Shown piece after piece: positions 1-64,000 of a DNA stretch of 64,000 nt. The stretch spans positions 806,001 through 870,000 of the forward strand of contig NZ_JAVDDX010000001.1 in the NCBI RefSeq assembly GCF_030848575.1, in the 5' to 3' direction. Position 1 is the stretch's first letter. Every line of letters starts with the position of its first letter. A program made the translations under genes and the position numbers. Source of the DNA: Haloarcula sp. H-GB4. Its GTDB lineage: Archaea > Halobacteriota > Halobacteria > Halobacteriales > Haloarculaceae. The notes below the pieces were generated by a model that had not been told where the DNA came from, ran no database searches, and saw nothing but the letters and a program-made list of their open reading frames with translations.

Positions 1-84
1 CTGGCCGATATCGTGGCGGAAAACGTTCGGCAGGCCGAGCGAACCGGTGAGTGGGACGGGCTCAGGAACCAAATCGACCTATAG
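1..84 (+). CDS. C-terminal end of an unidentified protein (partial)
   Basis: The first 27 codons of the window are open in frame 1 and end at a TAG at 82-84. The visible tail ends GLRNQIDL and is acidic and helical-looking, typical of a haloarchaeal protein, but too short to assign to a family. Its stop codon abuts the stop codon of the convergent membrane-protein gene, so the two genes meet tail to tail with no spacer. Confidence 0.5.
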   Translation: MADIVAENVRQAERTGEWDGLRNQIDL

Positions 85-465
85 TCACTGTTGGCTGGCG
101 AGATAGCCAGCGCGGGCTTCGTACAGCAGATAGGATACAACTGTCACAGCGAGCACGCCGCCGAGTAGTTGATTGAGCGTGATGCTCCCGACGCTAGTCC
201 GTCCGGCAACTGCTCGCAGGAAGGAAGCCACAGCTACCATCGCTGCAACTCCGATGTACCGCCAGCGGGCCGCAACTGGAATCGTCTCACTATCATCCAC
301 AAGAGCTAGGTACAGATGTGCGCCACCCAATATGACAAAGTTCGTGCCTGCGAAAAACGCGATGGACCCGAGCCGTCCGAGCGGAAATACGAATGGGCGG
401 AGCACTGAAACGATTATAACCACGCTCACCAGTCCAATCTGAAGCTTCGTATCGCGGGAGACCAT
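85..465 (-). CDS. small multi-pass membrane protein, function unknown
   Basis: This encodes about 126 residues with four likely membrane helices: a V/I-rich segment near the N-terminus, FFAGTNFVILGGAHLYLAL, an alanine/valine-rich helix, and the C-terminal LLGGVLAVTVVSYLLYE. No catalytic motif is visible and I do not recognise a named family. The frame stays open upstream to an ATG at 540; I prefer the ATG at 465 because the extra 25 residues (QVARQTFFTTSIDCVH...) look unlike a signal or a conserved N-terminus. It lies downstream of asd on the same strand and could be cotranscribed with it. Confidence 0.6.
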   Translation of the reverse strand: MVSRDTKLQIGLVSVVIIVSVLRPFVFPLGRLGSIAFFAGTNFVILGGAHLYLALVDDSETIPVAARWRYIGVAAMVAVASFLRAVAGRTSVGSITLNQLLGGVLAVTVVSYLLYEARAGYLASQQ

Positions 466-556
466 GTGTACGCAGTCGATACTGGTCGTGAAAAATGTCT
501 GCCTAGCGACTTGACCTCGGTCAATTTCTAAAAACCGCACTCAGCGAGGCCGACCG

Positions 557-1594
557 TTACAGATAGCCGCGTTTGTTCAGCAGTTCGCCGTTCAGCACGC
601 TCGCACCGGCAGCACCACGCATCGTGTTGTGCGCGAGACAGTTGAACTGGACGCCGTCGGTCGTTTCGCGGAACCCACCGACTGCGACGCCCATGCCGTC
701 CTCGATGTTGCGGTCGAGGCGGGGCTGTGGGCGGTCCGGCTCCTCGAACACCGTGATGAGCTTCTCCGGCGAGGACGGCAGGTCGATACCGGTCACGGAC
801 TCCATCGCGGCCTCAGCGTCGGCCGTGGAGATGTCCTCGGCTGTGTCGGCCCAGACGTTCTCTAGGTGGCCGTCGAGCGTCGGGATGCGGTTACAGGAGG
901 CGGCCACGTCCATCTCGTTGAGCTGGACTTCCGCGCCGTCGAACGAGCCCAGTAGCTTGCGTGATTCGCTCTCCATCTTCTGCTCTTCGCCGCCAATGTG
1001 TGGGATTGCGTTGTCGATGATCTCCATCGACGTGACGCCGGAGTAGCCCGCGCCGGAGACGGCCTGCAGGGTCGAGACACGCACGTCGGTCAGGTCGAAC
1101 TCGCGGTCGAGGCCGGCAAGCGGCGGCACCATCGTAATCGTCGAGCAGTTCGGGTTCTTCAGGAGTGCGCCGTCCCAGCCACGCTCGTCGCGCTGGACTT
1201 CGAGGAGGTCGACGTGGTCAGCGTTGACCTCGGGGATGATGAGGGGGACGTCCTCGTCCATTCGGCCGTTTGAGGAGTTCGAAGAGACTGTGTAGCCGGC
1301 CTCGCAGAACTCCGGTTCGACCTCCGCGCCGACGCTCGACGGGAGCGAGGAGAAGATGAGATCGACGTCGTCGGGCACCGAATCCGGGTCGGTGGCGCGG
1401 ACCTCTGACCCGGCTACGTCCTCGGGAATCGGGGAGTCGACGCGCCACTTGGCGGCGTCCTTGTATGTCTCGCCAACGCTCGCGTCGCTGGCGGTCAGTG
1501 CTGCGATTTCGAACTCGGGGTGGGGGTCAAGCAGTTGGATAAGTCGCTGCCCGACTGCGCCAGTCGCACCGAGCACACCTACGCGTACAGTCAT
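557..1594 (-). CDS. asd: aspartate-semialdehyde dehydrogenase
   Basis: It catalyses NADPH-dependent reduction of aspartyl phosphate to aspartate semialdehyde, the branch point to lysine, threonine and methionine. The 345-residue protein begins with the nucleotide-binding loop GATGAVGQRL and has the catalytic cysteine in KNPNCSTITMV at about residue 150, the arrangement of the archaeal/yeast branch of ASADH. The C-terminal part carries GRFRETTDG-type substrate-domain sequence (GGFRETTDGVQFNC). The frame opens four codons earlier (MCQP), but MTVRVGVLG places the Rossmann strand correctly at the N-terminus. Length is normal for the family. Confidence 0.93.
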   Translation of the reverse strand: MTVRVGVLGATGAVGQRLIQLLDPHPEFEIAALTASDASVGETYKDAAKWRVDSPIPEDVAGSEVRATDPDSVPDDVDLIFSSLPSSVGAEVEPEFCEAGYTVSSNSSNGRMDEDVPLIIPEVNADHVDLLEVQRDERGWDGALLKNPNCSTITMVPPLAGLDREFDLTDVRVSTLQAVSGAGYSGVTSMEIIDNAIPHIGGEEQKMESESRKLLGSFDGAEVQLNEMDVAASCNRIPTLDGHLENVWADTAEDISTADAEAAMESVTGIDLPSSPEKLITVFEEPDRPQPRLDRNIEDGMGVAVGGFRETTDGVQFNCLAHNTMRGAAGASVLNGELLNKRGYL

Positions 1595-1662
1595 CGGTTG
1601 ACACACGGCTACGGGTGGTCAAAACAGTTTGGATACGGAGCCATACCGCTGCCCTCGTCGGG

Positions 1663-2097
1663 TTACTCGTCTGCAGTGTCTTCGAACACCCATTCGATGA
1701 CGCGGGCCTCGACGAGGTCCCGCTCTTCGACGTAGGGGTCGTCGCGATTCGCCAGCGCTTCCTCAGCCTCGGCGCGCATCTCCGCCTCGATTTCCGTGTG
1801 ATCCGGCTCGTCTCGGATGTCGTTCAGCAGCGCCTCGAAGTCCTCTCGGAGATCGAAGGAGGCGCGAGCAGCGTTACACCGGGACAGCGGGCTCATCCCG
1901 GTCTCTAACACGAGGTCCCGAACCGTCTCCCAGTCGGAGCCACAGAAATAGATGGACACCTCGCCAACGATGTCCTGCCAGGCGATGGGGTCGGCGTGCT
2001 TGAGCAACGGAACCGCCCGCGGTGGCAGGTCGAGACGGGTCTCAGTGTCGGGATTCCCGCACAGACAGCAGGCCTTCTCCGTCTTCCCCGTGTACAT
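1663..2097 (-). CDS. conserved haloarchaeal-type acidic protein with N-terminal CxxC
   Basis: The 144-residue protein starts with a possible metal-binding motif KACCLCGNPDTE, followed by a hydrophobic middle part and a highly charged glutamate-rich helix (EIEAEMRAEAEEALANRD). The single CxxC-type cluster plus a later cysteine pair (YFCGSDW, RCNAA) could bind zinc, but this is inference. No enzyme motif is recognised. It follows the helicase gene by 58 nt on the same strand, which suggests but does not prove cotranscription. Confidence 0.6.
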   Translation of the reverse strand: MYTGKTEKACCLCGNPDTETRLDLPPRAVPLLKHADPIAWQDIVGEVSIYFCGSDWETVRDLVLETGMSPLSRCNAARASFDLREDFEALLNDIRDEPDHTEIEAEMRAEAEEALANRDDPYVEERDLVEARVIEWVFEDTADE

Positions 2098-2155
2098 GTG
2101 GGACAGTTGGGTCGGACGTATTTGGACCCATCGCAGTCGGACGATAGCTGGCCAG

Positions 2156-4381
2156 CTACACCGGAATGAACTCGGGGTCCACGTCGCTCAGGCGGTCGGT
2201 GTTCGAGACGAACTGGTAGAAGTCGCTGTAGAGGTCAGTGCACTTCCCGTCGGCGTCGTAGCGGAGCGTGTGCCAGTCGGCGACAACGGCGCAGTAGCGC
2301 TTCGCTCGCGTGAGCGCGACGTTCAATCGTCGAGGGCCGTCGACCGGTCGCCCAAGGAACCCGACGGTCCCCTCGGCGTTGCTCCGGACGAGCGAGAGAA
2401 CGATGGCCGTCCGTTCGCCGCCCTGAAACGAGTCAATGGTGTCGACAGTTACCCCGTCTCCAGCGTCGGTCCGCTCTGTGAGCGTCTCGCGGATACGTGA
2501 CACCTGCGCGCTGTACGGTGTGATAACGCCGATTTCCTCGGAGGACACGTCTGCCAGCAAGTCCTGAACGAGATGCGCGACCAGTCTGGCCTCTGTCGGA
2601 TTCGCTTTGGAGTGACCGACCGTCTCGACCCGGCCGCCGACGTTGTACCCCTCTATCGCTGGTCGGTCGGGAATCAGGTCGACGGCCCGCCCGTTCCGCA
2701 GCGTCCGGTCGTAGAACCGCCGGTTCGGGAAGTACGCGATGTCCCGGTGCATCCGGTACTGGGTCTGTAGCTGGAGGCCAACACCGTCGTAGACGCCGCC
2801 GTCGGCGTAGAGATGCTCAAACAGCGAGTGGCCGTAGCTCGATTCTGGCGGTTCGTCGCTGGCGCTGTAGGGCGGGAGCTGTCGGTGGTCCCCGGCCAGC
2901 ACGGCGCGGTCGGCCCGGACCAGCGGGATACACGACGCTGCGCAGGTGGACTGTGTCGCTTCGTCCAGCACCACCAGGTCGAACTCACGGGCGAGCGTGG
3001 CGGCGCTGTTGTTCGTCACCGCGACAACGTCGGCCCGCCCGGGAACGTCGCCGTAGGCGCGATGCACAACGTCGTTTGCCGACTGGCTCGCGTTCACGCG
3101 GTCGAGCGTGTAGTCGTCGTCGCCGTGCTGGCCGTAGGCGTGCAGTGACTGCGGGTCCGCCGCGTCGCTCGTCGACGACCCCGCCACGAGGTTGTCGACC
3201 GCCTGATTCGAGTCCGCGCACACAAGCACGTCCTCGCCGGCCTGTGCGGCCCGTCGGACGATTTCGACCAGTGTCCGCGTTTTCCCGGTCCCAGGCGGGC
3301 CGTGAATACAGAACAGGTCGTCGGCCAGCAGCGCGTGCTCGACGGCCAGCTGTTGCTCCTGATTCAGTTCCGCGTCGAACTGGTCGCTTCGGGCGGCTGC
3401 CCCGTTCGAGAACGTTATCGGCTGGTTGCCGGCGAGCACGTCCCGGAAACGGTGGTCGGCCAGCGACTCGATCGCCTCCCGTTCACGGTCGAACGGAACG
3501 GGATTGAGCACTGCTGTGAGCCCATAGGTGGCGTCACCGTCAGTGAGTGCGCTTTCGAGCGCCGTCGCACCGTCGACCTCGGCCCAGTTCACCGCAAGCC
3601 AGACCGACCGGCCGCGGATGCGATCGACTGTCGCCGGGACCGGGAACGGGCCGTTCTCTCGGGCCCCGTCCACATCATGAATCAGCACCTCGTTTCCTTC
3701 GTGGATGCCGAACACCGACTCCAAGACAAACGCCCAGTCACCGCCCTGTCTGGCGGCGACATCGGCGGGCGGGTCGACGTGGAATCGGTACGTTCCGTCG
3801 TCTCGGCCTCGCGTGTGGAGTTCGGGGACTGCGTCGCCACCGGCCTCGTACACCTCGGCAGGTGAGCGCCGGTCGGCCTGTTCGCGGTTCTGCTGGCGAG
3901 TCGCTTCGCGTTCGCGCTCAACGTGGGAACGCAAACCGTCGAGCAGTTCCGCCAACGGGATCGGATTTCGGGGCGGTTCGCTGTCGTCTATGGGAGAGTC
4001 GTAGGAGGGTGGGTACGTTTCCGGGACGTAGTCGGAGTGCCAGAAGCGAATCCGGTCGGCCAGACCCGTGGCTCCGAAGGCGTCCGCGTCGATGAAGTCC
4101 CGCTCGCCGTCGCGCTCGAAGACGAAGATCTGTCCGTGCAGGGAGTGGTCGGTGAAGGCGACGAACTCGTCGGTGACCCGCGCTGAGTCCGGTTCGTGCA
4201 ACGGGATACAGACCCAGTCTTCCTCGGGGTGGGCGAGTTCGTCGTGATGGCTCGCAAACTCGGCAACGGGCCGCGCGGGGACGACATCGCCGCGGTCGTC
4301 AAGGGCGTCGTCGTCGGGGACACACAGCGATGCGCCGTCGAGGGCGAAGGACCCGATGACGTGGTCGAACAGGAGGGACAT
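2156..4381 (-). CDS. superfamily 1 DNA/RNA helicase, Dna2/Upf1-like
   Basis: The 741-residue protein has a unique N-terminal half with an OB-like/beta-rich region and a C-terminal helicase core. Motif I GPPGTGKT lies at about residue 360, motif Ia follows (VLVCADSNQAVDNLV), motif II is LDEATQ at about 474, motif III is LAGDHRQLPP, and motifs V/VI are VDTIDSFQGGE and NVALTRAKR. DEATQ and the QGGE box place it with the Upf1/Dna2/IGHMBP2 branch of SF1, which acts on RNA or DNA with 5'-3' polarity. No nuclease domain is apparent. It is divergent from tyrS across a 104-nt promoter region. The physiological substrate cannot be told from sequence. Confidence 0.85.
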   Translation of the reverse strand: MSLLFDHVIGSFALDGASLCVPDDDALDDRGDVVPARPVAEFASHHDELAHPEEDWVCIPLHEPDSARVTDEFVAFTDHSLHGQIFVFERDGERDFIDADAFGATGLADRIRFWHSDYVPETYPPSYDSPIDDSEPPRNPIPLAELLDGLRSHVEREREATRQQNREQADRRSPAEVYEAGGDAVPELHTRGRDDGTYRFHVDPPADVAARQGGDWAFVLESVFGIHEGNEVLIHDVDGARENGPFPVPATVDRIRGRSVWLAVNWAEVDGATALESALTDGDATYGLTAVLNPVPFDREREAIESLADHRFRDVLAGNQPITFSNGAAARSDQFDAELNQEQQLAVEHALLADDLFCIHGPPGTGKTRTLVEIVRRAAQAGEDVLVCADSNQAVDNLVAGSSTSDAADPQSLHAYGQHGDDDYTLDRVNASQSANDVVHRAYGDVPGRADVVAVTNNSAATLAREFDLVVLDEATQSTCAASCIPLVRADRAVLAGDHRQLPPYSASDEPPESSYGHSLFEHLYADGGVYDGVGLQLQTQYRMHRDIAYFPNRRFYDRTLRNGRAVDLIPDRPAIEGYNVGGRVETVGHSKANPTEARLVAHLVQDLLADVSSEEIGVITPYSAQVSRIRETLTERTDAGDGVTVDTIDSFQGGERTAIVLSLVRSNAEGTVGFLGRPVDGPRRLNVALTRAKRYCAVVADWHTLRYDADGKCTDLYSDFYQFVSNTDRLSDVDPEFIPV

Positions 4382-4454
4382 CTACCCCCGAATGTGCCCT
4401 GCTGTCATAAAACAGTACGGCCCACCTCGCCAGCCCGTCACACCGGACAGGAAC

Positions 4455-4463
4455 GTTTTAATC
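4455..4463 (+). promoter_or_regulatory. TATA box of tyrS
   Basis: The A/T-rich run GTTTTAATC is centred about 27 nt before the tyrS ATG at 4486. This is the usual haloarchaeal spacing for a leaderless transcript, and no Shine-Dalgarno sequence is present. It supports the start codon chosen for tyrS. Confidence 0.55.
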
Positions 4464-4485
4464 GCCGGACCGGCCACACATCGGT

Positions 4486-5526
4486 ATGGATACCGCCGAG
4501 CGACTCGATCTGGTGACACGACACACCACAGAGGTCGTCACCGAGGACGAACTGCGGACGCTGTTCGAGGAGAGCGACCCGTCGGCGTACATCGGCTACG
4601 CGCCGACCGGCGAGATGCACATCGGCCACTTCACGACGATGCGAAAGCTCGCGGACTTCCTGCGGGCCGGCGTCGACGTGACGGTCCTCATCGCGGACCT
4701 GCACGCCCACCTCGATGATAACAAATCACCCTTCGACCTGCTGGATGCCCGCTCGGCCTACTACGAGACGGCCATCGAGGGCATGATTGAAGCGGCCGGC
4801 GCGGACCCCGAAGACGTGACCTTCGTCCGCGGGACCGACTTCCAGCTTGACGAGGAGTACACGCTGGAGATGTACCGGATGGCCGCCGAGACGACCATCT
4901 CTCGCACGCAGCGCGCGGCCAGCGAGGTCGTTCGTGAGTCCGAGAGTCCGAACCTCGGCGGGCTCATCTACCCGCTGATGCAGACGCTTGACGTGAAGGC
5001 ACTGGACGCCGACATCGCCTACGGTGGCGTCGACCAGCGCGGTATCTACATGCTCTCCCGCGAGGTTCTACCGGACCACGGCGGCGAGTCGCCGATCTGT
5101 CTGTTTGCACCGCTGCTGTCGGGCCTTTCCGGCGGCAAGATGAGCGCTTCCGACGAGGCGTCGAAGGTCAACCTTACCGACAGCCCTGGCGAGGTTGACG
5201 AGAAGATCAACCAGGCGTACTGCCCGGCCGGTGAGGTCGAGGAGAACGGCGTGCTGGAGTACCTCAATCACCTTGTCTTCCCGATTCTGGACGTTCGCGG
5301 CGACTCGTTCGTCGTCGAGCGCCCGGAGGAGTACGGCGGCGACCTGACCTACGAGAGTTACGACGAGGTCGAAGCGGACTTCGTCAGCGGCGAACTCCAC
5401 CCCGCCGACCTGAAGCCGTCCGCCGCAAGCGCGATCTCGGACGTTATCGATCCGGTTCGGGAGCGGCTGGCCGACGAGGACGAGCTACTCGCCGAGGCCT
5501 ACCCCGAAAAGTACGGCACGGAGTGA
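4486..5526 (+). CDS. tyrS: tyrosyl-tRNA synthetase
   Basis: Class I synthetase that charges tRNA-Tyr. The 346-residue protein is the usual archaeal length. The HIGH motif is present as HIGH at residues 45-48 (APTGEMHIGHF) and the KMSKS loop as GGKMSAS near residue 218. The sequence LIADLHAHLDDNKSP after the first half of the Rossmann fold is typical of archaeal TyrRS rather than TrpRS. No anticodon-binding S4-like domain is present, as expected for the archaeal form. It has its own leaderless promoter and is followed 12 nt later by a methyltransferase gene on the same strand. Confidence 0.93.
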   Translation: MDTAERLDLVTRHTTEVVTEDELRTLFEESDPSAYIGYAPTGEMHIGHFTTMRKLADFLRAGVDVTVLIADLHAHLDDNKSPFDLLDARSAYYETAIEGMIEAAGADPEDVTFVRGTDFQLDEEYTLEMYRMAAETTISRTQRAASEVVRESESPNLGGLIYPLMQTLDVKALDADIAYGGVDQRGIYMLSREVLPDHGGESPICLFAPLLSGLSGGKMSASDEASKVNLTDSPGEVDEKINQAYCPAGEVEENGVLEYLNHLVFPILDVRGDSFVVERPEEYGGDLTYESYDEVEADFVSGELHPADLKPSAASAISDVIDPVRERLADEDELLAEAYPEKYGTE

Positions 5527-5538
5527 CGCAGTCGACCG

Positions 5539-6228
5539 ATGCCAGCCTCCGATTCGAGCGCCGACAGTGACGAACCGGCCCGTTCGCGGGCCGCCGTCCG
5601 CCGGACGTACGAGGACATCGGTGACCACTTCTCGAAGACCCGTGAGTATGCTTGGCCGGAAGTCGAATCGTTCGTCGACGAATCCGATAGTGTTGGGATG
5701 GCGCTCGATATCGGCTGTGGCAACGGCCGCCACGCGGAACTGCTCGCAGGGGTCGCTGACCACGTCGTCGGCCTCGACGCCAGCCGCGCACTCCTGCGGG
5801 CGGCGACCGACCGCGTCGGCGACAGCGTCGCGCTACTGCAGGGCGACGCGACCCGCCTCCCGCTTACAGCCGGGTCTGTCGATCGCGCGGTGTACGTCGC
5901 GACGCTGCATCACCTGCCGTCGCAGGCCGCCCGCCGCGCCAGTCTGGACGAACTGGCCCGCGTCCTCGCGCCGGGTGCTCGGGCGCTCGTCAGTGTGTGG
6001 AGCACGGCTCACGACCGCTTCGACGCCGACCCCGACGCGGACGAGGGCTTTGACACGACCGTCGACTGGACGCTCCCCGGTGGCGAGACGGTCCCGCGGT
6101 TCTATCACATCTACGCGCCAGCCGAGTTCGAGCGTGATGTCGCTGACAGCGACCTTCGACTCGTCTCGATGGAACTCTCAAGCGGCAACTGTTACGGGGT
6201 TGTCGAGCTAGAAGGGAAACGCACTTAA
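5539..6228 (+). CDS. class I SAM-dependent methyltransferase, Trm9/ALKBH8-like
   Basis: A 229-residue class I methyltransferase. Motif I is LDIGCGNGRHAELL near residue 57, the acidic loop VVGLDAS follows, and motif IV/post-IV are VYVATLHHLPS and the hydrophobic strand after it. The N-terminal stretch with a YEDIGDHFSKTREYAWPEV-like helix and the WSTAHDRF segment resemble Trm9/ALKBH8 methyltransferases that act on wobble-uridine modifications; that assignment is inference. The position 12 nt behind tyrS gives a plausible tRNA-related context. A tRNA gene lies about 200 nt downstream. Confidence 0.75.
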   Translation: MPASDSSADSDEPARSRAAVRRTYEDIGDHFSKTREYAWPEVESFVDESDSVGMALDIGCGNGRHAELLAGVADHVVGLDASRALLRAATDRVGDSVALLQGDATRLPLTAGSVDRAVYVATLHHLPSQAARRASLDELARVLAPGARALVSVWSTAHDRFDADPDADEGFDTTVDWTLPGGETVPRFYHIYAPAEFERDVADSDLRLVSMELSSGNCYGVVELEGKRT

Positions 6229-6304
6229 TTGCCTTCCATCTATGGACGTATACGTTCGCACTCGGGCGAAACACAGTCCACCGAGTCTGTGTCCGCACGA
6301 GTGA

Positions 6305-6348
6305 GCGGCGGTGGTGAGCAAATCCAACGGATTTGCGAACGACGCCGC
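6305..6348. repeat. hairpin unit 1 upstream of tRNA-Gly
   Basis: A 44-nt unit with two nested inverted repeats. The inner stem is GCAAATCC / GGATTTGC with loop AAC (6318-6336), and the outer arms are GCGGCG / CGCCGC. The outer 5' arm GCGGCGGTGGT is identical to the first 11 nt of the tRNA-Gly gene that starts at 6430. No open frame of interest covers it. Confidence 0.7.
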
Positions 6349-6367
6349 GCGCGAACGAAGTGAGCGT

Positions 6368-6411
6368 GCGGCGGTGGCGAGCGATTCCAACGGAATCGCG
6401 AGGCACGCCGC
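6368..6411. repeat. hairpin unit 2 upstream of tRNA-Gly
   Basis: Second 44-nt unit of the same design: outer arms GCGGCG / CGCCGC and an inner stem GCGATTCC / GGAATCGC with the same loop AAC (6381-6399). Compared with unit 1 the inner stem has changed on both sides so that pairing is kept. It ends 19 nt before the tRNA. Confidence 0.7.
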
Positions 6412-6429
6412 GAAGACGCGGAGCAATGA

Positions 6430-6500
6430 GCGGCGGTGGTCTAGTGGTAGGACCTGAGCCTTCCAAGCTCATGGCCCGGGTTCAAATCCCGGTCGCCGCA
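6430..6500 (+). tRNA. tRNA-Gly (anticodon UCC)
   Basis: A full cloverleaf of 71 nt can be drawn. The acceptor stem is GCGGCGG / UCGCCGC with discriminator A at 6500. The D arm is GGUC...GACC, the anticodon stem is UGAGC / GCUCA around the loop CUUCCAA (anticodon UCC), and the T arm is CCGGG-UUCAAAU-CCCGG. There is no intron and CCA is not encoded. It decodes GGA and GGG. Confidence 0.96.
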
Positions 6501-6704
6501 CTTTTTCAACGAACTATTGGTGAGTCGGAACTGTGGAGTGACGGATTTGACCTACGGAAATCCGAGCGACAGCGAGGATTTGCAGTCGAGTACAAACCCC
6601 AGCCATCGCATTCTGCGGCAACAAAAACGACCAGCCGAGGCGTTAGCAGGCGTTTGAAGCTCGCCGCGTTCGTCCTCTGTCCGGCTCCATAGCCGTCGAC
6701 ACCC
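6501..6704. other. intergenic stretch after tRNA-Gly
   Basis: About 200 nt without a supported gene. A run of T starts right after the tRNA (6502-6506) and can serve as its terminator. An imperfect inverted repeat CGGATTT...AAATCCG lies at 6542-6564. The rest shows nothing I can interpret. Confidence 0.4.
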
Positions 6705-7019
6705 TCACTCTGGCTCGACGGCAGCCTGCTCGAACTCTTCCCAGTCGTCACCAATCCATTCTTGTAGCCGGTCAGTGACGCCCGCGAAGTCCTCACCGTC
6801 CTCGAAGGACTCGACGACTACCCAGCCGTCACCGTCGCGGTCATAACCGAGGCTGTAGCCGCGGTCCCCGTTGATGATAACGACGAACGCGGCCACCACG
6901 TCGAGATCGGGGAAGAACCCGACCGGCGCAAACCCGTAGTCGTCGTACTGGGCTTCAAGGGCTGAGATTTCGCTCGTAGAGAGCGGTCTGTCCGGCAGCG
7001 AGTCCGTCAGTTCAGTCAT
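6705..7019 (-). CDS. small acidic haloarchaeal protein, function unknown
   Basis: A 104-residue very acidic protein with alternating beta-strand-like segments (FAPVGFFPDLDVVAAFVVI, GYSLGYDRDGDGWVVVESF) and an amphipathic C-terminal helix rich in tryptophan (LQEWIGDDWEEFEQA). I do not recognise a named family. The frame is open to 7103, but the start at 7019 (MTELTDSL) avoids a low-complexity basic extension unlike the rest. It is convergent with the tRNA-Gly gene. Confidence 0.6.
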   Translation of the reverse strand: MTELTDSLPDRPLSTSEISALEAQYDDYGFAPVGFFPDLDVVAAFVVIINGDRGYSLGYDRDGDGWVVVESFEDGEDFAGVTDRLQEWIGDDWEEFEQAAVEPE

Positions 7020-7115
7020 TACGTCGCAGTCGTGGGGAGAGGACTGAAAACGTTTCGAGCGGGAGCACTCAAAGTGTGAGATAAATATAACTTCAGCCAA
7101 CATTGAAGTGCTACC

Positions 7116-7271
7116 ATGACTTTTGTTAACATGGAGCTATCCACGCTCCCGGCGGGAACGACCGTCGTACCATCCGGGATTGGCATCGGCGGACGACAAC
7201 TCGCCGGTGGAGCAATGGCCACTCCACCGGCCACGTATCGCTATGCAACCAACGGCGTACGGAGCATCTGA
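7116..7271 (+). CDS. possible 51-residue protein
   Basis: An open frame from ATG 7116 (second in-frame ATG at 7131) to TGA 7269-7271. An A/T-rich TATA-like element (ATAAATATAA, 7081-7090) is centred about 30 nt before the first ATG, the spacing of a leaderless haloarchaeal promoter. The product is glycine/alanine-rich (VPSGIGIGGRQLAGG) without known motifs. Codon use is only weakly typical, and the TATA element might serve something else, so this is tentative. Confidence 0.25.
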   Translation: MTFVNMELSTLPAGTTVVPSGIGIGGRQLAGGAMATPPATYRYATNGVRSI

Positions 7272-7402
7272 CACCCCACCCCCACCCCACCACTTTCCCT
7301 GCTCCCGTTTTCCGGGGTTATGTCGACACACCCGACCACCCTTGACCTGATGCGCTTGGCGAGGGCCGGTGGGGTTTTCTGCCAGTACACATAGCGTCGG
7401 GT

Positions 7403-8764
7403 ATGGACGTTGCGCGGCTCCCTGGGACCAGCGGATCCGAGCAGATAGTCGCGCACGTCGACATGGACTGTTTCTACGCCGCCTGTGAACAGCGGCGGGA
7501 GCCAGCACTCAGAGATGAGCCACTCGTCGTGGGGATGGGTTACGAGAACGGCGCGACCCATGGGGCCGTTGCGACAGCGAGCTACGAGGCCCGAGAGTAC
7601 GGTGTTGAATCAGCGATGGCCATCTCAGAGGCCCTGGAACGCCTGCCACGGAAGGTCGACGCTGTTGCGGCTCCGGACCTCGATGTCGAAGACGCCGGCT
7701 TCTACCGCCCGGTCGACATGGACTTCTACGAGTCCGTCGCCGCGGATGTCCGGGAAATCCTCCACACGGAAGCGGATGTCGTCCGCGAGGTGAGCATCGA
7801 CGAAGCGTATCTGGATGTGACCGAGCGGGTCTCATGGGAGACTGTCGAATCGTGGGCGCAGGACCTGAAAGATACAATCGAGTCAGCGGTGGGCGTGGTC
7901 GCAAGTGTCGGCGTTGCCCCGACGATGAGCGCTGCGAAGGTGGCCAGCGACCGCGACAAGCCGGACGGGCTGGTCATCGTCGAACCGGGAGCCGTCCGAG
8001 AGTTCTTTGATGACCTCCCTGTCGAGGACGTGCACGGCGTCGGGCCGGTCACCGCCAGAGAACTCGCTACACTCGATATCGAAACTGCAGGGGACCTCGC
8101 GGCCGCCGACCCGGAACTGCTGGCCGAACGCTTCGGTGAGCGCGGCCGCGAGATACGCCGCTACGCCCGCGGCGAGGACGAGCGGTCGGTAACGCCGAAA
8201 GGCGACCCCAAGAGTCTCTCGCGGGAGTCCGCGTTCACTGATGCGACGGCCGACATGGAGGCCAAGTGTCGACAGGTTCGCACCCTCGCCGATGCTGTCG
8301 CTGACCGCGCCGAGCGAAAAGGCGCGCGTTACCAGACTATCGGCATCAAGGTCGTGACGCCGCCGTTCGATGTGAACACGCGCGCCCGGTCGCTTCCCGG
8401 TCCAGTCGAGGAACCCGAACTGGTCAGACGCATCGCGCTGGACCTGCTCGGCGAGTTCGCTGGCGATCCCGTTCGGAAGGTCGGTGTTCGCGTTTCGAAT
8501 CTGGACTTCTCTGCCGGCGAACAGGCCAACCTGGACGGGTTCGGCGGTGGCGATGGTTCCGAGGAACCGTCCGATAATCCCCGCACCAGCAACGTCCCGG
8601 CGGTAGCCGACGAGCTGGACGACGGGGGGCAAGTCGGACTCGGAACGTTCGCCGAGAATGAGGCGGGTAGCGAGGCTGTCGAGGACACGGTGGACGAGGG
8701 AACAGACGCCGGTGAGACGCACATCTCGCTCCCGCCCGGTCAGACCACGCTCGCAGATTTCTAG
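7403..8764 (+). CDS. dinB: DNA polymerase IV (Y-family translesion polymerase) with PCNA-binding tail
   Basis: A lesion-bypass polymerase of 453 residues. The catalytic carboxylates are D20 in HVDMDCFYA and D133/E134 in SIDEAYLD. The helix-hairpin-helix of the thumb reads VHGVGPVTARELATLDI, and the little-finger domain follows. The last residues QTTLADF form a PIP box for binding the sliding clamp. Between the little finger and the PIP box lies an acidic low-complexity linker of about 80 residues (GGGDGSEEPSDN... onward), common in halophiles. No umuD-like or SOS operator partner is nearby; the gene stands alone. Confidence 0.92.
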   Translation: MDVARLPGTSGSEQIVAHVDMDCFYAACEQRREPALRDEPLVVGMGYENGATHGAVATASYEAREYGVESAMAISEALERLPRKVDAVAAPDLDVEDAGFYRPVDMDFYESVAADVREILHTEADVVREVSIDEAYLDVTERVSWETVESWAQDLKDTIESAVGVVASVGVAPTMSAAKVASDRDKPDGLVIVEPGAVREFFDDLPVEDVHGVGPVTARELATLDIETAGDLAAADPELLAERFGERGREIRRYARGEDERSVTPKGDPKSLSRESAFTDATADMEAKCRQVRTLADAVADRAERKGARYQTIGIKVVTPPFDVNTRARSLPGPVEEPELVRRIALDLLGEFAGDPVRKVGVRVSNLDFSAGEQANLDGFGGGDGSEEPSDNPRTSNVPAVADELDDGGQVGLGTFAENEAGSEAVEDTVDEGTDAGETHISLPPGQTTLADF

Positions 8765-8770
8765 GCGTTC

Positions 8771-9118
8771 TCAGGCGACACCGTGTTCCAGATTCTCCAG
8801 TAGTTTCCCGACGAACAGGCCGGCTCGCGGCGAAATAGTGTCATCAGCCGGGACATCTGTCGGATGTGCGGCCAGCGTGTCGACGAACCGCCGACTGTGG
8901 GTCATTGCGTGCAACATGTCGACTACGTCGACCACCAACCCTTCGTCGCTGGTGTCCATCCCGGCGTAGCGCTCTTTCTCCGCCTCGGTGTAGGAAATCG
9001 TCCACGCCGGGCCACCTGCGGCCGTGACGATATCGTCAAGCGGCGCCACCTTCAGGGGACCGTCGTCACTCCCGACGTACACGGTTCCGTCCTCGACGAA
9101 CGTCTCGTATCTGTCCAT
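8771..9118 (-). CDS. hypothetical haloarchaeal protein
   Basis: A 115-residue protein beginning MDRYETFVEDGTVYVG, with a short N-terminal beta region and a long helical C-terminal part (VVDVVDMLHAMTHSRRFVDTLAAH, GLFVGKLLENLEHG). No family was recognised. The frame extends to 9193, but the extra 25 residues contain atypical serine/glycine/cysteine sequence and are not likely coding. It is convergent with dinB, the stop codons being 6 nt apart. Confidence 0.6.
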   Translation of the reverse strand: MDRYETFVEDGTVYVGSDDGPLKVAPLDDIVTAAGGPAWTISYTEAEKERYAGMDTSDEGLVVDVVDMLHAMTHSRRFVDTLAAHPTDVPADDTISPRAGLFVGKLLENLEHGVA

Positions 9119-9278
9119 GGACAGCCCAGCTGAATAACTATGCCAAGGAGTCCCATTGCAATAGCCGTTACCCCGACCTGAACTGACCGGCACTGATCAT
9201 GATCTGCCTTGCATTCGGACATCGCTGTATCCGGAACATCCGCTGGCCAGCATAACCGGTATACAACTGTCGTCTGTC

Positions 9279-9959
9279 ATGGAACATATGGCTGAGATCG
9301 GTCCCCAAGACCGCGAAGCAGTTTACAAGACCATCTATTCGCGACGAGACATCAGACGATTTGTCGGCGACCCAGTTCCCGAGGAAGTGCTCGGACGGAT
9401 TCTAGACGCCGCTCACAACGCGCCCAGCGTTGGGTTCTCGCAACCGTGGGATTTCGTCGTGATAGAAGACGAACAGACGAAATCAGCGGTCGCAGCGATT
9501 GCCGAGCGGGCGATAGCGGCCGCACGAGAAGGATACAAAGAGCCGCGCAAATCAGAGTTCGGCCAGTTGAAACTTGAGGGGATAACCGATGCGCCGGTGA
9601 ATATCTGTGTTACCTGTGACCCCACCCGCGATGCGCCACACGTTCTCGGCCGGAACACGATGCAGCGAATGGACGTTTATTCGACGTGCCTTGCCGTGCA
9701 AAACCTCTGGCTCGCTGCCCGTGCCGAGGGTATCGGTGTCGGCTGGGTCTCGTTCCTGTATCCCCACGAACTCCGTGATGTGTTGAACATTCCACACCAC
9801 ATTCAACCCGTGGCATATCTCTGTGTCGGCTACCCAGAGGACGGCTTCCCTTCCGAACCGGTACTGCAACAGGAAGGCTGGCGTAGTCGTATCGATAGAT
9901 CGGAACTGGTCCACCACGACGAGTGGGGCCCCAGTCGGACACCCGAAACACGGTCATAA
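9279..9959 (+). CDS. bluB: 5,6-dimethylbenzimidazole synthase (BluB-like, nitroreductase fold)
   Basis: BluB fragments reduced FMN with oxygen to give 5,6-dimethylbenzimidazole, the lower ligand of vitamin B12. The 226-residue protein shows the BluB signature SRRDIRRF, AAHNAPSVGFSQPWDF and AVQNLWLAARAEGIGVGWVSF. These distinguish it from generic nitroreductases. The start at 9279 or the in-frame ATG at 9288 is possible; a GGTATACAA element at 9259-9266 is 26 nt before the second. No cobalamin genes are adjacent in this window. Oxygen dependence fits an aerobic halophile. Confidence 0.85.
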   Translation: MEHMAEIGPQDREAVYKTIYSRRDIRRFVGDPVPEEVLGRILDAAHNAPSVGFSQPWDFVVIEDEQTKSAVAAIAERAIAAAREGYKEPRKSEFGQLKLEGITDAPVNICVTCDPTRDAPHVLGRNTMQRMDVYSTCLAVQNLWLAARAEGIGVGWVSFLYPHELRDVLNIPHHIQPVAYLCVGYPEDGFPSEPVLQQEGWRSRIDRSELVHHDEWGPSRTPETRS

Positions 9960-9965
9960 CGGATT

Positions 9966-9984
9966 CGGTGAGAGAATCTCACCG
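9966..9984. terminator. perfect hairpin after bluB
   Basis: CGGTGAGA-GAA-TCTCACCG is a perfect 8-bp stem with a 3-nt loop, 7 nt after the bluB stop. No T-run follows, so termination is inferred only from position; it might also be a processing signal. Confidence 0.45.
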
Positions 9985-10129
9985 ATAGGACACGGAATCT
10001 CGAAGCCGACCGGGCGAAATCGCCGCGTCATTCCGAACGGTTTCGCCCCCGGCCCAGACCTGTACTGCAGTTGACGGTCGTCTGACGGAGAGTTATGGGG
10101 CCTGCGCGTCTCCGTCTTGACAGAAACGC

Positions 10130-12037
10130 ATGGCAGAGACCGAACAGATAACTGTCGCGACGACGAGCGCGGGGCCGGGTGGGACCGGGGAACCGGGAGA
10201 GACTGTCAATCTCCCGGTGGTGGAACTGCTGACTGGCCGGGGATTCATCACCGGCAAGAGCGGGTCCGGGAAGTCGAATACGGCGAGTGTCATCGCCGAG
10301 AAACTGCTGGACAACGGATTTGGCCTACTTATCGTCGATATTGACGGTGAGTACTACGGTCTCAAAGAGGAGTATGAGATACTCCACGTCGGCGGTGACG
10401 AGGAGTGTGACATTCAGGTCACGGACGACCACGCCGGCAAGATCGCTTCGCTGGCGCTGGAACAGAACGTCCCCATCATTCTCGACATCTCGTCGTTCCT
10501 TGATGAGGAGGAAGCAGAGACACTACTGACCGAGGTCGCCAAGCAACTGTTCGCGAAGGCGAAAAAACAGAAACAGCCCTTCCTGATGCTCGTCGAGGAA
10601 TGCCACGAGTGGATGCCGGAGAAGGGGTCGATGGGCGAGGTCGGGAAGATGCTCATCAAAATCGGGAAACGCGGCCGGAAACACGGGCTGGGCATCGTCG
10701 GCATCAGTCAGCGCCCGGCCGACGTGAAGAAAGACTACATCACCCAGTGTGACTGGCTGGTCTGGCATCGCCTGACCTGGAACAACGACACGAAAGTCGT
10801 CGGGCGCATCCTCGACAACAAGTACGCTGACGCCGTCGAGGACCTAGACGACGGCGAGGCGTTCATGATGAACGACTGGGCCGAGCAGGTCAGCCGTGTC
10901 CAGTTCCACCGCAAGCAGACGTTCGATGCCGGCGCGACGCCGGGCCTCGACGACTTCGAGCGCCCGGAACTCAAGTCCGTCAGCGACGACCTCGTTTCCG
11001 AACTGGAGACAATCAGCGAGGACCAGCAGGAGACGGAGAACCGGATCAAGGAACTCCGTGAGGAACTGGATAAAAAGAATTCCCGCATCGCCGAACTGGA
11101 GGCGGAACTGCAGGACGCCCGGGACCTCTCGCGGATGGCCGAGCAGTTCACCGAAGCGATGCTGGATCAGGCCGAGGACTACAACCCCGGCCGGACGGAA
11201 CAGGAGAAGATGCGCCGCCAGCGCGAACGGTTCGCCGACCAGCCGGCGTCGGACGGCGACGCAGACGCCGACAGTGAGACGGACGCCGACGGTTCCCGCG
11301 ACGAGCAGCCCGCGGAGCCGGACGAGACCGCTGACGCCACGTCTGGCGGTGGGTTCGGCGACGCGTTCAGCGCCTTTGCCGAGGACGGGGCTGCAATGAA
11401 CGGCGGCAGCGCCAATGGCGGTACAGACGCGAATGGGAGCAGCGCTGACGCTGAATCGGAGCCAGATGCCAGCAACGCTGACGCCAAACCAGCGTCGAAC
11501 GGCCACGACGCGAACGCCGACGTAGCGGCGAACGGGGGCGCCACAAACAACGGTGCGGCGGCCGTGCCAGTCAACGGTCAGGCTGAGACAGACACTGCTG
11601 AGACTGATGACGAGGATCTGAGAGCGGCCATCGCCGAGGCCGTTGAAGCTGAGCAGTCGGACGAGGCAACTGAAGCCACCGAAGACGAGACGTCGTCCGA
11701 TGCTGACGGCCCCGCTGTCTACGGCGACCTGCGAGCCGACATCGAGGAGTTGGATCGAAAGACCTGCAGAATGCTCGCGTACTACCGTGAGCAGGGTCCC
11801 GGGACGCCGCTGAACGCACATTTCTCGGCCGGCGGCTCCGGCGACCGGACGGCGGCCTATGCACGAAATAGGGAGCTCCGGCTCCGCGGGCTGGTCGAAC
11901 ACGTCGGCCGTGGACAGTACGACACGCGACTGGCGGCGCTGGTTCGGGAAGAGAGCGACCGCCGACTCGACGAAGACGAGGTCGAGTCAGTTGTGTCCCA
12001 GCTTGAGTCGGCGTTTCTCGACGGGGACAGCGACTGA
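10130..12037 (+). CDS. HerA/DUF87-type ATPase with coiled coil and C-terminal winged helix
   Basis: A 635-residue protein. The N-terminal ATPase (residues 30-290) has Walker A GKSGSGKS (42-49), a Walker B-like strand LMLVEE ending at 157, and an arginine-rich KRGRKHGLGIVGISQRP segment as in HerA hexameric DNA translocases. A coiled coil follows (about 300-350), then about 150 residues of Ala/Asp/Asn/Gly-rich linker (about 375-530), then a compact helical domain with RNRELRLRGLVEHVGRGQY that looks like a winged helix. NurA, Mre11 and Rad50 are not adjacent, so it is likely a paralogue outside the end-resection operon. Its DNA role is inferred from the family. Confidence 0.8.
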   Translation: MAETEQITVATTSAGPGGTGEPGETVNLPVVELLTGRGFITGKSGSGKSNTASVIAEKLLDNGFGLLIVDIDGEYYGLKEEYEILHVGGDEECDIQVTDDHAGKIASLALEQNVPIILDISSFLDEEEAETLLTEVAKQLFAKAKKQKQPFLMLVEECHEWMPEKGSMGEVGKMLIKIGKRGRKHGLGIVGISQRPADVKKDYITQCDWLVWHRLTWNNDTKVVGRILDNKYADAVEDLDDGEAFMMNDWAEQVSRVQFHRKQTFDAGATPGLDDFERPELKSVSDDLVSELETISEDQQETENRIKELREELDKKNSRIAELEAELQDARDLSRMAEQFTEAMLDQAEDYNPGRTEQEKMRRQRERFADQPASDGDADADSETDADGSRDEQPAEPDETADATSGGGFGDAFSAFAEDGAAMNGGSANGGTDANGSSADAESEPDASNADAKPASNGHDANADVAANGGATNNGAAAVPVNGQAETDTAETDDEDLRAAIAEAVEAEQSDEATEATEDETSSDADGPAVYGDLRADIEELDRKTCRMLAYYREQGPGTPLNAHFSAGGSGDRTAAYARNRELRLRGLVEHVGRGQYDTRLAALVREESDRRLDEDEVESVVSQLESAFLDGDSD

Positions 12038-12064
12038 AAAGGTAGTACTGCGACGCCGTCGATT

Positions 12065-12712
12065 TTACAGGAGCGGTTCGACGAGGCCTTCGAGTGCTGC
12101 GCGCGGGTCATCAGCCTTCGCAACGCCGCTTGCCAGCAGGACACCGCTCGCGCCGAGGTCGCTCGCCGAGACGAGGTCCGCGCCGGTCGAGATGCCGGCC
12201 CCACAGAGCACGTCCACATCGCCGTTGACACGGGCAGCGGCGTCGACCGCGCCGGTCACGATGTCCGGGTCAGCCTTGCTGACGGGCGTGCCAGTCCCGA
12301 TGAGTTCCGGCGGCTCGACGGCCACGCCGTCAGGGTCGAGCGCGGCGGCCGCGCCGATCTGTGCGGGGTTGTTCGCACAGACGATGGTTTCGAGGTCGGC
12401 TCGGTCGGCGGCGTCGAGCGCCCCGTCGATGTCCGCGAGCTTGAGCCGGTTCTCGGAGTGGTTCAGCAGCGTCCCGACGGCACCGGCGTCCGCAGCGGCC
12501 TCGGCGAGGGTACTGCCGGTGTGACTGCCGTGCTCGACGGCGCTAATGTGCTGGGCCCACGTCTCGACGCCGGTCTCCGCAACAGCGCCGATCTGTGCGG
12601 CCTGTGGCGCGACGGCGACACGAACGCCGGAATCGTCGCTGACGTCAGCAGCGGCGGTTGCTACCTCGACTGGGTCACACGGGTACGCCTTCAAATTGAC
12701 AAGGACGAACAT
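12065..12712 (-). CDS. tpiA: triosephosphate isomerase
   Basis: Interconverts glyceraldehyde 3-phosphate and dihydroxyacetone phosphate. The 215-residue length fits the short archaeal form. Lysine of the substrate site is in VNLKAYP at the N-terminus, the catalytic histidine is in [14 protein letters not shown], and the catalytic glutamate is in [16 protein letters not shown] with the phosphate-binding loop. The C-terminus has the second phosphate-binding GAGIS. The frame opens upstream to 12796, but the beta-1 strand FVLVNLKAY must be near the start, so ATG 12712 is chosen. It is convergent with the HerA-like gene. Confidence 0.92.
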
Positions 12713-12810
12713 ACGAAACGCACCGGTTGCTGTGGGGAAATAGGTTGCGAAGCCCCCGTTTGGCGTCCCTATCACTGTACCTTCGTTTCTCCCCAAACCA
12801 CCGCTCGGGG

Positions 12811-13416
12811 ATGACAGTTATTACGGTTCAGCCGAGACAAGAAACGAGACAAGCCGTGACAGCAGGGGATGACGACACACCGACCGTTCTGATAGTCGAG
12901 GACGAACAACACCTAGCCGACCTGTACACCGATTACCTAGCTGACCAGTATCACGTGCAGACGGCCTACAGCGGCGAAGAGGGGTTAGAACTGCTGTCGC
13001 CCGACATCGACGTCGTACTGCTTGACCGCCGGATGCCGGTCGTCTCCGGTAACGAAGTGCTTGCGCAGATCGAAGAGACAGGCCTTCGATGCCGTGTCGC
13101 GATGGTGACTGCTATTGACCCCGACTTCGACATCATCGAGATGCGCGTCGACGACTACCTTGTTAAGCCTGTCACCCGCGACGACCTGCGGGAGGTCGTC
13201 GATCGGCTGTACAGTATTCGGGAGTACAACGACCGACTCCGGACGCTCACGTCGAAAAAGCTCAAGCGCAACGTCCTCCGTGTCGAGAAAACCGACCGGG
13301 AACTCCAAGACAGCGAACAGTATCAACAACTCCAGGACGAGATCGAACGGATTTCGTCGAACGTCGAGTCACTCGCGGACGAACTCGACGTTGAGGAAGG
13401 AGACCTCCGGTTGTAA
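12811..13416 (+). CDS. HalX-domain response regulator
   Basis: A 201-residue response regulator. The receiver (residues about 25-140) has the acidic pair in VLIVEDEQH, phospho-acceptor D72 in VVLLDRRMP, and K119 in DDYLVKPV. The C-terminal 70 residues form the helical HalX domain of haloarchaeal regulators ([19 protein letters not shown], then a glutamine/glutamate coiled coil). No DNA-binding motif is evident. A start at 12811 (MTVITVQ) is preferred over the longer frame from 12727, which would overlap the divergent tpiA promoter region. No cognate kinase lies next to it. Confidence 0.85.
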
Positions 13417-13417
13417 G

Positions 13418-13945
13418 CTAATCCTTTCGCTTCACAACATCGCCGAGCGTGTACTCGCCGTCGCTGCTCCCGCCGGACCACTCCGTCTCGTCGGCGCTGC
13501 CGCCGGCGCTCAGGGAGATCTCTAGCGCGCTTTCGAGTTTCTTCTGGACGTCATCGCTGGGCAGCGAGTTGCCCTGTTCGAGCTTCCGGATCAGGCTCGC
13601 CTTCTCGTTGAGTTGCTTTGCGAGTTCCTCCTGACTGAGGCCCTGGGACTCTCGACCTTTACGGATCCGGTCGTCGTAATCCTGTGCGACCTCGTCCATC
13701 TCGTCGAACATATCCCGACGGCGGCCACCGGACCCGCCACCCGTGGAACTCGACGAGGAGGACGAACTCGACGACGATGATGAGGAGGACGACGTCGAGT
13801 ACTTCGTCGACGTAGACGACGTCTCCTCCGTTTTGACCTCCGTGCCGAAGTCGGTACACTCGTCACAGACGTCGAGTTCGGCTCCCTCGATTTTGACGCG
13901 GTTCGGAGACGAAACCTCCGTTCCGCACATCTCGCACTGAACCAT
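13418..13945 (-). CDS. multiprotein bridging factor 1 homologue (aMBF1), HTH protein with poly-serine linker
   Basis: A 175-residue protein with three parts. The N-terminal zinc ribbon has two CxxC pairs (CEMCG, CDECTD). A linker holds 16 consecutive serines, encoded at about 13745-13792. The C-terminal Cro/C1-type helix-turn-helix reads GLSQEELAKQLNEKASLIRKLE. This is the archaeal MBF1 architecture, a ribosome- or transcription-associated factor. The serine run uses TCC, AGT, TCG and TCA codons mixed. It lies 41 nt behind the CDP-alcohol phosphatidyltransferase gene in the same direction, and is convergent with the HalX regulator by 1 nt. Confidence 0.87.
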   Translation of the reverse strand: MVQCEMCGTEVSSPNRVKIEGAELDVCDECTDFGTEVKTEETSSTSTKYSTSSSSSSSSSSSSSSSSTGGGSGGRRRDMFDEMDEVAQDYDDRIRKGRESQGLSQEELAKQLNEKASLIRKLEQGNSLPSDDVQKKLESALEISLSAGGSADETEWSGGSSDGEYTLGDVVKRKD

Positions 13946-13986
13946 ACCGACGGCTTAGACGGGGCGCGGTATAAATGGTGCGCTGG

Positions 13987-14595
13987 CTACTCCAGCGCGG
14001 CCATCGCGTGATAAAACCGCTGGACGGCGGTAACGTGGCCGACGACGGCGAACACGACCAGTAGCCAGCCGACCAGCGTCAATCCGGCCAGTGCGGTCGG
14101 AACGAACGCCGCAACGCCCGTGACAACGCCGACGAGTGCAAGCCGGTCGGCGCGACCGAGCAGGCCGCCGTACACGCGGTCGAGGCCGACCGCCTGTGCC
14201 TGCGTCCCGAGATAAGAGGTCATCAGGACGCCGGTGACGGCGGCGATGCCCAGTTCCCACTGGCTCACACCGGCGGCGAGGCCGACGATGATGCCGATGT
14301 CGGCGTAGCGGTCCAGCACGTGGTCCAGCAGGTCACCGCCCGATGACGCGACGTTGAGTTCCCGCGCGAGCGCGCCGTCCACGAGGTCGAGCCAGCCGTT
14401 CAGAAAGACGAGGACGGCACCGCCGAGATACAGCAGGGGTTCCTGCGCCGCGACAGCGTACACCCCGCCCGCACCGAGGGCCAGCAGGAACGCGATGACG
14501 CTGACACCGTTCGGGGAGAGTCCAACAATCTTGGCAGCGCTGACGAACGGGCCGAGCGCACGGTCAGCCAGCGGGCGGAACTGATCGAGCGTCAT
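13987..14595 (-). CDS. CDP-alcohol phosphatidyltransferase
   Basis: An integral membrane enzyme of 202 residues that transfers a phosphatidyl- or archaetidyl group from a CDP-lipid to an alcohol. The family motif DGxxAR(x8)GxxxDxxxD is clear in VDGALAREL followed by SGGDLLDHVLDRYAD. About six hydrophobic segments surround it. In archaea the likely product is archaetidylinositol phosphate or another archaetidyl lipid, but the alcohol cannot be told from sequence. Its ATG overlaps the stop of the AK6-like kinase by 4 nt, so the two are translationally coupled. Confidence 0.87.
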   Translation of the reverse strand: MTLDQFRPLADRALGPFVSAAKIVGLSPNGVSVIAFLLALGAGGVYAVAAQEPLLYLGGAVLVFLNGWLDLVDGALARELNVASSGGDLLDHVLDRYADIGIIVGLAAGVSQWELGIAAVTGVLMTSYLGTQAQAVGLDRVYGGLLGRADRLALVGVVTGVAAFVPTALAGLTLVGWLLVVFAVVGHVTAVQRFYHAMAALE

Positions 14596-15098
14596 AGCCA
14601 GTCGATGTAGGAGACGGTCCCCGCACTCGGCTCGCGCTCGCCGGCCACGACGGCCTGAATCTCCTGTGCCACCTCGTCGGGGTCCCGGTCCGTTGTCTCT
14701 ATTTCATAGACGGAGTCCATGCCGTGCTCCTCGACGGCTTCGCCGAGGATGACATCGAGTGCTTCCGACTCCGCGTTCTCGTAGGCCTTCGAATCGTCGT
14801 CGCCGCGCTCCCGGAGCCGCTCAACGATGGTTTCAGGGTGGGCTCGCAGCACAATCACCCGGTCGGCATCGAAGTGGTGCGCGAGGTGGGACTCGAACAG
14901 CACGTCGTCACGGCCGTCCAGCCACTCGGACAGCCCCTCAAGATCGGCGACGAGGCTTCCACGGTCCTCGTCGATGCCCGTTGAGAACCCGTCGTCTTTG
15001 ATCACGTCGTTGAGGTGGAGCGTGTCGAGACCTGTATCGAGGTGTTCCACTGCCGTTGTCTTGCCCGTCCCGGGCGTTCCGGTAACGGCGACTCTCAC
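14592..15098 (-). CDS. AK6/Fap7-like adenylate kinase family protein
   Basis: A 168-residue P-loop kinase with Walker A GTPGTGKTT at residues 7-15, a substrate segment LHLNDVIKDDGF, and VLRAHPETIVERLRERGD as the lid/LID-like region. This matches AK6/Fap7, which has adenylate kinase/ATPase activity and assists late small-subunit ribosome maturation in eukaryotes and archaea. It overlaps hisC upstream and the phosphatidyltransferase downstream by 4 nt each, so all three are read as one unit. The functional link to either neighbour is not obvious. Confidence 0.85.
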   Translation of the reverse strand: MRVAVTGTPGTGKTTAVEHLDTGLDTLHLNDVIKDDGFSTGIDEDRGSLVADLEGLSEWLDGRDDVLFESHLAHHFDADRVIVLRAHPETIVERLRERGDDDSKAYENAESEALDVILGEAVEEHGMDSVYEIETTDRDPDEVAQEIQAVVAGEREPSAGTVSYIDWL

Positions 15099-16177
15099 GC
15101 CTCGACCACCTCAATGACCTCGTTCAGTACCGAGACGGCTCGTTCCGTGTCCTCGCGCGTTCCGCAGGTGATACGGATGCATTCAGGGAGGCCGAACGAG
15201 GAACAGTCGCGGATGATGACACCACGCTCCTGGGCGGCATCCGCGATGGCCGACGCGTCGCCGACCTCCGCGAGGATGAAGTTCCCCGCGCTGTCCCAGG
15301 TCGGCGCGTTGAGTTCCTTGGCGAGGTACTCCCGGGCCCACGCAGCGGTGTCGACGGACCGCTCGACGTGCTCGTCATCGTCGAGCGCCGCCAGCCCGGC
15401 ACGGCAGGCGAGTTCGCTGGCCGAGAACGGCGTGTTGATGCGGGCATAGGCGTCGGCCCAGTCCTCGGGAACGACCGCGTAGCCGAGTCGAATCCCCGCG
15501 AGCCCGTACGCCTTCGAGAACGTCCGCAGGAGCGCAACGTCGTCGCGGTCGTCCAGCAACGGCCGCTTGCTCGGCATTTCGGTGAACTCACCGTAGGCTT
15601 CGTCGACGACGACGAGGGTCTGCTCGTCGGTTTCCTCGGCGATAGTCCGGACCGCGTCGGTCGTGAACTCCGCCCCAGTCGGGTTGTGCGGGCTGGTGAG
15701 GTAGACGATTCGCTCGCCGTCGTAATCTTTCAGGACGGTGTCGGCGGTCTGGGCGAAATCATCGGTTTTCGAGAGCGTGTATTCATTGACCTCGCCGTGG
15801 TGATAGCGGGCGCTCATCCCGTAGTACGCGAAGCCCGGCGACGGGACAAGCACGTCCTGGCTGGGGTCGAGCATGGCTCGGGCGAGGCAGTCCAGCGCGC
15901 CGTCGCCGCCGTTGCTCAGCCACACCTGTTCGGGCGTGGCGTCCCACATATCCGCCAGCTCGTCCACAAGATCGGCGTGGGAGGCCTTCGGATAGGAGTG
16001 CATCCGCTCGGCGGACCCGCGAATCGCCTCGACAGCGTCCGGGCTCGGTCCGAACATGTTCTCGTTTGACGCCAGCTTCACCATGTCGTCCGGGTCGAGA
16101 CCGAGTTCCCGGGCGACCTCCTCGATACCGCGACCTGCCCGATAGACAGTGTGAGCGGAGAGGTCCCGTGGTTCCAT
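15095..16177 (-). CDS. hisC: histidinol-phosphate aminotransferase
   Basis: A PLP-dependent aminotransferase of fold type I, 360 residues, acting in histidine biosynthesis (imidazole acetol phosphate to histidinol phosphate). Markers are LASNENMFGPSP near the N-terminus, VVVDEAYGEF with the PLP-ring aspartate, and the Schiff-base lysine in RTFSKAYGLAGIRLGY. The C-terminal ECIRITCGTREDTER carries the substrate-carboxylate arginine. The frame extends 13 codons upstream, but MEPRDLSAHT is the family-like start. It is first in an overlapping run with the AK6-like kinase and the phosphatidyltransferase. No other his genes are in the window. Confidence 0.92.
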   Translation of the reverse strand: MEPRDLSAHTVYRAGRGIEEVARELGLDPDDMVKLASNENMFGPSPDAVEAIRGSAERMHSYPKASHADLVDELADMWDATPEQVWLSNGGDGALDCLARAMLDPSQDVLVPSPGFAYYGMSARYHHGEVNEYTLSKTDDFAQTADTVLKDYDGERIVYLTSPHNPTGAEFTTDAVRTIAEETDEQTLVVVDEAYGEFTEMPSKRPLLDDRDDVALLRTFSKAYGLAGIRLGYAVVPEDWADAYARINTPFSASELACRAGLAALDDDEHVERSVDTAAWAREYLAKELNAPTWDSAGNFILAEVGDASAIADAAQERGVIIRDCSSFGLPECIRITCGTREDTERAVSVLNEVIEVVEA

Positions 16178-16431
16178 GGCTGTGCAAAACGGACGGGGCG
16201 GCTTAAGCGTGCTCACATCGGGCGTGGCCGTGGCTCCCCAGCCAGACCCATAGAAATTCGCTGGCGGCTTCCCGTGCGAAACCCGTCGATGACGGGTAAG
16301 ACACGGAATAGCACGCTCCCCACCGAATCCCTGTCAGTCAGTGGTAATGAGCGTTACGGTGGGTCATCGTCGAGTTGCCGACCCTGTATCTACCGAAAAC
16401 GGTAACACATCACAGGTACTGATACTGTGCA
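16178..16431. other. divergent promoter region between hisC and cheC
   Basis: No gene is seen in these 254 nt. A perfect inverted repeat ACCCGTC-GAT-GACGGGT sits at 16281-16297, roughly 100 nt upstream of hisC and 135 nt upstream of cheC. It could be an operator or a structural element; nothing links it to a known regulator. Confidence 0.4.
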
Positions 16432-17130
16432 ATGCCGCTTCTCATCGATATTCGGAAGCTCACGCTCATTACGAGACTCATTCAGGACGGAGCCGAACAG
16501 GTCGCCGATTCGCTGGCGACGCTGGCCGGGGTCGACGCCGCCGTCGAGATCAAGAGCCTCTCGTTTGTCCAGCCGGAGGACATCGCCACTGAGATGGGTG
16601 GCGGGACCATCTACAGCGCTCGTGTCCGACTGACGGAGCCGCCGTACGGTGTCTTCCTGATGACCTTCGAGACGGAGACGGCCGCGGAGATCGCGGAGCT
16701 GATGACCGGCTCCAGCGTTGACGATGGGTTCACACAGCTCCACGAGTCCGCGCTTCAGGAAATGTGCAACATCCTCACCTCGGGTTTCATCGACGGCATC
16801 GCGAACACGCTGAACGCGACAATCAATATGGGGACGCCGACGGTCGTACAGGACGACGCGACCGAGATCGCCGACAAGGCGCTCTCACACGTTCGCCGGG
16901 ACTCACTGACTATCGTGCTCGACTCGCTCGTCGACATCAAGGAGAGCGACGTCGCGTTCTCGCTCCGCATCTTCCTCATCCCCGATCCCGGCTCGTTCGT
17001 CCACCTCATCGACCAACTGGACTACGACACCGACCGCGAAACGCACATCTCGGCCGACACCGATGCGGTCAAAGAACTCGACATGTCCGCAGACGTGGAC
17101 GCCTTCGATGCCTTCGATTCCTCGGAGTAG
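16432..17130 (+). CDS. cheC: CheC-family chemotaxis phosphatase
   Basis: A 232-residue CheC-like protein. CheC dephosphorylates CheY-P and pairs with CheD. One phosphatase motif ExxN is clear at LHESALQEMCNILTSGFID (around residue 107). The N-terminal helix that carries the other active site in classic CheC (ITRLIQDGAEQVADSLATL) lacks the E...N pair, so this is probably a one-site form. The last 35 residues are an acidic tail. It is isolated from any che or archaellum cluster in the window. Confidence 0.8.
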   Translation: MPLLIDIRKLTLITRLIQDGAEQVADSLATLAGVDAAVEIKSLSFVQPEDIATEMGGGTIYSARVRLTEPPYGVFLMTFETETAAEIAELMTGSSVDDGFTQLHESALQEMCNILTSGFIDGIANTLNATINMGTPTVVQDDATEIADKALSHVRRDSLTIVLDSLVDIKESDVAFSLRIFLIPDPGSFVHLIDQLDYDTDRETHISADTDAVKELDMSADVDAFDAFDSSE

Positions 17131-17178
17131 CCGTACCGAACCCACGACGTTGAAGGGGGTCGCGTCCAACCGCCGCAT

Positions 17179-17631
17179 ATGAGTGTCGTAAACGCGGCTG
17201 TCTTCGGGGTACACCTGATATTCGCCGCGCTGTGGGCTGGCACCGTGTTGTTCATGACCTACGCTGTTCTCCCGACAGCGATGAACGGCGACTCCTCGCC
17301 GGGACCGCTGTCGTCGATTACCGGGAAGCTTCAGACAGTGTCACGGGCGAGTGCGACGCTCCTGTTCCTGACGGGTGGGCATCTGGCAGCGACCCGCTAC
17401 ACCGCCGAATCGCTGACGGGAACCGGTCGCGGGCACCTCGTCATCACGATGATCGTCCTGTGGTTCATTCTGGCTGGCCTCGTCGAGGTCGGCGCGTCGA
17501 AGCTCAGCGACGGTTTCGACCAGCAGAAGGTACGCGAACCGGCCCGGAACGCACGCCCGTTCCTGCTGGGCGCGTCTGTTGTGTCAATTCTCCTCTTGCT
17601 CGACGCTGGCGCCATTCTCGGCCTGTACTGA
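17179..17631 (+). CDS. CopD-like four-helix membrane protein
   Basis: A 150-residue integral membrane protein with four helices: VFGVHLIFAALWAGTVLFM, SATLLFLTGGHLAAT, a long third helix around VLWFILAGLVEVGAS, and FLLGASVVSILLLLDAGAI. The histidine in the first helix and GGHLAA in the second resemble the CopD/DUF4149-type membrane domains, some of which bind copper or heme; function here is not known. It is 48 nt downstream of cheC on the same strand. Confidence 0.65.
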   Translation: MSVVNAAVFGVHLIFAALWAGTVLFMTYAVLPTAMNGDSSPGPLSSITGKLQTVSRASATLLFLTGGHLAATRYTAESLTGTGRGHLVITMIVLWFILAGLVEVGASKLSDGFDQQKVREPARNARPFLLGASVVSILLLLDAGAILGLY

Positions 17632-17715
17632 ACGGCCGAGATATCAGTTACCGCTTACTCCTCACGCATACCTGTATCAGCAGATACAAATCACCATCCG
17701 GCATATCAGTGCACA

Positions 17716-18294
17716 ATGTGGCCGTGGGGACATCTCGCCGTCGCTTACCTCGTCTACGTTGTGTACACTCGGTTTGACCCGACCCGTCGCCAGACGGCGG
17801 CCACGCTGACCGCGCTGGCGGTGGGGTCGCAGTTCCCGGACCTGATCGACAAGCCCTTCGCCTGGACGTTCGGCGTCTTGCCGTCCGGGCGGTCGCTTGC
17901 CCATTCCGTGTTCACCCTCCTCGTTCTCACAGTGGTCTTGCACCGACTCGCGGTCCGATATCGCCGAACGGACCTGTCGACGGCTTTCATGCTCGGCGCG
18001 TTCGTACACATCCTGACCGATATGAGCCCGACAGCGGTGGCAGGGCTACTCGGCGGCGACCTGACACAGTTACAGTGGCTGCGCTTTCTCGTCTGGCCGC
18101 TCCAGCCACCGCCACCGTACGCCAACGACACCTCCTTCGTTGAGCAGTTCGCTTCGCTCTCATTCGAACCGTACGTCCTGTTTCAGTTCGGACTGTTCGG
18201 CCTCGCCGTCGCCGTGTGGCTCGCACACGGCGCACCCGGTTTCCGGGAAGTCACTCGCCAGAGCAAAGCAGTGTTCACCGAGTCTGCGGACTAA
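17716..18294 (+). CDS. YdjM-like membrane-bound metal-dependent hydrolase
   Basis: A 192-residue membrane protein of the YdjM (LexA-binding, inner-membrane metal-dependent hydrolase) family. Histidines and aspartates with the family pattern occur in WPWGHLAVAYL, SQFPDLIDKPFAWTF, RSLAHSVFTLL and GAFVHILTDM, which would form a metal site at the membrane face. A proline-rich loop (PLQPPPPY) precedes the last helix. The natural substrate of this family is not known. Its last codons overlap the 3' end of the GMC oxidoreductase gene by 4 nt, in convergent orientation. Confidence 0.78.
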   Translation: MWPWGHLAVAYLVYVVYTRFDPTRRQTAATLTALAVGSQFPDLIDKPFAWTFGVLPSGRSLAHSVFTLLVLTVVLHRLAVRYRRTDLSTAFMLGAFVHILTDMSPTAVAGLLGGDLTQLQWLRFLVWPLQPPPPYANDTSFVEQFASLSFEPYVLFQFGLFGLAVAVWLAHGAPGFREVTRQSKAVFTESAD

Positions 18295-19922
18295 AGCCGC
18301 TCGGAGACGTGGTCCGCGCACTTCAGTGCGAGCGCGGCGATGGTCAACGTCGGGTTCATCGACCCGGCAGTGACGAACACCGACGAGGACGCAATCGAGA
18401 GGTTCGCCACGTCGTGGGTCTGCAACTGTGGGTTGACTACGCTCTTGTCGGAATCCGTTCCCATCCGCGTCGTGCCCATGTGGTGGTACGCTGGCCCGGT
18501 GTCAGCCGGCCCGACCGTCCACGAGATGTCAGCGCCCAGCTCCGACAGCACGGCGTGTTGAATCTTGTTCGCACGAGTCAGCGATCGCTCTATCCGGTCA
18601 CCCCACGACCACTGAATGTCTGGAACTGGATTGCCGTGGTCGTCCGTCGTTGACGTGTCCAGCGTTACGCGGTTCTCCTTCCGTGGCGGCTGGCCGACCA
18701 GTCCGCCCATCGCAATGCTGTTGCCGTAACTTTCGCGGAGGCTCGACAGCAACGTATCGCCCCACTCCTCACCGGAGAGCGCGAGTTCGACCGGTGATGG
18801 GCCAGCGTAGTTCAGGAACTCCAGTTTCAGCGGTGACAGCGTCTCGTCGGTCGCCGAAACGACCGTCTCGCCGTCCGCGACATGCTCGACTGCCTGCCCG
18901 GGGTCGTCGTAGAACTGGTGGCACTCGCTTGTGAGAAAGCCGACGTGGTTCTGACGCGTTTCACGGCCGAGCGTGCCGCCTGCCCCAGCGAACAGGTGAT
19001 CCATGAAATAGTGCCCGACCAGTCCCGAACTGTTCGCCAGCCCGTCCGGGTGATCGTCGTCAGCCGACAGGAGAAGGAGTCGCGGCGTCTCGACGCCGCC
19101 CGCCGCGATGACGAACTCGCGGGCCGTCTGGCGGTGTTCAGTCCCGTCCGGCGTCGCGTAGACGACTGCTTCGATGCGTCCGTCGGCATCAGTAACGAGG
19201 CGCTGGACCGGCGCCCGGTCGATGACCCTGGCTCCCTCGGCTTCGGCGTCTTCGATGTGGACGCTGGCGTCGTACTTTGCGCCGGAGGGACAGACCGGCT
19301 GGCAGGTCCCGTAGCCGACGCATGGCCCCCGGCCATCGTACGGTTCCGAGTTCCGGGCGTTAGGCACGGAGTGCATCGTGATGCCCAACGACTCGCAGGC
19401 CTCGGCGAACAACGAGTCGCTGTGCGACGGCGGGAACCCGGGCAACGGATACGCACCGTCTCGCGGCGGTGCAAAGGGGTTGTCTGCGTCACCAGCGACA
19501 CCCAGCGCCTGCTCGGCGTCGGCGTAGTACGGCTGCAGGTCATCGTAGCTGATCGGCCATGCCGGATCGTCGGTGTCGTGACTGCCGTCGAAATCCGAGG
19601 GGTGCAGCCGCATCACCATCCCCTGCCAGTGCAGCGTCGACCCGCCGACGCCTTTGACCCGTGAGATGTTCAGCGGGTAGTGCCGCTCACCGCTCGCACT
19701 GAACGCGTCGCGGTCGCCGCCCATATCCCAGACAGAGCCGTGGTCGCCGGGTCGGATCGTCTCTTCCATCTGCTGCTCTCGGTTCGACCTGTCGAACCGC
19801 GGCCCGGCCTCCAGCACGACCACGTTCTGTCCGACGCTGGCGAGTTGGCTCGCGATGAGTGCCCCTGCCGGCCCGGCCCCGATGACACAGACATCCGCCC
19901 GCTCGGACGGCTCCCGGTCCAT
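18291..19922 (-). CDS. GMC-family FAD oxidoreductase
   Basis: A 543-residue flavoprotein. It has an N-terminal dinucleotide-binding loop VIGAGPAGALIA, an FAD-contacting VGGSTLHWQGM region and the C-terminal HMGTTRMG and GSMNPTLTIAALA segments of glucose-methanol-choline oxidoreductases. A cysteine-rich stretch CVGYGTCQPVCPSGAKYD at about residue 200 is typical of the membrane/electron-transfer subgroup related to gluconate or fructose dehydrogenases; no signal peptide is present. The substrate is unknown. The promoter has a TATA box (ACTTATAC, about 19948-19955) and an iron-box-like palindrome just before the ATG, so metal-dependent repression is likely. Confidence 0.87.
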   Translation of the reverse strand: MDREPSERADVCVIGAGPAGALIASQLASVGQNVVVLEAGPRFDRSNREQQMEETIRPGDHGSVWDMGGDRDAFSASGERHYPLNISRVKGVGGSTLHWQGMVMRLHPSDFDGSHDTDDPAWPISYDDLQPYYADAEQALGVAGDADNPFAPPRDGAYPLPGFPPSHSDSLFAEACESLGITMHSVPNARNSEPYDGRGPCVGYGTCQPVCPSGAKYDASVHIEDAEAEGARVIDRAPVQRLVTDADGRIEAVVYATPDGTEHRQTAREFVIAAGGVETPRLLLLSADDDHPDGLANSSGLVGHYFMDHLFAGAGGTLGRETRQNHVGFLTSECHQFYDDPGQAVEHVADGETVVSATDETLSPLKLEFLNYAGPSPVELALSGEEWGDTLLSSLRESYGNSIAMGGLVGQPPRKENRVTLDTSTTDDHGNPVPDIQWSWGDRIERSLTRANKIQHAVLSELGADISWTVGPADTGPAYHHMGTTRMGTDSDKSVVNPQLQTHDVANLSIASSSVFVTAGSMNPTLTIAALALKCADHVSERL

Positions 19923-19933
19923 TTCAGCAGGAG

Positions 19934-19947
19934 TTAGGTAAGCCTAA
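19934..19947. promoter_or_regulatory. iron-box-like palindrome in the GMC oxidoreductase promoter
   Basis: TTAGG-TAAG-CCTAA is a perfect palindrome placed between the TATA box and the ATG of the GMC gene, 12 to 25 nt upstream of the start. It closely resembles the consensus half-sites of DtxR/IdeR iron boxes (TTAGG...CCTAA). A repressor bound here would cover the transcription start. Confidence 0.65.
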
Positions 19948-20111
19948 ACTTATACGTTGGCATCTCAGGTGCTGTGGGCTGTATGCACGTCGGCTGCGAT
20001 GGACGCTACTCGCATCGTTTAACTCACCGGGTCGGACGTGCTCGCTTCGCTGCGCGCGACCTCCCTGATTAGAATCCCGCCATGCCGGTTCGCTCCCTTC
20101 GGTCGCTGCAC

Positions 20112-20157
20112 GGGCGTGTCGGGAGTGAGCAAACGCGAAGCGTTTGCGAACTACGCC
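20112..20157. repeat. hairpin unit upstream of (convergent with) tRNA-Arg
   Basis: The inner stem is GCAAACGC / GCGTTTGC with loop GAA (20129-20147), and the outer arms are GGCGT (20113-20117) and ACGCC (20153-20157). The flanks match unit 1 near tRNA-Gly: GTGAGCAAA before and TTTGCGAAC(G/T)ACGCC after. The start GGGCGTGtCGGG resembles the end of the tRNA-Arg gene as read on this strand at 20202-20213 (GGGCGTGGCGGG). Confidence 0.65.
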
Positions 20158-20200
20158 ACGGCCGCGAGTGTGTTTCGAGCGGATGCGAGAAACCACAAAG

Positions 20201-20274
20201 CGGGCGTGGCGGGATTCGAACCCGCGTTCTAGGGGTTAGGAACCCCTCGCCCTGGTCCACTAGGCCACACGCCC
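20201..20274 (-). tRNA. tRNA-Arg (anticodon CCU)
   Basis: A 74-nt cloverleaf on the minus strand. The acceptor stem is GGGCGUG / CACGCCC with discriminator G at 20201. The D arm is GCC...GGC, the anticodon stem is AGGGG / CCCCU around UUCCUAA (anticodon CCU), and the T arm is GCGGG-UUCGAAU-CCCGC. There is no intron and no encoded CCA. It decodes AGG. Confidence 0.96.
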
Positions 20275-20351
20275 TACCGGGTGGTCGATTGAGCGGTGAA
20301 AAATCCTTTCGTTATCACTATCGCCCGCTAAAAACGGAGAAGTGGTCGAGA

Positions 20352-20621
20352 TTACGTCTCGGTTTCCGTCGCCGTTTCGGTCGATTCGGCCGAGTCCACG
20401 GTAGACGCGTCGGCCCCTTCTGCAGCGCCGTCACGCATTTCTTCGAGTTCTTGTTCGACTTCTTCGCGCCCCTTCTGGAACTCGCCCATGGCTTCGCCAG
20501 TCGACCGCGCTAGTTTTGGAATCTTGTTCGCGCCGAACAGCAGGACGGCGATGAGGAGGATGACCATCATCTCCGTCGTCCCGGGCATCCCCGGGAACAG
20601 TACTGCGGATGTCCCTAACAT
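20352..20621 (-). CDS. tatA: twin-arginine translocase subunit TatA
   Basis: An 89-residue TatA/TatE-type component of the Sec-independent export machine. A short periplasm-side segment leads into one membrane helix (MMVILLIAVLLFGANKIP), then the conserved amphipathic helix KLARSTGEAMGEFQKGREEVEQ and an acidic, threonine/glutamate-rich tail. The FG-x-x-K-IP hinge is characteristic. A TATA box (20645-20655) is about 29 nt before the ATG. Several predicted Tat clients occur in this window (two halocyanin-type proteins and the metal-binding protein of the ABC importer). TatC is not here. Confidence 0.88.
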   Translation of the reverse strand: MLGTSAVLFPGMPGTTEMMVILLIAVLLFGANKIPKLARSTGEAMGEFQKGREEVEQELEEMRDGAAEGADASTVDSAESTETATETET

Positions 20622-20644
20622 TGTATCCGAAGGTTACGTGGTTG

Positions 20645-20655
20645 CTATTATAACC
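20645..20655 (-). promoter_or_regulatory. TATA box of tatA
   Basis: Read on the minus strand the sequence is GGTTATAATAG, centred 29 nt before the tatA ATG at 20621. The spacing indicates a leaderless transcript. Confidence 0.55.
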
Positions 20656-20660
20656 TTTTT

Positions 20661-21092
20661 GCTCAGGACGGCCAACTGGGTGATTCACTGCCAGTGGACT
20701 GACGCTGTGCTGCTGCCGGTCAGATACAGGACATGTAGCACAGACGAGGCGTACCCGCTCAGCCTGTGGAAGCGGCCTCGCCGGGAACTGTCGGCGAGGC
20801 CCGGCAGTGGGGTGTGGATCGGACGGGGCAATACGAGGCACCAGGTCTCCGGCCGTTCCATATCGCTGGTCTGGGTCGGCACGTCGACAGAGAGACTACA
20901 CCATGTCCACGGGACCAGATTGATAGCTGGGGTGCCCGGGTGACACGGTTTGCGTGGCTGTGTCCTACGTTTGTGCTGTGTCCGTCTGCGGGTTCGCACC
21001 CGCATCACTGGCTACACCGTCCTGTCAATTCATTATTCGTTTGTTAACCTGCCGCGCACCGGGCACAGTCTCGGATGGATGCCGCCGCCCGG
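20661..21092. other. long intergenic region without a supported gene
   Basis: About 430 nt between the tatA promoter and the next promoter. Short open frames exist but none has convincing start context or haloarchaeal codon use. A strong inverted repeat GCCTCGCC...GGCGAGGC lies at 20775-20800 (8-bp stem, 10-nt loop). A T-arm-like stem at 20987-21004 does not belong to a tRNA. An unrecognised non-coding RNA is possible. Confidence 0.4.
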
Positions 21093-21127
21093 GGATATAA
21101 CTGCTGTCGGGCGCTCAGAGATACCAG

Positions 21128-21373
21128 ATGCCGGCCGATAGTCACACGATGGAAGTCAGGAGCGGGGAAGAAGTAACCATTCGACCGATCAAACCCGTCG
21201 GGGAGGACATTGTTCGGGTCGATATTGAGGCCGATGGAGTGTGGCGACTTGATATCACGCGCGAGGGTGAGATTGCCGATGTTGTCACGACCCGTGACGC
21301 TGACGGGACACTTGCGGACCGCGAACTGCCGGAGTGGATCGACGAGGTCACGGCGAAGTTCGCACAGTTCTGA
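21128..21373 (+). CDS. small haloarchaeal protein, function unknown
   Basis: An 81-residue acidic protein, mostly beta-strand in look (VTIRPIKPVGEDIVRVDIEADGV then DITREGEIADVVTTRD), ending in a helix LPEWIDEVTAKFAQF. A TATA-like GGGATATAA at 21093-21100 is about 31 nt before the ATG at 21128, which supports this start; an in-frame ATG at 21149 is the alternative. Function unknown. It precedes the peroxiredoxin gene by 59 nt. Confidence 0.55.
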   Translation: MPADSHTMEVRSGEEVTIRPIKPVGEDIVRVDIEADGVWRLDITREGEIADVVTTRDADGTLADRELPEWIDEVTAKFAQF

Positions 21374-21432
21374 TCGCGCCCGGACTCGGTCAGGTCGGAA
21401 AGGGTTTTACTCGCCTGGGTCAACTCGGCAAT

Positions 21433-21900
21433 ATGGTCTCAGTTGGAGACGTTGCGCCTGATTTCACGGCACCGATCGCAAACGGCGACGTTGACGAACT
21501 AACGCTGTCCGAAGCGCTCGCCGACGGGCCTGTTGTGCTCGCGTTCTTCCCGGGCGCATTCACCAGCGTTTGCAGTCACGAGATGAACTCGTTTCAGGAC
21601 CGACTCGACGAACTCACCGAGGCGGGGGCGACGTTGTACGGTGTCAGCATCGACACACCGTTCTCACAGAACGCGTTCCGGGACGAGCTGGGACTTGAGT
21701 TCGACCTCGTCAGTGACTCCGGGCGGGAGATCGTCGATGCCTACGACATTTCGATGGACTTCGAGGCACTCGGCGTTCCGAACGTAGCAAAGCGAGCTGT
21801 CTTCGTTGTCGACGAAAATCAAGAAGTCACGTACGCCTGGGTCAGCGACGACCCCGGCGTCGAACCGGACTACGACGAAGTTATCGACGCCGCCACCTGA
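21433..21900 (+). CDS. peroxiredoxin (AhpC/Bcp-type)
   Basis: A 155-residue thiol peroxidase that reduces hydroperoxides. The peroxidatic cysteine is in FFPGAFTSVCSHEMNSF (around residue 44), with the family threonine three residues before it. The arginine partner is probably in NVAKRAVFVVD. No second resolving cysteine is seen, so it may be a 1-Cys form that needs an external thiol. The longer frame upstream is discarded because MVSVGDVAPDF is the canonical N-terminus. Confidence 0.88.
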   Translation: MVSVGDVAPDFTAPIANGDVDELTLSEALADGPVVLAFFPGAFTSVCSHEMNSFQDRLDELTEAGATLYGVSIDTPFSQNAFRDELGLEFDLVSDSGREIVDAYDISMDFEALGVPNVAKRAVFVVDENQEVTYAWVSDDPGVEPDYDEVIDAAT

Positions 21901-21946
21901 TCGCGCCGGTGGGGGATTTTTCGCGGTGGGTCGTCTGGGTTGTGGT

Positions 21947-22759
21947 ATGAGCGTTGATAGCGACGATACCAGCGGTCGTATTTACGATCCCGAGGCGGAC
22001 CATGCGTTCCCGGACAGGCGACTGAATGCAGTTCTCGACACCATCACGGCTGACGAGGAGATCCAGGCGTATCTCGAAGCCCAGAACATCAACCCCGTCG
22101 CGCGCAAGCAGTACAACGATCACGGCGCGAAACACATTGGCATCGTTCGAAACCGAGCGCTGTGTCTGTATGACCTCCTCAAGCAGGCCGGCGTCGAATT
22201 CAACGGTGCAGCCGACCACGGCCTCGATGAGGCCGATGAGGCTGTCATTATTGCACTTGCGACGACGCTACACGACATCGGGCACGTTGTCCACCGCGAT
22301 TCCCATCCGTATTACTCGATTCCGCTGGCCGCCGATATTCTCGATGACTTGCTCGATGAGTTCTACGATATTCGTCAGGCGGTTCAGGTGAAAGGTGAGG
22401 TACTCCATGCGATTCTCTGCCATCACACCGAGGAAAAGCCGCTGACGCTGGAAGCCGGCGTTGTCCGCGTCGCTGACGCGCTGGACATGGAGCGCGGCCG
22501 TTCACGCATTCCGTACAAGCGTGGCGGTCGCGGTATCGACACCGTTTCCAGCCAGGCTATTGAGACGGTGACGCTGAGCCTGGGCGACGACTATCCTGTC
22601 CTCGTCGAAATCGCAATGAACAACGCAGCCGGCGTCTATCAGGTCGATAACCTTCTGAAGGCTAAACTCAAGGACTCCGGCTTGGAGGAACACGTCCGTA
22701 TCGTCGCGCTCAACACCCGAGAGGACGGCAACCAGATCGTCGAACGAATCGAACTCTAA
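21947..22759 (+). CDS. HD-domain phosphohydrolase
   Basis: A 270-residue protein with an HD-type metal site. The conserved HD pair is in TTLHDIGHVVHRDSHPYYS and further histidines lie in HAILCHHTEEKPLTLE, followed by the conserved aspartate in VADALDMERGRSRIP. Such proteins hydrolyse phosphate esters of nucleotides or phosphodiesters. The sequence KQYNDHGAKHIGIVRNRAL before the domain is typical of a conserved archaeal HD family with unknown substrate. It starts 46 nt behind the peroxiredoxin stop on the same strand. Confidence 0.83.
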   Translation: MSVDSDDTSGRIYDPEADHAFPDRRLNAVLDTITADEEIQAYLEAQNINPVARKQYNDHGAKHIGIVRNRALCLYDLLKQAGVEFNGAADHGLDEADEAVIIALATTLHDIGHVVHRDSHPYYSIPLAADILDDLLDEFYDIRQAVQVKGEVLHAILCHHTEEKPLTLEAGVVRVADALDMERGRSRIPYKRGGRGIDTVSSQAIETVTLSLGDDYPVLVEIAMNNAAGVYQVDNLLKAKLKDSGLEEHVRIVALNTREDGNQIVERIEL

Positions 22760-22800
22760 ACCGGACCGACACAACGGTTTTGTACCGTGCTTCCCTAGCT

Positions 22801-23220
22801 ATGTTCATGAGTCTCACACCCATGGATGAGCCACGGGGTGCCCGGAAGCGGGCGGACGACGGCAACGTGTCGTCACCCTCACTTCTGGACCGAGTTAGGT
22901 ACCGCGTGCGCTCAGCCATTGAGACCATCTCGTTTGGGGAGCGATGTTTTGAGTGGTTTGATAGACGTGGTCGAGACAAGCCACAGTCAAAGATTCACAC
23001 GGATGGGTTCGCTGACGATGTCGTAGCGCCGCCGGAGTGCCCGTCGATCAGCGACCTTCCAACGCGGTCACGGCCGTTTACGTACCCGACGCGGAATCAC
23101 ACGGAAAGTAACACTGTCGACCTCATCGCTATCGAGTCTAGCGACCGACTGACGGTGACACATCCAGATAATTCTGAGGCGAAAATCTCGTCTGACATGT
23201 GGGAAGCTGTCGAACAATAA
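22801..23220 (+). CDS. hypothetical haloarchaeal protein
   Basis: A 139-residue protein from ATG 22801; ATG 22807 and 22822 are also in frame. The N-terminal third is basic (RKRADDGNVSSPSLLDRVRYRVR), the rest acidic with a proline-rich middle (VVAPPECPSISDLP) and a beta-like end (TVDLIAIESSDRLTVTHPDN). No domain was recognised. It follows the HD gene by 41 nt; a GGTTTTGTACC-type promoter is not clear. Confidence 0.5.
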   Translation: MFMSLTPMDEPRGARKRADDGNVSSPSLLDRVRYRVRSAIETISFGERCFEWFDRRGRDKPQSKIHTDGFADDVVAPPECPSISDLPTRSRPFTYPTRNHTESNTVDLIAIESSDRLTVTHPDNSEAKISSDMWEAVEQ

Positions 23221-23324
23221 GTGCTCTATTGGCCTGTTCTCTCGCCGTTGAGCGAGGGTTCGGACGATCTGATTGTCAGCGTTTTGAAGACGGAAACAAG
23301 CAGAATGGCCGGCCGAGACCGCGG

Positions 23325-23465
23325 TCAGAGGTCGTACCGCACAATATCACTGGAGCCACAGGCCGGACAGGACGTTCCGTCCGTTTCGAGGGTGGTTCCA
23401 CAGCGTCGACACTCCAGATGTGACTGCTGTCGAGTCCCTACGACCCGGCGTAATCGCTCCATCAT
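23325..23465 (-). CDS. 46-residue zinc-ribbon microprotein
   Basis: A small gene on the minus strand. The product begins MMERLRRVVG and has two zinc-binding knuckles, CRRCG and CPACG, 10 residues apart, then a short beta-hairpin end SSDIVRYDL. This is a rubredoxin-like zinc ribbon like those of haloarchaeal microproteins. A TATA box (TTATAA, 23491-23496) is about 28 nt before the ATG, so the transcript is leaderless. The partner is unknown; such proteins often bind nucleic acid or other proteins. Confidence 0.75.
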   Translation of the reverse strand: MMERLRRVVGTRQQSHLECRRCGTTLETDGTSCPACGSSDIVRYDL

Positions 23466-23490
23466 ATTGCCAGACAGAACACCGAGACTC

Positions 23491-23496
23491 TTATAA
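23491..23496 (-). promoter_or_regulatory. TATA box of the zinc-ribbon microprotein gene
   Basis: TTATAA (same on both strands) is centred 28 nt before the ATG at 23465, the typical haloarchaeal spacing. Confidence 0.55.
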
Positions 23497-23609
23497 TCGG
23501 CTAATTCACGGTGAAAGTGAAAACCGCACGACTCGACGCCGACACTGATTGCCCGTCAGCCGAGCGTCAGACGCACCGGTCACACCGTTCGGCTTGCACA
23601 GGCACTCAC

Positions 23610-23738
23610 TTACGCGCGGGCCTGCTCACGCCGGTCTCGCCTGCCGGACGCGTACAGAAGCGCCAGAAACAGCCCAACTGCGAACAGCCAGCCCACCACC
23701 AGCCAGAGCAGTATCGATTGGACCCCACTCCCAAGCAT
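23610..23738 (-). CDS. 42-residue single-pass membrane protein
   Basis: The minus-strand frame from ATG 23738 to TAA 23610-23612 encodes a protein with one long hydrophobic helix (ILLWLVVGWLFAVGLFLALL) preceded by a short polar start and followed by a strongly basic tail RRDRREQARA. That is a credible N-out, C-in membrane microprotein. Function is unknown. The next gene on this strand is the zinc-ribbon microprotein 144 nt further on. Confidence 0.6.
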   Translation of the reverse strand: MLGSGVQSILLWLVVGWLFAVGLFLALLYASGRRDRREQARA

Positions 23739-23960
23739 GAACTGTAAGCGTCACTGTCCGTACTTAATTAGTAGCACTATATCGGGAACGGATACAGTGA
23801 CACACAGTGGATTATGCCACCGATAACTGTGAAGGCGGCGTCAGTCACCCACTACTGATTCGATACACACGAGGGTTGCGCGCTTGTCGGCCGGTTGGCC
23901 CCAGACGACCGTCCGGGGTTCGCCTAGACGTTTTTGTGCACGCCGACGTAGCCACGCCCG
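23739..23960. other. intergenic region before alaX
   Basis: About 220 nt with no supported gene. It must hold two divergent promoters. An A/T-rich TTAATTAG (23763-23770) could be the TATA box for the minus-strand membrane microprotein. I see no clear TATA box for alaX. Confidence 0.35.
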
Positions 23961-25211
23961 ATGACGGGAACAGCCGCAGCCGAGCCCACTGTGACGAACT
24001 TCACGTCGACCGTCGACCGCATCGAGACGACTGCCGTCGTGCTAACGGAGACGTACTTCTACGCCGAAGGCGGCGGCCAGCCGGCGGATCGGGGAACTCT
24101 CGGTGGCGTTGAGGTCGTCGACGTCCAGCATCGAAACGGCGATATCGTCCACGAACTGGCCGAACCGCCGGCCTTCGACCCGGGCGAGACAGTCGAGGGT
24201 CAGATCGACACGGCGCTTCGAACGTACTGCATGCGTGCCCACACAGCCAGTCACGTCCTCTACGGCGCTGGTCGCCGGCTGCTGTCGGATCTCGGCTACG
24301 GCGGCTTCGACATCAGCGCGACGGTCCCGGACGACGCCGGTGACGACGACTTTGGGCCGGCAATCACCGGGAAGGTGCGGGTAGATTTCGAAACGACGAC
24401 CGAAATCGACGACGAGACACTCACTGAACTCGAACGGCTGGCTAACCGCGCCGTCTGGGAGTCTTACGACGTAACCTGGGAAGAAATTCCGCGCGACGAG
24501 GCACTAGGTCGCGACGATATCGCGTTCAACACGAAAACTGAAGAGGGAATCGAGGGCGAGACGGTCCGTGTCGTCACCATCGAAGACTGGGACGTAGCCG
24601 CCTGTGGTGGGACACACGTCGGGAACACGCGAGAGATTGGGCCAGTGACAGTGCTCGGTCGGTCCAACCCCGGCGAGGGCCTGACGCGCGTTGAGTTCGC
24701 TGTCGGCCCGCGAGCGATCCGCCAGCGCGCGACTGAGCACGAGCGGGCGATGGCTGCCGCCCAGTCGCTGGATACGAACGTTCCCGGACTCCCGGCTGCT
24801 GTCGACGGACTTCAGTCGGAGTGCGACGACCTCCGGAACACGGTATCGGACCTTCAGGAGCGTCTGGTCGATTCCCGTCTCGCGGAACTGCGTGATGCTG
24901 CCGTCGAAGTAGACGGACAGCGATGGCTCGTCGGGACTGTGGCCGGCCTCGACGCAAACGCGCTTGCTGACCGGGCGGAGTCCGCCGTCGACGACGACAT
25001 CGACGTGGCCGCGCTGGTGGACGCCGATGGCCAGTATCTGGGTGTCGGTACGACCGGCGGCGTCGATGCCGGCGAGGTGGTCGATCAGGTGACCACAGAG
25101 TTCGGTGGCGGCGGTGGCGGGCGACCAACAGTCGCACAGGGCGGTGGACTCAGCGCTGATGGCGATAACATCGTCGCTTTTCTCAAAGACATCCCTGGAA
25201 ACGTGGATTGA
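23961..25211 (+). CDS. alaX: alanyl-tRNA editing protein AlaX, large form
   Basis: A 416-residue stand-alone editing protein that hydrolyses serine or glycine mischarged on tRNA-Ala. The zinc site shows HTASHVLYGA (HxxxH) and CGGTHVGNT (CxxxH), as in the AlaRS editing domain; an N-terminal GGGQPADRGTL is the usual substrate loop. After a coiled-coil segment (about residues 270-310) the C-terminal DHHA1-like C-Ala domain ends in GGGGGGRPTVAQGGG. This makes it the long AlaX-L type. It is followed by the receiver-GAF gene, whose upstream frame overlaps its stop. Confidence 0.9.
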   Translation: MTGTAAAEPTVTNFTSTVDRIETTAVVLTETYFYAEGGGQPADRGTLGGVEVVDVQHRNGDIVHELAEPPAFDPGETVEGQIDTALRTYCMRAHTASHVLYGAGRRLLSDLGYGGFDISATVPDDAGDDDFGPAITGKVRVDFETTTEIDDETLTELERLANRAVWESYDVTWEEIPRDEALGRDDIAFNTKTEEGIEGETVRVVTIEDWDVAACGGTHVGNTREIGPVTVLGRSNPGEGLTRVEFAVGPRAIRQRATEHERAMAAAQSLDTNVPGLPAAVDGLQSECDDLRNTVSDLQERLVDSRLAELRDAAVEVDGQRWLVGTVAGLDANALADRAESAVDDDIDVAALVDADGQYLGVGTTGGVDAGEVVDQVTTEFGGGGGGRPTVAQGGGLSADGDNIVAFLKDIPGNVD

Positions 25212-25327
25212 CGGGTGAAACAGGCGTCCAGGCCATTCGCTTCGCAATCGGCTCTGCTCCCGTTTTCGCGGTTGATAGCTGGGCCAGTACGTACATCCCT
25301 GCCGGCAGGAATCTCACACCAGATACG

Positions 25328-26245
25328 ATGGTACATCGCATTCTCTGTGTGGACCCGGACGAGGACGTCTGCGAGGAGACGGTCGACAAGATCCAGTCGG
25401 AGTTGGCGGACCAGGACCTCCGCTTCGAAACGGCTGGGTCGCTGGCCGACGCAGAGGCCGAGCTGACAACGGACACTGCGGCAATTATCACCGAGTACGA
25501 GCTCCCCGACGGCACCGGGTTTGACCTCATCGGGGCGGCACAGACGGCCTGTCCAGACGCGGGGTGTATCCTCTACACCGACACCGACCCGGACACCATC
25601 GATACTACGGAGCTTCGTGGCTCGATTACGGAGTACGTTGGTAAGAATTCGATTTTTGGATCGGAGCGCCTCTCGCAACTGCTGGGGAAGACTATCGAGA
25701 CGCGGGTTCAGGCGACGTATCCCGTCCCACAAAACGAGACCGAGCGGTTGGCGGCGCTCCGGTCGTATGACCTCGACAGCCCGGATCTGCTGGCATCGCT
25801 GGACCGAACTACCAACCTCGCGGCTGACCACTTCGATGTTGATCGGGCCTCGATAAACATCATCAACGAACACAGCCAAGATTTCTTGGCCTGCTACGGC
25901 GACGCTCAGGACTGGGAGTCGATGGACCGCGAGGACTCTATCTGCACGTTTACCATTCTCGAAGACGATGACGTGATGGCCGTCGAAGATGTCACGGAAG
26001 ACCCTCGCTTTGAGACCCGGAGCGAGACGCTCCTCAGCATGGGTATCCGGGCGTACATGGGAGCAAACCTGATCACGTCGAATGGGCTGGTCATCGGGCC
26101 GCTGTGTGTGTATGATGACAATCCACGGGAGTTCTCGGCAGCCGACAAGGCGTACCTCCGTGATCTCGCCGATGTCGCGATCGACCTCATCGAACTCCAC
26201 TCGCGGCTGGATAGCGTCGCCGGCGACACGGGGAGAGCGCAATGA
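25328..26245 (+). CDS. receiver-like + GAF protein with altered phospho-acceptor
   Basis: A 305-residue protein with an N-terminal receiver-like domain (1-125) and a C-terminal GAF domain (about 145-295). The acidic pocket of the receiver is VDPDED, but the usual acceptor aspartate is glutamate E56 in IITEYELPDGTG, which cannot form a normal aspartyl phosphate and may mimic one. The GAF half contains the FAEDSICTFTI-like segment (MDREDSICTFTILEDDD) and VIGPLCVYDDNPREFS typical of haloarchaeal GAF sensors. ATG 25328 is preferred; the frame is open back to 25208. It overlaps the next gene by 4 nt. Confidence 0.8.
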   Translation: MVHRILCVDPDEDVCEETVDKIQSELADQDLRFETAGSLADAEAELTTDTAAIITEYELPDGTGFDLIGAAQTACPDAGCILYTDTDPDTIDTTELRGSITEYVGKNSIFGSERLSQLLGKTIETRVQATYPVPQNETERLAALRSYDLDSPDLLASLDRTTNLAADHFDVDRASINIINEHSQDFLACYGDAQDWESMDREDSICTFTILEDDDVMAVEDVTEDPRFETRSETLLSMGIRAYMGANLITSNGLVIGPLCVYDDNPREFSAADKAYLRDLADVAIDLIELHSRLDSVAGDTGRAQ

Positions 26246-26928
26246 CCACAGAGACTGATGGTGGGTACGAGTTCCCCGACGGTATCCCGATCAACCCGAT
26301 CGATCCGGGGACCATCGTCCTTGTCGCTGGGCCGGCCCTCAGCCGGGCGGAGGCCGTCGCACGAACGCTCGTTGCCGGCGGGAGCGACGCCGAGGAGGGG
26401 ATGCTATACATTTCGACGAATATGACCGCCGAAAAGCTGCTGAACGCCTGTCAGCAAACCCAACCGTCGTTTGACGACACCAGAATGGGGGTCATCGACT
26501 GCAGCGGGCAAGACGCCGCGCAGTCCGCGCTGGGCGAGCGCGTGAAGTACGTCTCGACACAGAGTGATCTGACCGGCATCGGGATGAAGTTCTCGGCACT
26601 GTACGAGGGGCTGTACGGCACCGTCAAACACGGTCGTGTCCGAACTGGGCTGATAAGCCTCTCATCGCTGTCGATGTACGTCGACCTGCGGGCGCTGTTC
26701 CAGTTTGCACAGACCGTCTCAGGTCGCATCGACAGCGCCGGGGGCCTCGGTGTGCTCGCTATCGATCCGACGACCCATGACACGAAGGCGGTTAACACGC
26801 TGAGCCAGGTCGCAGACGGGCGTATCGAGGTCAGAGAGTCCGAGAGCGGCACGGGTGATGGAGAACTCCGGGTCCGCGGTTTGCCAGACCAGCCCAGCGG
26901 CTGGCAGCCGTTCACCCTGTCCGAATAG
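26242..26928 (+). CDS. RecA/KaiC-superfamily-like protein lacking the P-loop lysine (DUF7504-like)
   Basis: A 228-residue protein with a RecA-like fold: strand TIVLVAGPAL at the Walker A position, a later hydrophobic strand VRTGLISLSSLSMYVDLRAL at the position of Walker B, and LGVLAIDPTTHD. The Walker A lysine is absent (GPALSRAEAV), so ATP binding is doubtful. This matches a family of haloarchaeal KaiC-like proteins that go with signalling proteins. Its ATG overlaps the receiver-GAF stop by 4 nt, so the two are coupled and probably work together. The assignment to DUF7504 is from memory of the family and should be checked. Confidence 0.7.
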   Translation: MTTETDGGYEFPDGIPINPIDPGTIVLVAGPALSRAEAVARTLVAGGSDAEEGMLYISTNMTAEKLLNACQQTQPSFDDTRMGVIDCSGQDAAQSALGERVKYVSTQSDLTGIGMKFSALYEGLYGTVKHGRVRTGLISLSSLSMYVDLRALFQFAQTVSGRIDSAGGLGVLAIDPTTHDTKAVNTLSQVADGRIEVRESESGTGDGELRVRGLPDQPSGWQPFTLSE

Positions 26929-26939
26929 CAACGCGGGAC

Positions 26940-27863
26940 TCAATCGCCCCGGTTCGGCGTCCCGTTGAACCGTGCAACCTCGTTTCGCAGTGCGTCCCGT
27001 TTCAACAGCCCGAAGCCGATGAGAATGCAAATAAATCCGACACCCGTGTAGACCGTCGGCGTCTCGCCGAGGAACAGCAGTCCGGTGGCGGCGGCGACGA
27101 CCGGTGCGGCGTAGGAGACGAGATTGATCTCGATGGGGCCCAGCCGCTCCAGAAGGTCGAAGTAAATGAGGAAGCCGAGCGCACTGGCGACGACAACCAG
27201 ATACAGCAGGGCCAGCACGGCTTCAGCAGTCCACTGAACATTGGCAACCGATTCGGAGACACCGAAACTGATGCCGTGCATGAGCACCGCACCGAGCAGC
27301 ATCGACCACGCCTCCATCGTCTCTATCTCCAGGTTGTCGTCGAACCGGCGGGTCAGCACGCTCCCGAGGGCAAAGGACGTGGTCGCAAGGAAGACCAGAA
27401 ACAGCGACACAGTTCGGGGGTCGAGGAGGTTCCCCGGGTCGGGGTTGCTGAGAACGCCGACACCGACGAACCCGACGAGGAGACCAACGATGCCCAGCGT
27501 TGTGAGCCGTTCATCCGGGAGGAACGCACGCGCGAACCCGGTCGTAAGAATCGGTGAGAGGCTGACGACGATAGCGGCAGCGGCACTGGTGGTTCCCTGT
27601 TCACCGACGAACAGGAAGATGTGGTACGCGGCGATCAGGAGTGACCCACCGATACCCACGACGATCCAGTCGGTCCGGCTCTTCGGGACCCACTGGTCGG
27701 TAGCGTACACCGCGTAGCCGAGCATCAACAGGCCGGCGAGGTCGTACCGGAACGCCGCAAACAGGATTGGTGGAAAGTACTCTAGCCCTGCCTTGATCGC
27801 GGTGAAGGCGCTGCCCCAGGCGACTGCGAGCGCGACGAAGAGGATGGCGTTGCGGAACCGCAT
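26940..27863 (-). CDS. EamA/DMT-family permease
   Basis: A 307-residue drug/metabolite transporter with ten hydrophobic helices in two five-helix EamA repeats. The first repeat runs through VAWGSAFTAIKAGLEYFPP and the second from about residue 150. The end GLLFLGETPTVYTGVGFICILIGF is typical. Substrate unknown. An ATG at 27887 would overlap surE; ATG 27863 leaves 7 nt after the surE stop and is preferred. It ends a minus-strand run with surE, the Rsm22-like gene and tyrA. Confidence 0.85.
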   Translation of the reverse strand: MRFRNAILFVALAVAWGSAFTAIKAGLEYFPPILFAAFRYDLAGLLMLGYAVYATDQWVPKSRTDWIVVGIGGSLLIAAYHIFLFVGEQGTTSAAAAIVVSLSPILTTGFARAFLPDERLTTLGIVGLLVGFVGVGVLSNPDPGNLLDPRTVSLFLVFLATTSFALGSVLTRRFDDNLEIETMEAWSMLLGAVLMHGISFGVSESVANVQWTAEAVLALLYLVVVASALGFLIYFDLLERLGPIEINLVSYAAPVVAAATGLLFLGETPTVYTGVGFICILIGFGLLKRDALRNEVARFNGTPNRGD

Positions 27864-27870
27864 CGTCCGC

Positions 27871-28680
27871 TCAGTCAGCCGCCCCACTGTCGTCGCCCGG
27901 TTCGTACGTCTCTGCGATGGCGTCGAGTGCTTCGTGGTGTTCCGTCGTGTGGGGGGCGGTCAGCGGCGAGACGCTGATCTTTCCGTCGACGACGGCACGG
28001 CGGTCGGTCCCCTCGGGGTCGGGGATGTCGCCCTCGGCCATGTGTTCCCAGATCCGGTCGTGGAGCGTTACAGCGTCACCATCCTGCACAGCGTCCATCT
28101 CGTAGAGGTGGGACGGTCGTGTGACCGCCATCTGTGCGTCGCCCCACTCGGCAACGGGGGCGTTGATGTTCAGGTAGTCGCACTGCTCGAACACACCGGC
28201 GTCGACAGCGTGGTCGGCCAGGTAGGTCGTCGCTTTTGCTGCCTCGTCGTAGCTGTCGCCGTTGGCTTCGATATCGGCGAAGGCGGCGTCCTCGCGGACC
28301 GGGATGTACATCGAGACGGCCATTGCCGGCACGTCGAAGAAGGTGGCCTCAACAGCGGCGCTGACGGTCCCTGAGCGGCCGAGAACGTACGCGCCGAGGT
28401 TCGCCCCGCGGTTACAGCCCGCGACGACGAGGTCGGTGTCGGTGACGAGCGCTTCGAGCCCCGCCACAACGCAGTCCGAAGGCGTCCCCTCGACGGCATA
28501 GCCGAGTTCGTGCTCGTGGACGGTCACTTCGTGGGAAATAGCCCGACCAACCGCGCTCTGGTCCTCCGCCGGGGCGACAGCGGTCACGTCGCCGACTGTC
28601 GAGAGACCATCGTACACCGCCCGGAGGCCGGCGCTCTCAATGCCGTCGTCGTTCGTCAGCAGAATCGTCGGCTCGTCCAT
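27871..28680 (-). CDS. surE: 5'/3'-nucleotidase SurE
   Basis: A metal-dependent phosphatase of nucleoside monophosphates, 269 residues. The metal-binding N-terminal LLTNDDGIESAGL is the SurE hallmark, with the metal-ligand serine in the AEDQSAVGRAISH region and the asparagine in VAGCNRGANLGAYVLGRSGTVSAA. The C-terminal acidic extension is a halophile feature. It follows the Rsm22-like gene by 36 nt and precedes the permease by 7 nt. Confidence 0.9.
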   Translation of the reverse strand: MDEPTILLTNDDGIESAGLRAVYDGLSTVGDVTAVAPAEDQSAVGRAISHEVTVHEHELGYAVEGTPSDCVVAGLEALVTDTDLVVAGCNRGANLGAYVLGRSGTVSAAVEATFFDVPAMAVSMYIPVREDAAFADIEANGDSYDEAAKATTYLADHAVDAGVFEQCDYLNINAPVAEWGDAQMAVTRPSHLYEMDAVQDGDAVTLHDRIWEHMAEGDIPDPEGTDRRAVVDGKISVSPLTAPHTTEHHEALDAIAETYEPGDDSGAAD

Positions 28681-28716
28681 ACGCTCCGTGGGGCCGTCTG
28701 CGAGAAAAGCCCACCG

Positions 28717-30177
28717 CTAGCGGGCCCGGTCGACGACTGTCTCGCCGTCAACGACGACGTTGTACGCTTCCTCGTCGTCGTTCCACAGCACCAGCGCGTT
28801 CTCGAAGGACAGCAGGTCGCCGTAGTCGGCTTTTCGGATGTCCTCGTTCAGTATCGACGCCTCGGTGAGCACGGCGAAGTGATCGACCTTCTGACTCCCG
28901 TCCCCAAGCAGATACAGCGGATTTGCGCCCTCCCGCTCGGCGAGGTCGTGGCTGAGTTTGACGCCGAGGAAGTTCACCCGGTCAGTGACGTAGTTCTCGG
29001 CGTCGGCCATCGGTGCGTGGATGCCCCGGTCCGGCGTCACGTCGTGCTCTCGCTTGCCGTCGGTTCGCAGAACGCTGTAGGCGAACTGCACGTCCGTGTT
29101 GACGAACTCGCCCGTCCCGCCCGCGGGGTCATCGAGACGTTGCTGCATGGTCGGCACCTCAATGTCCGGTTTCCGGTCGAACGACCACGACTCGCTGTCG
29201 GGAGACTGGTGGGGCCAGAGCCGCACCGTCGGCCCGTACACCGTCGCCGGGCCGCCGTCAGCCACCTCGCGCTCGACGGTTCGGAGCTGTATGGCCGTGT
29301 TCCGGTCGGCCGGAGCCAGCGCCAGCAACGTCCCGTCGTCGGCAAGCGCCTCGACGTACCGGTAGAGGGTCGCCACCGCGTCGTCGAGTTCGCTGAGGAC
29401 GTTGCCGAAGATGATGAGGTCGTAGCCCTCGGTGTCGGTGTCGCTGTCATCGGCACCGCCACCGCTGTCGTCGCCGACAAGTGGCGACGACGGGTCGAAT
29501 TCCTCGGCGAGCGTTCGGTGGATCTCCCAGCGGACGTTCTGGCCGCTGTCGTCCAATAGGCTCTCTAGCACGTCCGCAGCGGCACTCGGCTCGACGGCGT
29601 GGTAGTCCAGCAGGGCGTCGTCGGGGAGCAGGTCGCGCAGGGCGAGCGCCGGGCCACCGACGCCGGCCCCCACGTCCAGCACTCGGAGCTGTGACGGGAG
29701 CAGGCCGTCAGCGGCGAGGTCTGCGAGGACGTACTTCGCCACGGCGTAGTAGTCTGGCAGGTGGTAGACGGCGTAGCCAAGCGCGCTCAGCTCGTCGTAT
29801 TCGACGGCTTGCCCCTGCAGGTACCGCTCCTTGATGTCGCGGATGCGTTCCCTGAGTTCGTCACCGCTGTCACCGCTGTGCCACTCCAGCCCGCCCCACT
29901 CTGTCAGCAGGTCGATGACCTCCTGTTCGTAGCTGTCGGGGAATTGGTCGACGCCGTCGAAGTCCACCGAGAGCCGTTCCTCGGGCGCCGGGACGAAGGT
30001 TCCGTCTTCCTGTTCGACGATGCCAAGGTCGAACGCCTCCTCTCGAAGTACCTGCTTGACGACGGCGGGGTGGGGCTGGCCCTCAACATATTCGTGTAGC
30101 TCCTCTGGGTCCAGCGGCCGGACGTTCCGGAGGTACTGGGCGTTGTCGCGTATCTGCTGGCGTGTGTCCTGGTTCAT
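28717..30177 (-). CDS. Rsm22-like SAM-dependent methyltransferase-family protein
   Basis: A 486-residue protein. A helical N-terminal region precedes a class I methyltransferase-like core with motif I LRVLDVGAGVGGPALAL at about residue 165, and motif IV-like LIIFGNVLSELDD. A low-complexity Asp/Gly insert (GDDSGGGADDSDTDTEG) sits before motif IV. The overall pattern is that of the Rsm22 family of small-subunit rRNA-associated methyltransferases; activity is not demonstrated by motifs alone. The ATG overlaps the tyrA stop by 4 nt. Confidence 0.75.
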   Translation of the reverse strand: MNQDTRQQIRDNAQYLRNVRPLDPEELHEYVEGQPHPAVVKQVLREEAFDLGIVEQEDGTFVPAPEERLSVDFDGVDQFPDSYEQEVIDLLTEWGGLEWHSGDSGDELRERIRDIKERYLQGQAVEYDELSALGYAVYHLPDYYAVAKYVLADLAADGLLPSQLRVLDVGAGVGGPALALRDLLPDDALLDYHAVEPSAAADVLESLLDDSGQNVRWEIHRTLAEEFDPSSPLVGDDSGGGADDSDTDTEGYDLIIFGNVLSELDDAVATLYRYVEALADDGTLLALAPADRNTAIQLRTVEREVADGGPATVYGPTVRLWPHQSPDSESWSFDRKPDIEVPTMQQRLDDPAGGTGEFVNTDVQFAYSVLRTDGKREHDVTPDRGIHAPMADAENYVTDRVNFLGVKLSHDLAEREGANPLYLLGDGSQKVDHFAVLTEASILNEDIRKADYGDLLSFENALVLWNDDEEAYNVVVDGETVVDRAR

Positions 30178-30908
30178 GAGAGTTGCTCGTAGAGCCGCTC
30201 GAAGGTATCTGCGTCGGCGTCGGCGAGTTCGCTGGCGGCGTCGGCGACCGCGTCCGCGCCGTCGAATGTCCGCTGAATATCGGAATACACCCGCGGGTCG
30301 CCGCCGGTGACCTGCTCGACGAGGTCGAACAGGCCTGCCGAAATCGGCGTCTGAAACCGGTCAGGCACGTCGGCGGCGGCCATCGCGAACGCGAGTACGG
30401 CGGCATGGGCGCTGGCCTGGACCGTTTCCATGGCTTCGTCGTGCTCTGCCGCCGTCGTCTCGAAGCAGTTGTTCCCGGCTGCGGTGAGTGCGTCGACGAC
30501 AGCCTCGGCGTCGGGACCCGACGCGTCGGCGACGACGGCGACGTTCCCGGGCGCATTCTCGGGGGCAAACAGTGGGTGCAGGCTGAGTCGTTGGCCATTG
30601 GGCATCGCGTCCCGCATTGCTGCGACAGGGCCTGCCATGCTCCCCGTTACGTCAACGATTGCATCCGTAGCACACGGCGCGAACTCGTTGATAGCCGTCT
30701 CGGCGACGGGCATCGGCACCGCGATACAGACAACATCGAAAGTCTCAGCCGCGTCGCTGGCGACAGCGCGCCCGCCGACCGCGTTCGCAGCGGCTTCAGC
30801 GGCCGACTGGTCAAGGTCGGTGAAGGCGACGGTCACGTCGGCGTGGGTTTGGACCATACGTGCGAACCACTGGCCCATCGCGCCGGCGCCAACGACGAGG
30901 ACGTTCAT
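30174..30908 (-). CDS. tyrA: prephenate dehydrogenase
   Basis: Converts prephenate to 4-hydroxyphenylpyruvate in tyrosine synthesis. The 244-residue protein starts with the Rossmann loop VVGAGAMGQWFARM, then has VVCIAVPMPVAET and the signature DVTGSMAGPVAAM and LHPLFAPENAPGN, where H of the LHPLF segment is the substrate histidine. The helical C-terminal dimer domain is present. It is compact without ACT or chorismate mutase domains. First gene of a minus-strand run; translationally coupled to the Rsm22-like gene. Confidence 0.87.
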   Translation of the reverse strand: MNVLVVGAGAMGQWFARMVQTHADVTVAFTDLDQSAAEAAANAVGGRAVASDAAETFDVVCIAVPMPVAETAINEFAPCATDAIVDVTGSMAGPVAAMRDAMPNGQRLSLHPLFAPENAPGNVAVVADASGPDAEAVVDALTAAGNNCFETTAAEHDEAMETVQASAHAAVLAFAMAAADVPDRFQTPISAGLFDLVEQVTGGDPRVYSDIQRTFDGADAVADAASELADADADTFERLYEQLS

Positions 30909-31071
30909 CGGCCCAGCGTAGCCCGTCCCGTCTCAAAAGCCGTTCGGTCACACGCCTGCTCGCCGCGACACCGCAGGTGACGATAGTCGGGTAGACAGCC
31001 GTCGAACAGCCCGCTGTGGTCCGGTTTCCCCCTCCTAAACGCTTATCCGTCGGCCCTGAGAGAACGGTGAC

Positions 31072-31845
31072 ATGAAGCGCGTTCGATTCCGTGATACTGG
31101 GGGGAACGTTCGCGGCGGTCGCTGGACCGTCGAGGACGGCGAGCCCGTCGTCACCGCCGCCGCCGGACCGTACGGCCGTATTGCGTTCGGCGACGAATCC
31201 TATGACCCCGACGAGGTAGACATCCTCCCGCCCTGCGAGCCGACGAAAGTCGTCTGTATCGGGCGCAACTACGCCGACCATGCCGAGGAGATGGACTCGG
31301 ACGTCCCGGACCGGCCGATGCTGTTTCTCAAAGCCCCGAACGCCGTCGCGTCCCACGGCAAGCACCTCACGATGCCCTCGGGGAAGGAACGCATCGACTA
31401 CGAGGCCGAACTCGGCGTCGTCATCGGCGAGCAATGCCGGAACGTCAGCGAATCGGGCGCGATGGACGTCGTCGCGGGCTACACCTGCGTCAACGACATC
31501 TCCAACCGCGACGACCAGCGGCGGGAACAGAACTGGGTCCGCGGGAAGGCCTTCGACAACGCCTGCCCGATCGGCCCGCTCGTGGCCACACCGGAGCACG
31601 TCCCGGAGGACGCCAGCATCGAACTCCGACTGAACGGCGAGACGAAACAGTCCTCCTCCCGCGAGCACCTCATCTTCTCCGTCCCCAAGCTAATTGCGGA
31701 GATAACTTCGTACATGACCCTAGAGCCCGGCGATGTCATCGCCACAGGGACGCCAGAAGGGGTCGGCCCGATGGAGGACGGCGACAAAGTCGAAGTCGAA
31801 ATCGAAGGTATCGGGACGCTCAAACACAGCGTCAAAATTCCATAG
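31072..31845 (+). CDS. fumarylacetoacetate hydrolase family protein
   Basis: A 257-residue FAH-fold enzyme. Markers are the strand VVCIGRNYADHAEEM, the metal-ligand glutamates in IDYEAELGVVIGE and the aspartate/lysine region NDISNRDDQRR...RGKAFDNACPIGPL, and a C-terminal TGTPEGVGPMEDGD. Members hydrolyse or isomerise beta-diketo or hydroxydienoate compounds, or decarboxylate oxaloacetate; the substrate here is unknown. It stands alone, with divergent tyrA upstream and the convergent halocyanin-type gene 25 nt beyond its stop. Confidence 0.85.
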   Translation: MKRVRFRDTGGNVRGGRWTVEDGEPVVTAAAGPYGRIAFGDESYDPDEVDILPPCEPTKVVCIGRNYADHAEEMDSDVPDRPMLFLKAPNAVASHGKHLTMPSGKERIDYEAELGVVIGEQCRNVSESGAMDVVAGYTCVNDISNRDDQRREQNWVRGKAFDNACPIGPLVATPEHVPEDASIELRLNGETKQSSSREHLIFSVPKLIAEITSYMTLEPGDVIATGTPEGVGPMEDGDKVEVEIEGIGTLKHSVKIP

Positions 31846-31869
31846 GCGGCCAGTCGGTTGGTTCCGACG

Positions 31870-32763
31870 CTATTCCACGACGATTGCGCCTCTCATCCCC
31901 AGGCCCTTATGCGGTTTACACGAGTACAGGTGGGTTCCAGTTTCCTCGAAGGTGTGCTCGTAGGCACTCCCCTCGTCGGTGACGAGTTCCGAGTCGAGCG
32001 GGCCATCGCCTTTCGAGACGATATTGTGAGGACCACCGTCACCTGTCCAGTCCCAGCGGACGGTCGTCTCAGTTGATATTTTCAGGGCAGGGGGGTCGAA
32101 TGCGAACTGACCACCATTACCCTCGGCACCGACTGTAACAGTTGTAGTATCAGTGTCGGTACGGTCGGCAATGGTGCCATCGAAGTTACTCGCCGCTGCG
32201 AGCCACTCGTCGACAGTGTCGTTACCTGAGGACGGTGGCTCTTTCACAATAATCGCACCCTTCATCCCATCGTCGCGATGGGGTTCAGAGACGTAGCGAT
32301 ACTCGCCGGTCTCCTCGAAAATGTAGTGATACATTGTCCCGGACTGCGCGTTTGTCCGGCCGCTGTCGAAGGTACCATCGAGTGCGACGACGTTCTGCTG
32401 GCCACCGTGGCCAGTCCAGTCCCATCGAACTGTTGTCATTGGTGGAACCTCAATGACAGGCGGGTCGAACGCCAGTCCGCCGTCCGTTTCCTGACCAACC
32501 CAGATCGTTGGCCGGGACTGGGGGCCGAACCTGCGGGGTTCGCCGTCGTAGCCGTTGGCATCATCAAGCCAGTCGTCAAGCGACTCGGGCGTCGATTCAG
32601 GTGTTTCGGTTGGTGTCGCAGTTTCAGTTGCCGTCGCGGTTTCGGTTCCGGTTTCGGCTGCTGGTTCTGAACTACTTCCCGAAGACACGCACCCGGCGGT
32701 AACGGCAAGCGCTGTCAACCCTGTGCCTGTAAGAAACTGTCTGCGAGTGGAGGGCCGTTGCAT
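31870..32763 (-). CDS. Tat-exported lipoprotein with two cupredoxin domains, first one degenerate
   Basis: A 297-residue halocyanin-type protein. The N-terminus has twin arginines (TRRQFLTGTGL) and the lipobox TAGC, so it is predicted to be Tat-exported and lipid-anchored. A Thr/Glu/Pro-rich stalk follows. Two plastocyanin-like domains lie in tandem (about 85-170 and 185-297). The second keeps copper ligands: GGPHNIV and SCKPHKGLGM. The first has Q for the first His (GHGGQQNVV) and S for Cys (YVSEPHRDDGM), so it should not bind type 1 copper. It is presumed an electron carrier at the cell surface. Confidence 0.85.
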   Translation of the reverse strand: MQRPSTRRQFLTGTGLTALAVTAGCVSSGSSSEPAAETGTETATATETATPTETPESTPESLDDWLDDANGYDGEPRRFGPQSRPTIWVGQETDGGLAFDPPVIEVPPMTTVRWDWTGHGGQQNVVALDGTFDSGRTNAQSGTMYHYIFEETGEYRYVSEPHRDDGMKGAIIVKEPPSSGNDTVDEWLAAASNFDGTIADRTDTDTTTVTVGAEGNGGQFAFDPPALKISTETTVRWDWTGDGGPHNIVSKGDGPLDSELVTDEGSAYEHTFEETGTHLYSCKPHKGLGMRGAIVVE

Positions 32764-33004
32764 AGCAAGCTAGTTGTTGTTATTCGGTGATAGAAAAGTG
32801 GGTGTGCCCTTTCCAGATTCTGGAAACAAACAGTCGCCCTTTATCTAAGGGTGGTTTATGTTTCCGACACTGACTGGAAGCGGCTGTCGGGGCACCGCGG
32901 GATATCGTGGGCGCAATATCCCACAGGTTTCACATCGCTGGCCCGTCATATCGAGATCGAACCGCCCGCAGAACTACCTCCACACGTCCCCTGAAGGGTC
33001 CGCC
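32764..33004. other. divergent promoter region between two-domain halocyanin gene and HTH gene
   Basis: About 240 nt without a supported gene. The frame of the HTH protein is open upstream, but the sequence reads as basic low-complexity protein and is probably not translated. An A/T-rich run TTGTTGTTATTCGG follows the halocyanin ATG at 32763. Confidence 0.4.
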
Positions 33005-33367
33005 GTGGCACACAACGACTCGAGCAAGACACAGGCGCTGTTCGACGCCCTCGCCGACCCTGACTGTCGCGACATACTCAGGGTGCTCGACGAGCCGTTG
33101 CCAGCCAAGGAGGTTGCCTCGGTCTGTGATCTGCCCCAGACAAGCACCTACCGGAAGCTCGAACAGTTGAGTGAGGCTGAGCTGGTCGCCGAGGAAACAA
33201 AGGTGCGTCCCGATGGCCATCACGCGACGGCGTACGTCCGGGACTGTGACGGTGTGTTTGTCGGTGTCGACGACGATGGCGTGCTCGAGGTTAACGTTCT
33301 GCCGGCTGAGGAACGGCCGAGTGACCGGCTCGCACTCCTATGGTCACGCGTCAGTGAGGAACTATGA
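33005..33367 (+). CDS. winged-helix transcriptional regulator (ArsR-like)
   Basis: A 120-residue regulator. The winged helix reads LADPDCRDILRVLDEPLPAKEVASVC and TSTYRKLEQLSEAELV, the pattern of ArsR-like haloarchaeal regulators, then an acidic beta region. There is no ATG near the domain in frame; GTG 33005 (product AHNDSSKTQ...) gives the correct N-terminus. The longer frame from 32858 adds 49 residues unlike the family. It overlaps the following membrane protein gene by 4 nt and sits between two halocyanin genes, so it may regulate them; that is inference. Confidence 0.75.
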   Translation: MAHNDSSKTQALFDALADPDCRDILRVLDEPLPAKEVASVCDLPQTSTYRKLEQLSEAELVAEETKVRPDGHHATAYVRDCDGVFVGVDDDGVLEVNVLPAEERPSDRLALLWSRVSEEL

Positions 33368-33666
33368 ACGGAGATATCCCACTCATTGTCATCGGATTCA
33401 AGACTGTGACAGTGTTGCTTGGCGGGCTTATTACTTACTTTGCCGCTCGCGCAGCGTTGAGAACGAGGGCGACCGGACTCACATATCTCGCCGTCGGGTT
33501 CGCGACCGTTACTGTCGGGTCGCTCATCGCCGGCGTCGCGGACCAGCTGTTCGGTCTGAGTACCAACGCTGCACTGATCTTCGAGAACGCGCTCACTGCG
33601 GTCGGCTTCGCGGTCATCACGTATTCGCTGTACGTCACCAGTCGCTCCGCGCTAGTGACCCGATAA
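33364..33666 (+). CDS. small three-helix membrane protein (DUF7521-like)
   Basis: A 100-residue membrane protein with three helices: LIVIGFKTVTVLLGGLITYF, YLAVGFATVTVGSLIAGVAD and FENALTAVGFAVITYSLYV. It pairs with ArsR-like winged-helix genes in haloarchaea and is coupled here by a 4-nt overlap. It may act as a membrane partner or sensor of the regulator. No catalytic residues are visible. Assignment to DUF7521 is from general recall. Confidence 0.65.
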   Translation: MNGDIPLIVIGFKTVTVLLGGLITYFAARAALRTRATGLTYLAVGFATVTVGSLIAGVADQLFGLSTNAALIFENALTAVGFAVITYSLYVTSRSALVTR

Positions 33667-33687
33667 AATCTGCCGGACAGCTATCCG

Positions 33688-34284
33688 TTACTCGACGACG
33701 ACTGCGCCGACCATCCCGAGCGCCTTGTGCGGGACACAGTTGTAGAGGTAGGTGCCGGTTTCTTCGAACGTGTACTCGTAGGTGTTTCCTTCCTCTGAGA
33801 CTGCCGAACCCGAGTCGAGCGGGCCGTCGCCCTCGGACTTGACGTTGTGGCCGGCCCCTTGGCCGGTCCACTCCCAGACGACCGTCGTTCCGGTCGAGAC
33901 GTTAATTGCCGGCGGATCGAAGGCGAACGCACCGCCGTTGCCTTCGGCCCCAACAGAGACGGAGACCTCGTCTTGGTCGGTCATCACGACCATGGAGCCA
34001 TCGAAGTTCGACGATTCGCCGACGTAGTCCGCGACCTCGCCCGGCGCTTCGACAGTCTCCATTCCACCGCTGCTCTCGGTGTCCATCTCCTCGGCCTCGG
34101 TGGACTCCATCTCCTCAGCCTCGGTGGACTCCATTTCCTCGCCTCCGGTGGCCTCCATCTCTTCGGCTTCCGTTTCGCCGTCGCCACCATCGCCGCCGGA
34201 CCCGCCACAGCCAGCAAGGAGTCCAGCGCCTGATACGGCCGCCGTCGTGCGGATGAACGTCCGTCTGTCGAGGTCGTCTGTCAT
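33688..34284 (-). CDS. halocyanin, Tat-exported copper lipoprotein
   Basis: A 198-residue blue-copper electron carrier. Signal: DRRTFIRTTAAVSGAGLLAGC, a Tat lipoprotein signal with lipobox LAGC. A linker of acidic Met/Glu repeats (EEMEST units) follows, from a 24-bp tandem repeat. The cupredoxin domain has all four copper ligands: GAGHNVKSEG and YNCVPHKALGM. ATG 34284 is chosen over the frame start at 34308. It is convergent with the small membrane protein and looks like a paralogue of the two-domain protein across the regulator. Confidence 0.87.
   Translation of the reverse strand: MTDDLDRRTFIRTTAAVSGAGLLAGCGGSGGDGGDGETEAEEMEATGGEEMESTEAEEMESTEAEEMDTESSGGMETVEAPGEVADYVGESSNFDGSMVVMTDQDEVSVSVGAEGNGGAFAFDPPAINVSTGTTVVWEWTGQGAGHNVKSEGDGPLDSGSAVSEEGNTYEYTFEETGTYLYNCVPHKALGMVGAVVVE
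34082..34177. repeat. 24-bp tandem repeat, four copies, in the halocyanin linker
   Basis: Units begin with TCCAT at 34082, 34106, 34130 and 34154. The first two differ by one base; the third and fourth are more diverged. Each encodes eight residues on the minus strand (for example EAEEMEST). It is in frame, so changes in copy number alter linker length only. Confidence 0.8.
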
Positions 34285-34454
34285 GCATTTAAAGTTATGA
34301 CTGTGCACGTATAAGCGAGTCGTTTCTGTCGCTTGTCAAGAAACAATTATTGAGGTTTTGACCGCCCTGCTGTCCCGGGATACCAACACAGTTCGGACGG
34401 GGATTGATGCTGATACAGGTCCGTACTGGAACTAATGGGAGTGTCCGTCTACCG

Positions 34455-35981
34455 ATGACTGTCTGGCTTCGCGGTGACCACCTCATCCGGCGATCCGGAC
34501 CCGTCGCTCAACGGCCTGACGAACCGGTGCTTCTGATAGAATCGGAGTCGTTCGCCCGCAAACTACCGTACCACCCACACAAGCTGATTCTGCTGTTCAG
34601 TGCAATGCGGCATTTCCGCGACGAACTCCAAGACGATGGCCGAACAGTCTACTACCACCAGACAGAGAGCTTCGAGGACGGACTGACGGCACATTTTGAG
34701 GCCCACCCTGACGACACGCTCGTAACCCACCGTCCACAGACTGAGTCTGCACAGGCGCGTCTCGGATCGGTTGTCGCCGATGCCGGCGGAACCGTCGAGT
34801 TTGTCGCCGACGAACGCTTTCTCTGCTCACCATCCCAGTTCGACGAGTGGCGTGGCGACGGTCGCTACCGTCACGAGGACTTCTACCGGTTCATGCGCCG
34901 GGAGACGGGTTACCTGATGGCGGACGGTGGCCCCGTCGGCGGCGAGTGGAACTACGACGACCAGAACCGTGAGACGCCACCCGACGAGTGGACGCCACCG
35001 GAGCCACCGCGGTTCGAGCCGGATGCCGTGACCGAGGACGTTATCGAGTGGGTCGATTCGACGTTCGAGGGAAGCTACGACGAGCGGCCGTACGGCGGTG
35101 ACTGGACCGACCCCAAGCCGTTCCGCTGGCCCGTTACTCGCCGGCAGGCCGTCCGCGCGCTGGACCACTTCATCACGAACCGCTTGTCGGAGTTCGGGCC
35201 GTATCAGGACGCGGTGCTGGAAGACGAATGGGCAATGAGCCACAGCCTGCTTTCCACGTCGCTCAATCTGGGACTTCTCGGTCCCGACGAGGTCATCAAA
35301 CGCGCTATCGCTGCCTACGAGGACGGCGACGCGCCGCTGAACAGCGTCGAGGGGTTCGTCCGGCAAGTGCTCGGCTGGCGTGAGTTCCTCCGGCACGTCT
35401 ACCGTAGGGAAATGCCGGACCTGGCCGAGGCGAACCAGCTCAACGCGAGCGAGGCCCTACCGGACTTCTACTGGGACGGCGACACCGACATGGCCTGTCT
35501 CTCCGACGTGGTGGACGGAGTCCGGGAGCGGGGGTATTCACACCACATCGAGCGGCTGATGATTCTCGCTAATTTCGGGCTCATTTACGGCGTCGAACCG
35601 GCGCAACTGAACCGCTGGTTCCACGCCGGCTACGTCGACGCCTTCCACTGGGTGACAACGCCGAACGTCGTCGAGATGGGGCTGTACGGCGCGGGCGTGT
35701 TCGCCACCAAACCCTACGCCTCATCGGCGAACTACGTGGACAAAATGAGCGACTACTGCTCGGGCTGTCCGTACTACAAGACGAAGACCACCGGCGACGG
35801 AGCCTGCCCGTTCAACGCGCTGTACTGGGACTTCCTCGACCGCAACGAAGACACGCTTCGGTCGAACCACCGGATGGGACTGATGTACAGCCACGTCGAC
35901 AACAAAGGCGACGAGGAACTCACGGAGATACGCGACCGGGCCGAAGAGATCCGCAAAATGGCGGCCGAAGGCGAACTCTGA
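34455..35981 (+). CDS. FeS-containing photolyase/cryptochrome (FeS-BCP, PhrB/CryB class)
   Basis: A 508-residue protein of the bacterial/archaeal iron-sulfur cryptochrome-photolyase group, not the class I/II photolyases. The N-terminal alpha/beta domain starts MTVWLRGDHL. The C-terminal FAD domain includes GWREFLRHVYRREMP and LANFGLIYGVEPAQLNRWFH. Four cysteines fit the 4Fe-4S pattern: one in DMACLSD, then CSGC followed 12 residues later by C in GACPFNALYW. Members repair (6-4) lesions or act as light sensors. An ATG at 34455 is preferred to the longer frame from 34404. Confidence 0.87.
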   Translation: MTVWLRGDHLIRRSGPVAQRPDEPVLLIESESFARKLPYHPHKLILLFSAMRHFRDELQDDGRTVYYHQTESFEDGLTAHFEAHPDDTLVTHRPQTESAQARLGSVVADAGGTVEFVADERFLCSPSQFDEWRGDGRYRHEDFYRFMRRETGYLMADGGPVGGEWNYDDQNRETPPDEWTPPEPPRFEPDAVTEDVIEWVDSTFEGSYDERPYGGDWTDPKPFRWPVTRRQAVRALDHFITNRLSEFGPYQDAVLEDEWAMSHSLLSTSLNLGLLGPDEVIKRAIAAYEDGDAPLNSVEGFVRQVLGWREFLRHVYRREMPDLAEANQLNASEALPDFYWDGDTDMACLSDVVDGVRERGYSHHIERLMILANFGLIYGVEPAQLNRWFHAGYVDAFHWVTTPNVVEMGLYGAGVFATKPYASSANYVDKMSDYCSGCPYYKTKTTGDGACPFNALYWDFLDRNEDTLRSNHRMGLMYSHVDNKGDEELTEIRDRAEEIRKMAAEGEL

Positions 35982-36015
35982 GCGCCGCTGTCTCGTGGGA
36001 GACCGTCGGCACTGG

Positions 36016-37770
36016 TTACTCGTCTCCGTCCGCGGCGTCAGTTGCCTGCCGCTGTTGCATCTCGTGACGGGTGAACTGTGGTGAGGACAGCGCCGGCCCG
36101 CGGCGTCGGCGGAACGACCACGCGAGAATTCCGATCACGGCCGCGCTCCCGCCCAGTGCGAGGGCAGCAGGCTGGAGTCCGCTCACGGTGTAGAGATAGG
36201 CACTCACCGGCACGCCGGCGCTAGCGACGATACCGAGCAGGAGCCGCTTGGCGAGCACCCGGCTCAGTCCGTCGGAGTCTTCCAGGACGGTCTTGACAAG
36301 CAGTTCTTCGCGCTCGACTCTGTCGAGTGCGCCCTCTAGCTTCGGCGCTGCTCGCACCGCTGATCGGGTCCCGTCCGTCACCGTCTCTTGGATTTCGGTC
36401 TTGATCTGCTCCCGAACGTCGTCCCCGGCGCCTTGCTCCATGACGTACTCCGAGATGATCTCGATGAAGTCGAACTCGGGGTCGAGCGTCCGACAGACGC
36501 CCTCAAGTACTGTTGTCACACGGACCACCAGCGCCAGGTCCTGTGGCAGTCGCATCGGGAACTCGTACAGTTGCGCCTCGAACTGGCCGACGAGCTGTTC
36601 GATACGGTACTCACTGATATCCTCGCCGCGGAACTGCTCGATGACGATGTCGAACGCTTCCCGCATCACGTCGCGGTCGGCCATCGGGTCCAGCGCGCCC
36701 ATCTCGACGAAGGCGTCCATCACACGGTCCACGTCGTCGGTCGCCAGTCCGACGTAGAACTCAAGCAGCTGGTCCTGTGTTCGGGGACCGAGGTAGCCAG
36801 TCATCCCGAAATCATAGAAGACGAGCGTCCCGTCGGGCTGGACCGCCAGATTTCCGGGGTGGGGGTCGGCGTGGAAGAGGCCGTCCTCGACGATCATCTG
36901 GATGTACACCTCTTCGAGGCGGCGGACGAGCGCCGGGCGGTCGATGCCCAGTTCGTCAAGTCGCTCCACGTCGTCGATTTTCACCCCGTCGAGGTATGTC
37001 ATCGTCAGCACGCGGTCCGTCGAGTGGCTCTTGACAACGTCTGGGATGGCGATGTCGTCGTCGTTTGCGAAGTTGTCGCCGATTTCGCGGAGCATTCGCG
37101 CCTCGTGGTCGTAGTCCATTTCCCGGCGGACAGTCGTTGCGAACTCCTCGGTGAGATTTTCCAGCGTGAATGCCTGGCCCGGGTCTGCGCCGTAGGTGAG
37201 CACCGGCAGCAACGTCGACAGCACGCGCAGGTCGGATTCGACACGCGTCCTGATATTGGGACGGAGCACCTTCACAGCGACCCGCTGGCCGTCGATCTGC
37301 GCCTCGTACACCTGCCCAAGCGAGGCTCCGGAGATGGCTGTCGTGTCGAACTCCCCGAACAGCGTGTCAATATCGTCGCCAAGCTCTCGTTCGATAACAG
37401 GCTCGATGGTCGCCCAGGCGTCCGGCGGAACGTTGTCCTGCAGTTCCGAGAGCACGTCGACGTACGCCCGCGGCAGGGCGTCGGGCCGGGTCGAGAGCAT
37501 CTGCCCGAGTTTGATGAACGCCGGGCCGAGGTCGACAAAGGTGTCTTTCAGGTAGCGGGCGCGCCGCGTCCGCGTCTCGGGGGCCACTGACCGGGACCGA
37601 CCGAACAGGAGGAACCGTTTCCGGTCCCGACCCCACTGCCAGAGCAGCGGGACGAACTGCCAGACGATGACGAGCGCCCGCCAGAGCGCCCGGAGTCGAA
37701 CGCCGACACCGCCCGGCTGTGACACTGTCTCTCCCGTCGGCTCGTCGGCGACACGCTCCTCAGCAGTCAC
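36016..37770 (-). CDS. ABC1/UbiB-family atypical kinase
   Basis: A 584-residue UbiB/ADCK-type protein. It has the KxGQ-type motif (FVDLGPAFIKLGQMLSTRPD), ATP-binding lysine in VAVKVLRPNI, catalytic HADPHPGNLAV and the DFG in LVFYDFGMTGYLG. Two membrane helices close the C-terminus (VASAGVPVSAYLYTVSG, ALALGGSAAVIGILAW). The family supports quinone/isoprenoid lipid metabolism in bacteria and eukaryotes; in haloarchaea a link to menaquinone is inference. It lies 51 nt downstream of copA on the same strand. Confidence 0.87.
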   Translation of the reverse strand: MTAEERVADEPTGETVSQPGGVGVRLRALWRALVIVWQFVPLLWQWGRDRKRFLLFGRSRSVAPETRTRRARYLKDTFVDLGPAFIKLGQMLSTRPDALPRAYVDVLSELQDNVPPDAWATIEPVIERELGDDIDTLFGEFDTTAISGASLGQVYEAQIDGQRVAVKVLRPNIRTRVESDLRVLSTLLPVLTYGADPGQAFTLENLTEEFATTVRREMDYDHEARMLREIGDNFANDDDIAIPDVVKSHSTDRVLTMTYLDGVKIDDVERLDELGIDRPALVRRLEEVYIQMIVEDGLFHADPHPGNLAVQPDGTLVFYDFGMTGYLGPRTQDQLLEFYVGLATDDVDRVMDAFVEMGALDPMADRDVMREAFDIVIEQFRGEDISEYRIEQLVGQFEAQLYEFPMRLPQDLALVVRVTTVLEGVCRTLDPEFDFIEIISEYVMEQGAGDDVREQIKTEIQETVTDGTRSAVRAAPKLEGALDRVEREELLVKTVLEDSDGLSRVLAKRLLLGIVASAGVPVSAYLYTVSGLQPAALALGGSAAVIGILAWSFRRRRGPALSSPQFTRHEMQQRQATDAADGDE

Positions 37771-37821
37771 TGTTCGTAGATGAGGCCCGGCGACAAATGA
37801 GTCTGCTGGAGACGGTTCCGG

Positions 37822-40458
37822 TCAGCGACGGAGGAATCCGAACAGCCGGTACGCCGAATCCGGTGTGTACCGGCGGAACGCGAGGCTGTTTGCGAGCACC
37901 GACACGGACGAGGCAGCCATCGCCGCGGCGGCAAGTGCCGGCTGGAGGAGTCCCAGCGAGGCCAGCGGAATCATCACGGTGTTGTATCCGAGCGCCCAGA
38001 AGAGGTTCTGCTTGATCTTCTGGAGCGTGGCCTCGGATATCCGGATGGCCTTCACCACGTCGGCGGGGTCGTCCCGAAGCAGGGTCACGTCCCCGGCCTC
38101 GATTGCCACGTCGGTCCCAGAGCCGATGGCACAACCGACGGTCGCGGCCGCCAGCGCCGGCGCGTCGTTGACGCCGTCACCGACCATCATCGCCTGGTCG
38201 CCGTCGCTCTGAAGGTCGTTGACCGCGTCGGCCTTGTCTTCCGGCAGTACGTCGGCCATCACGTTGTCGGGGTCGATACCGACTTCTTCGGCAACCGCGC
38301 GGGCAGTCCGCTCGTTGTCGCCGGTGATGAGCCAGACGCCGAGTCCGCGCTCGCGCAGGCCGCTGACGGCGGTCTTCGCGGACTCCTTGACCGTGTCCGC
38401 GTCGGCGACGATACCGATGAGACGGTAGTCCGGGTCACTGTCGCCCTCGGTGCCGTCACCATCCGCATCCTCGGCCAGCGCGACCAACATCGCCGTCTTG
38501 CCCTCGCGTTCGAGGGCGTCCATCCGGTCCTCTGCCGGCGCGGTGTCGACACCGGCCTCGGACAGCAGTTTCCGGTTGCCGACGAGGACGTGACCGTGAC
38601 GCGTCGTCGCTTTCACGCCCTGTCCGGGGACGTTCTCGAATTCGTCGGGGTCTTCGACCTCGATGCCGCGGTCGCGTGCGCCGTCGACGATGGCCTCAGC
38701 CAGTGGGTGCTCGCTGGCGTGTTCGGCGCTGGCGGCGACTTCGAGGATGAACTCTTCTGTCAGTTCGCGCTCGGGTCGGAGCGTCCCTCCGTCGGCGGCC
38801 GGTCCGACGACTTCCACATCCGTGAGTTCCATCTCGCCTTTCGTCAGCGTCCCCGTCTTGTCGAAGACGACAGTGTCGACCTCGTGGACGCGTTCGAGCA
38901 CGTCGCCGCCCTTGAACAGGACGCCGTTGCGCGCGCCGATTGCTGTTCCGACCATCGTCGCAGCGGGCGTTGCCAGCCCGAGTGCGCAGGGACAGGCGAT
39001 CAGGACAGCGGACGCGAACACGACGACGGCGAACTCGCTCACACCGACGCCGGCCGGACCGCCCGCGGCCAGTCCCCACAGTGGGAGCGCGTCAACGACG
39101 GCGGCCAGCGTCTCCGGCGCGACCGCCCACAGCACCGCCCAGAGGACGGCGTTACCGATGACTGCCGGGACGAAGTACGCCGAGATGCGGTCGGCGACGT
39201 TCTGGATGTCCGGCTGGCGCGACTGGGCCTGCCGGACACGCTCTGCTATCTGCTGGATAGCCGTCTCCGAGCCGACCTTCGTCGCCTCGACTTCGAGGAC
39301 ACCGTTCTGGTTCACCGTCGAGCCGATGACCTCATCGCCCTCGCCTTTCTCGACCGGGACGGACTCGCCGGTCACCATCGACTCGTCGACCGCCGAATCG
39401 CCGTCCACGACGACGCCGTCCGTCGGAATCTTCTCTCCAGGCCGGACTTTCAGCCGGTCGCCGACCCCCACTTCGTCGATGGGAATCTCTTCCTCGCTGC
39501 CGTCGTCACGGACGACCGTTGCCGTGTCAGCCTCCATCTCGAGCAGTTGCTGGATGGCGGCCCCGGCCTGACTCTTCGAGCGGGCTTCGAGATAGTTACC
39601 GAGCGTAATGAACACGAGGATCAGCGCGGCCGTGTCGAAGTACAGCCCCGTGCTCGCGATCAGTCCGGACAGCGCGGCCACCGAGTAGACGTACGCCGTC
39701 GAGGAACCCAGGGCGATGAGCACGTCCATGTTCGCCCGCCGGTTGTTGACCAGCGCCTTGTAGGCGTTCTCGTAAAACGGCTTGCCCAGCAGCATCTGGA
39801 CCGGTGTCGCGAGCGCGAAGGCAACCCAACCCTGTGGCACGCCTAGAACCGTCTCGCCGACGAGGCCGAGCGAGAACAGGTGGTCCGCCATGAACAGCAA
39901 GAGCGGGGCCGACAGTACCGCTCCGAACAGCGTGAGTCGGAGCTGTTTGCGCGTCTCCTCGTTGCGCGCGGCAGCACGGCGGTCAGCGCCGGACTGCTCA
40001 CCGCTGTCGCCGTCCCCACCGTTTGCACTCCCGCTGTTCTCCCTTACGGGAGTGTAGCCGGCAGATTCGATAGCGTCGTAGAGGTCTGAACGCGACACGT
40101 CGGCCGGATTGTACGTGACCTGGGCCTCGTCGGTGGCATAGTTCACGCTGGCGTCGATGACGCCCGCGGTCCCTTCCAGCGCCTCCTCGTTGGTGTCTGC
40201 GCAGTTTGCACACGACATGTCGGTGATGCCGACAGTCACTGTCTCCGTTGCGACGCCGTAGCCGGCGTCCTGTACGGCGGCGACGATATCGGCCAGTGAC
40301 ACCACGTCAGGGTCGTACTCGACGCTCCCCTCGTCGGTGGCGTAGTTCGCGTCGACGGACGTGACCCCGTCCAGCTCGCCCACCGACTCCTCGATAGTGC
40401 CCGCACAGTTGGCACAGCTCATCCCCGTCAGTTCGAGCCGAGTGGTCCGGTTACTCAT
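37822..40458 (-). CDS. copA: copper-translocating P1B-type ATPase CopA
   Basis: An 878-residue copper-exporting ATPase. Two N-terminal heavy-metal domains each carry [10 protein letters not shown] (CxxC). Between domain 2 and helix 1 is a short Ser/Gly/Asp linker. Catalytic and transport motifs are TGES, the intramembrane CPC in [22 protein letters not shown] with the phosphorylated aspartate, SEHPLAEAI and [10 protein letters not shown]. This set identifies the Cu(I) P1B-1 class. The TRASH-Lrp regulator gene lies immediately upstream on the same strand, which suggests copper-dependent control. Confidence 0.93.
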
Positions 40459-40587
40459 CTTGTTTCATTATACGCCCCCCGTATTCATGCGGTTTGTCCC
40501 TTTTATTCGAACCTCAAAATAGGCCATTAGACTGGTATCCAAACCTATACAGCCGGAAAGTCAGCAATCAAAAGGAGGTGTCGTGGT

Positions 40588-41178
40588 TCAGGCACCATCT
40601 TTCAGTGACTCGTACTGGTCGACGAACCGCTCTGCACAGGACCCACAGCAGAAGTAGTACCGCTCTCCGTCGAGCGTGCGTTGCTCACCTTCTTCATCGA
40701 CGGTGTTGCCACACTCCGCACAATCGGGCGCAAACTCCGCCGCACCAAGCCCGACGGTCCACTCGCTGTCCGCAATCATCCGCACCTCGTAGCGGTCCAC
40801 GTCCCCGAGGTCGACGTGTTCGGCGAGGAGTTCGCTCGCGTCGGACTGCGGAACGGTCGCCGCCAGCACGACCCGACCGCCGGCGGTCCGATAGACTCGC
40901 TCAACGGCGTCGGCGTCGCTGACCGCCCCGGCGATATCGGCGGCCCGACCCGGCTTTGCGTCTATCTCGATCAGGACTGGCACGCCGGCTTGTAACAGTG
41001 AGCGGTCGACATCGACGGTAAAGCCCTGTATCAGTCCCATTTCGAGGAGTCGGTCGATTCGGTCGGAGACTGCAGGGGCCGAGAGGTCCACCCGCTCGGC
41101 AATGTCACTGTAGGGCCGCCTGGCGTCTTCGAGCAGCAACCGGAGGATTTCGTGGTCTGTGTCGTCGAGTCCGGGCAT
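40588..41178 (-). CDS. Lrp/AsnC-type regulator with C-terminal TRASH metal domain
   Basis: A 196-residue transcription factor. The N-terminal AsnC-type helix-turn-helix reads RPYSDIAERVDLSAPAVSDRIDRLLEMGLI; a RAM-like ligand/dimer domain follows; the C-terminal TRASH domain has cysteines CAECG, CCGSC fit for metal binding (about 150-190). TRASH-containing Lrp regulators sense copper in archaea. The gene precedes copA in the same direction with a 129-nt gap, so it likely controls copA and itself. Confidence 0.85.
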   Translation of the reverse strand: MPGLDDTDHEILRLLLEDARRPYSDIAERVDLSAPAVSDRIDRLLEMGLIQGFTVDVDRSLLQAGVPVLIEIDAKPGRAADIAGAVSDADAVERVYRTAGGRVVLAATVPQSDASELLAEHVDLGDVDRYEVRMIADSEWTVGLGAAEFAPDCAECGNTVDEEGEQRTLDGERYYFCCGSCAERFVDQYESLKDGA

Positions 41179-41267
41179 ATCGGACCAACTTCGAGCGCCG
41201 GTTTATGTGTTGTGTCCGCCCGTGTCTGTGACACAGAGCGGATTTCAGGCATGGGTGCCTCGAAAAA

Positions 41268-41281
41268 TTAGATGAGTCTAA
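41268..41281. promoter_or_regulatory. palindrome TTAGA-N4-TCTAA upstream of the metal ABC importer
   Basis: TTAGATGAGTCTAA lies about 20 nt before the TATA box of the importer operon. A second, partly overlapping arrangement, TAGTT...AACTA (41287-41303, with the direct repeat TTAGATGA), reaches the TATA box. The same 14-bp palindrome with a different spacer occurs before the DtxR/MntR-type regulator gene at 46139-46152. Confidence 0.65.
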
Positions 41282-41300
41282 TTCTATAGTTAGATGAAAA

Positions 41301-41310
41301 CTATTATATT
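41301..41310 (+). promoter_or_regulatory. TATA box of the metal ABC importer
   Basis: CTATTATATT is centred about 27 nt before ATG 41333. This spacing decides the start: the in-frame ATG at 41294 lies upstream of the TATA box and inside the palindrome region and so cannot be used by this promoter. Confidence 0.65.
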
Positions 41311-41332
41311 CTTCTCCGATAGCAAGCAACAC

Positions 41333-42418
41333 ATGGCAACTAACCAACTCTGTGGCGATAAGCCGTATAGAGTCACCCGTAGGCAGGCACTCAGTGCCGG
41401 AGCTGGAGTTCTTGCGTCCGGCTTTGCCGGCTGTCTGACCGGCGGCGGGACGGAAGCGGGATCGAATAGCAGCGACAGTCCCAGCGGTGCGGACGGACCG
41501 GTCGCGGTCGCGTCGTTCTTCAGTTTCTACGACTTCGCTCGGAAGGTCGCACGCGGGACGCCGATAACGGTCAAGAACCTCATCCCGACCGGACTGCACG
41601 GCCACGGCTGGGAACCGGACGCTAGCATCACGCGGGAAATAATCGACGCGGACGCGTTCATCCACGTCGGCCCAGACTTCCAGCCGTGGGCCGACCGCGC
41701 GATTCAGACGCTCGAAGACGACAACGTCGATACCGACCGCATCAACGTCCGCGAGGGTATCGAACTCGAATCGCTCGCGGCGAGTCTCAACCGCGACGAA
41801 GAGGGTGTCGGACAGAACAGAGCCAGCGACCCCCACTTCTGGCTTGACCCACAACGCGCAAAACAGTCGGTCAACAATATTACCGAGGGGCTGGTCGCGC
41901 TCGCACCGGACGCCGAAGCCACGCTTCGGGACAACGCCGAGACGTACAACTCGGACGTTCTCGACCGCATTGACGCGGACTACGCCGATATTTTCGACCG
42001 GGCAGACAGGAACGTGGTCCAGCTCGCGGCGCACAACGCCTTCCAGTACATCGGCTCACGTTACGGCGTTGAGATGCGCCCACTCGTGGTCAATCTCGCG
42101 GCCAGTGGTGATGTGAAGCCCACGGACATCACCGAGGCAAAAGAAGTCATCGCGGATAACGACATCCGGTACATCGGGGCCGGCGTCTTTGAGACGCGCA
42201 AGCCTGCAAAGCAGCTACTTGCCGAGACACCAGTCAAAGCCTACTACCCCGTGACACCGTATGCTGGCGTCCGTAAGGAGTGGGTCGCAAACGGCTGGGG
42301 GTACGAGGAAATCGCCTACCGAATAAACATGCCGACGTTCGAGGTCGTTCTGGGCAACACGGCACCTGAAGACGCGGGGCCCGACGGCTGGAGCGAGGAC
42401 TGGCGGAACTTCGAATGA
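41333..42418 (+). CDS. metal ABC transporter substrate-binding lipoprotein (ZnuA/TroA type)
   Basis: A 361-residue cluster A-I metal-binding protein. It has a Tat lipoprotein signal (VTRRQALSAGAGVLASG followed by FAGC). Metal ligands of TroA-like proteins are seen as H in LHGHGWEP, H in AFIHVGPDF and H in SDPHFWLDP, plus a later aspartate region. It would capture Mn2+ or Zn2+. The ATG overlaps the ATPase gene by 4 nt. It is homologous in arrangement to the Halobacterium ycdH-zurA-zurM operon controlled by SirR (from knowledge of that system). Confidence 0.87.
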   Translation: MATNQLCGDKPYRVTRRQALSAGAGVLASGFAGCLTGGGTEAGSNSSDSPSGADGPVAVASFFSFYDFARKVARGTPITVKNLIPTGLHGHGWEPDASITREIIDADAFIHVGPDFQPWADRAIQTLEDDNVDTDRINVREGIELESLAASLNRDEEGVGQNRASDPHFWLDPQRAKQSVNNITEGLVALAPDAEATLRDNAETYNSDVLDRIDADYADIFDRADRNVVQLAAHNAFQYIGSRYGVEMRPLVVNLAASGDVKPTDITEAKEVIADNDIRYIGAGVFETRKPAKQLLAETPVKAYYPVTPYAGVRKEWVANGWGYEEIAYRINMPTFEVVLGNTAPEDAGPDGWSEDWRNFE

Positions 42419-43224
42419 AAATGACAACGCGTTCATCCCACCGAGACGGTGCTGACGAAGCAACGACCGAATCAAACGAGAGCGGGCCCTCCGTCGTTGA
42501 GCTCGCAGACGTGTCGTTCGGGTACACGTCCACGCCCGTTGTCGAAGATATCAGTGTCAGTATCGATGCCGGAGAGTACGTCGCCGTGGTCGGCCCAAAC
42601 GGGTCCGGCAAGTCGACGCTCATGCAGTTGCTGCTCGGGCTTCTGGAACCGGACAGCGGGACAGCAGAGCTGTTTGGCGTCGACGCGACGGCGTTCGACG
42701 ACGGTGCCAGAGTTGGCTACGTCGCACAGCGTGCCGGGACGACCCGGGAGATGCCCATAACCGTCCGCGAAGTGGTCAAGATGGGCCGGTTCCCACACGT
42801 CGGGTTTGGGCGTCTCTCCGCGGCCGATTGGCGTATCGTCGATAGAGCCATCGACACGGTCGGGATGTCGGCGTTCGCCGACCGGCGAATCACCCAGCTT
42901 TCCGGCGGGCAGCGCCAGCGCGCGTTCATCGCCCGGGCGCTGGCGGGTGAGGCCGACCTGCTCGTGCTGGATGAGCCGACTGTCGGCGTGGACACGGAAT
43001 CGGTTGACGCCTTCTACGGACTGCTCGAATCGCTCCACGACAACGGTATTACCGTCCTGCTCATCGAACACGACCTCCAAGCCGTCACTGAACACGCGGA
43101 GCGTGTCATCTGCCTGAACCGCGAAATATACTTCGACGGGCCGTCGGCGGAATTCACTGACAGCGCGGCGCTGTCCAGAGCGTTCGGGACAGGTGCGCGG
43201 TCGCTGACCGGAGGCAACGGATGA
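42415..43224 (+). CDS. metal ABC transporter ATP-binding protein
   Basis: A 269-residue ATPase of the Zn/Mn importer. Walker A is VVGPNGSGKST, the signature LSGGQRQRAFIARAL, Walker B LLVLDEPTVGVD and the H-loop IEHDL. The first 30 residues are a polar extension. Both ends overlap neighbouring genes by 4 nt, so the three are one transcript. Confidence 0.9.
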   Translation: MKMTTRSSHRDGADEATTESNESGPSVVELADVSFGYTSTPVVEDISVSIDAGEYVAVVGPNGSGKSTLMQLLLGLLEPDSGTAELFGVDATAFDDGARVGYVAQRAGTTREMPITVREVVKMGRFPHVGFGRLSAADWRIVDRAIDTVGMSAFADRRITQLSGGQRQRAFIARALAGEADLLVLDEPTVGVDTESVDAFYGLLESLHDNGITVLLIEHDLQAVTEHAERVICLNREIYFDGPSAEFTDSAALSRAFGTGARSLTGGNG

Positions 43225-44195
43225 CGCTCGCGGTTGCCGCCGGCGGTGTCTACGAGGCGTTCGTCCCGATCCTGGAACTGTGGTACTTGCTCCTGACACA
43301 GCTCTACCATCTGACCGGGCTGGAGCTCATCAACCCCGAGTACACATTCATGTACCGGGCGATACTGGTCGGGCTGTGCGTCGGCGTCATCGCGCCGCTT
43401 ATCGGGACCTTTCTCGTCCACCGCCAGCTCGCCCTCATCGGGGACGCACTTGCCCACACGGCCTTTGCCGGCGTCGCTGTCGGGCTGTTTCTCAATGCCG
43501 TTCTTGAACTGAGCATTTCGCCGTACCTCACCGCCGTCGTCGTGGCCGTTATCGCGGCGTTGCTCATCGAACTCATCTCTGAGGCAACCGACGCCTACAA
43601 CGACGTGTCGATGGCGATTGTCCTCTCGACGGGGTTCGCGCTGGGAACAGTCCTCATCAGCCTCAACGCTGGCGGTCTGGCCGTCGGTATCAATCAGTAC
43701 CTCTTTGGTAACCTCTCGACGGTGTCCGCCGAGAACGCGGTCATCATGCTCGGACTGTTCAGCGTCATCGTCGCAACGGTTGCACTCACCCGCAACCAGT
43801 TGCTGTACGTCACGTTCGACGAGACCGCCGCCGCCGTCTCCGGACTGCCGGTCGCCTGGTACAACCGGATTATGGTGATGCTGACGGCGCTCGTCGTCGT
43901 CGGTGCGATGCAGATCATGGGCGTCATTCTCGTCGCGGCCATGCTGGTCGTCCCGGTCGCCGGCGCGACGCAGGTGTCCCGGAGCTTCTCGGAATCGCTG
44001 CTAGTTTCGATTGTACTGGCCGAACTGGCCGTCCTGATCGGCATCGGTATCTCGTACTACGCCGGTGCGACAGCCGGCGGCGTCATCGTTCTCGTCGCAG
44101 TGGGGATCTACGTCCTCTCGGTCCTTGCCGGGAAAGTCCGACAGACGGGCGCTCCGGATGAGACGCGGGAACTCGACAGCATCAGTCAGGACTGA
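43221..44195 (+). CDS. metal ABC transporter permease
   Basis: A 324-residue membrane protein of the ZnuB/TroC family with about nine helices. The cytoplasmic coupling segment includes RQLALIGDALAHTAFAGVAVG, with the conserved G-D/E-A-L-A-H pattern of metal permeases. The end has an acidic tail. It completes the importer encoded by the preceding two genes. Confidence 0.9.
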   Translation: MTLAVAAGGVYEAFVPILELWYLLLTQLYHLTGLELINPEYTFMYRAILVGLCVGVIAPLIGTFLVHRQLALIGDALAHTAFAGVAVGLFLNAVLELSISPYLTAVVVAVIAALLIELISEATDAYNDVSMAIVLSTGFALGTVLISLNAGGLAVGINQYLFGNLSTVSAENAVIMLGLFSVIVATVALTRNQLLYVTFDETAAAVSGLPVAWYNRIMVMLTALVVVGAMQIMGVILVAAMLVVPVAGATQVSRSFSESLLVSIVLAELAVLIGIGISYYAGATAGGVIVLVAVGIYVLSVLAGKVRQTGAPDETRELDSISQD

Positions 44196-44270
44196 ACAAC
44201 GACCTCTAGTGGGTTCGCTGGTCGCGACTGAGAGCCACGGCTGGCGACGAAGCGCTGGCCTCTGGGCGAG

Positions 44271-44669
44271 TCACTGGAATGCATCACAGTCGCTGCTCCC
44301 GCTCTGCCAGTGGACTACGTTGTCACCGGTGTACTCGACAATGACGTCGTAACAGTTGTCGTCGTCGAACGTCGTCTCCTCCGAGATATCGGTCCCGGCG
44401 ATGGTCGTCGCGATCGTTATCGGGCCCTGTCTGTCCGGAAGCGAATCGTCCAGTTCCACGGTTGCATCGTCCTCCGCAGCCCTGACAGTATGTGTCTCCT
44501 CGTACACCGTTTCGCGGTCGACTGTGACTGTGAATTCGAACTCCTGTGTCGCCGAACCGGTGTTCGTTAGCCGCACGCCGGCGAGTCGAGCGCTCGCAGG
44601 ACTGAGTGTTGCACAGCCCGAGAGTGCAACGAGTGTTCCTGCTGTGAGAAGGCTACGTCTGGAGGGCAT
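44271..44669 (-). CDS. small secreted lipoprotein, function unknown
   Basis: A 132-residue protein with a lipoprotein signal (PSRRSLLTAGTLVALSGC; lipobox LSGC, twin arginines) and a beta-sandwich-like body (LTNTGSATQEFEFTVTVDRET). Two further cysteines near the C-terminus (DNCYDVIV, SSDCDAF) may be disulfide-bonded. This is common in haloarchaeal surface lipoproteins. It starts after the 24-codon extension at 44741 is discarded. It lies convergent to the metal permease. Confidence 0.65.
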   Translation of the reverse strand: MPSRRSLLTAGTLVALSGCATLSPASARLAGVRLTNTGSATQEFEFTVTVDRETVYEETHTVRAAEDDATVELDDSLPDRQGPITIATTIAGTDISEETTFDDDNCYDVIVEYTGDNVVHWQSGSSDCDAFQ

Positions 44670-44733
44670 TATCCGGTACTGTCGGGCGTTTTGCAAAAGT
44701 CTTCTGTCGCTCAAATCAGCCAGGCCGTTCGTC

Positions 44734-45441
44734 TCAGGCACCCATCTGCGCCGCGATGGACGAGACCATCGTTTCCCACAGCGAGATTCCCATCGTCACG
44801 CTCAGGGCGAAGTCCGCGGCGAAAAACAGGAACAGCCCTGCGCCGACGAAGTGCGCTTTCCGCAGGTTGAAACGGTGGGCGAACCGGTGGAAGAACAGCG
44901 CGTTGGCGAGGCTCACTGGAATGATGGCGAGCATCTCACCGGTCCAGATAGCGCTGGCGTGGGCGCTGTACTGGGCGGCGAGCGTGATTGTAATGAGCTG
45001 GGTCTTATCGCCGAACTCGCCGAAGGCCATCATCGCGAAGATGGGCAGGAAGCCGCCGAGTTTGTTCGGCACTTGCCAGTCGACAACGGGAACGCGAACG
45101 TCTAGCTGTCCGCCGTCAGTGGTGAAGCCGGACGCGGGCTCCTGTTGCTCTGCACCGGCTGCCGGGGCGCTGCGGAGCAGTAGTATCGCGAACAGCAGGA
45201 ACATTCCGGCGGTGAGGCTTTCGAGGACGATTCCCGGCAGTACAGACGTGATTGCGGAGCCGAACCAGATCTCAAGCGCCGTCCAGCCGGCGAAGGCGGT
45301 GCCCGCGGCACTGACAACGAGGAACGGATTGAACCGGGTCGACAGGCCGGCAATGATGAACTGAACTTTCTCGCCGGGAAGGACCGCAAGCTGTGCACCG
45401 GCTGCTATTGCCACCACCGTCAGCCACGTCGCGTCGCTCAC
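44734..45441 (-). CDS. GDT1/TMEM165-family cation exporter (UPF0016)
   Basis: A 235-residue membrane protein of six helices in two repeats. The second repeat has the canonical motif GEFGDKTQLITITLAAQ; the first repeat is altered to LPGEKVQFIIAGLSTRF. Members export Mn2+ or Ca2+ in exchange for protons. Its ATG overlaps the stop of the DtxR/MntR-type regulator by 4 nt, which strongly suggests manganese export under that regulator. Confidence 0.85.
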   Translation of the reverse strand: MSDATWLTVVAIAAGAQLAVLPGEKVQFIIAGLSTRFNPFLVVSAAGTAFAGWTALEIWFGSAITSVLPGIVLESLTAGMFLLFAILLLRSAPAAGAEQQEPASGFTTDGGQLDVRVPVVDWQVPNKLGGFLPIFAMMAFGEFGDKTQLITITLAAQYSAHASAIWTGEMLAIIPVSLANALFFHRFAHRFNLRKAHFVGAGLFLFFAADFALSVTMGISLWETMVSSIAAQMGA

Positions 45442-46130
45442 GCCTGGCTCACTCCGTCTTCGCCCTGCGTATCCGGTGCGCGGACCTGAATCGCATCGGC
45501 GATGTGGTCCGGGAGCGACACCGACGACCCGCTCTCTAGCTGGACCGTCACCATCCCGATGGGAGCGACTTCCTCGACAGTCAGCACGGTCCCCGGCGTG
45601 ATGCCGGCGTCGGAGAGATACGTGAGTTCGTCGGGATCACGGTCCCGGACTCGTGCAACTTCAAGTCGCCCCCCTTCGCCGTGTTCTGACAGCGCCGTCG
45701 CGGAGTCGTCGTCGATGGGGTCCAGCGAGTCGCTGGGAATCGGGTCCCCGTGAGGATCGAACTCCGGTTCGTCGAGGACAGCCGCGACCCGGCGCTCGAA
45801 CTCCTCGCTGATGTGGTGTTCGAGGACCTCCGCTTCCTCGTGGACCTCGGCCCAGTCGTACCCCAACTGCTCGGTGAGAAACGTCTCAAGCAGGCGATGG
45901 TGGCGGATAATCTCCAGCGCTACCGTCTCGCCTTCCGGCGTTGTCTGCACGCCCTTGTACTTCTCGCGCTCGATCAGCCCGCGGTCAGCCAGCTTCTCGA
46001 CCATACTGGTGACCGTCGGTGCCGTAACGTCCAGCATCTCGGCGATAGTAGACGGAGCAATCGGCGGGTCGCCGTCCCGCTCAAGGCGATAGATGGCCTT
46101 CAAATAATCCTCCATCTTGGCACTCAGCAT
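45438..46130 (-). CDS. DtxR/MntR-family metal-dependent regulator
   Basis: A 230-residue metalloregulator. The N-terminal winged helix starts MEDYLKAIYRL and recognition helix TAPTVTSMVEKLADRGL. Metal-ligand residues occur in MEDY, RHHRLLETFL, AEVLEHHISEEF, followed by FDPHGDPIP. A C-terminal SH3/FeoA domain ends VQLESGSSVSLPDHIADAIQ. The aspartate in MEDY fits manganese-type MntR rather than iron-type DtxR, though the next ligand position differs, so metal choice is uncertain. It is cotranscribed with the GDT1 exporter and has a TTAGA-N4-TCTAA site in its own promoter. Confidence 0.88.
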   Translation of the reverse strand: MLSAKMEDYLKAIYRLERDGDPPIAPSTIAEMLDVTAPTVTSMVEKLADRGLIEREKYKGVQTTPEGETVALEIIRHHRLLETFLTEQLGYDWAEVHEEAEVLEHHISEEFERRVAAVLDEPEFDPHGDPIPSDSLDPIDDDSATALSEHGEGGRLEVARVRDRDPDELTYLSDAGITPGTVLTVEEVAPIGMVTVQLESGSSVSLPDHIADAIQVRAPDTQGEDGVSQA

Positions 46131-46138
46131 ACACCAAA

Positions 46139-46152
46139 TTAGACGGATCTAA
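46139..46152. promoter_or_regulatory. palindrome TTAGA-N4-TCTAA upstream of the DtxR/MntR-type regulator
   Basis: TTAGACGGATCTAA lies 9 to 22 nt before the ATG at 46130, over the probable transcription start. It is the same palindrome as at 41268-41281 with another spacer, which points to autoregulation by the encoded metalloregulator. Confidence 0.65.
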
Positions 46153-46212
46153 CCCAAAAGATTGGCGATTCCAACAAACTTGTGCGCGCCGACCACATCC
46201 AACCCACCGCTG

Positions 46213-46362
46213 TCACTCGTCGGCAGCGTAGGTTTCGCGTCGGTTCCGGGTCAGGAGCCACAGGAACAGATAGCCGATGGCACCCAGAACGAACAGCGTT
46301 GCGGGGATGAGAAACGGTCCGAACGTCCGAACGAGCGTCTCGATCCCCGGCAAACCGACCAT
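46213..46362 (-). CDS. 49-residue single-pass membrane protein
   Basis: A minus-strand frame from ATG 46362 to TGA 46213-46215. The product starts MVGLPGIETLVRTFGP, has a long hydrophobic helix LIPATLFVLGAIGYLFLWLL and ends with the polar tail TRNRRETYAADE. No motif is seen. It lies upstream of, and in the same direction as, the metalloregulator gene, though the regulator seems to have its own promoter. Confidence 0.6.
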   Translation of the reverse strand: MVGLPGIETLVRTFGPFLIPATLFVLGAIGYLFLWLLTRNRRETYAADE

Positions 46363-46491
46363 GTACTGACTAGGGACGTTGCCCTGATAAACCTCAAGGG
46401 TATGTGGGAACGGCTACCGACTCGTTCGTCCGAGGCTCTCACGAGTTATCTCGCGAAACCGGTGAAGCGGCCGGGAGCCAGTGTGGCCCGC

Positions 46492-46740
46492 TCAGATGAG
46501 ATCCTGATCTTCGAGCGAAGCCATGACGTCGTCGACGAAGTCGTCGACACTCTCGTATGGGAACTCCCCGTTGAGCTTCGTGTTCAGTTCCATCGCTGTC
46601 ATCGAGAAGTCGCCAGACTCGAACTTCGTCGACGGGCCGCCCGGAAGTGCTGGGACGAGGTCCATCGGACTGGAAATCGGATAGTCTGCTTCCCCGAACG
46701 CATCAACGAACTGTGAGCGGAGGTCTTCTTTGTCAACCAT
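46492..46740 (-). CDS. MTH865-like family protein
   Basis: An 82-residue helical protein beginning MVDKEDLRSQFVDAFGEADYP. It has the pattern FSMTAMELNTKLNGEFPYESVDDFVDDVM that matches the MTH865 family of small archaeal proteins with an EF-hand-like helical fold. Role unknown. The longer frame from 46899 reads as non-coding. Confidence 0.75.
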   Translation of the reverse strand: MVDKEDLRSQFVDAFGEADYPISSPMDLVPALPGGPSTKFESGDFSMTAMELNTKLNGEFPYESVDDFVDDVMASLEDQDLI

Positions 46741-46895
46741 GGTCGGACGTTGTGCGAGTATTATGATAAAAGGTTCGACATCGGTACACTTTCCCATTGT
46801 TTGGAGTTTATTCGAGGAGTGCGATGTTCTGGACGTGGTGCTGTGCCGATGTATGAACGACTCACCCCGACCCCAACGCGACGGGCCCGGGTAAC

Positions 46896-47066
46896 TCACC
46901 GGACTCGACTTTCGTCGTCCGTATCGCGCCGGGCAAGCCGTTCGGCAGTCTCACGGTCCGTCTCGACGTGCTGGTCGTGTTCGCTTCGGACCAGCGCGTA
47001 CAGGGCCAGCGGTGCGGCCACCGCGAGCAACATGACTACGAGGAACAGCCCGGTCGTGGCAGGCAT
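46896..47066 (-). CDS. 56-residue single-pass membrane protein
   Basis: A minus-strand frame from ATG 47066 to TGA at 46896. One N-terminal helix (GLFLVVMLLAVAAPLALYAL) is followed by a highly charged helix (EHDQHVETDRETAERLARRD). It starts 2 nt after the stop of the zinc-ribbon gene upstream, so the two are very likely cotranscribed and coupled. Confidence 0.65.
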   Translation of the reverse strand: MPATTGLFLVVMLLAVAAPLALYALVRSEHDQHVETDRETAERLARRDTDDESRVR

Positions 47067-47068
47067 CG

Positions 47069-47296
47069 TTAGCCGAGGAAGATGTCTGCCAGGTCGCTCC
47101 CGCCAGACCCGGTGTCACGGTACAGCTCCGAGTAGCCGCAGTTTGTACACGTGACGACCTGAAACTGGTTGGTCTGAATATCGAACATCTTCGAGAGGCC
47201 GCCGCCCGTGGTCGAGATGCTACCCACGTCAGTGCCGGTGTGACCACACTTCGGACAGCCGCGGTCGCCGTCCTGTGGTGAAGTGTTGGAGGGCAT
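47069..47296 (-). CDS. zinc-ribbon protein
   Basis: A 75-residue protein with two CxxC knuckles, CPKCGHTG and CTNCGYSELY, about 30 residues apart, the transcription-factor-S-like or nucleic-acid-binding zinc ribbon seen in haloarchaea. A glycine/serine-rich middle (SISTTGGGLSKMFDIQTNQF) joins the knuckles. Immediately downstream is the 56-residue membrane protein. Function unknown. Confidence 0.75.
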   Translation of the reverse strand: MPSNTSPQDGDRGCPKCGHTGTDVGSISTTGGGLSKMFDIQTNQFQVVTCTNCGYSELYRDTGSGGSDLADIFLG

Positions 47297-47478
47297 TGCA
47301 GTCGACGTTTTGTGCCCCTGTGTAACAAATCTGGTGCTACCCTGTCGAGAGTTACGATGACCGCTGTAAAACGAGGCGGGCGAACGTAATGGTGCACTAT
47401 GCCAGTTCCCACCCGCCTCAACGGAGGGAAACGCCCACGTTATTTGTTTGTTATGAATCCCTCCAAAACTGTGTGACC

Positions 47479-48069
47479 TCAGTCGTCAGCGGGAATCGGC
47501 TCGCCGTGGGACACCTCGTCGCCGAGCAGGGCCATGAACTGCGCAAGCCACTCGGGGTGGTCGGGCCAGGCCTGCCCGGTGACGAGGTTGCCGTCGGTGA
47601 CCACCTCGTCGACCCACGAACACCCGCCAGCCTCACACTCGGCGCGACAGGCCGGGTACGACGTCATCTCGTAGCCGTCCAGTACGTCGGCGGCGGCGAG
47701 AATCTGCGGCCCGTGACACAACGCTGCGACCGGTTTGTCCTCTGCAAAGAAGTGCTGTACCGCGTCTAGCACCTCGTCATACGTCCGGAGATACTCGGGG
47801 GCGCGACCGCCGGGGACGACGAGTGCGTCGTAGTCGCTGGGTGTCACGTCGGCCATCGTCGCGTTCAGGACGAAGTCGTGGCCGCGGGACTCCATGTAGG
47901 TCTGGTCGCCGCGGAAGTCGTGTATCGCTGTCTTGACTGTCTCTTCGGCCGCTTTGTCGGGACATACCGCGTCGACCTCGTGGCCAACCATCTGCAGCGC
48001 CTGGAACGGCACCATTATTTCGTAGTCTTCGACGAAATCGCCGGCGATCATGAGGATGTCTTTGCCCAT
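47479..48069 (-). CDS. DJ-1/PfpI family protein
   Basis: A 196-residue protein of the DJ-1/PfpI superfamily (deglycase, chaperone or protease-like). The nucleophile cysteine is in [14 protein letters not shown] with the glutamate of the nucleophile elbow in GDFVEDYEI. The body reads [18 protein letters not shown] second half with a [10 protein letters not shown] cysteine cluster near the C-terminus is unusual. It stands alone between divergent and same-strand neighbours with 67 nt upstream. Confidence 0.86.
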
Positions 48070-48135
48070 TGGAAACACCACTGAAAGCTACAGTCGCCGT
48101 CAAAATAAAGTCGCAGGTGAATTACCAACTCTGTG

Positions 48136-48930
48136 TCACGCGTCGAGCGACGCCAGCACTTCTTCGATGTCCCCCAGCGAGTCGATGACGTAGTCGGGCG
48201 TCACAGCGCTCCGCTCCAGCGACTTCTCGTTGGAGACGCCAGTCCGGACGAGAACGGTCGTCATCCCGTTCCGCTCGCCCATCGCGATATCTGTCTCCAG
48301 TCGGTCGCCGACGATAACACACTCTGCCGGGGCACAGTCCAGCCGTTCCAGCGCCGCCTGAACGGCAATCTCTGATGGTTTACCGAGTATCCGGTCTGGA
48401 TCCCGCTCGATGACGCCGGCGACGGCGTTGATTATCGCCCCGGAACCGGGGACGGGGGCGCCGTCTTCTCCAGGGAACGTCCGGTCCGGGTCAGTCCCGA
48501 GGAAGACGGTGTCGTCGTCGACGGCCCGAAGCGCGTCGACCATGTCGTGGTAGTGGAAGCCGTCCGTCCAGGAGGCCAGTAACACGTCAGTCTCGGCAGG
48601 GTCTTCGACCAGTTGTGCCTCTGTCCCCATGACCATATTGCGGAGCGGGTCACTCCCGATGACGAACACGTCGTCACCCGCATGGGACGTGTTGAGGTAC
48701 TCGCGAGTGACGACGCCGGAGGAACAGGCCTCGCCCTCGCGGGCGTCGACACCCATCCCCCGTAGTCGTTCGACGTACTCGCTCCCGTCGTGGATAGGGT
48801 TGTTCGAGAAGAAGCAGATTCCCAGGCCGCACTCTCTGAACACATCAATTGCCGACGCCGCACCCGGCAACAGCGTGTCTCCGTGGTATACCGTTCCGTC
48901 CAGGTCGATGATAGCCCCCGAAACTGTCAT
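48136..48930 (-). CDS. HAD-superfamily phosphatase, NagD-like
   Basis: A 264-residue HAD-type phosphatase. Motif I GAIIDLDGTVYHGD has the nucleophile D9 and the general acid D11; motif II is FFSNNP; motif IV is VIVGDRLETDIAMGERNG. The GTVYHGD and cap arrangement (type IIA) match NagD-like p-nitrophenyl-phosphatases and haloarchaeal sugar- or nucleotide-phosphatases. Substrate unknown. The frame begins two codons earlier (MVM), with MTVSGAI as the better start. Confidence 0.86.
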   Translation of the reverse strand: MTVSGAIIDLDGTVYHGDTLLPGAASAIDVFRECGLGICFFSNNPIHDGSEYVERLRGMGVDAREGEACSSGVVTREYLNTSHAGDDVFVIGSDPLRNMVMGTEAQLVEDPAETDVLLASWTDGFHYHDMVDALRAVDDDTVFLGTDPDRTFPGEDGAPVPGSGAIINAVAGVIERDPDRILGKPSEIAVQAALERLDCAPAECVIVGDRLETDIAMGERNGMTTVLVRTGVSNEKSLERSAVTPDYVIDSLGDIEEVLASLDA

Positions 48931-48966
48931 TACCACTACTCGGAACCCGGCAGTGAAAAGTCCGTC

Positions 48967-50352
48967 TCAGTTGTACAGTTCGACGCCTGTCACTTCAAAT
49001 CGCGCCCCGCCGCTGTCGCTCTCGACCAGTGACACTTCCCAGTCGTGGGCCTCAGCCACTTGCTCGACGATAGCTAGACCGAATCCAGTCCCGTCCTTCG
49101 TCGAGGAATAGCCCATCTCGAACACGTCATCAGCGTCGCCTTCGACACCTTCGCCGTTGTCTGCGATGTAGAAGCCGTCGCCGGAGTCCAGTAGTCCGAC
49201 CATTATTTCGACGTCGCCGTCGTTGTGTTCAATGGCGTTCCGAAACAGGTTCGCCAGCAGGTCTTGGACGCGCCCGCTGTCGGCGGCGAGTTTCGTACTC
49301 GATTCGACCGACATGGAGGCCTGTTCCGCCTCGATCCAAGTCCACGCGGTCGACGCCAGCGTTGACAGCTCCGTCTCCTGTGGGTCACTGACTGTCTGGC
49401 CTTGCCGTGCCAGCGTGAGTACGTCCTCAATGATACAGCCCATCCGGTCCAGCGACCGGTCGATCTTGGCGACCAGTTCGGCCTCCTCGCTATCGTCTGG
49501 CTCCGTGAGCAGGTCAACAGCGCCCTGAGCGACGTTCAGCGGGTTCCGCAGGTCGTGACTGACGACGCTAGCGAACTCTTCGAGTCGCTCGTTCTGGCGT
49601 TCCAGTTCGCGCTGGCGTTCGACACGTTCAGTGATATCGCGTGAGACCAGTTGGAAGGTATCTGACTTGCGATGGCTGTCGACGGGGATATACTGATTGT
49701 GATAATGTCGGCCGCCGACGGCGTCCTCAGAGCGTGTCGCGGTCCCGTTTTCGACCGCGCTTTTCCCGGCTTCGAGACGCTGGCTGGCCGCCTCGCTGTC
49801 CATCACTGCGCTCAGTTTCTGGCCGACGAGCGCATCAGGGTCGGCACTCAGTCTGCGTGCCATCGAGGGATTCACTGAGAGGATGGTTCCGTCCGTCGTC
49901 AGGTGGACGATACCGTCCGGTGAGTCCGAAACAAGTGACTCGAACTTCTTGCGGGTACGTTCCTGCGAAACGACGTTTTGGATCCGGTTTGCCAGCCGAC
50001 CGTACTGTTTGTCTTCGACGACTTCGAGCTTCAGGAGGTAATCGGCGACGCCCGCCGCAATAGCAGCGCTCGCCGTCTCTTCGTCCCCACGCCCGGTCAG
50101 TAGGATGAACGGGATAGACGGGTTTGTCTCTCTGATCTCCTCAAGGAGTTCCAGCCCGTCCATTTCGGGCATTTCGTAGTCACTGACGACGCAGTCGAAC
50201 CCGCCCCCGTCGAGCCGTTCCAGCGCTTCCGCAGCGCTGTTTGCCGCGACGGACTCAATGCCGTGTTGTTGCGTGAGCGTATCAGCGGTCATCTCCGCGA
50301 AAAAATCGCTGTCGTCAACAACAAGCGTTCGTATATTAGTTTCAGATGTCAT
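48967..50352 (-). CDS. receiver-PAS-histidine kinase
   Basis: A 461-residue hybrid sensor. An N-terminal receiver (D around residue 61, CVVSDYEMPEMDG), a PAS domain (VSDSPDGIVHLTTDGTIL), and the kinase core with H-box SVVSHDLRNPLNVAQG and ATPase boxes N (NLFRNAIEHN), G1 (DNGEGV) and G2 (GTGFGLAIVEQ). No membrane helix, so it is cytoplasmic. The missing C-terminal phosphorelay partner is not in the window. The start at 50352 (MTSETNIRTL) is used rather than the GNKDPAAH extension. Confidence 0.87.
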   Translation of the reverse strand: MTSETNIRTLVVDDSDFFAEMTADTLTQQHGIESVAANSAAEALERLDGGGFDCVVSDYEMPEMDGLELLEEIRETNPSIPFILLTGRGDEETASAAIAAGVADYLLKLEVVEDKQYGRLANRIQNVVSQERTRKKFESLVSDSPDGIVHLTTDGTILSVNPSMARRLSADPDALVGQKLSAVMDSEAASQRLEAGKSAVENGTATRSEDAVGGRHYHNQYIPVDSHRKSDTFQLVSRDITERVERQRELERQNERLEEFASVVSHDLRNPLNVAQGAVDLLTEPDDSEEAELVAKIDRSLDRMGCIIEDVLTLARQGQTVSDPQETELSTLASTAWTWIEAEQASMSVESSTKLAADSGRVQDLLANLFRNAIEHNDGDVEIMVGLLDSGDGFYIADNGEGVEGDADDVFEMGYSSTKDGTGFGLAIVEQVAEAHDWEVSLVESDSGGARFEVTGVELYN

Positions 50353-50432
50353 ATGGGCGGCAGGGTCCTTGTTCCCCAAACGGTCTGTCCGTACTTATAT
50401 TTCAAGGGAGCTAGGTTGCCCGCTGGTCCCGG

Positions 50433-51107
50433 CTAAAGCGGTACCGGTGGGGCAATCGAAACGCGGAGGCCAGGACTGTGATGGACCAGTGGGGCCGAGT
50501 TACAGGCTGATATATCAAACAATTTGAGCATAGAGCCGGTTACAGTTGCGTCAACACGGTCGAGTCGCCACGGGTCATGGCCGACGCTGCCCACGAGCTG
50601 TGTCCCAAAGCGCCCCGTTGTGAAGTAACGCTGCCGGTCGACGAGGAAGGAGGCCAGCGAGTCCGGTGGAATCGCTACTGGTTCACCATCAGTCGTGTAC
50701 CGACACTCGAACAACCGGCGGTCGCCAGCGTCGAGGACACGTCGGCGGTCGGCCGTCGGGAGCGTTCGCGGGACAGCATCACCAACCGTGATGCGAAACA
50801 GTTCCGAGACCGCTGTCGCCGTCCGCCTGTCGTCACCGAACAACCCGAGCACGCAGACCCCGCGTTGACCGGTCGGGCCGCGGACATAGGTCCGAACCGT
50901 GAGCAACTCAGACGGCCCAGCGACCTCGATACCAAACGTCTCGACGCGGTCGACAGTTGCCACAACGGCCGACACCCAGGCGTCGCCGTCGGTCGTCTCA
51001 ACGGTGAGCCAGTCGGGGACTGCCGCCTGCACCGCTGCTTCGGAGACCGGCCAGTGACAGAAGCACACGTCGTCTAACGGGACCTGTAGCGGACGGAGGG
51101 CAACCAC
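50433..51107 (-). CDS. DUF2071 family protein (YqjF-like)
   Basis: A 224-residue member of DUF2071, whose founding domain pattern is CFCHWPVSEAAVQAAVPDWL and VRTYVRGPTGQRGV, then FLVDRQRYFTTGRFGT. Function unknown. It lies 21 nt downstream of a second DUF2071 gene on the same strand, from which it has strongly diverged. Confidence 0.72.
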   Translation of the reverse strand: MVALRPLQVPLDDVCFCHWPVSEAAVQAAVPDWLTVETTDGDAWVSAVVATVDRVETFGIEVAGPSELLTVRTYVRGPTGQRGVCVLGLFGDDRRTATAVSELFRITVGDAVPRTLPTADRRRVLDAGDRRLFECRYTTDGEPVAIPPDSLASFLVDRQRYFTTGRFGTQLVGSVGHDPWRLDRVDATVTGSMLKLFDISACNSAPLVHHSPGLRVSIAPPVPL

Positions 51108-51128
51108 ATCCTCACTGGGGCCGACACG

Positions 51129-51833
51129 CTAATCAGTGTACTGGGCGACCCCGTCAAGCCGGTGGAGCCGCCCCGCAGTCACCGGAATCTCGGCGCAGTA
51201 GTGGACGAGTGGGTCGCCGTCGGGTCTGTCGAACCCCGACGCGGCGAACAGACCGTTTGTCTGGATATCTGCCTGTCCACGCTGGAGCGGCCACGGTTCG
51301 TGGTCGATGTCGGCGTAATACACCGTCCCGTTGTCACTCGCGGCGTAGAAGCGGTACCGCTCCACCAGGAACGACTCCACAGAGCCCGGTTCGGGTGTCG
51401 ACGGCGGCTCAGTCGGCTCGTAGGTGGCGTGGAAATCCGCCGACGGTGCCCGTGAACTGGTTCGACGGCTCCGGAACTCGACGCTGTCGCCGCCTGTCCG
51501 GACCTGCATCGACGCTTGGTAGTAGGACAACTGGAACAGCCGCCGGGCCAGCGTCACGCTGAGACGGTCGTCGGCGTCAAGGTTGTAGAAGTACACCCCC
51601 GGCGTCCCGTCGGCGATCACGTAGGTCCGGAGATTTAGCTCGCCGAAGGACCGCCCGATCGGACTGCCGCGCGGTCTGATGTCCGCCATCTGGAATGGGA
51701 CCACACTGAGCCAGGCCTGCCCGTCGTACGTGTCGACATCGAGCCCGTCCGGCAGTGTCCTCTGGACACTGTCAGGCTCGACTGGCCAGTGCATGAACCC
51801 CACGTCCCGCCATGTCATCGTCAGCAGGTCCAT
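51129..51833 (-). CDS. DUF2071 family protein (YqjF-like)
   Basis: A 234-residue member of DUF2071: VGFMHWPVEPDSVQRTLPDGL at the N-terminus, ELNLRTYVIADGTPGVYFYN, and FLVERYRFYAAS. It is more family-like than its downstream neighbour. The two form a tandem pair, most simply explained by duplication. Function unknown. Confidence 0.78.
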   Translation of the reverse strand: MDLLTMTWRDVGFMHWPVEPDSVQRTLPDGLDVDTYDGQAWLSVVPFQMADIRPRGSPIGRSFGELNLRTYVIADGTPGVYFYNLDADDRLSVTLARRLFQLSYYQASMQVRTGGDSVEFRSRRTSSRAPSADFHATYEPTEPPSTPEPGSVESFLVERYRFYAASDNGTVYYADIDHEPWPLQRGQADIQTNGLFAASGFDRPDGDPLVHYCAEIPVTAGRLHRLDGVAQYTD

Positions 51834-51952
51834 GTCTATCTGTAGGGACTAGACCGGTTTCTGCCTGTCGTGGGGTGCGGTGACAGATACCAACAGAAGT
51901 GGCCGGCCGCACCGGCACTAAAACTTTGTCAGTCCCACTCCCAGCATCGCGT

Positions 51953-52453
51953 ATGGAGTTCGAGGTAATCCAGGGCGACATCGCTGCACAGTCGGCGGAC
52001 GCACTGGTCAACGCGGCGAACACCAGCCTACGAATGGGCTCCGGCGTTGCCGGAGCGCTCAAGCGCGCAGCTGGGTCGGGCCTGAACGACGAGGCCGTCG
52101 CGAAAGGGCCGGTCAACCTCGGTGGTGTTGCCACGACCGACGCCTATGACCTCAACGCTGAGTACGTCATCCACGCCGCCGCGATGCCACCGGGCGGCCA
52201 GTCGACTGCCGAGAGCATCCGGAACGCAACCCGAAACGCACTGACGGAGGCGGACGCGCTGGACTGTGAGTCAGTCGTTTTCCCGGCCATCGGGTGTGGC
52301 ATCGCTGGCTTCGACTTCGAGGAGGGGATCAGCATCATCTGCGCTGTTATCGACGAGTACCAGCCTGACTCCATGACAGACGTGCGACTCATCGCCTACT
52401 CCGACGACGACTTCGAAGGGATGCAACGAGTCGCGGCTGGCGTTCGCGACTGA
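51953..52453 (+). CDS. macro-domain protein
   Basis: A 166-residue ADP-ribose-binding macrodomain. It has the signatures GDIAAQSADALVNAANTSLRMG and PAIGCGIAGFDFEE. Macrodomains hydrolyse ADP-ribosyl or O-acetyl-ADP-ribose. A Sir2-family enzyme is in this window but not adjacent. The start at ATG 51953 (MEFEVIQGD) is the domain start; a frame open from 51899 is discarded. Confidence 0.88.
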   Translation: MEFEVIQGDIAAQSADALVNAANTSLRMGSGVAGALKRAAGSGLNDEAVAKGPVNLGGVATTDAYDLNAEYVIHAAAMPPGGQSTAESIRNATRNALTEADALDCESVVFPAIGCGIAGFDFEEGISIICAVIDEYQPDSMTDVRLIAYSDDDFEGMQRVAAGVRD

Positions 52454-52460
52454 CTGTCCG

Positions 52461-52754
52461 CTACAGCAAGTGCACGCGCCCGGCACGCCATTCCCAGGCG
52501 ACTTCCAGTGCGATCCAGCAGACGAGCCATATGGCGGCGAGGCTAAACACCAGCCACGTCGACCCGAGATACGCTGTGGTATCGGCGGCAGACTGAAGCC
52601 ACGGATACGCCTGCACACCGACGACAAGCGTCGCGACGAGCCCCAGTATCCCGGTCATGTAGTGTTCGACCGCGGTGCCTATCGAGCAGACGCAGGTGCT
52701 ACTGTCCGTCGTCTCCTCAAGTGTCTCACTGCTCGGCCCCCGAGCGTTGGTCAT
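52461..52754 (-). CDS. two-helix membrane protein
   Basis: A 97-residue protein. A polar N-terminus with a CVCSIG motif is followed by two hydrophobic helices (YMTGILGLVATLVVGVQAY, YLGSTWLVFSLAAIWLVCWIALE) and a short basic end. No family recognised. It is convergent with the macro-domain gene, 7 nt apart. Confidence 0.55.
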   Translation of the reverse strand: MTNARGPSSETLEETTDSSTCVCSIGTAVEHYMTGILGLVATLVVGVQAYPWLQSAADTTAYLGSTWLVFSLAAIWLVCWIALEVAWEWRAGRVHLL

Positions 52755-52811
52755 TGTTACCTTTCCTCAAGCTAGCAATTAATCATACAACATATTAACC
52801 GTTTCGGCGGC

Positions 52812-53789
52812 TTACTCGTGGCCTGATACCCGAACTGGCTCGTAGGGGGCTTCCAGCCACTCCACGTCGCTCTCCGAGAGGTCTATTTCGAGCGCCGCCA
52901 CGGCTTCTTCAAGGTGTTCGAGGCTACTCGTGCCGATAATCGGTGCGTCAACCCACTCCTTGTCGAGCACCCAGGCCAGCGCTATCTGTGCCATTGAGGC
53001 GTCGTACTCGTCGGCCAGTTCCTGCACGCGCTCGTTGACCTCACGGCCGTTGCCCTCGTAGTAGGGGTGTTCGCGGGCGTAATCGTCCGTCTCACCTCGG
53101 ACCGTCTCCTCGACCTGCTCGTGTGGACGGGTGAGATAGCCCCGGGCCAGCGGACTCCACGGGATGACGCCGACGTTCTCTTTGTCACACAGCGGCAGCA
53201 TCTCGCGCTCCTCCTCGCGGTACAGCAGATTATAGTGGTTCTGCATCGTCTCGAACCGTTCCAGCCCCTCGCGTTCGCTCGTCCGAAGCGCGTCTGCGAA
53301 CTGGTGGGTCCACATCGACGACGCGCCGACGTAGCGCGCCTGGCCCCGTCTGACGGCGTCGTCCAGCGCCCGGAGCGTCTGCTCGATGGGCGTGTCGTAA
53401 TCCCAGCGGTGGATCTGATAGAGGTCGACGGTGTCCATTCCGAGCCTGTCCAGCGAGTTCGACAGTTCCTGCTCGATGGCTTTCCGCGAGAGCCCCCCGG
53501 AGTTGGGGTTGTCCTCGTCCATCTGGAAGTACCCTTTCGTCGCCACGACCTGCCCGTCGCGGTCGTAGTCGTCGAGGACGGTCCCGAGGACGCGCTCGGA
53601 CTCGCCCATCGAGTACATATTGGCCGAGTCAAAGAAGTTGATGCCGAGGTCGATGGCCCGCTCGATAACCTCGCGACTCTCGTCTTCGTCGAGCACCCAG
53701 TCGCGCCACTCCGAGGTTCCGAAGCTCATACAGCCCAGACAGAGCCGGCTGACCTCCATGCCAGTCGACCCGAGTGTCGTGTACTCCAT
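52812..53789 (-). CDS. aldo/keto reductase
   Basis: A 325-residue NADPH-dependent reductase. The catalytic tetrad can be seen: D in FFDSANMYSMGESE with Y in the same segment, K in VVATKGYF, and H in LYQIHRWDY. The start MEYTTLGSTGMEVSRLCLGCM is canonical for YajO/YghZ-like members. Substrate unknown. The upstream frame from 53897 is discarded. Confidence 0.88.
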   Translation of the reverse strand: MEYTTLGSTGMEVSRLCLGCMSFGTSEWRDWVLDEDESREVIERAIDLGINFFDSANMYSMGESERVLGTVLDDYDRDGQVVATKGYFQMDEDNPNSGGLSRKAIEQELSNSLDRLGMDTVDLYQIHRWDYDTPIEQTLRALDDAVRRGQARYVGASSMWTHQFADALRTSEREGLERFETMQNHYNLLYREEEREMLPLCDKENVGVIPWSPLARGYLTRPHEQVEETVRGETDDYAREHPYYEGNGREVNERVQELADEYDASMAQIALAWVLDKEWVDAPIIGTSSLEHLEEAVAALEIDLSESDVEWLEAPYEPVRVSGHE

Positions 53790-53832
53790 ACTCAGGTTCG
53801 CGTTCGCGCTGGCGAAAAAGGTTCGCCGTCGG

Positions 53833-54921
53833 TTACAGTGACTCAGCTGCGAATCGCCCGATGTACACTCTGGCGGCGGCGTAGCCGGCGACCGCAAGCA
53901 GGACCGCCCCGCCGACGTGGCTGTAGGTCAGTAGGGTTGGACTATCGACCGCAAGCTTCGCCACCGTCGTTGCCGGGTGTTCCGGGAGGAGCACGGCTCC
54001 GCCAAAGAGCACGAGGGTAAGCACCGAGAACAGCAGCTGCGCCGGGCGACGGTTCTGGAGCGTGATGCCCAGCACGACCCCGAGCGTCACAACGACGACG
54101 GTGACTGCCGTGATGAATAGCAGAATCGCCGCCGGGTTCGAGACGGCGATACCGTTCGTCGACAGCAGCGCAAGCCACATGAGCGCCTGTGCGGGGGCAA
54201 GCAACACCATCCCGAGCGCCTTCCCGTCGATGATGTCAAGCAGCGACACCGGGGCCACACGGAGCAGTTCCATCGTCCCGCGCTCGATCTCCTCGGTGAC
54301 GGTGTCGACGGCCACCGAGCCGCTGATGAACGGCGGGAGGAACAGCAACAGCGGAATCAGGATGGTGTAGGTGAACCCGAAGTACTGGCTCGCGCTGACA
54401 GTGTCTGGGAGCGGTACGGGCGGTTTGTCAAGATACGGCGTCCGCTCCAGTCGCTCCTGGCGCTCTAAGCCGCTGAGGACCCGGCGTACTTCGACGACGA
54501 TGAGCGTCGACCGGATGCTTCCCTCGGGGACAACGGCAGTGACCTGTATCTGCTCCCCCGGCCCGCGTGTCGACGGCACGTACTCACCGCGCAGTATTGC
54601 ATCTACCTGACGCTGGTCGAACGCCCGCTGTGCGGCGGCCTCGTTTTCGAAGGCCGTGACGCTGGTCCCGTCCTGTTCAGCGGCCGCGGCCTCCAGTTCC
54701 TCGCGGGCATCGCCGGTGACGGCCATCTCCACCTCACCGGCTGCGACCGAGCTTGGGTCGTACAGCGACGTGAGACCGACGACGAGGAACGATGAGAACC
54801 CCGCGACGAATAGCTGAATGAGCAACGCCAGCACGATCGTTTTCTCGCGGGAGAGCGACCGGATGTCCCGCCGGGCCACGACGACCCGTGGGTCGCGCCA
54901 GAGGGGGCGGTCCTCAGACAA
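53833..54921 (-). CDS. ABC-2-type permease (NatB-like)
   Basis: A 362-residue membrane subunit of an ABC exporter. An N-terminal helix (TIVLALLIQLFVAGFSSFLVVG) is followed by a large extracytoplasmic loop (about residues 60-175), then five helices starting FGFTYTILIPLLLFLPPFISG. This is the ABC-2/NatB topology of antibiotic, Na+ or lipid exporters. It overlaps the permease-protease fusion by 8 nt and is the last gene of the operon. Confidence 0.82.
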   Translation of the reverse strand: MSEDRPLWRDPRVVVARRDIRSLSREKTIVLALLIQLFVAGFSSFLVVGLTSLYDPSSVAAGEVEMAVTGDAREELEAAAAEQDGTSVTAFENEAAAQRAFDQRQVDAILRGEYVPSTRGPGEQIQVTAVVPEGSIRSTLIVVEVRRVLSGLERQERLERTPYLDKPPVPLPDTVSASQYFGFTYTILIPLLLFLPPFISGSVAVDTVTEEIERGTMELLRVAPVSLLDIIDGKALGMVLLAPAQALMWLALLSTNGIAVSNPAAILLFITAVTVVVVTLGVVLGITLQNRRPAQLLFSVLTLVLFGGAVLLPEHPATTVAKLAVDSPTLLTYSHVGGAVLLAVAGYAAARVYIGRFAAESL

Positions 54922-56788
54922 GGGTACTCACCACCGTGAAGTTGTAGGCAAAGTGAATCACGATAGCCACGGTTAGCGCAGCGACGTAGGCCCGTCGCCC
55001 GCGACTCGCGCCGACGGATGAGATGGCCGCCGTCACCGTGTGCAACGCCAGCGGAAGCAGGAACAGGAGCCCAGCAACCCACAGCGGCAGGCCGGCGGGC
55101 AACGTTGCGCCCTGCAGAGCGGCTTCTCCAATGGGGAGACTTTCCAGGTCTGAGAGCCTAGCGATAAGCATCCCTTTTTCCCCGATGAAGAAGCCGAGTC
55201 CGGAGAGCGCACCGATGCCGAGTGCCGACCAGAGCGTCCGCTCGTAACGGGCGTGCTCGTAGCCGGCGTAGACGTGCAGGCTCTTTGCCAGTTCCTCGAT
55301 GATGACGATGACGCCGAGCACCAGCACGATACCGAGCGACTGGTTCGTCCCGAAGACGTTCAGCGACACCGAATCGAGGACGAACAGGAACGCGATGGCT
55401 GCCAGTTCGGCGACGATGACCAGTGGCAACAGGACGATACTCATCTTCAGCGCGCTCCGGCGGGAGTTGATACCACCGGCCAGCGCATCGAGCACTTTCA
55501 GCGGAATCGGCCGCTGAGTGAACATATCTTCTTCCCGGTAGAGACCGGCTCCCAGACCGAATAGCACCAGTCCAGTCAGCAGCGGCGGGACCGTCGAGAA
55601 AACGAACGACGAGAGCCCGACCGACTGGCCAGTCAGGTCGAGCACGACCAGCGTCAGCGGCGAGATGAGCGCGATCGGTGTCACGTCGGTGAAGATGGCC
55701 GGGACGAACGCGTAGGATGTCAGCGTCACCGTTATCGTCACCGTTACGAAGGTGAGTTCCTTGAACGAGCGGGCGAACATCGCCCCACAGAACGTCGCCG
55801 AGAGGAAGAGAACGACGAGCGGGATCACTGCCAGCACCGCGACATAACTCCCTGCCGGCGCGATGTTCCCGAACCGCAGCGCAGCGGTGATGAGCGTCGC
55901 CACCCCGACAGCGCCCGCGAGGTACGGAAGCGTCTTGCCGCCGATGATGTCGCCCCGCGAGGCTGGCGTCACCAGCAGGAGTTCACCGCGGCGGTTCAAC
56001 CGTTCTGAGAGCATCGATGAGCCGTAGGCCTGGATGACGAAGTTCATCGGCACGATGTAGAGGAAAGCGAGCACGAGCGATTCGAAGGGGAACGGCGGCG
56101 AAATGTCAGAGGGGGTGCCGCCCTGCACGTCGCCGGTCAATCGTGCGCCGATAGCGCCGAGGTTCGCACCGCTGCCGCCGGCGGTTCCGCCGTCACCCCC
56201 GCCGCTCGCGGCTGACCCACCAGAACCGCCCGTGTCCGAACCGTCACCACTGCCGCCGGTACTTGTCTCACTGCCGTCCGAGGAACTCGACCCATCGCTG
56301 CTGTCGTCACTCCGGGGGTCAAGCTGACTGCTTCCCGACTGTTGCTCGTAGACAAGCGTCACAGAAACGGGGAAGGCGGCGGTCTGGTTGTCATCCTGAG
56401 CGAGTGTACGGTCGTTGTACTGCGCCGTGCTGTCGCGGAGTTCAGTGAGTGCGGCCCGCTCTTTGGCCGTCCGTGGAACGCTCTGTAGCTGGGTCCCCCG
56501 GTACAGGAGTTCCTGTTGGTGTCGCTCGACGGCAGCAGGGTCTGGCTCACGGATATCGAACGTCGAGTCATCGGCTGCGACGCCGTAGTACGGACTGTCG
56601 TCGTCAACGCCGATCCGGTAGATGCCGTCGTCCATCCCCGCACCGGTGCCACCACTGACGGCTATTGCTGCGACCGCCCCCATCGCAACGAGGGAAAGCG
56701 CCATCACGACGATGGTTCGCTTGTCGACGCCACCAGCGTTTTTTGTCACCTCCCACCTCGCAACACGCAGGAGCTTATCCAGTTGCAT
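54914..56788 (-). CDS. ABC-2 permease fused to PrsW-like intramembrane protease domain
   Basis: A 624-residue membrane protein of two parts. The N-terminal part is an ABC-2 permease with a large extracytoplasmic loop, ending in a Gly/Ser/Asp-rich stretch (about 155-220), then membrane helices with SMLSERLNRRGELLLVTP coupling segment. The C-terminal about 170 residues form a separate multi-helix domain with EELAK (about 499-503), FIGEK with F-x3-E (about 532), H (about 581) and HFAYN (about 612). These match PrsW-type (EExxK, FxxxE, HxxxD/N) membrane metalloproteases. NatA follows without gap upstream; NatB overlaps downstream. Confidence 0.78.
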   Translation of the reverse strand: MQLDKLLRVARWEVTKNAGGVDKRTIVVMALSLVAMGAVAAIAVSGGTGAGMDDGIYRIGVDDDSPYYGVAADDSTFDIREPDPAAVERHQQELLYRGTQLQSVPRTAKERAALTELRDSTAQYNDRTLAQDDNQTAAFPVSVTLVYEQQSGSSQLDPRSDDSSDGSSSSDGSETSTGGSGDGSDTGGSGGSAASGGGDGGTAGGSGANLGAIGARLTGDVQGGTPSDISPPFPFESLVLAFLYIVPMNFVIQAYGSSMLSERLNRRGELLLVTPASRGDIIGGKTLPYLAGAVGVATLITAALRFGNIAPAGSYVAVLAVIPLVVLFLSATFCGAMFARSFKELTFVTVTITVTLTSYAFVPAIFTDVTPIALISPLTLVVLDLTGQSVGLSSFVFSTVPPLLTGLVLFGLGAGLYREEDMFTQRPIPLKVLDALAGGINSRRSALKMSIVLLPLVIVAELAAIAFLFVLDSVSLNVFGTNQSLGIVLVLGVIVIIEELAKSLHVYAGYEHARYERTLWSALGIGALSGLGFFIGEKGMLIARLSDLESLPIGEAALQGATLPAGLPLWVAGLLFLLPLALHTVTAAISSVGASRGRRAYVAALTVAIVIHFAYNFTVVSTLV

Positions 56789-57691
56789 CTACTCCGCGTC
56801 CTCCTCGACGTACCGCGTGCCGCGAGTGCCGGCCTCGGCGACGTTGAGGAACACCTCCTCCAGACTGGACTCTTCCGTCCGTATGTCCACCACATCACCG
56901 CCGTTTGACTCCGCCTGTTCCCGCGTTGCTTCGACGGCGTCCATGCTCTCGACGACCCGCTTGTACGATCCGTTCTCCTGCACTGCGTCGGGCACGTCGA
57001 CTGTCGTGTAGACGTGATACCGCGTGTGGCCGTACTCGGCTTGGAGTTCGTCGAGATCGCCGCGAGCGACGATCTCCCCTTCGTTCATTATGACGACCCG
57101 GTCACAGATCGATTCGACGTGAAAGAGGTTATGCGCCGAGAAAACGATGGTTTTGCCCTCCTTCGCTAACTGTTCAGTGAACTCGATGACGTAGTTCGTC
57201 GTCAGCGGATCCAGCCCCGACGCCGGCTCGTCGTAGATGAGCACGTCGGGATCGTTGATAAGGGAGCGGGCGATGGCGACCTTCCGTTTCATTCCTTTGG
57301 ACATGTCGCCGAGCTTCCGGTCGCGGTGTTCGAGTTCCAGTTCGTCCAGCGTGTCGTGCATCCGTTCCTCGGCCACATCTGGGTCCACGTCGTACAGATC
57401 GGCGAAGAATTTCAGGTAGGAGATCGGCGTCATCTCCTCGTACAGCGGTGATTCCTCGGGCAGAAAGCCCAGCTGCTGGCGCATCTCCGCGGTTTCAGTA
57501 TCGAGCCCCGCTATCTCGGCGGAGCCGCTCGTTGGCTCCAGCAGGCCCGCAAGCATCTTCAGCGTCGTCGTCTTGCCGGCCCCGTTTGGCCCGATGATAC
57601 CGAACACTTCGCCGCGGTCGACCGAAAACGAACTGCCCTGTACAGCGACGAAACCGCCGTACTCCTTCCGAATATCACGGGCGTCAATCAT
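56789..57691 (-). CDS. ABC transporter ATP-binding protein (NatA-like)
   Basis: A 300-residue ATPase. Walker A GPNGAGKTT, Q-loop region LGFLPEESPLY, signature MSKGMKRKVAIARSL, Walker B VLIYDEPASGLDP and H-loop SAHNLFHVE. The C-terminal regulatory extension is about 80 residues. It belongs to the DrrA/NatA-like exporters with two permeases. First gene of the operon with the two permeases behind it, the first starting in the base after its stop. Confidence 0.88.
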   Translation of the reverse strand: MIDARDIRKEYGGFVAVQGSSFSVDRGEVFGIIGPNGAGKTTTLKMLAGLLEPTSGSAEIAGLDTETAEMRQQLGFLPEESPLYEEMTPISYLKFFADLYDVDPDVAEERMHDTLDELELEHRDRKLGDMSKGMKRKVAIARSLINDPDVLIYDEPASGLDPLTTNYVIEFTEQLAKEGKTIVFSAHNLFHVESICDRVVIMNEGEIVARGDLDELQAEYGHTRYHVYTTVDVPDAVQENGSYKRVVESMDAVEATREQAESNGGDVVDIRTEESSLEEVFLNVAEAGTRGTRYVEEDAE

Positions 57692-57751
57692 CTGCCGATT
57701 GATTATGAGTGAACTAACCTATACCTTGGCTCCGGCCTATTGCTTCTGATA

Positions 57752-58183
57752 ATGGCACTCGAACTGGGAACGAGCAGCGTTTCGTTTGAGAAAACACCGG
57801 ACGGACGACGCCTTCTCGTCCGGCACGACGTCGACGCGTCGGTCGACATTGTGTGGGACGTCCTGACCGACACCGACTGCTGGGCAGACTGGGGGCCATC
57901 TGTCACAGCCGTCGAAACAGTGACCCGGTATATCGACGACGGGACGACCGGCCGCGTTCGCGTTGCTGGTGCGGTGTGGCTCCCGTTTGAAGTGACAGCG
58001 TGTACGCCGTACCGCTGGACGTGGAACGTTGCACGGCTCCCAGCGACTGGTCACTTCGCTGAGGAACGGGCTGGCGGCTCCGTCGTCGGATTCGAAATTC
58101 CCCCGCTGGCGACTGGCTACGCCCCGGTGTGTGCCCGAGCGTGCCAGCGGATCGCCGCTCTGGCACAGCAACGCGAGGCATAG
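57752..58183 (+). CDS. SRPBCC-superfamily protein
   Basis: A 143-residue START/SRPBCC-like protein. The typical pattern is VRHDVDASVDIVWDVLTDTDCWADWGP and a later hydrophobic strand FEVTACTPYRWTWNV. The family binds hydrophobic ligands or acts in lipid/polyketide chemistry; role unknown here. It is divergent from the ABC exporter operon and convergent with the next kinase gene. Confidence 0.75.
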   Translation: MALELGTSSVSFEKTPDGRRLLVRHDVDASVDIVWDVLTDTDCWADWGPSVTAVETVTRYIDDGTTGRVRVAGAVWLPFEVTACTPYRWTWNVARLPATGHFAEERAGGSVVGFEIPPLATGYAPVCARACQRIAALAQQREA

Positions 58184-58203
58184 GCAGCGACCGCGCTGAC
58201 TCA

Positions 58204-59421
58204 TCAGGGCTGTATCGGTGTCTTCGAGCGCGTGTAGGCCTCTCCGTTGAATCCATCCGTCTCCGTGACGTTCGTAATCTCGAAGCGTGTCCCGCCCCCG
58301 TCGCTTTCAGTCACGTCGATCTCCCAGCCGTGGGCTTCAACGATGCGCTGGACGATTGCCAGCCCCAGCCCACCTTCGCCGTCGGTGGTAGTGTAGCCGT
58401 CGTCGAGTATCGCATCACGCTTTTCCGACGGGATTCCGGAGCCGTTATCGGCAACGTAAAATCCCTCAGGCATCTCGCCGACACGAATCGTCAGGTCAGC
58501 ACTGCCACGGTCGAGGGTGTCCGCTGACGGTGACTGCCCGCCTGTGGACCCGTACTCGACACTGTCATCGGACCCCGTTTGACTGCCTGTAGAACCATGC
58601 TCCACAGCGTTCCGAAACAGGTTCTCGAACAGGTGGCGGAGCCGATCCGGGTCGGCGTCGATGACGGCTGTCACCTCGTTTTCTAGCGTCGCGCCCATCG
58701 TCGGCACGGCCTCCCAGCAGCTGTCGACCAGTTCCCCGAGAGCAACGGTCTCCGTCTCGCTGATGACGTGCCCGCTCCGGGCCAGCGTTAGGGTCCGGTC
58801 GATGAGTGTCTCCATTCGGTCCATCGCTGTTGCAGCCGCCTTCAGGTGCTTCGAGTCGCGGTCCATTCGCTCGAGTTCGACCTGCCCGGACGCGACGTTG
58901 AGCGGGTTCCGGAGGTCGTGTGCCACAACGGCGGCGAACTCGTCGAGCCGTTCGTTGCGCTGCTCGATGGCCTCCCGGTGGAGTCGATGTCGCTCGGCCT
59001 CGACAGCCCGGGATATCGCTCGCGCCTCGAAGATACCCATCATGAGGCCACCAGCGCCGCCGACGTCAGCCGCGAACAGTGCCCAGCCGATGTCTTCACC
59101 CAGCGACCCTGTCGGCCAGGTGAAAATCATCACCACATTCAACAGTAGAAAAGAGACGAGTCCGCCAGCGAACCAGACCCCGATACGTCGATACCGATCC
59201 GGACCGATCTTCGAGTTGCCGAGCCAGAACCCGCCGACGATGATCGCCGCTGCAAACGGCACGATTACCAGCATACTGACCACAAAATCTGCAGTAAAAA
59301 GGACTGGCAGTCCAGCGTCAGAGAAATAAAAATAGGTACCCACGCCTCCGAGCAGGAGGAACCACCCAACTCCCTGAATAAGGGCTGGCAGGCGATCTGA
59401 GCGGCGATCTGGGTCTGTCAC
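58204..59421 (-). CDS. membrane histidine kinase
   Basis: A 405-residue sensor kinase with four N-terminal membrane helices (about 10-130) and a short linker. H-box is AVVAHDLRNPLNVASGQ; N box NLFRNAVEH, G1 DNGSGIP, G2 GGLGLAIVQ. Between the N box and the G1 strand lies an unusual insert of about 35 residues, with repeats of about 15 residues (EHGSTGSQTGSDDSV, EYGSTGGQSPSADTL). No signal-binding domain is recognised, so the helices may sense a membrane signal. Confidence 0.86.
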   Translation of the reverse strand: MTDPDRRSDRLPALIQGVGWFLLLGGVGTYFYFSDAGLPVLFTADFVVSMLVIVPFAAAIIVGGFWLGNSKIGPDRYRRIGVWFAGGLVSFLLLNVVMIFTWPTGSLGEDIGWALFAADVGGAGGLMMGIFEARAISRAVEAERHRLHREAIEQRNERLDEFAAVVAHDLRNPLNVASGQVELERMDRDSKHLKAAATAMDRMETLIDRTLTLARSGHVISETETVALGELVDSCWEAVPTMGATLENEVTAVIDADPDRLRHLFENLFRNAVEHGSTGSQTGSDDSVEYGSTGGQSPSADTLDRGSADLTIRVGEMPEGFYVADNGSGIPSEKRDAILDDGYTTTDGEGGLGLAIVQRIVEAHGWEIDVTESDGGGTRFEITNVTETDGFNGEAYTRSKTPIQP

Positions 59422-59536
59422 TTCCGCATTGGTTTGTTAGGCGTGCATTTACCGCTGCTGGCCAACTGAACGGGCGTTCGACATCTGCTCCGGCGTTGTC
59501 GTCCGACAGTTGCCGTCCCGGCCTGTTCTTTGCCAG

Positions 59537-59773
59537 CTACTGCTTGGTCACGCGTGCGTCCGATACTTTATGAATGTCGTCGTCGATGCCGGTGCCGTCA
59601 CAGTCGTCATTCGGACATCGATAGTGCCAGCCATCTTCCGTGGCCGCTCGTTCGGTGAATCGGTCGCCACATTCGTCACAGTAGAGCTGTCCGTCCGAAC
59701 ATGTGTCGCGGTGGAGTTCGAGTTCGAGTTCTGTGCCGAAGGTCCGCTTACAGTTCCGACAAATATGAGGCAT
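59537..59773 (-). CDS. small zinc-finger protein
   Basis: A 78-residue protein with a C2H2-like finger CRNCKRTFGTELELELHRDTC and a second zinc site CDECGDRF...CPNDDCDGTG. Such small multi-finger proteins are numerous in haloarchaea and are of unknown function. It follows another small candidate gene on the same strand by 23 nt. Confidence 0.75.
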   Translation of the reverse strand: MPHICRNCKRTFGTELELELHRDTCSDGQLYCDECGDRFTERAATEDGWHYRCPNDDCDGTGIDDDIHKVSDARVTKQ

Positions 59774-59796
59774 ATTCGGAAATACTGATTCATCCC

Positions 59797-59997
59797 TTAT
59801 AGCGATACCGGAACGTTCACGGCCGCTTCTTTCCGTTGACGGAAGGTTCGGGTCGGCCGCCGTCCGTCGGTTTTCGGCATCACATACATCTCACATCTTG
59901 GACAGTAATGGTTGACAGAACTGACTAGCGATGTACACATCTCGGCAACAGCCAGTTCGGTGTCAGACACCGTAGCCACTGTCTCCAAGAGGTCCAC
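59797..59997 (-). CDS. possible small protein with CPxC motif
   Basis: A 66-residue frame whose central part has NHYCPRCEMYVMPK and a basic C-terminal region (RRPTRTFRQRKEAA). The N-terminal part is hydrophobic-acidic. The CPxC and basic end resemble fragments of haloarchaeal zinc proteins, but a second knuckle is missing. It lies 21 nt after the kinase stop on the same strand, which slightly favours it being real. Confidence 0.4.
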   Translation of the reverse strand: MDLLETVATVSDTELAVAEMCTSLVSSVNHYCPRCEMYVMPKTDGRRPTRTFRQRKEAAVNVPVSL

Positions 59998-60018
59998 ATG
60001 TCTTTGATGCCTCGACGG

Positions 60019-61011
60019 CTAGGCTGTCGTCACGTCGATCCGCGTGCCACCAGATTTGCTCTCGCCGACCGACACGGTCCACCCGTGGGCTCTCGCCGCC
60101 GTGTCGACGAGGAACAGTCCGTATCCCTCTCCTTCCCGCGTTGTCCCGAAACCTTGGTCGAACACTTCACTGCGGTCCGATTCGGGAATCCCCGGGCCGT
60201 CATCGGCCACGTAGAACCCAGCCTCGGTGGCACCGATGGTGACGGTTACGGGTTCCTTGCTGTGTGTGACCGCGTTGTCGAACAGCTCGCGAAGGAGTAA
60301 CTGTAGTCGGTCGTTTTCGGCGTCGACAGACACGTCAGTCACCACTTCCAGCGTCGCATTCTCGTAGCTCTCTGCGGCCCAGACTTCAGTGGCTACGTCA
60401 GCCAGTGCAAGCGAATCGGTTTCTAAGACGGGACACGCGACGCTTCCGATGCGAGAGAGATCGGTCAGCAGCGACTCGACTCGGTCGACGGACCGAAGCA
60501 ATGCGTCTTCATGGGGCTCACCAATGTCCAGTAGCTCTAACCGGCCCATGACAACGTTCAGTGGGTTCTTCGCGTCGTGGGAGATGCCGCTCGAAATCTC
60601 GTCCCACTGTCCGGCACCGACCCGCCAGTCCGTCGGCCACCGGGTTGCGTACGCTTCAAGTTTCGCGGCTAGCAGGGATGCCGGCGCTTCTGCGGTCACA
60701 TAATCAGTGACGCCGGCCCGGAGCGCTTCGGTGACCCGGTCCGGCTCGGGGTCGGTCCCGACAAGCACAATCGGAATCTCGGCCCCGCCTGCCCGCAGTT
60801 CCTCGAATACCGCAACCCCGTCGTACTCACCGTCGTCACCGAGAACGACACCTCTGACGTCCCCGTCGTTCAGCCGGTCCTGTACAGTGCTCGTGTCTCG
60901 GGCGGCCTCGGCTGTTGTCCTGTCCGTGGTCAGTGCTTCGGAGAGTGTCTTAGCCAGATCAGTCGCTTCGGTACCGGCCACGAGATAGACGGTGCCACGA
61001 GCAGGCGTCAT
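60019..61011 (-). CDS. histidine kinase with receiver-like N-terminus
   Basis: A 330-residue soluble kinase. The N-terminal half resembles a receiver (VRGVVLGDDGEYDGVAVFEEL, PIVLVGTDPEPDRV, TDYVTAEAPASLL), but the conserved lysine is replaced (TDYVTAE). The kinase core follows: H-box ISSGISHDAKNPLNVVMG, N box RELFDNAVTHS, G1 DDGPGIPES, G2 GEGYGLFLVDTAAR. It lies downstream of sucD, 43 nt away, in the same direction. Confidence 0.82.
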   Translation of the reverse strand: MTPARGTVYLVAGTEATDLAKTLSEALTTDRTTAEAARDTSTVQDRLNDGDVRGVVLGDDGEYDGVAVFEELRAGGAEIPIVLVGTDPEPDRVTEALRAGVTDYVTAEAPASLLAAKLEAYATRWPTDWRVGAGQWDEISSGISHDAKNPLNVVMGRLELLDIGEPHEDALLRSVDRVESLLTDLSRIGSVACPVLETDSLALADVATEVWAAESYENATLEVVTDVSVDAENDRLQLLLRELFDNAVTHSKEPVTVTIGATEAGFYVADDGPGIPESDRSEVFDQGFGTTREGEGYGLFLVDTAARAHGWTVSVGESKSGGTRIDVTTA

Positions 61012-61054
61012 TTGGTAACACTACGAAAACAGGCGATAAGAAACCGACGGTGCC

Positions 61055-61927
61055 CTACAGCAGGTCTTCGACGTGGTCGGCGACTTCCTCAGGCGTGTCA
61101 CCGACTGGAACACCGTTGTCCTCTAGCGCGGTGATCTTCGACTGTGCGGTCCCGGTACCGGAGCCGGAGACAATAGCGCCAGCGTGACCCATGCGCTTTC
61201 CGGGTGGCGCGGTACGGCCGGCGATGAAGCCGGCGACCGGCGTGTCCATGTGCTCGCCGATGAAGCGCGCGGCCTCCTCTTCGTCTTCGCCGCCGATTTC
61301 GCCGCACATCACGACGGCGTGGGTATCGGGGTCGGCCTCGAACTGTTCGAGCGCGCCGATGAAGTCCGTCCCGATGATGGGGTCGCCGCCGATACCGATG
61401 GCCGTCGACTGGCCGATACCGCGGTTGGTGAGGTTGTCGACGACCTGGTAGGTCAGCGTCCCCGAACGGGAGACGAGACCGACGTTCCCCTCGGAGAAGA
61501 TGTTCCCCGGGAGGATACCGAGCTTGGCGACACCGGGCGTGATGACGCCGGGGCAGTTCGGACCGACGAGATGCGTGTCGGTCTCCTGCAGTTTGCGGTA
61601 GACCCGGGCCATATCCTGCGTCGGGATGCCCTCAGTGATGGCGACCACGAGGTCGATACCCTTCGCATCGAGCGCCTCGAAGCAGGCGTCGCCGGCGAAG
61701 GCCGGCGGGACGAACACGACGGCGGCGTTCGCGTCGGCCTCGCGAGCTGCGCCCTGCACGGTGTCGAACACCGGCACACCGGCGACTTCCTGCCCACCGC
61801 GGCCGGGCACTGCGCCGGCGACGACGTTCGTGCCGTACTCCAGCATCTGTTCGGTGTGGAACTTCCCTTCACCGCCGGTGATTCCCTGTACAACGACGCG
61901 CGTGTCTTCGTCGACTAGAACACTCAT
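61055..61927 (-). CDS. sucD: succinyl-CoA synthetase alpha subunit
   Basis: The 290-residue alpha subunit of the TCA-cycle ligase. The CoA-binding N-terminus reads [19 protein letters not shown], and the phosphohistidine lies in [15 protein letters not shown] near the C-terminus. [13 protein letters not shown] and [16 protein letters not shown] are family signatures. Its ATG overlaps the beta-subunit stop by 4 nt. Confidence 0.95.
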
Positions 61928-63072
61928 GCTTCCACCTCCTTTGCGTACTCAACCGCACGCTGGACGGCGTCTTCCAGCGTATGCTCAACTGTCACCAGAT
62001 CCTCGTTCAGGATCTCCATTCCCTCCTCTGCGTTGGTCCCCGCGAGTCGGACGGTGACTGGCTTCGGAATCTCGTCGAACTGCTCCAGCGCCTGATTGAT
62101 GCCGTTGGCGACCTCGTCGCCACGGGTGATACCGCCGAAGATGTTGAACACGACGGAATCGACGTTCTCATCGGAGAACACCATATCGAGCGCGTTGGCG
62201 ATGCGGTCGGCTTTCGCGCCGCCACCAACGTCGAGGAAGTTGGCGGGCTCGCCGTCGTAGTAATCGACGAGGTCCAGCGTCGTCATCACGAGGCCCGCAC
62301 CGTTGCCGATGATACCGACGTTGCCGTCGAGTCGGACGTAGTCGAAGCCGTACTCGTCGGCCTTCTGTTCGAGTTCGTCGCCTTCTGCTGCTTCCTCGCC
62401 CATCTCCGCGATTTCGGGCTGGCGGAACAGGGCGTCACCGTCGACGTTCATGACGGCGTCGGCCGCGATGACCTCGTTGTCGCTGGTAATCATCAGCGGG
62501 TTGATTTCCGTGTCGGCGCCGTCGCGGTCGTCCCAGAGCTGGTACAGCGTCGTGAGGACGCTCGCAACGTCGTTTGCGACCTCGCGGTCGACGCCAGCCT
62601 CGTAGACGACTTTCCGGGCCTGGAACGGGTGCATTCCGAACGCGGGGTCGATGTGCTCGCGGGCGATGGCGTCGGGGTCCTCCTCGGCGACCTCCTCGAT
62701 GTTGACGCCACCTTTCGTCGAGACCATTGCGACCGGGCGGCCCTCGCCGCGGTCCATCGTCACGCCGACGTACAGCTCGTTAACGAAGTCGACGGCTTCC
62801 TCGACGAGCACCGTCGAGACGTGGTAGCCCTTGAGGTCCATCCCGATGATGTCCTCGGCGGCCTCGCGAGCCTCTTCCTTTGACTCGACGAGCTTGATGC
62901 CGCCGGCCTTACCGCGGCCGCCCACGTGGACCTGTGCCTTGATGGCGACCGGATATCCGATTTCCTCGGCCGCGTCGACGGCCTCATCTACTGTCTTGGC
63001 CAGCTGCGAGGCGGGCGTCGGGATGCCCGCGTCAGCGAAGACTTGCTTCGCCTGGTATTCGTGCAAGCGCAT
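61924..63072 (-). CDS. sucC: succinyl-CoA synthetase beta subunit
   Basis: The 382-residue ATP-grasp beta subunit. The start [18 protein letters not shown] is canonical; ATP-binding features include [20 protein letters not shown]. The tail has [16 protein letters not shown]. Frame upstream to 63132 is discarded because the start residues match the family exactly. Translationally coupled to sucD; together they form succinate-CoA ligase. Confidence 0.95.
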
Positions 63073-63294
63073 GTCATGCAGAAAGGCGAGCGGTGGCGAT
63101 TTAAATCCGTCCGTTTCTCTTCCTGCGACCAAGCGGGGCTAGTCCCAGTTTACTGTGGGTGGCGAGAGCGAGCTGTGCGTACGCAGTGCCATGGATGCAG
63201 TACGGAGACTCAGAACACGAGGGCGCGTCCGCGGGTGTCCTCGCTGTCGGGTTCAATCCGATAGACCCACAGCCTCAGACTCCAAAGCGAGCAC
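63073..63294. other. divergent promoter region between sucC and the Sir2 gene
   Basis: About 220 nt with no supported gene. A short open frame on the plus strand reads as a basic, arginine-rich shadow and is not a gene. No clear TATA box or operator stands out. Confidence 0.4.
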
Positions 63295-64000
63295 ATGGCC
63301 GACGACAGGCACGGAATCGACGATATTGATGGCGATACGCTTGATGCTGTGGCTAATGCGCTTCGCACCGCCGAAACTGCTGTCGCGCTCACCGGTGCAG
63401 GCGTCTCGACAGCGTCGGGCATCCCCTCCTTTCGAGGTGACGACGGTATCTGGGAACGCCACGATCCGGCGGATTTCCACCGCCGTCGGCTCGATGCCGA
63501 CCCAGCGGGCTTCTGGGCGGACCGGCTCTCGCTTCGGGAGGCTATCTACGGCGACATAGATCCCGAACCTAACGCCGCCCACGAGGCACTGGCGACACTC
63601 GAATCTGCGGGGCACCTCGACGCCGTGCTCACGCAGAACATCGACGGGCTGCACGACGCCGCCGGGACGAACCGGGTCGTCGAACTGCACGGAACCCATC
63701 GGCGCGTGGTCTGTGACGACTGTGGCCACCGACGGGACGCGGAAGCGGTATTCGAACAGGCCGCCGAAAGCAGCGACTTGCCGCCGCGCTGTGACTGTGG
63801 CGGCGTCTACCGGCCCGATGTGGTGCTGTTCGGCGAACCAATGCCCGACGTGGCGATGAACGAAGCCCAGCGCCTCGCCCGGGACAGCGACGTGTTTCTG
63901 GCTGTGGGGTCGTCCCTGTCGGTCCAGCCGGCGTCGCTCCTGCCGAAAATCGCGGCAGAAGCGGGCAGCACGCTGGTCGTAATAAACTACGAGGAGACGC
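63295..64000 (+). CDS. Sir2-family NAD-dependent deacetylase (partial)
   Basis: The open frame runs off the window edge after 235 codons. NAD-binding motifs are ALTGAGVSTASGIPSFRG and TQNIDGLHDAAG; the catalytic histidine is in VELHGTH. A zinc site follows with C-x2-C in CDDCGHRRD and C-x-C in RCDCGG. The start ATG 63295 has a short acidic segment before the domain. Such sirtuins deacylate lysine; the C-terminal end is missing. Confidence 0.92.
   Translation, partial: MADDRHGIDDIDGDTLDAVANALRTAETAVALTGAGVSTASGIPSFRGDDGIWERHDPADFHRRRLDADPAGFWADRLSLREAIYGDIDPEPNAAHEALATLESAGHLDAVLTQNIDGLHDAAGTNRVVELHGTHRRVVCDDCGHRRDAEAVFEQAAESSDLPPRCDCGGVYRPDVVLFGEPMPDVAMNEAQRLARDSDVFLAVGSSLSVQPASLLPKIAAEAGSTLVVINYEET

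Follow-up and report, generated by a model that had tools for sequence, protein, structure and literature searches.

What might two adjacent proteins do in signalling when each appears to have lost the residues on which the usual chemistry of its fold depends? The question is raised by a gene pair in a 64,000-nucleotide stretch (hereafter the window) of Haloarcula sp. H-GB4, whose haloarchaeal genome comprises 4.19 Mb. The first gene (25328..26245, + strand) encodes a 305 aa protein with a receiver-like domain at residues 1-110 (25328..25657, +), a GAF domain at residues 153-283 (25784..26176, +) and a long C-terminal helix, and is called REC-GAF below; its ATG at 25328 agrees with the starts of orthologues. 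The second (26242..26928, +) encodes a 228 aa protein of the DUF7504 family. As a first-pass annotation of the window had reported, the genes overlap by 4 nt, the ATGA at 26242..26245 (+) containing the stop of the first and the start of the second. A gene for a tRNA_SAD-domain protein lies upstream of the pair and EamA and SurE genes lie downstream. The nearest named relatives found for the pair belong to H. japonica and H. argentinensis, where the REC-GAF protein is 91-92% identical.

Pfam placed the GAF domain (PF01590; 53 bits against a gathering threshold of 22.4, E 6.6e-14) and the DUF7504 protein (PF24336; 96.3 bits against 27, E 4e-27) above their cut-offs, and the receiver below its own (Response_reg, PF00072; 14.4 bits against 30.2, E 0.043). 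The KaiC-like family PF06745 was absent from the families matched by the DUF7504 protein at E<=1. AlphaFold (AF2) models built from alignments of 45 REC-GAF and 42 DUF7504 sequences reached a pLDDT of 89.7 with a pTM of 0.64 for the first protein and a pLDDT of 90.3 with a pTM of 0.89 for the second. The receiver part of the REC-GAF model aligned to 3cu5 with Z 17.7, many other receivers giving Z of about 16-18, and its GAF part resembled that of DcsBis, a GAF-GGDEF protein (4zmu; Z 23.3, 32% identity over 168 residues), a structure that a sequence profile (A1) also matched at E 4.2e-32. The DUF7504 model matched KaiC-like proteins, with Z 22.0 to PH0284 (2dr3) and Z 20-21 for the best KaiC rows, and KaiC was found by sequence as well, using profile A2 (7.2e-6). 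The protein that the first-pass annotation had described as RecA-like is, more exactly, a predicted inactivated KaiC-like protein of DUF7504.

In the first gene the codon GAG at 25493..25495 (+) encodes the glutamate E56 of the motif IITEYELPDG, and this is taken as the phospho-acceptor position because a proline follows at +4 and a glycine at +8. The second acid of the beta-1 pair, a direct metal ligand in receivers according to excerpts of a review (PMC12632262), has been lost as well: the window receiver retains D9 and has P10, and among the 14 sequences of its clade the position is P in 12 and G in 2. The conserved Thr/Ser and Lys of receivers are present as T84 and K106, and E56, T84, Y103 and K106 are all kept in 14 of the 14 clade members, the window gene included. 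With its modelled receiver fold and missing catalytic residues, the domain fits the description of a pseudo-receiver. Such a receiver is unusual but not unique in the host genome, since the acceptor is D in 27 of the 30 strongest matches among 41, with E, S and G once each. These three non-Asp host receivers (L234, L235 and L236), which are distinct from that of the window pair, lie in long open frames of 648-1333 aa. Elsewhere in the window, a short histidine kinase (60019-61011, -) carries a degenerate N-terminal receiver that scores 21 bits, below the Pfam cut-off.

The acceptor was then read across the family. Among 107 unique REC-GAF relatives it is E in 55, A in 40, G in 6, D in 3, R in 2 and S in 1. 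Of these sequences 24 came from a contig scan with a pattern that demanded E or A at the acceptor, and they were thus unable to show D; the unbiased subset of 83 unique sequences, obtained by a protein search of 116 family genomes plus region fetches, gave E 40, A 31, G 6, D 3, R 2 and S 1. Matches of about 80 bits or more in the family genomes were used, and aligned stretches shorter than 200 residues were excluded from the counts. The three sequences with D are related and form one small clade placed among sequences with A. The REC-GAF tree requires no fewer than 12 gains or losses of the E label and 13 of the A label, at least nine of each on well-supported branches. As judged from these alignments, the missing acceptor characterizes the family as a whole, Glu is constant in some of its branches only, and phosphomimicry therefore cannot be the general purpose of the loss. 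The interchange of E and A argues against a family-wide requirement for negative charge at residue 56.

These counts bear directly on an earlier proposal that the receiver is fixed "on". Since E and A interchange, and the acceptor may also be G, R or S, with D in three sequences, the proposal does not stand as a family rule; for the window clade it may still hold, the conserved E, T84, Y103 and K106 there being compatible with a Glu phosphomimetic. There Glu56 might mimic phospho-Asp via T84 and K106, giving a constitutively active receiver controlled only by the amount made. Glu accompanied by T and K is listed as a phosphomimetic hypothesis in the review excerpts (PMC12632262), the structural matches of the REC-GAF model include two receivers with Asp changed to Glu, ComE D58E and HupR D55E, and K106 is retained in 40 of 55 E-bearing receivers vs 2 of 40 A-bearing ones. 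This raw association is strong, but it is confounded by descent: independent pairs gave 3.2 for, 0.3 against and 4.5 with no difference, with a median p of 0.25, and E-K106 coupling was therefore rejected as proof of phosphomimicry. The alanine at the acceptor of 40 of the 107 relatives, the additional loss of the second acid (DD2) and the presence of a GAF domain, which implies an input, also speak against a permanently active receiver, and we regard this explanation as unlikely.

REC-GAF proteins (E<=1e-30) occur in at least 116 of 391 genomes of the class, a lower bound because six candidates were scored per genome, and in 37 of 86 genera, all of one order. The first-pass annotation had suggested examining whether the gene pair is conserved, and it is: a DUF7504 gene lies directly behind REC-GAF in 101 of the 107 unique loci, no adjacent DUF7504 being detected at the remaining 6. 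An exact 4-nt overlap is found in 71 of the 101 pairs and a spacing within 30 nt in 100, as measured by taking the ATG or GTG closest to the upstream stop as the start, which favours short gaps. Distances within the two protein families are correlated over 100 pairs (r=0.81; best of 1000 permutations, 0.09), and the pair has therefore probably been co-inherited for a long time; part of this mirror-tree correlation is shared organismal descent. A natural fusion was considered as proof of contact and set aside, as no ORF of the examined loci contained both parts. No constant third neighbour gene was seen in the window clade using a heuristic gene caller.

Within the genus the pair is patchy, with a close orthologue in 2 of 14 genomes, host included (the high-scoring G333 and G413 are outside this count). 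One REC-GAF relative, L019, appears to be split over frames, and in L067 (6904-7030), a member of the window clade that is not among the 101 paired loci, the DUF7504 partner apparently lacks most of its middle, which could be an assembly error in what is a metagenome bin. Such cases and the patchiness would suit decaying or selfish gene remnants. Comparison of the window genes with those of H. japonica and H. argentinensis, however, gave dN/dS values of 0.04-0.11, within an overall range of 0.04-0.13, indicating purifying selection. Because these values are low, the window genes are not decaying; decay was rejected on this ground, and with REC-GAF so widespread in the class we find the remnant explanation barely credible.

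The second gene reads VAGPALSRAE at its degenerate Walker A motif (GPALSRAE, 26329..26352, +), where alignment with GK-type relatives places R35-A36 in the position of G-K, bearing out the earlier observation that the Walker A lysine is missing. Among 139 unique DUF7504 proteins, GK was found in 0 of 101 paired with REC-GAF vs 34 of 38 that do not lie behind REC-GAF, the latter mainly from 40 chosen regions among the matches listed (Fisher 2.5e-28, kinship ignored). The first-pass annotation had recognized that orthologues with D and K at the two sites would make the substitutions private or mere annotation errors. That explanation was rejected, as both changes are shared by orthologues, with Glu throughout the window clade and GK in none of the paired proteins, so that the two losses are conserved together.

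The non-GK exceptions among the 38 are L203, L200, L207 (GR) and L197 (RK). In a FastTree phylogeny, where long branches were flagged, L203 and L200 fall within the clan linked to REC-GAF, and the remaining 36 rows (34 GK, one GR and one RK), which lie outside that clan, form one side of a branch. The K-less and GK forms thus seem to reflect essentially one ancient split, with 3 changes on the tree, and because of this the match between lysine loss and pairing does not represent many independent events. A scenario of repeated co-loss of Asp and Lys was rejected for the same reason. L203 adjoins a purQ-like gene, as many pairs do.

The 38 proteins that do not lie behind REC-GAF include a second kind of receiver partner. 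In 23 of them a receiver ORF like that at L207 adjoins the DUF7504 match, which starts at -14 to +49 nt relative to the end of this ORF, and 13 that have no L207-like receiver neighbour were classed as solo. The L207 protein served as the query for these 23 REC-HalX-like partners, one of which (L187) is truncated at a contig end; Pfam found Response_reg and HalX in two of the 23, and a third stretch, with approximate coordinates, gave no family. The receivers of the two kinds of cassette appear to be of different lineages. Of 24 non-HalX receivers in the host, 20 gave 54-83 bits with a profile of REC-GAF receivers and the other four 0.5-24, and the profile gave 15-34 bits against six HalX-type host receivers, a label assigned by sequence with Pfam support only for the L219 gene. 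DUF7504 is thus, as far as these comparisons go, joined to two receiver lineages, REC-HalX and REC-GAF, and because two lineages are coupled to it, receivers are recurrent partners of the family.

The motifs differ among these groups. A lysine at position 36 is found in none of the 101 REC-GAF-linked proteins, in 22 of 23 REC-HalX-linked ones and in 13 of 13 solo ones. Position 138, which we take to be the Walker-B-like position on the basis of the alignment and the KaiC motif, is I138 in the window protein; D138 is present in 4 of 101, 1 of 23 and 13 of 13, respectively. Both motifs are thus retained in the solo branch, most REC-HalX-linked proteins have the lysine only, and most REC-GAF-linked ones have lost the two. 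A three-step loss with D138 confined to solo proteins was rejected, as D138 also occurs in the other two groups. With a modelled KaiC fold and the ATPase motifs lost, the window protein fits the inactivated KaiC-like (iKaiC) description.

Some unconventional chemistry might nevertheless persist, with a nucleotide or phosphoryl group held by other residues. The lysine is shifted one place on in 8 of the 101 REC-GAF-paired proteins, and because of these and the four with D138, nucleotide binding may be possible in some of them; three REC-GAF sequences have D at the acceptor, and D109 and R134 are invariant in all 137 DUF7504 proteins compared, whether REC-GAF-linked, REC-HalX-linked or solo. The window pair, in contrast, has no acceptor Asp, second acid, Walker A lysine or Walker-B-like Asp, and we consider residual chemistry of this kind very unlikely. 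The invariance of D109 and R134, along with that of G23 in all 101 REC-GAF-paired proteins, is what would be expected of interaction surfaces once the nucleotide site had gone.

Haloarchaea therefore carry both "live-looking" and doubly degenerate versions of a receiver plus DUF7504 cassette. In both, the receiver gene is followed directly by DUF7504; the REC-HalX cassette differs from the window pair in having D at the acceptor of all 22 readable receivers next to DUF7504, K36 in 22 of 23, HalX rather than GAF, and a receiver of another lineage. The host genome holds both DUF7504 forms, a GK form at 1535725-1536411 and the window form at 832242-832925. The GK paralogue, L155, passes the PF06745 cut-off (28.3 bits against 26.6) and belongs to a REC-HalX cassette (L155:5155-6415; host genome about 1535.2-1536.4 kb). 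Among 14 genomes of the genus, host included, the identity of its DUF7504 protein is 96-100% in 12 and 91% and 78% in the other two, so that it is better conserved than the window pair. Within the GK clan, the REC-HalX-like plus DUF7504 cassettes in L193 and L194 (GPPMLGK) stand apart on a diverged branch of their own.

KaiC-family proteins form rings, and the presence of both forms in one cell raises the possibility of an antagonist: the Walker-dead DUF7504 protein might enter the GK-bearing, REC-HalX-linked oligomers and poison or redirect them under GAF control. The distribution of the two types counts in its favour. Of the 116 family genomes, 46 had both, 21 REC-GAF only, 18 the HalX type only and 31 neither (Fisher p 7e-4, kinship ignored), using cut-offs of E<=1e-20 for REC-GAF and E<=1e-60 for DUF7504 proteins close to the HalX-linked one. 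Against it, 21 of the 67 REC-GAF genomes are without a close HalX-type DUF7504, as counted by DUF7504 similarity and not by a HalX neighbour, and we consider antagonism quite improbable. A wider version of this idea, which we likewise rate as a long shot, is that DUF7504 is a dedicated receiver partner existing in two matched states, with the dead cassette regulating the live one through mixed KaiC-like oligomers. In this version the live-looking state is the Asp receiver-HalX protein with GK DUF7504 and the doubly dead state the Glu/Ala receiver-GAF protein with K-less DUF7504. If true, the pair would be a ligand-gated regulator that uses neither phosphate nor ATP, and two-component output would be set by competition between catalytic and pseudo-catalytic copies.

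The explanation that we prefer, and for which we judge the chances to be about even, is an inactivated KaiC-like scaffold joined to a pseudo-receiver that works independently of phosphorylation and is gated by its GAF domain. The two genes would form a translationally coupled, non-enzymatic signalling module. The pseudo-receiver could not be phosphorylated by the normal route, the GAF domain would provide the real input by binding a small ligand, and the KaiC-like partner would no longer bind or hydrolyse ATP in the usual way. Instead, the DUF7504 protein may serve as an oligomeric platform on which the receiver docks and which passes the signal to other signalling proteins; in the window clade, Glu together with T84, Y103 and K106 may hold the receiver in an active-like state. 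The retention of the pair in many haloarchaea suggests that the proteins are no longer enzymes and now provide a scaffold for binding. What selection has maintained is the folds, the coupling, the GAF domain and some invariant residues of the partner (D109 and R134). The substitutions, their conservation, the pairing, the predicted folds and the purifying selection are observations, and the loss of both chemistries, a physical complex, ligand gating by GAF and a scaffold output are inferred from them.

Parts of this arrangement resemble known systems. Archaeal REC-PAS/GAF regulators, as described in excerpts of one survey, combine a receiver with a GAF domain and lack an output domain, as does the window gene; they were predicted to act by protein-protein contact, and none of the class had been studied by 2018 (Galperin et al., 2018; PMC5847659). 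The window receiver differs from these in having lost the acceptor Asp, and a bicistron with a KaiC-like partner is unmentioned in the excerpted text (PMC5847659). The iKaiC proteins, which have a KaiC fold without a working ATPase site and were proposed to be parts of signalling hubs (Makarova et al., 2017, as cited in the PMC5847659 excerpts), are like the window DUF7504 protein in fold and in the missing ATPase motifs; in the present family, a dead receiver goes with the dead branch and a live-looking one with the GK branch. Pseudo-receivers share with the window domain a receiver fold without the acceptor, and according to the excerpted review Glu is what most often replaces the missing aspartate, DD2 loss is common, about 10-15% of archaeal receivers are without Asp, and the authors, writing in 2025, knew of no functional study of an archaeal pseudo-receiver (PMC12632262). 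What distinguishes the present case is the coupling of a pseudo-receiver to a pseudo-NTPase.

The nearest analogue found is BcsE of enterobacteria, which according to excerpts of a published study combines a KaiC-overlayable RecA-like domain with a ruined Walker A motif, a receiver and a ligand-binding GGDEF domain, the latter two degenerate (PMC7439463). BcsE is a single bacterial polypeptide, whereas the window pair is archaeal, consists of two chains and has GAF instead of GGDEF; we cite it as a precedent by analogy and claim no homology of the whole. A literature search found no paper naming DUF7504 and only unrelated papers for "HTR-like protein", and among the matches listed for papers on KaiC-like proteins, HalX, the RecA superfamily and pseudo-receivers, no title or abstract start named a receiver/KaiC-like pairing. 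The pairing thus seems to be unreported, although it may have been mentioned earlier by Makarova et al. (2017). Pseudo-receivers are common and inactivated KaiC proteins are a published archaeal class. Here a single tight bicistron combines the two, and the genome also carries a matched cassette of the live-looking kind. Catalytic and pseudo-catalytic versions of a module can thus be compared cleanly, and some haloarchaea of this group have workable genetics.

Several neighbourhoods of the paired and solo genes are of interest in their own right. A paralogue of the pair in the host genome (L154:4268-9026; about 254.8-259.5 kb) lies inside a purine-biosynthesis neighbourhood, in which Pfam identified, in sequence, SAICAR synthetase, a formyltransferase encoded on the opposite strand, REC-GAF, DUF7504, PurS and GATase_5 (PurQ-like). 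Similar purine clusters were recognized by similarity in L098, L101, L105 and L106, with Pfam support for an ACT-formyltransferase in L101. In Haloplanus ruber (L072:7604-9952) a REC-PAS-HisKA-HATPase kinase comes after the pair, and the receiver of this kinase likewise has Glu at the acceptor (SEYDMPD); histidine kinases beside the pair were checked with Pfam at three loci (L072, L158 and L161). The solo branch with the Walker-B-like Asp includes L175-L178, L182, L185, L186, L195, L196, L198, L199 and L204, with Walker A motifs such as GPPLTGKRR and GPALSGKRR. In at least five solo loci (L176, L177, L178, L185 and L198) the DUF7504 gene lies next to a short gene whose product carries a motif resembling IAVVGCSTTPGKAAH and is presumably a CoA-binding protein.
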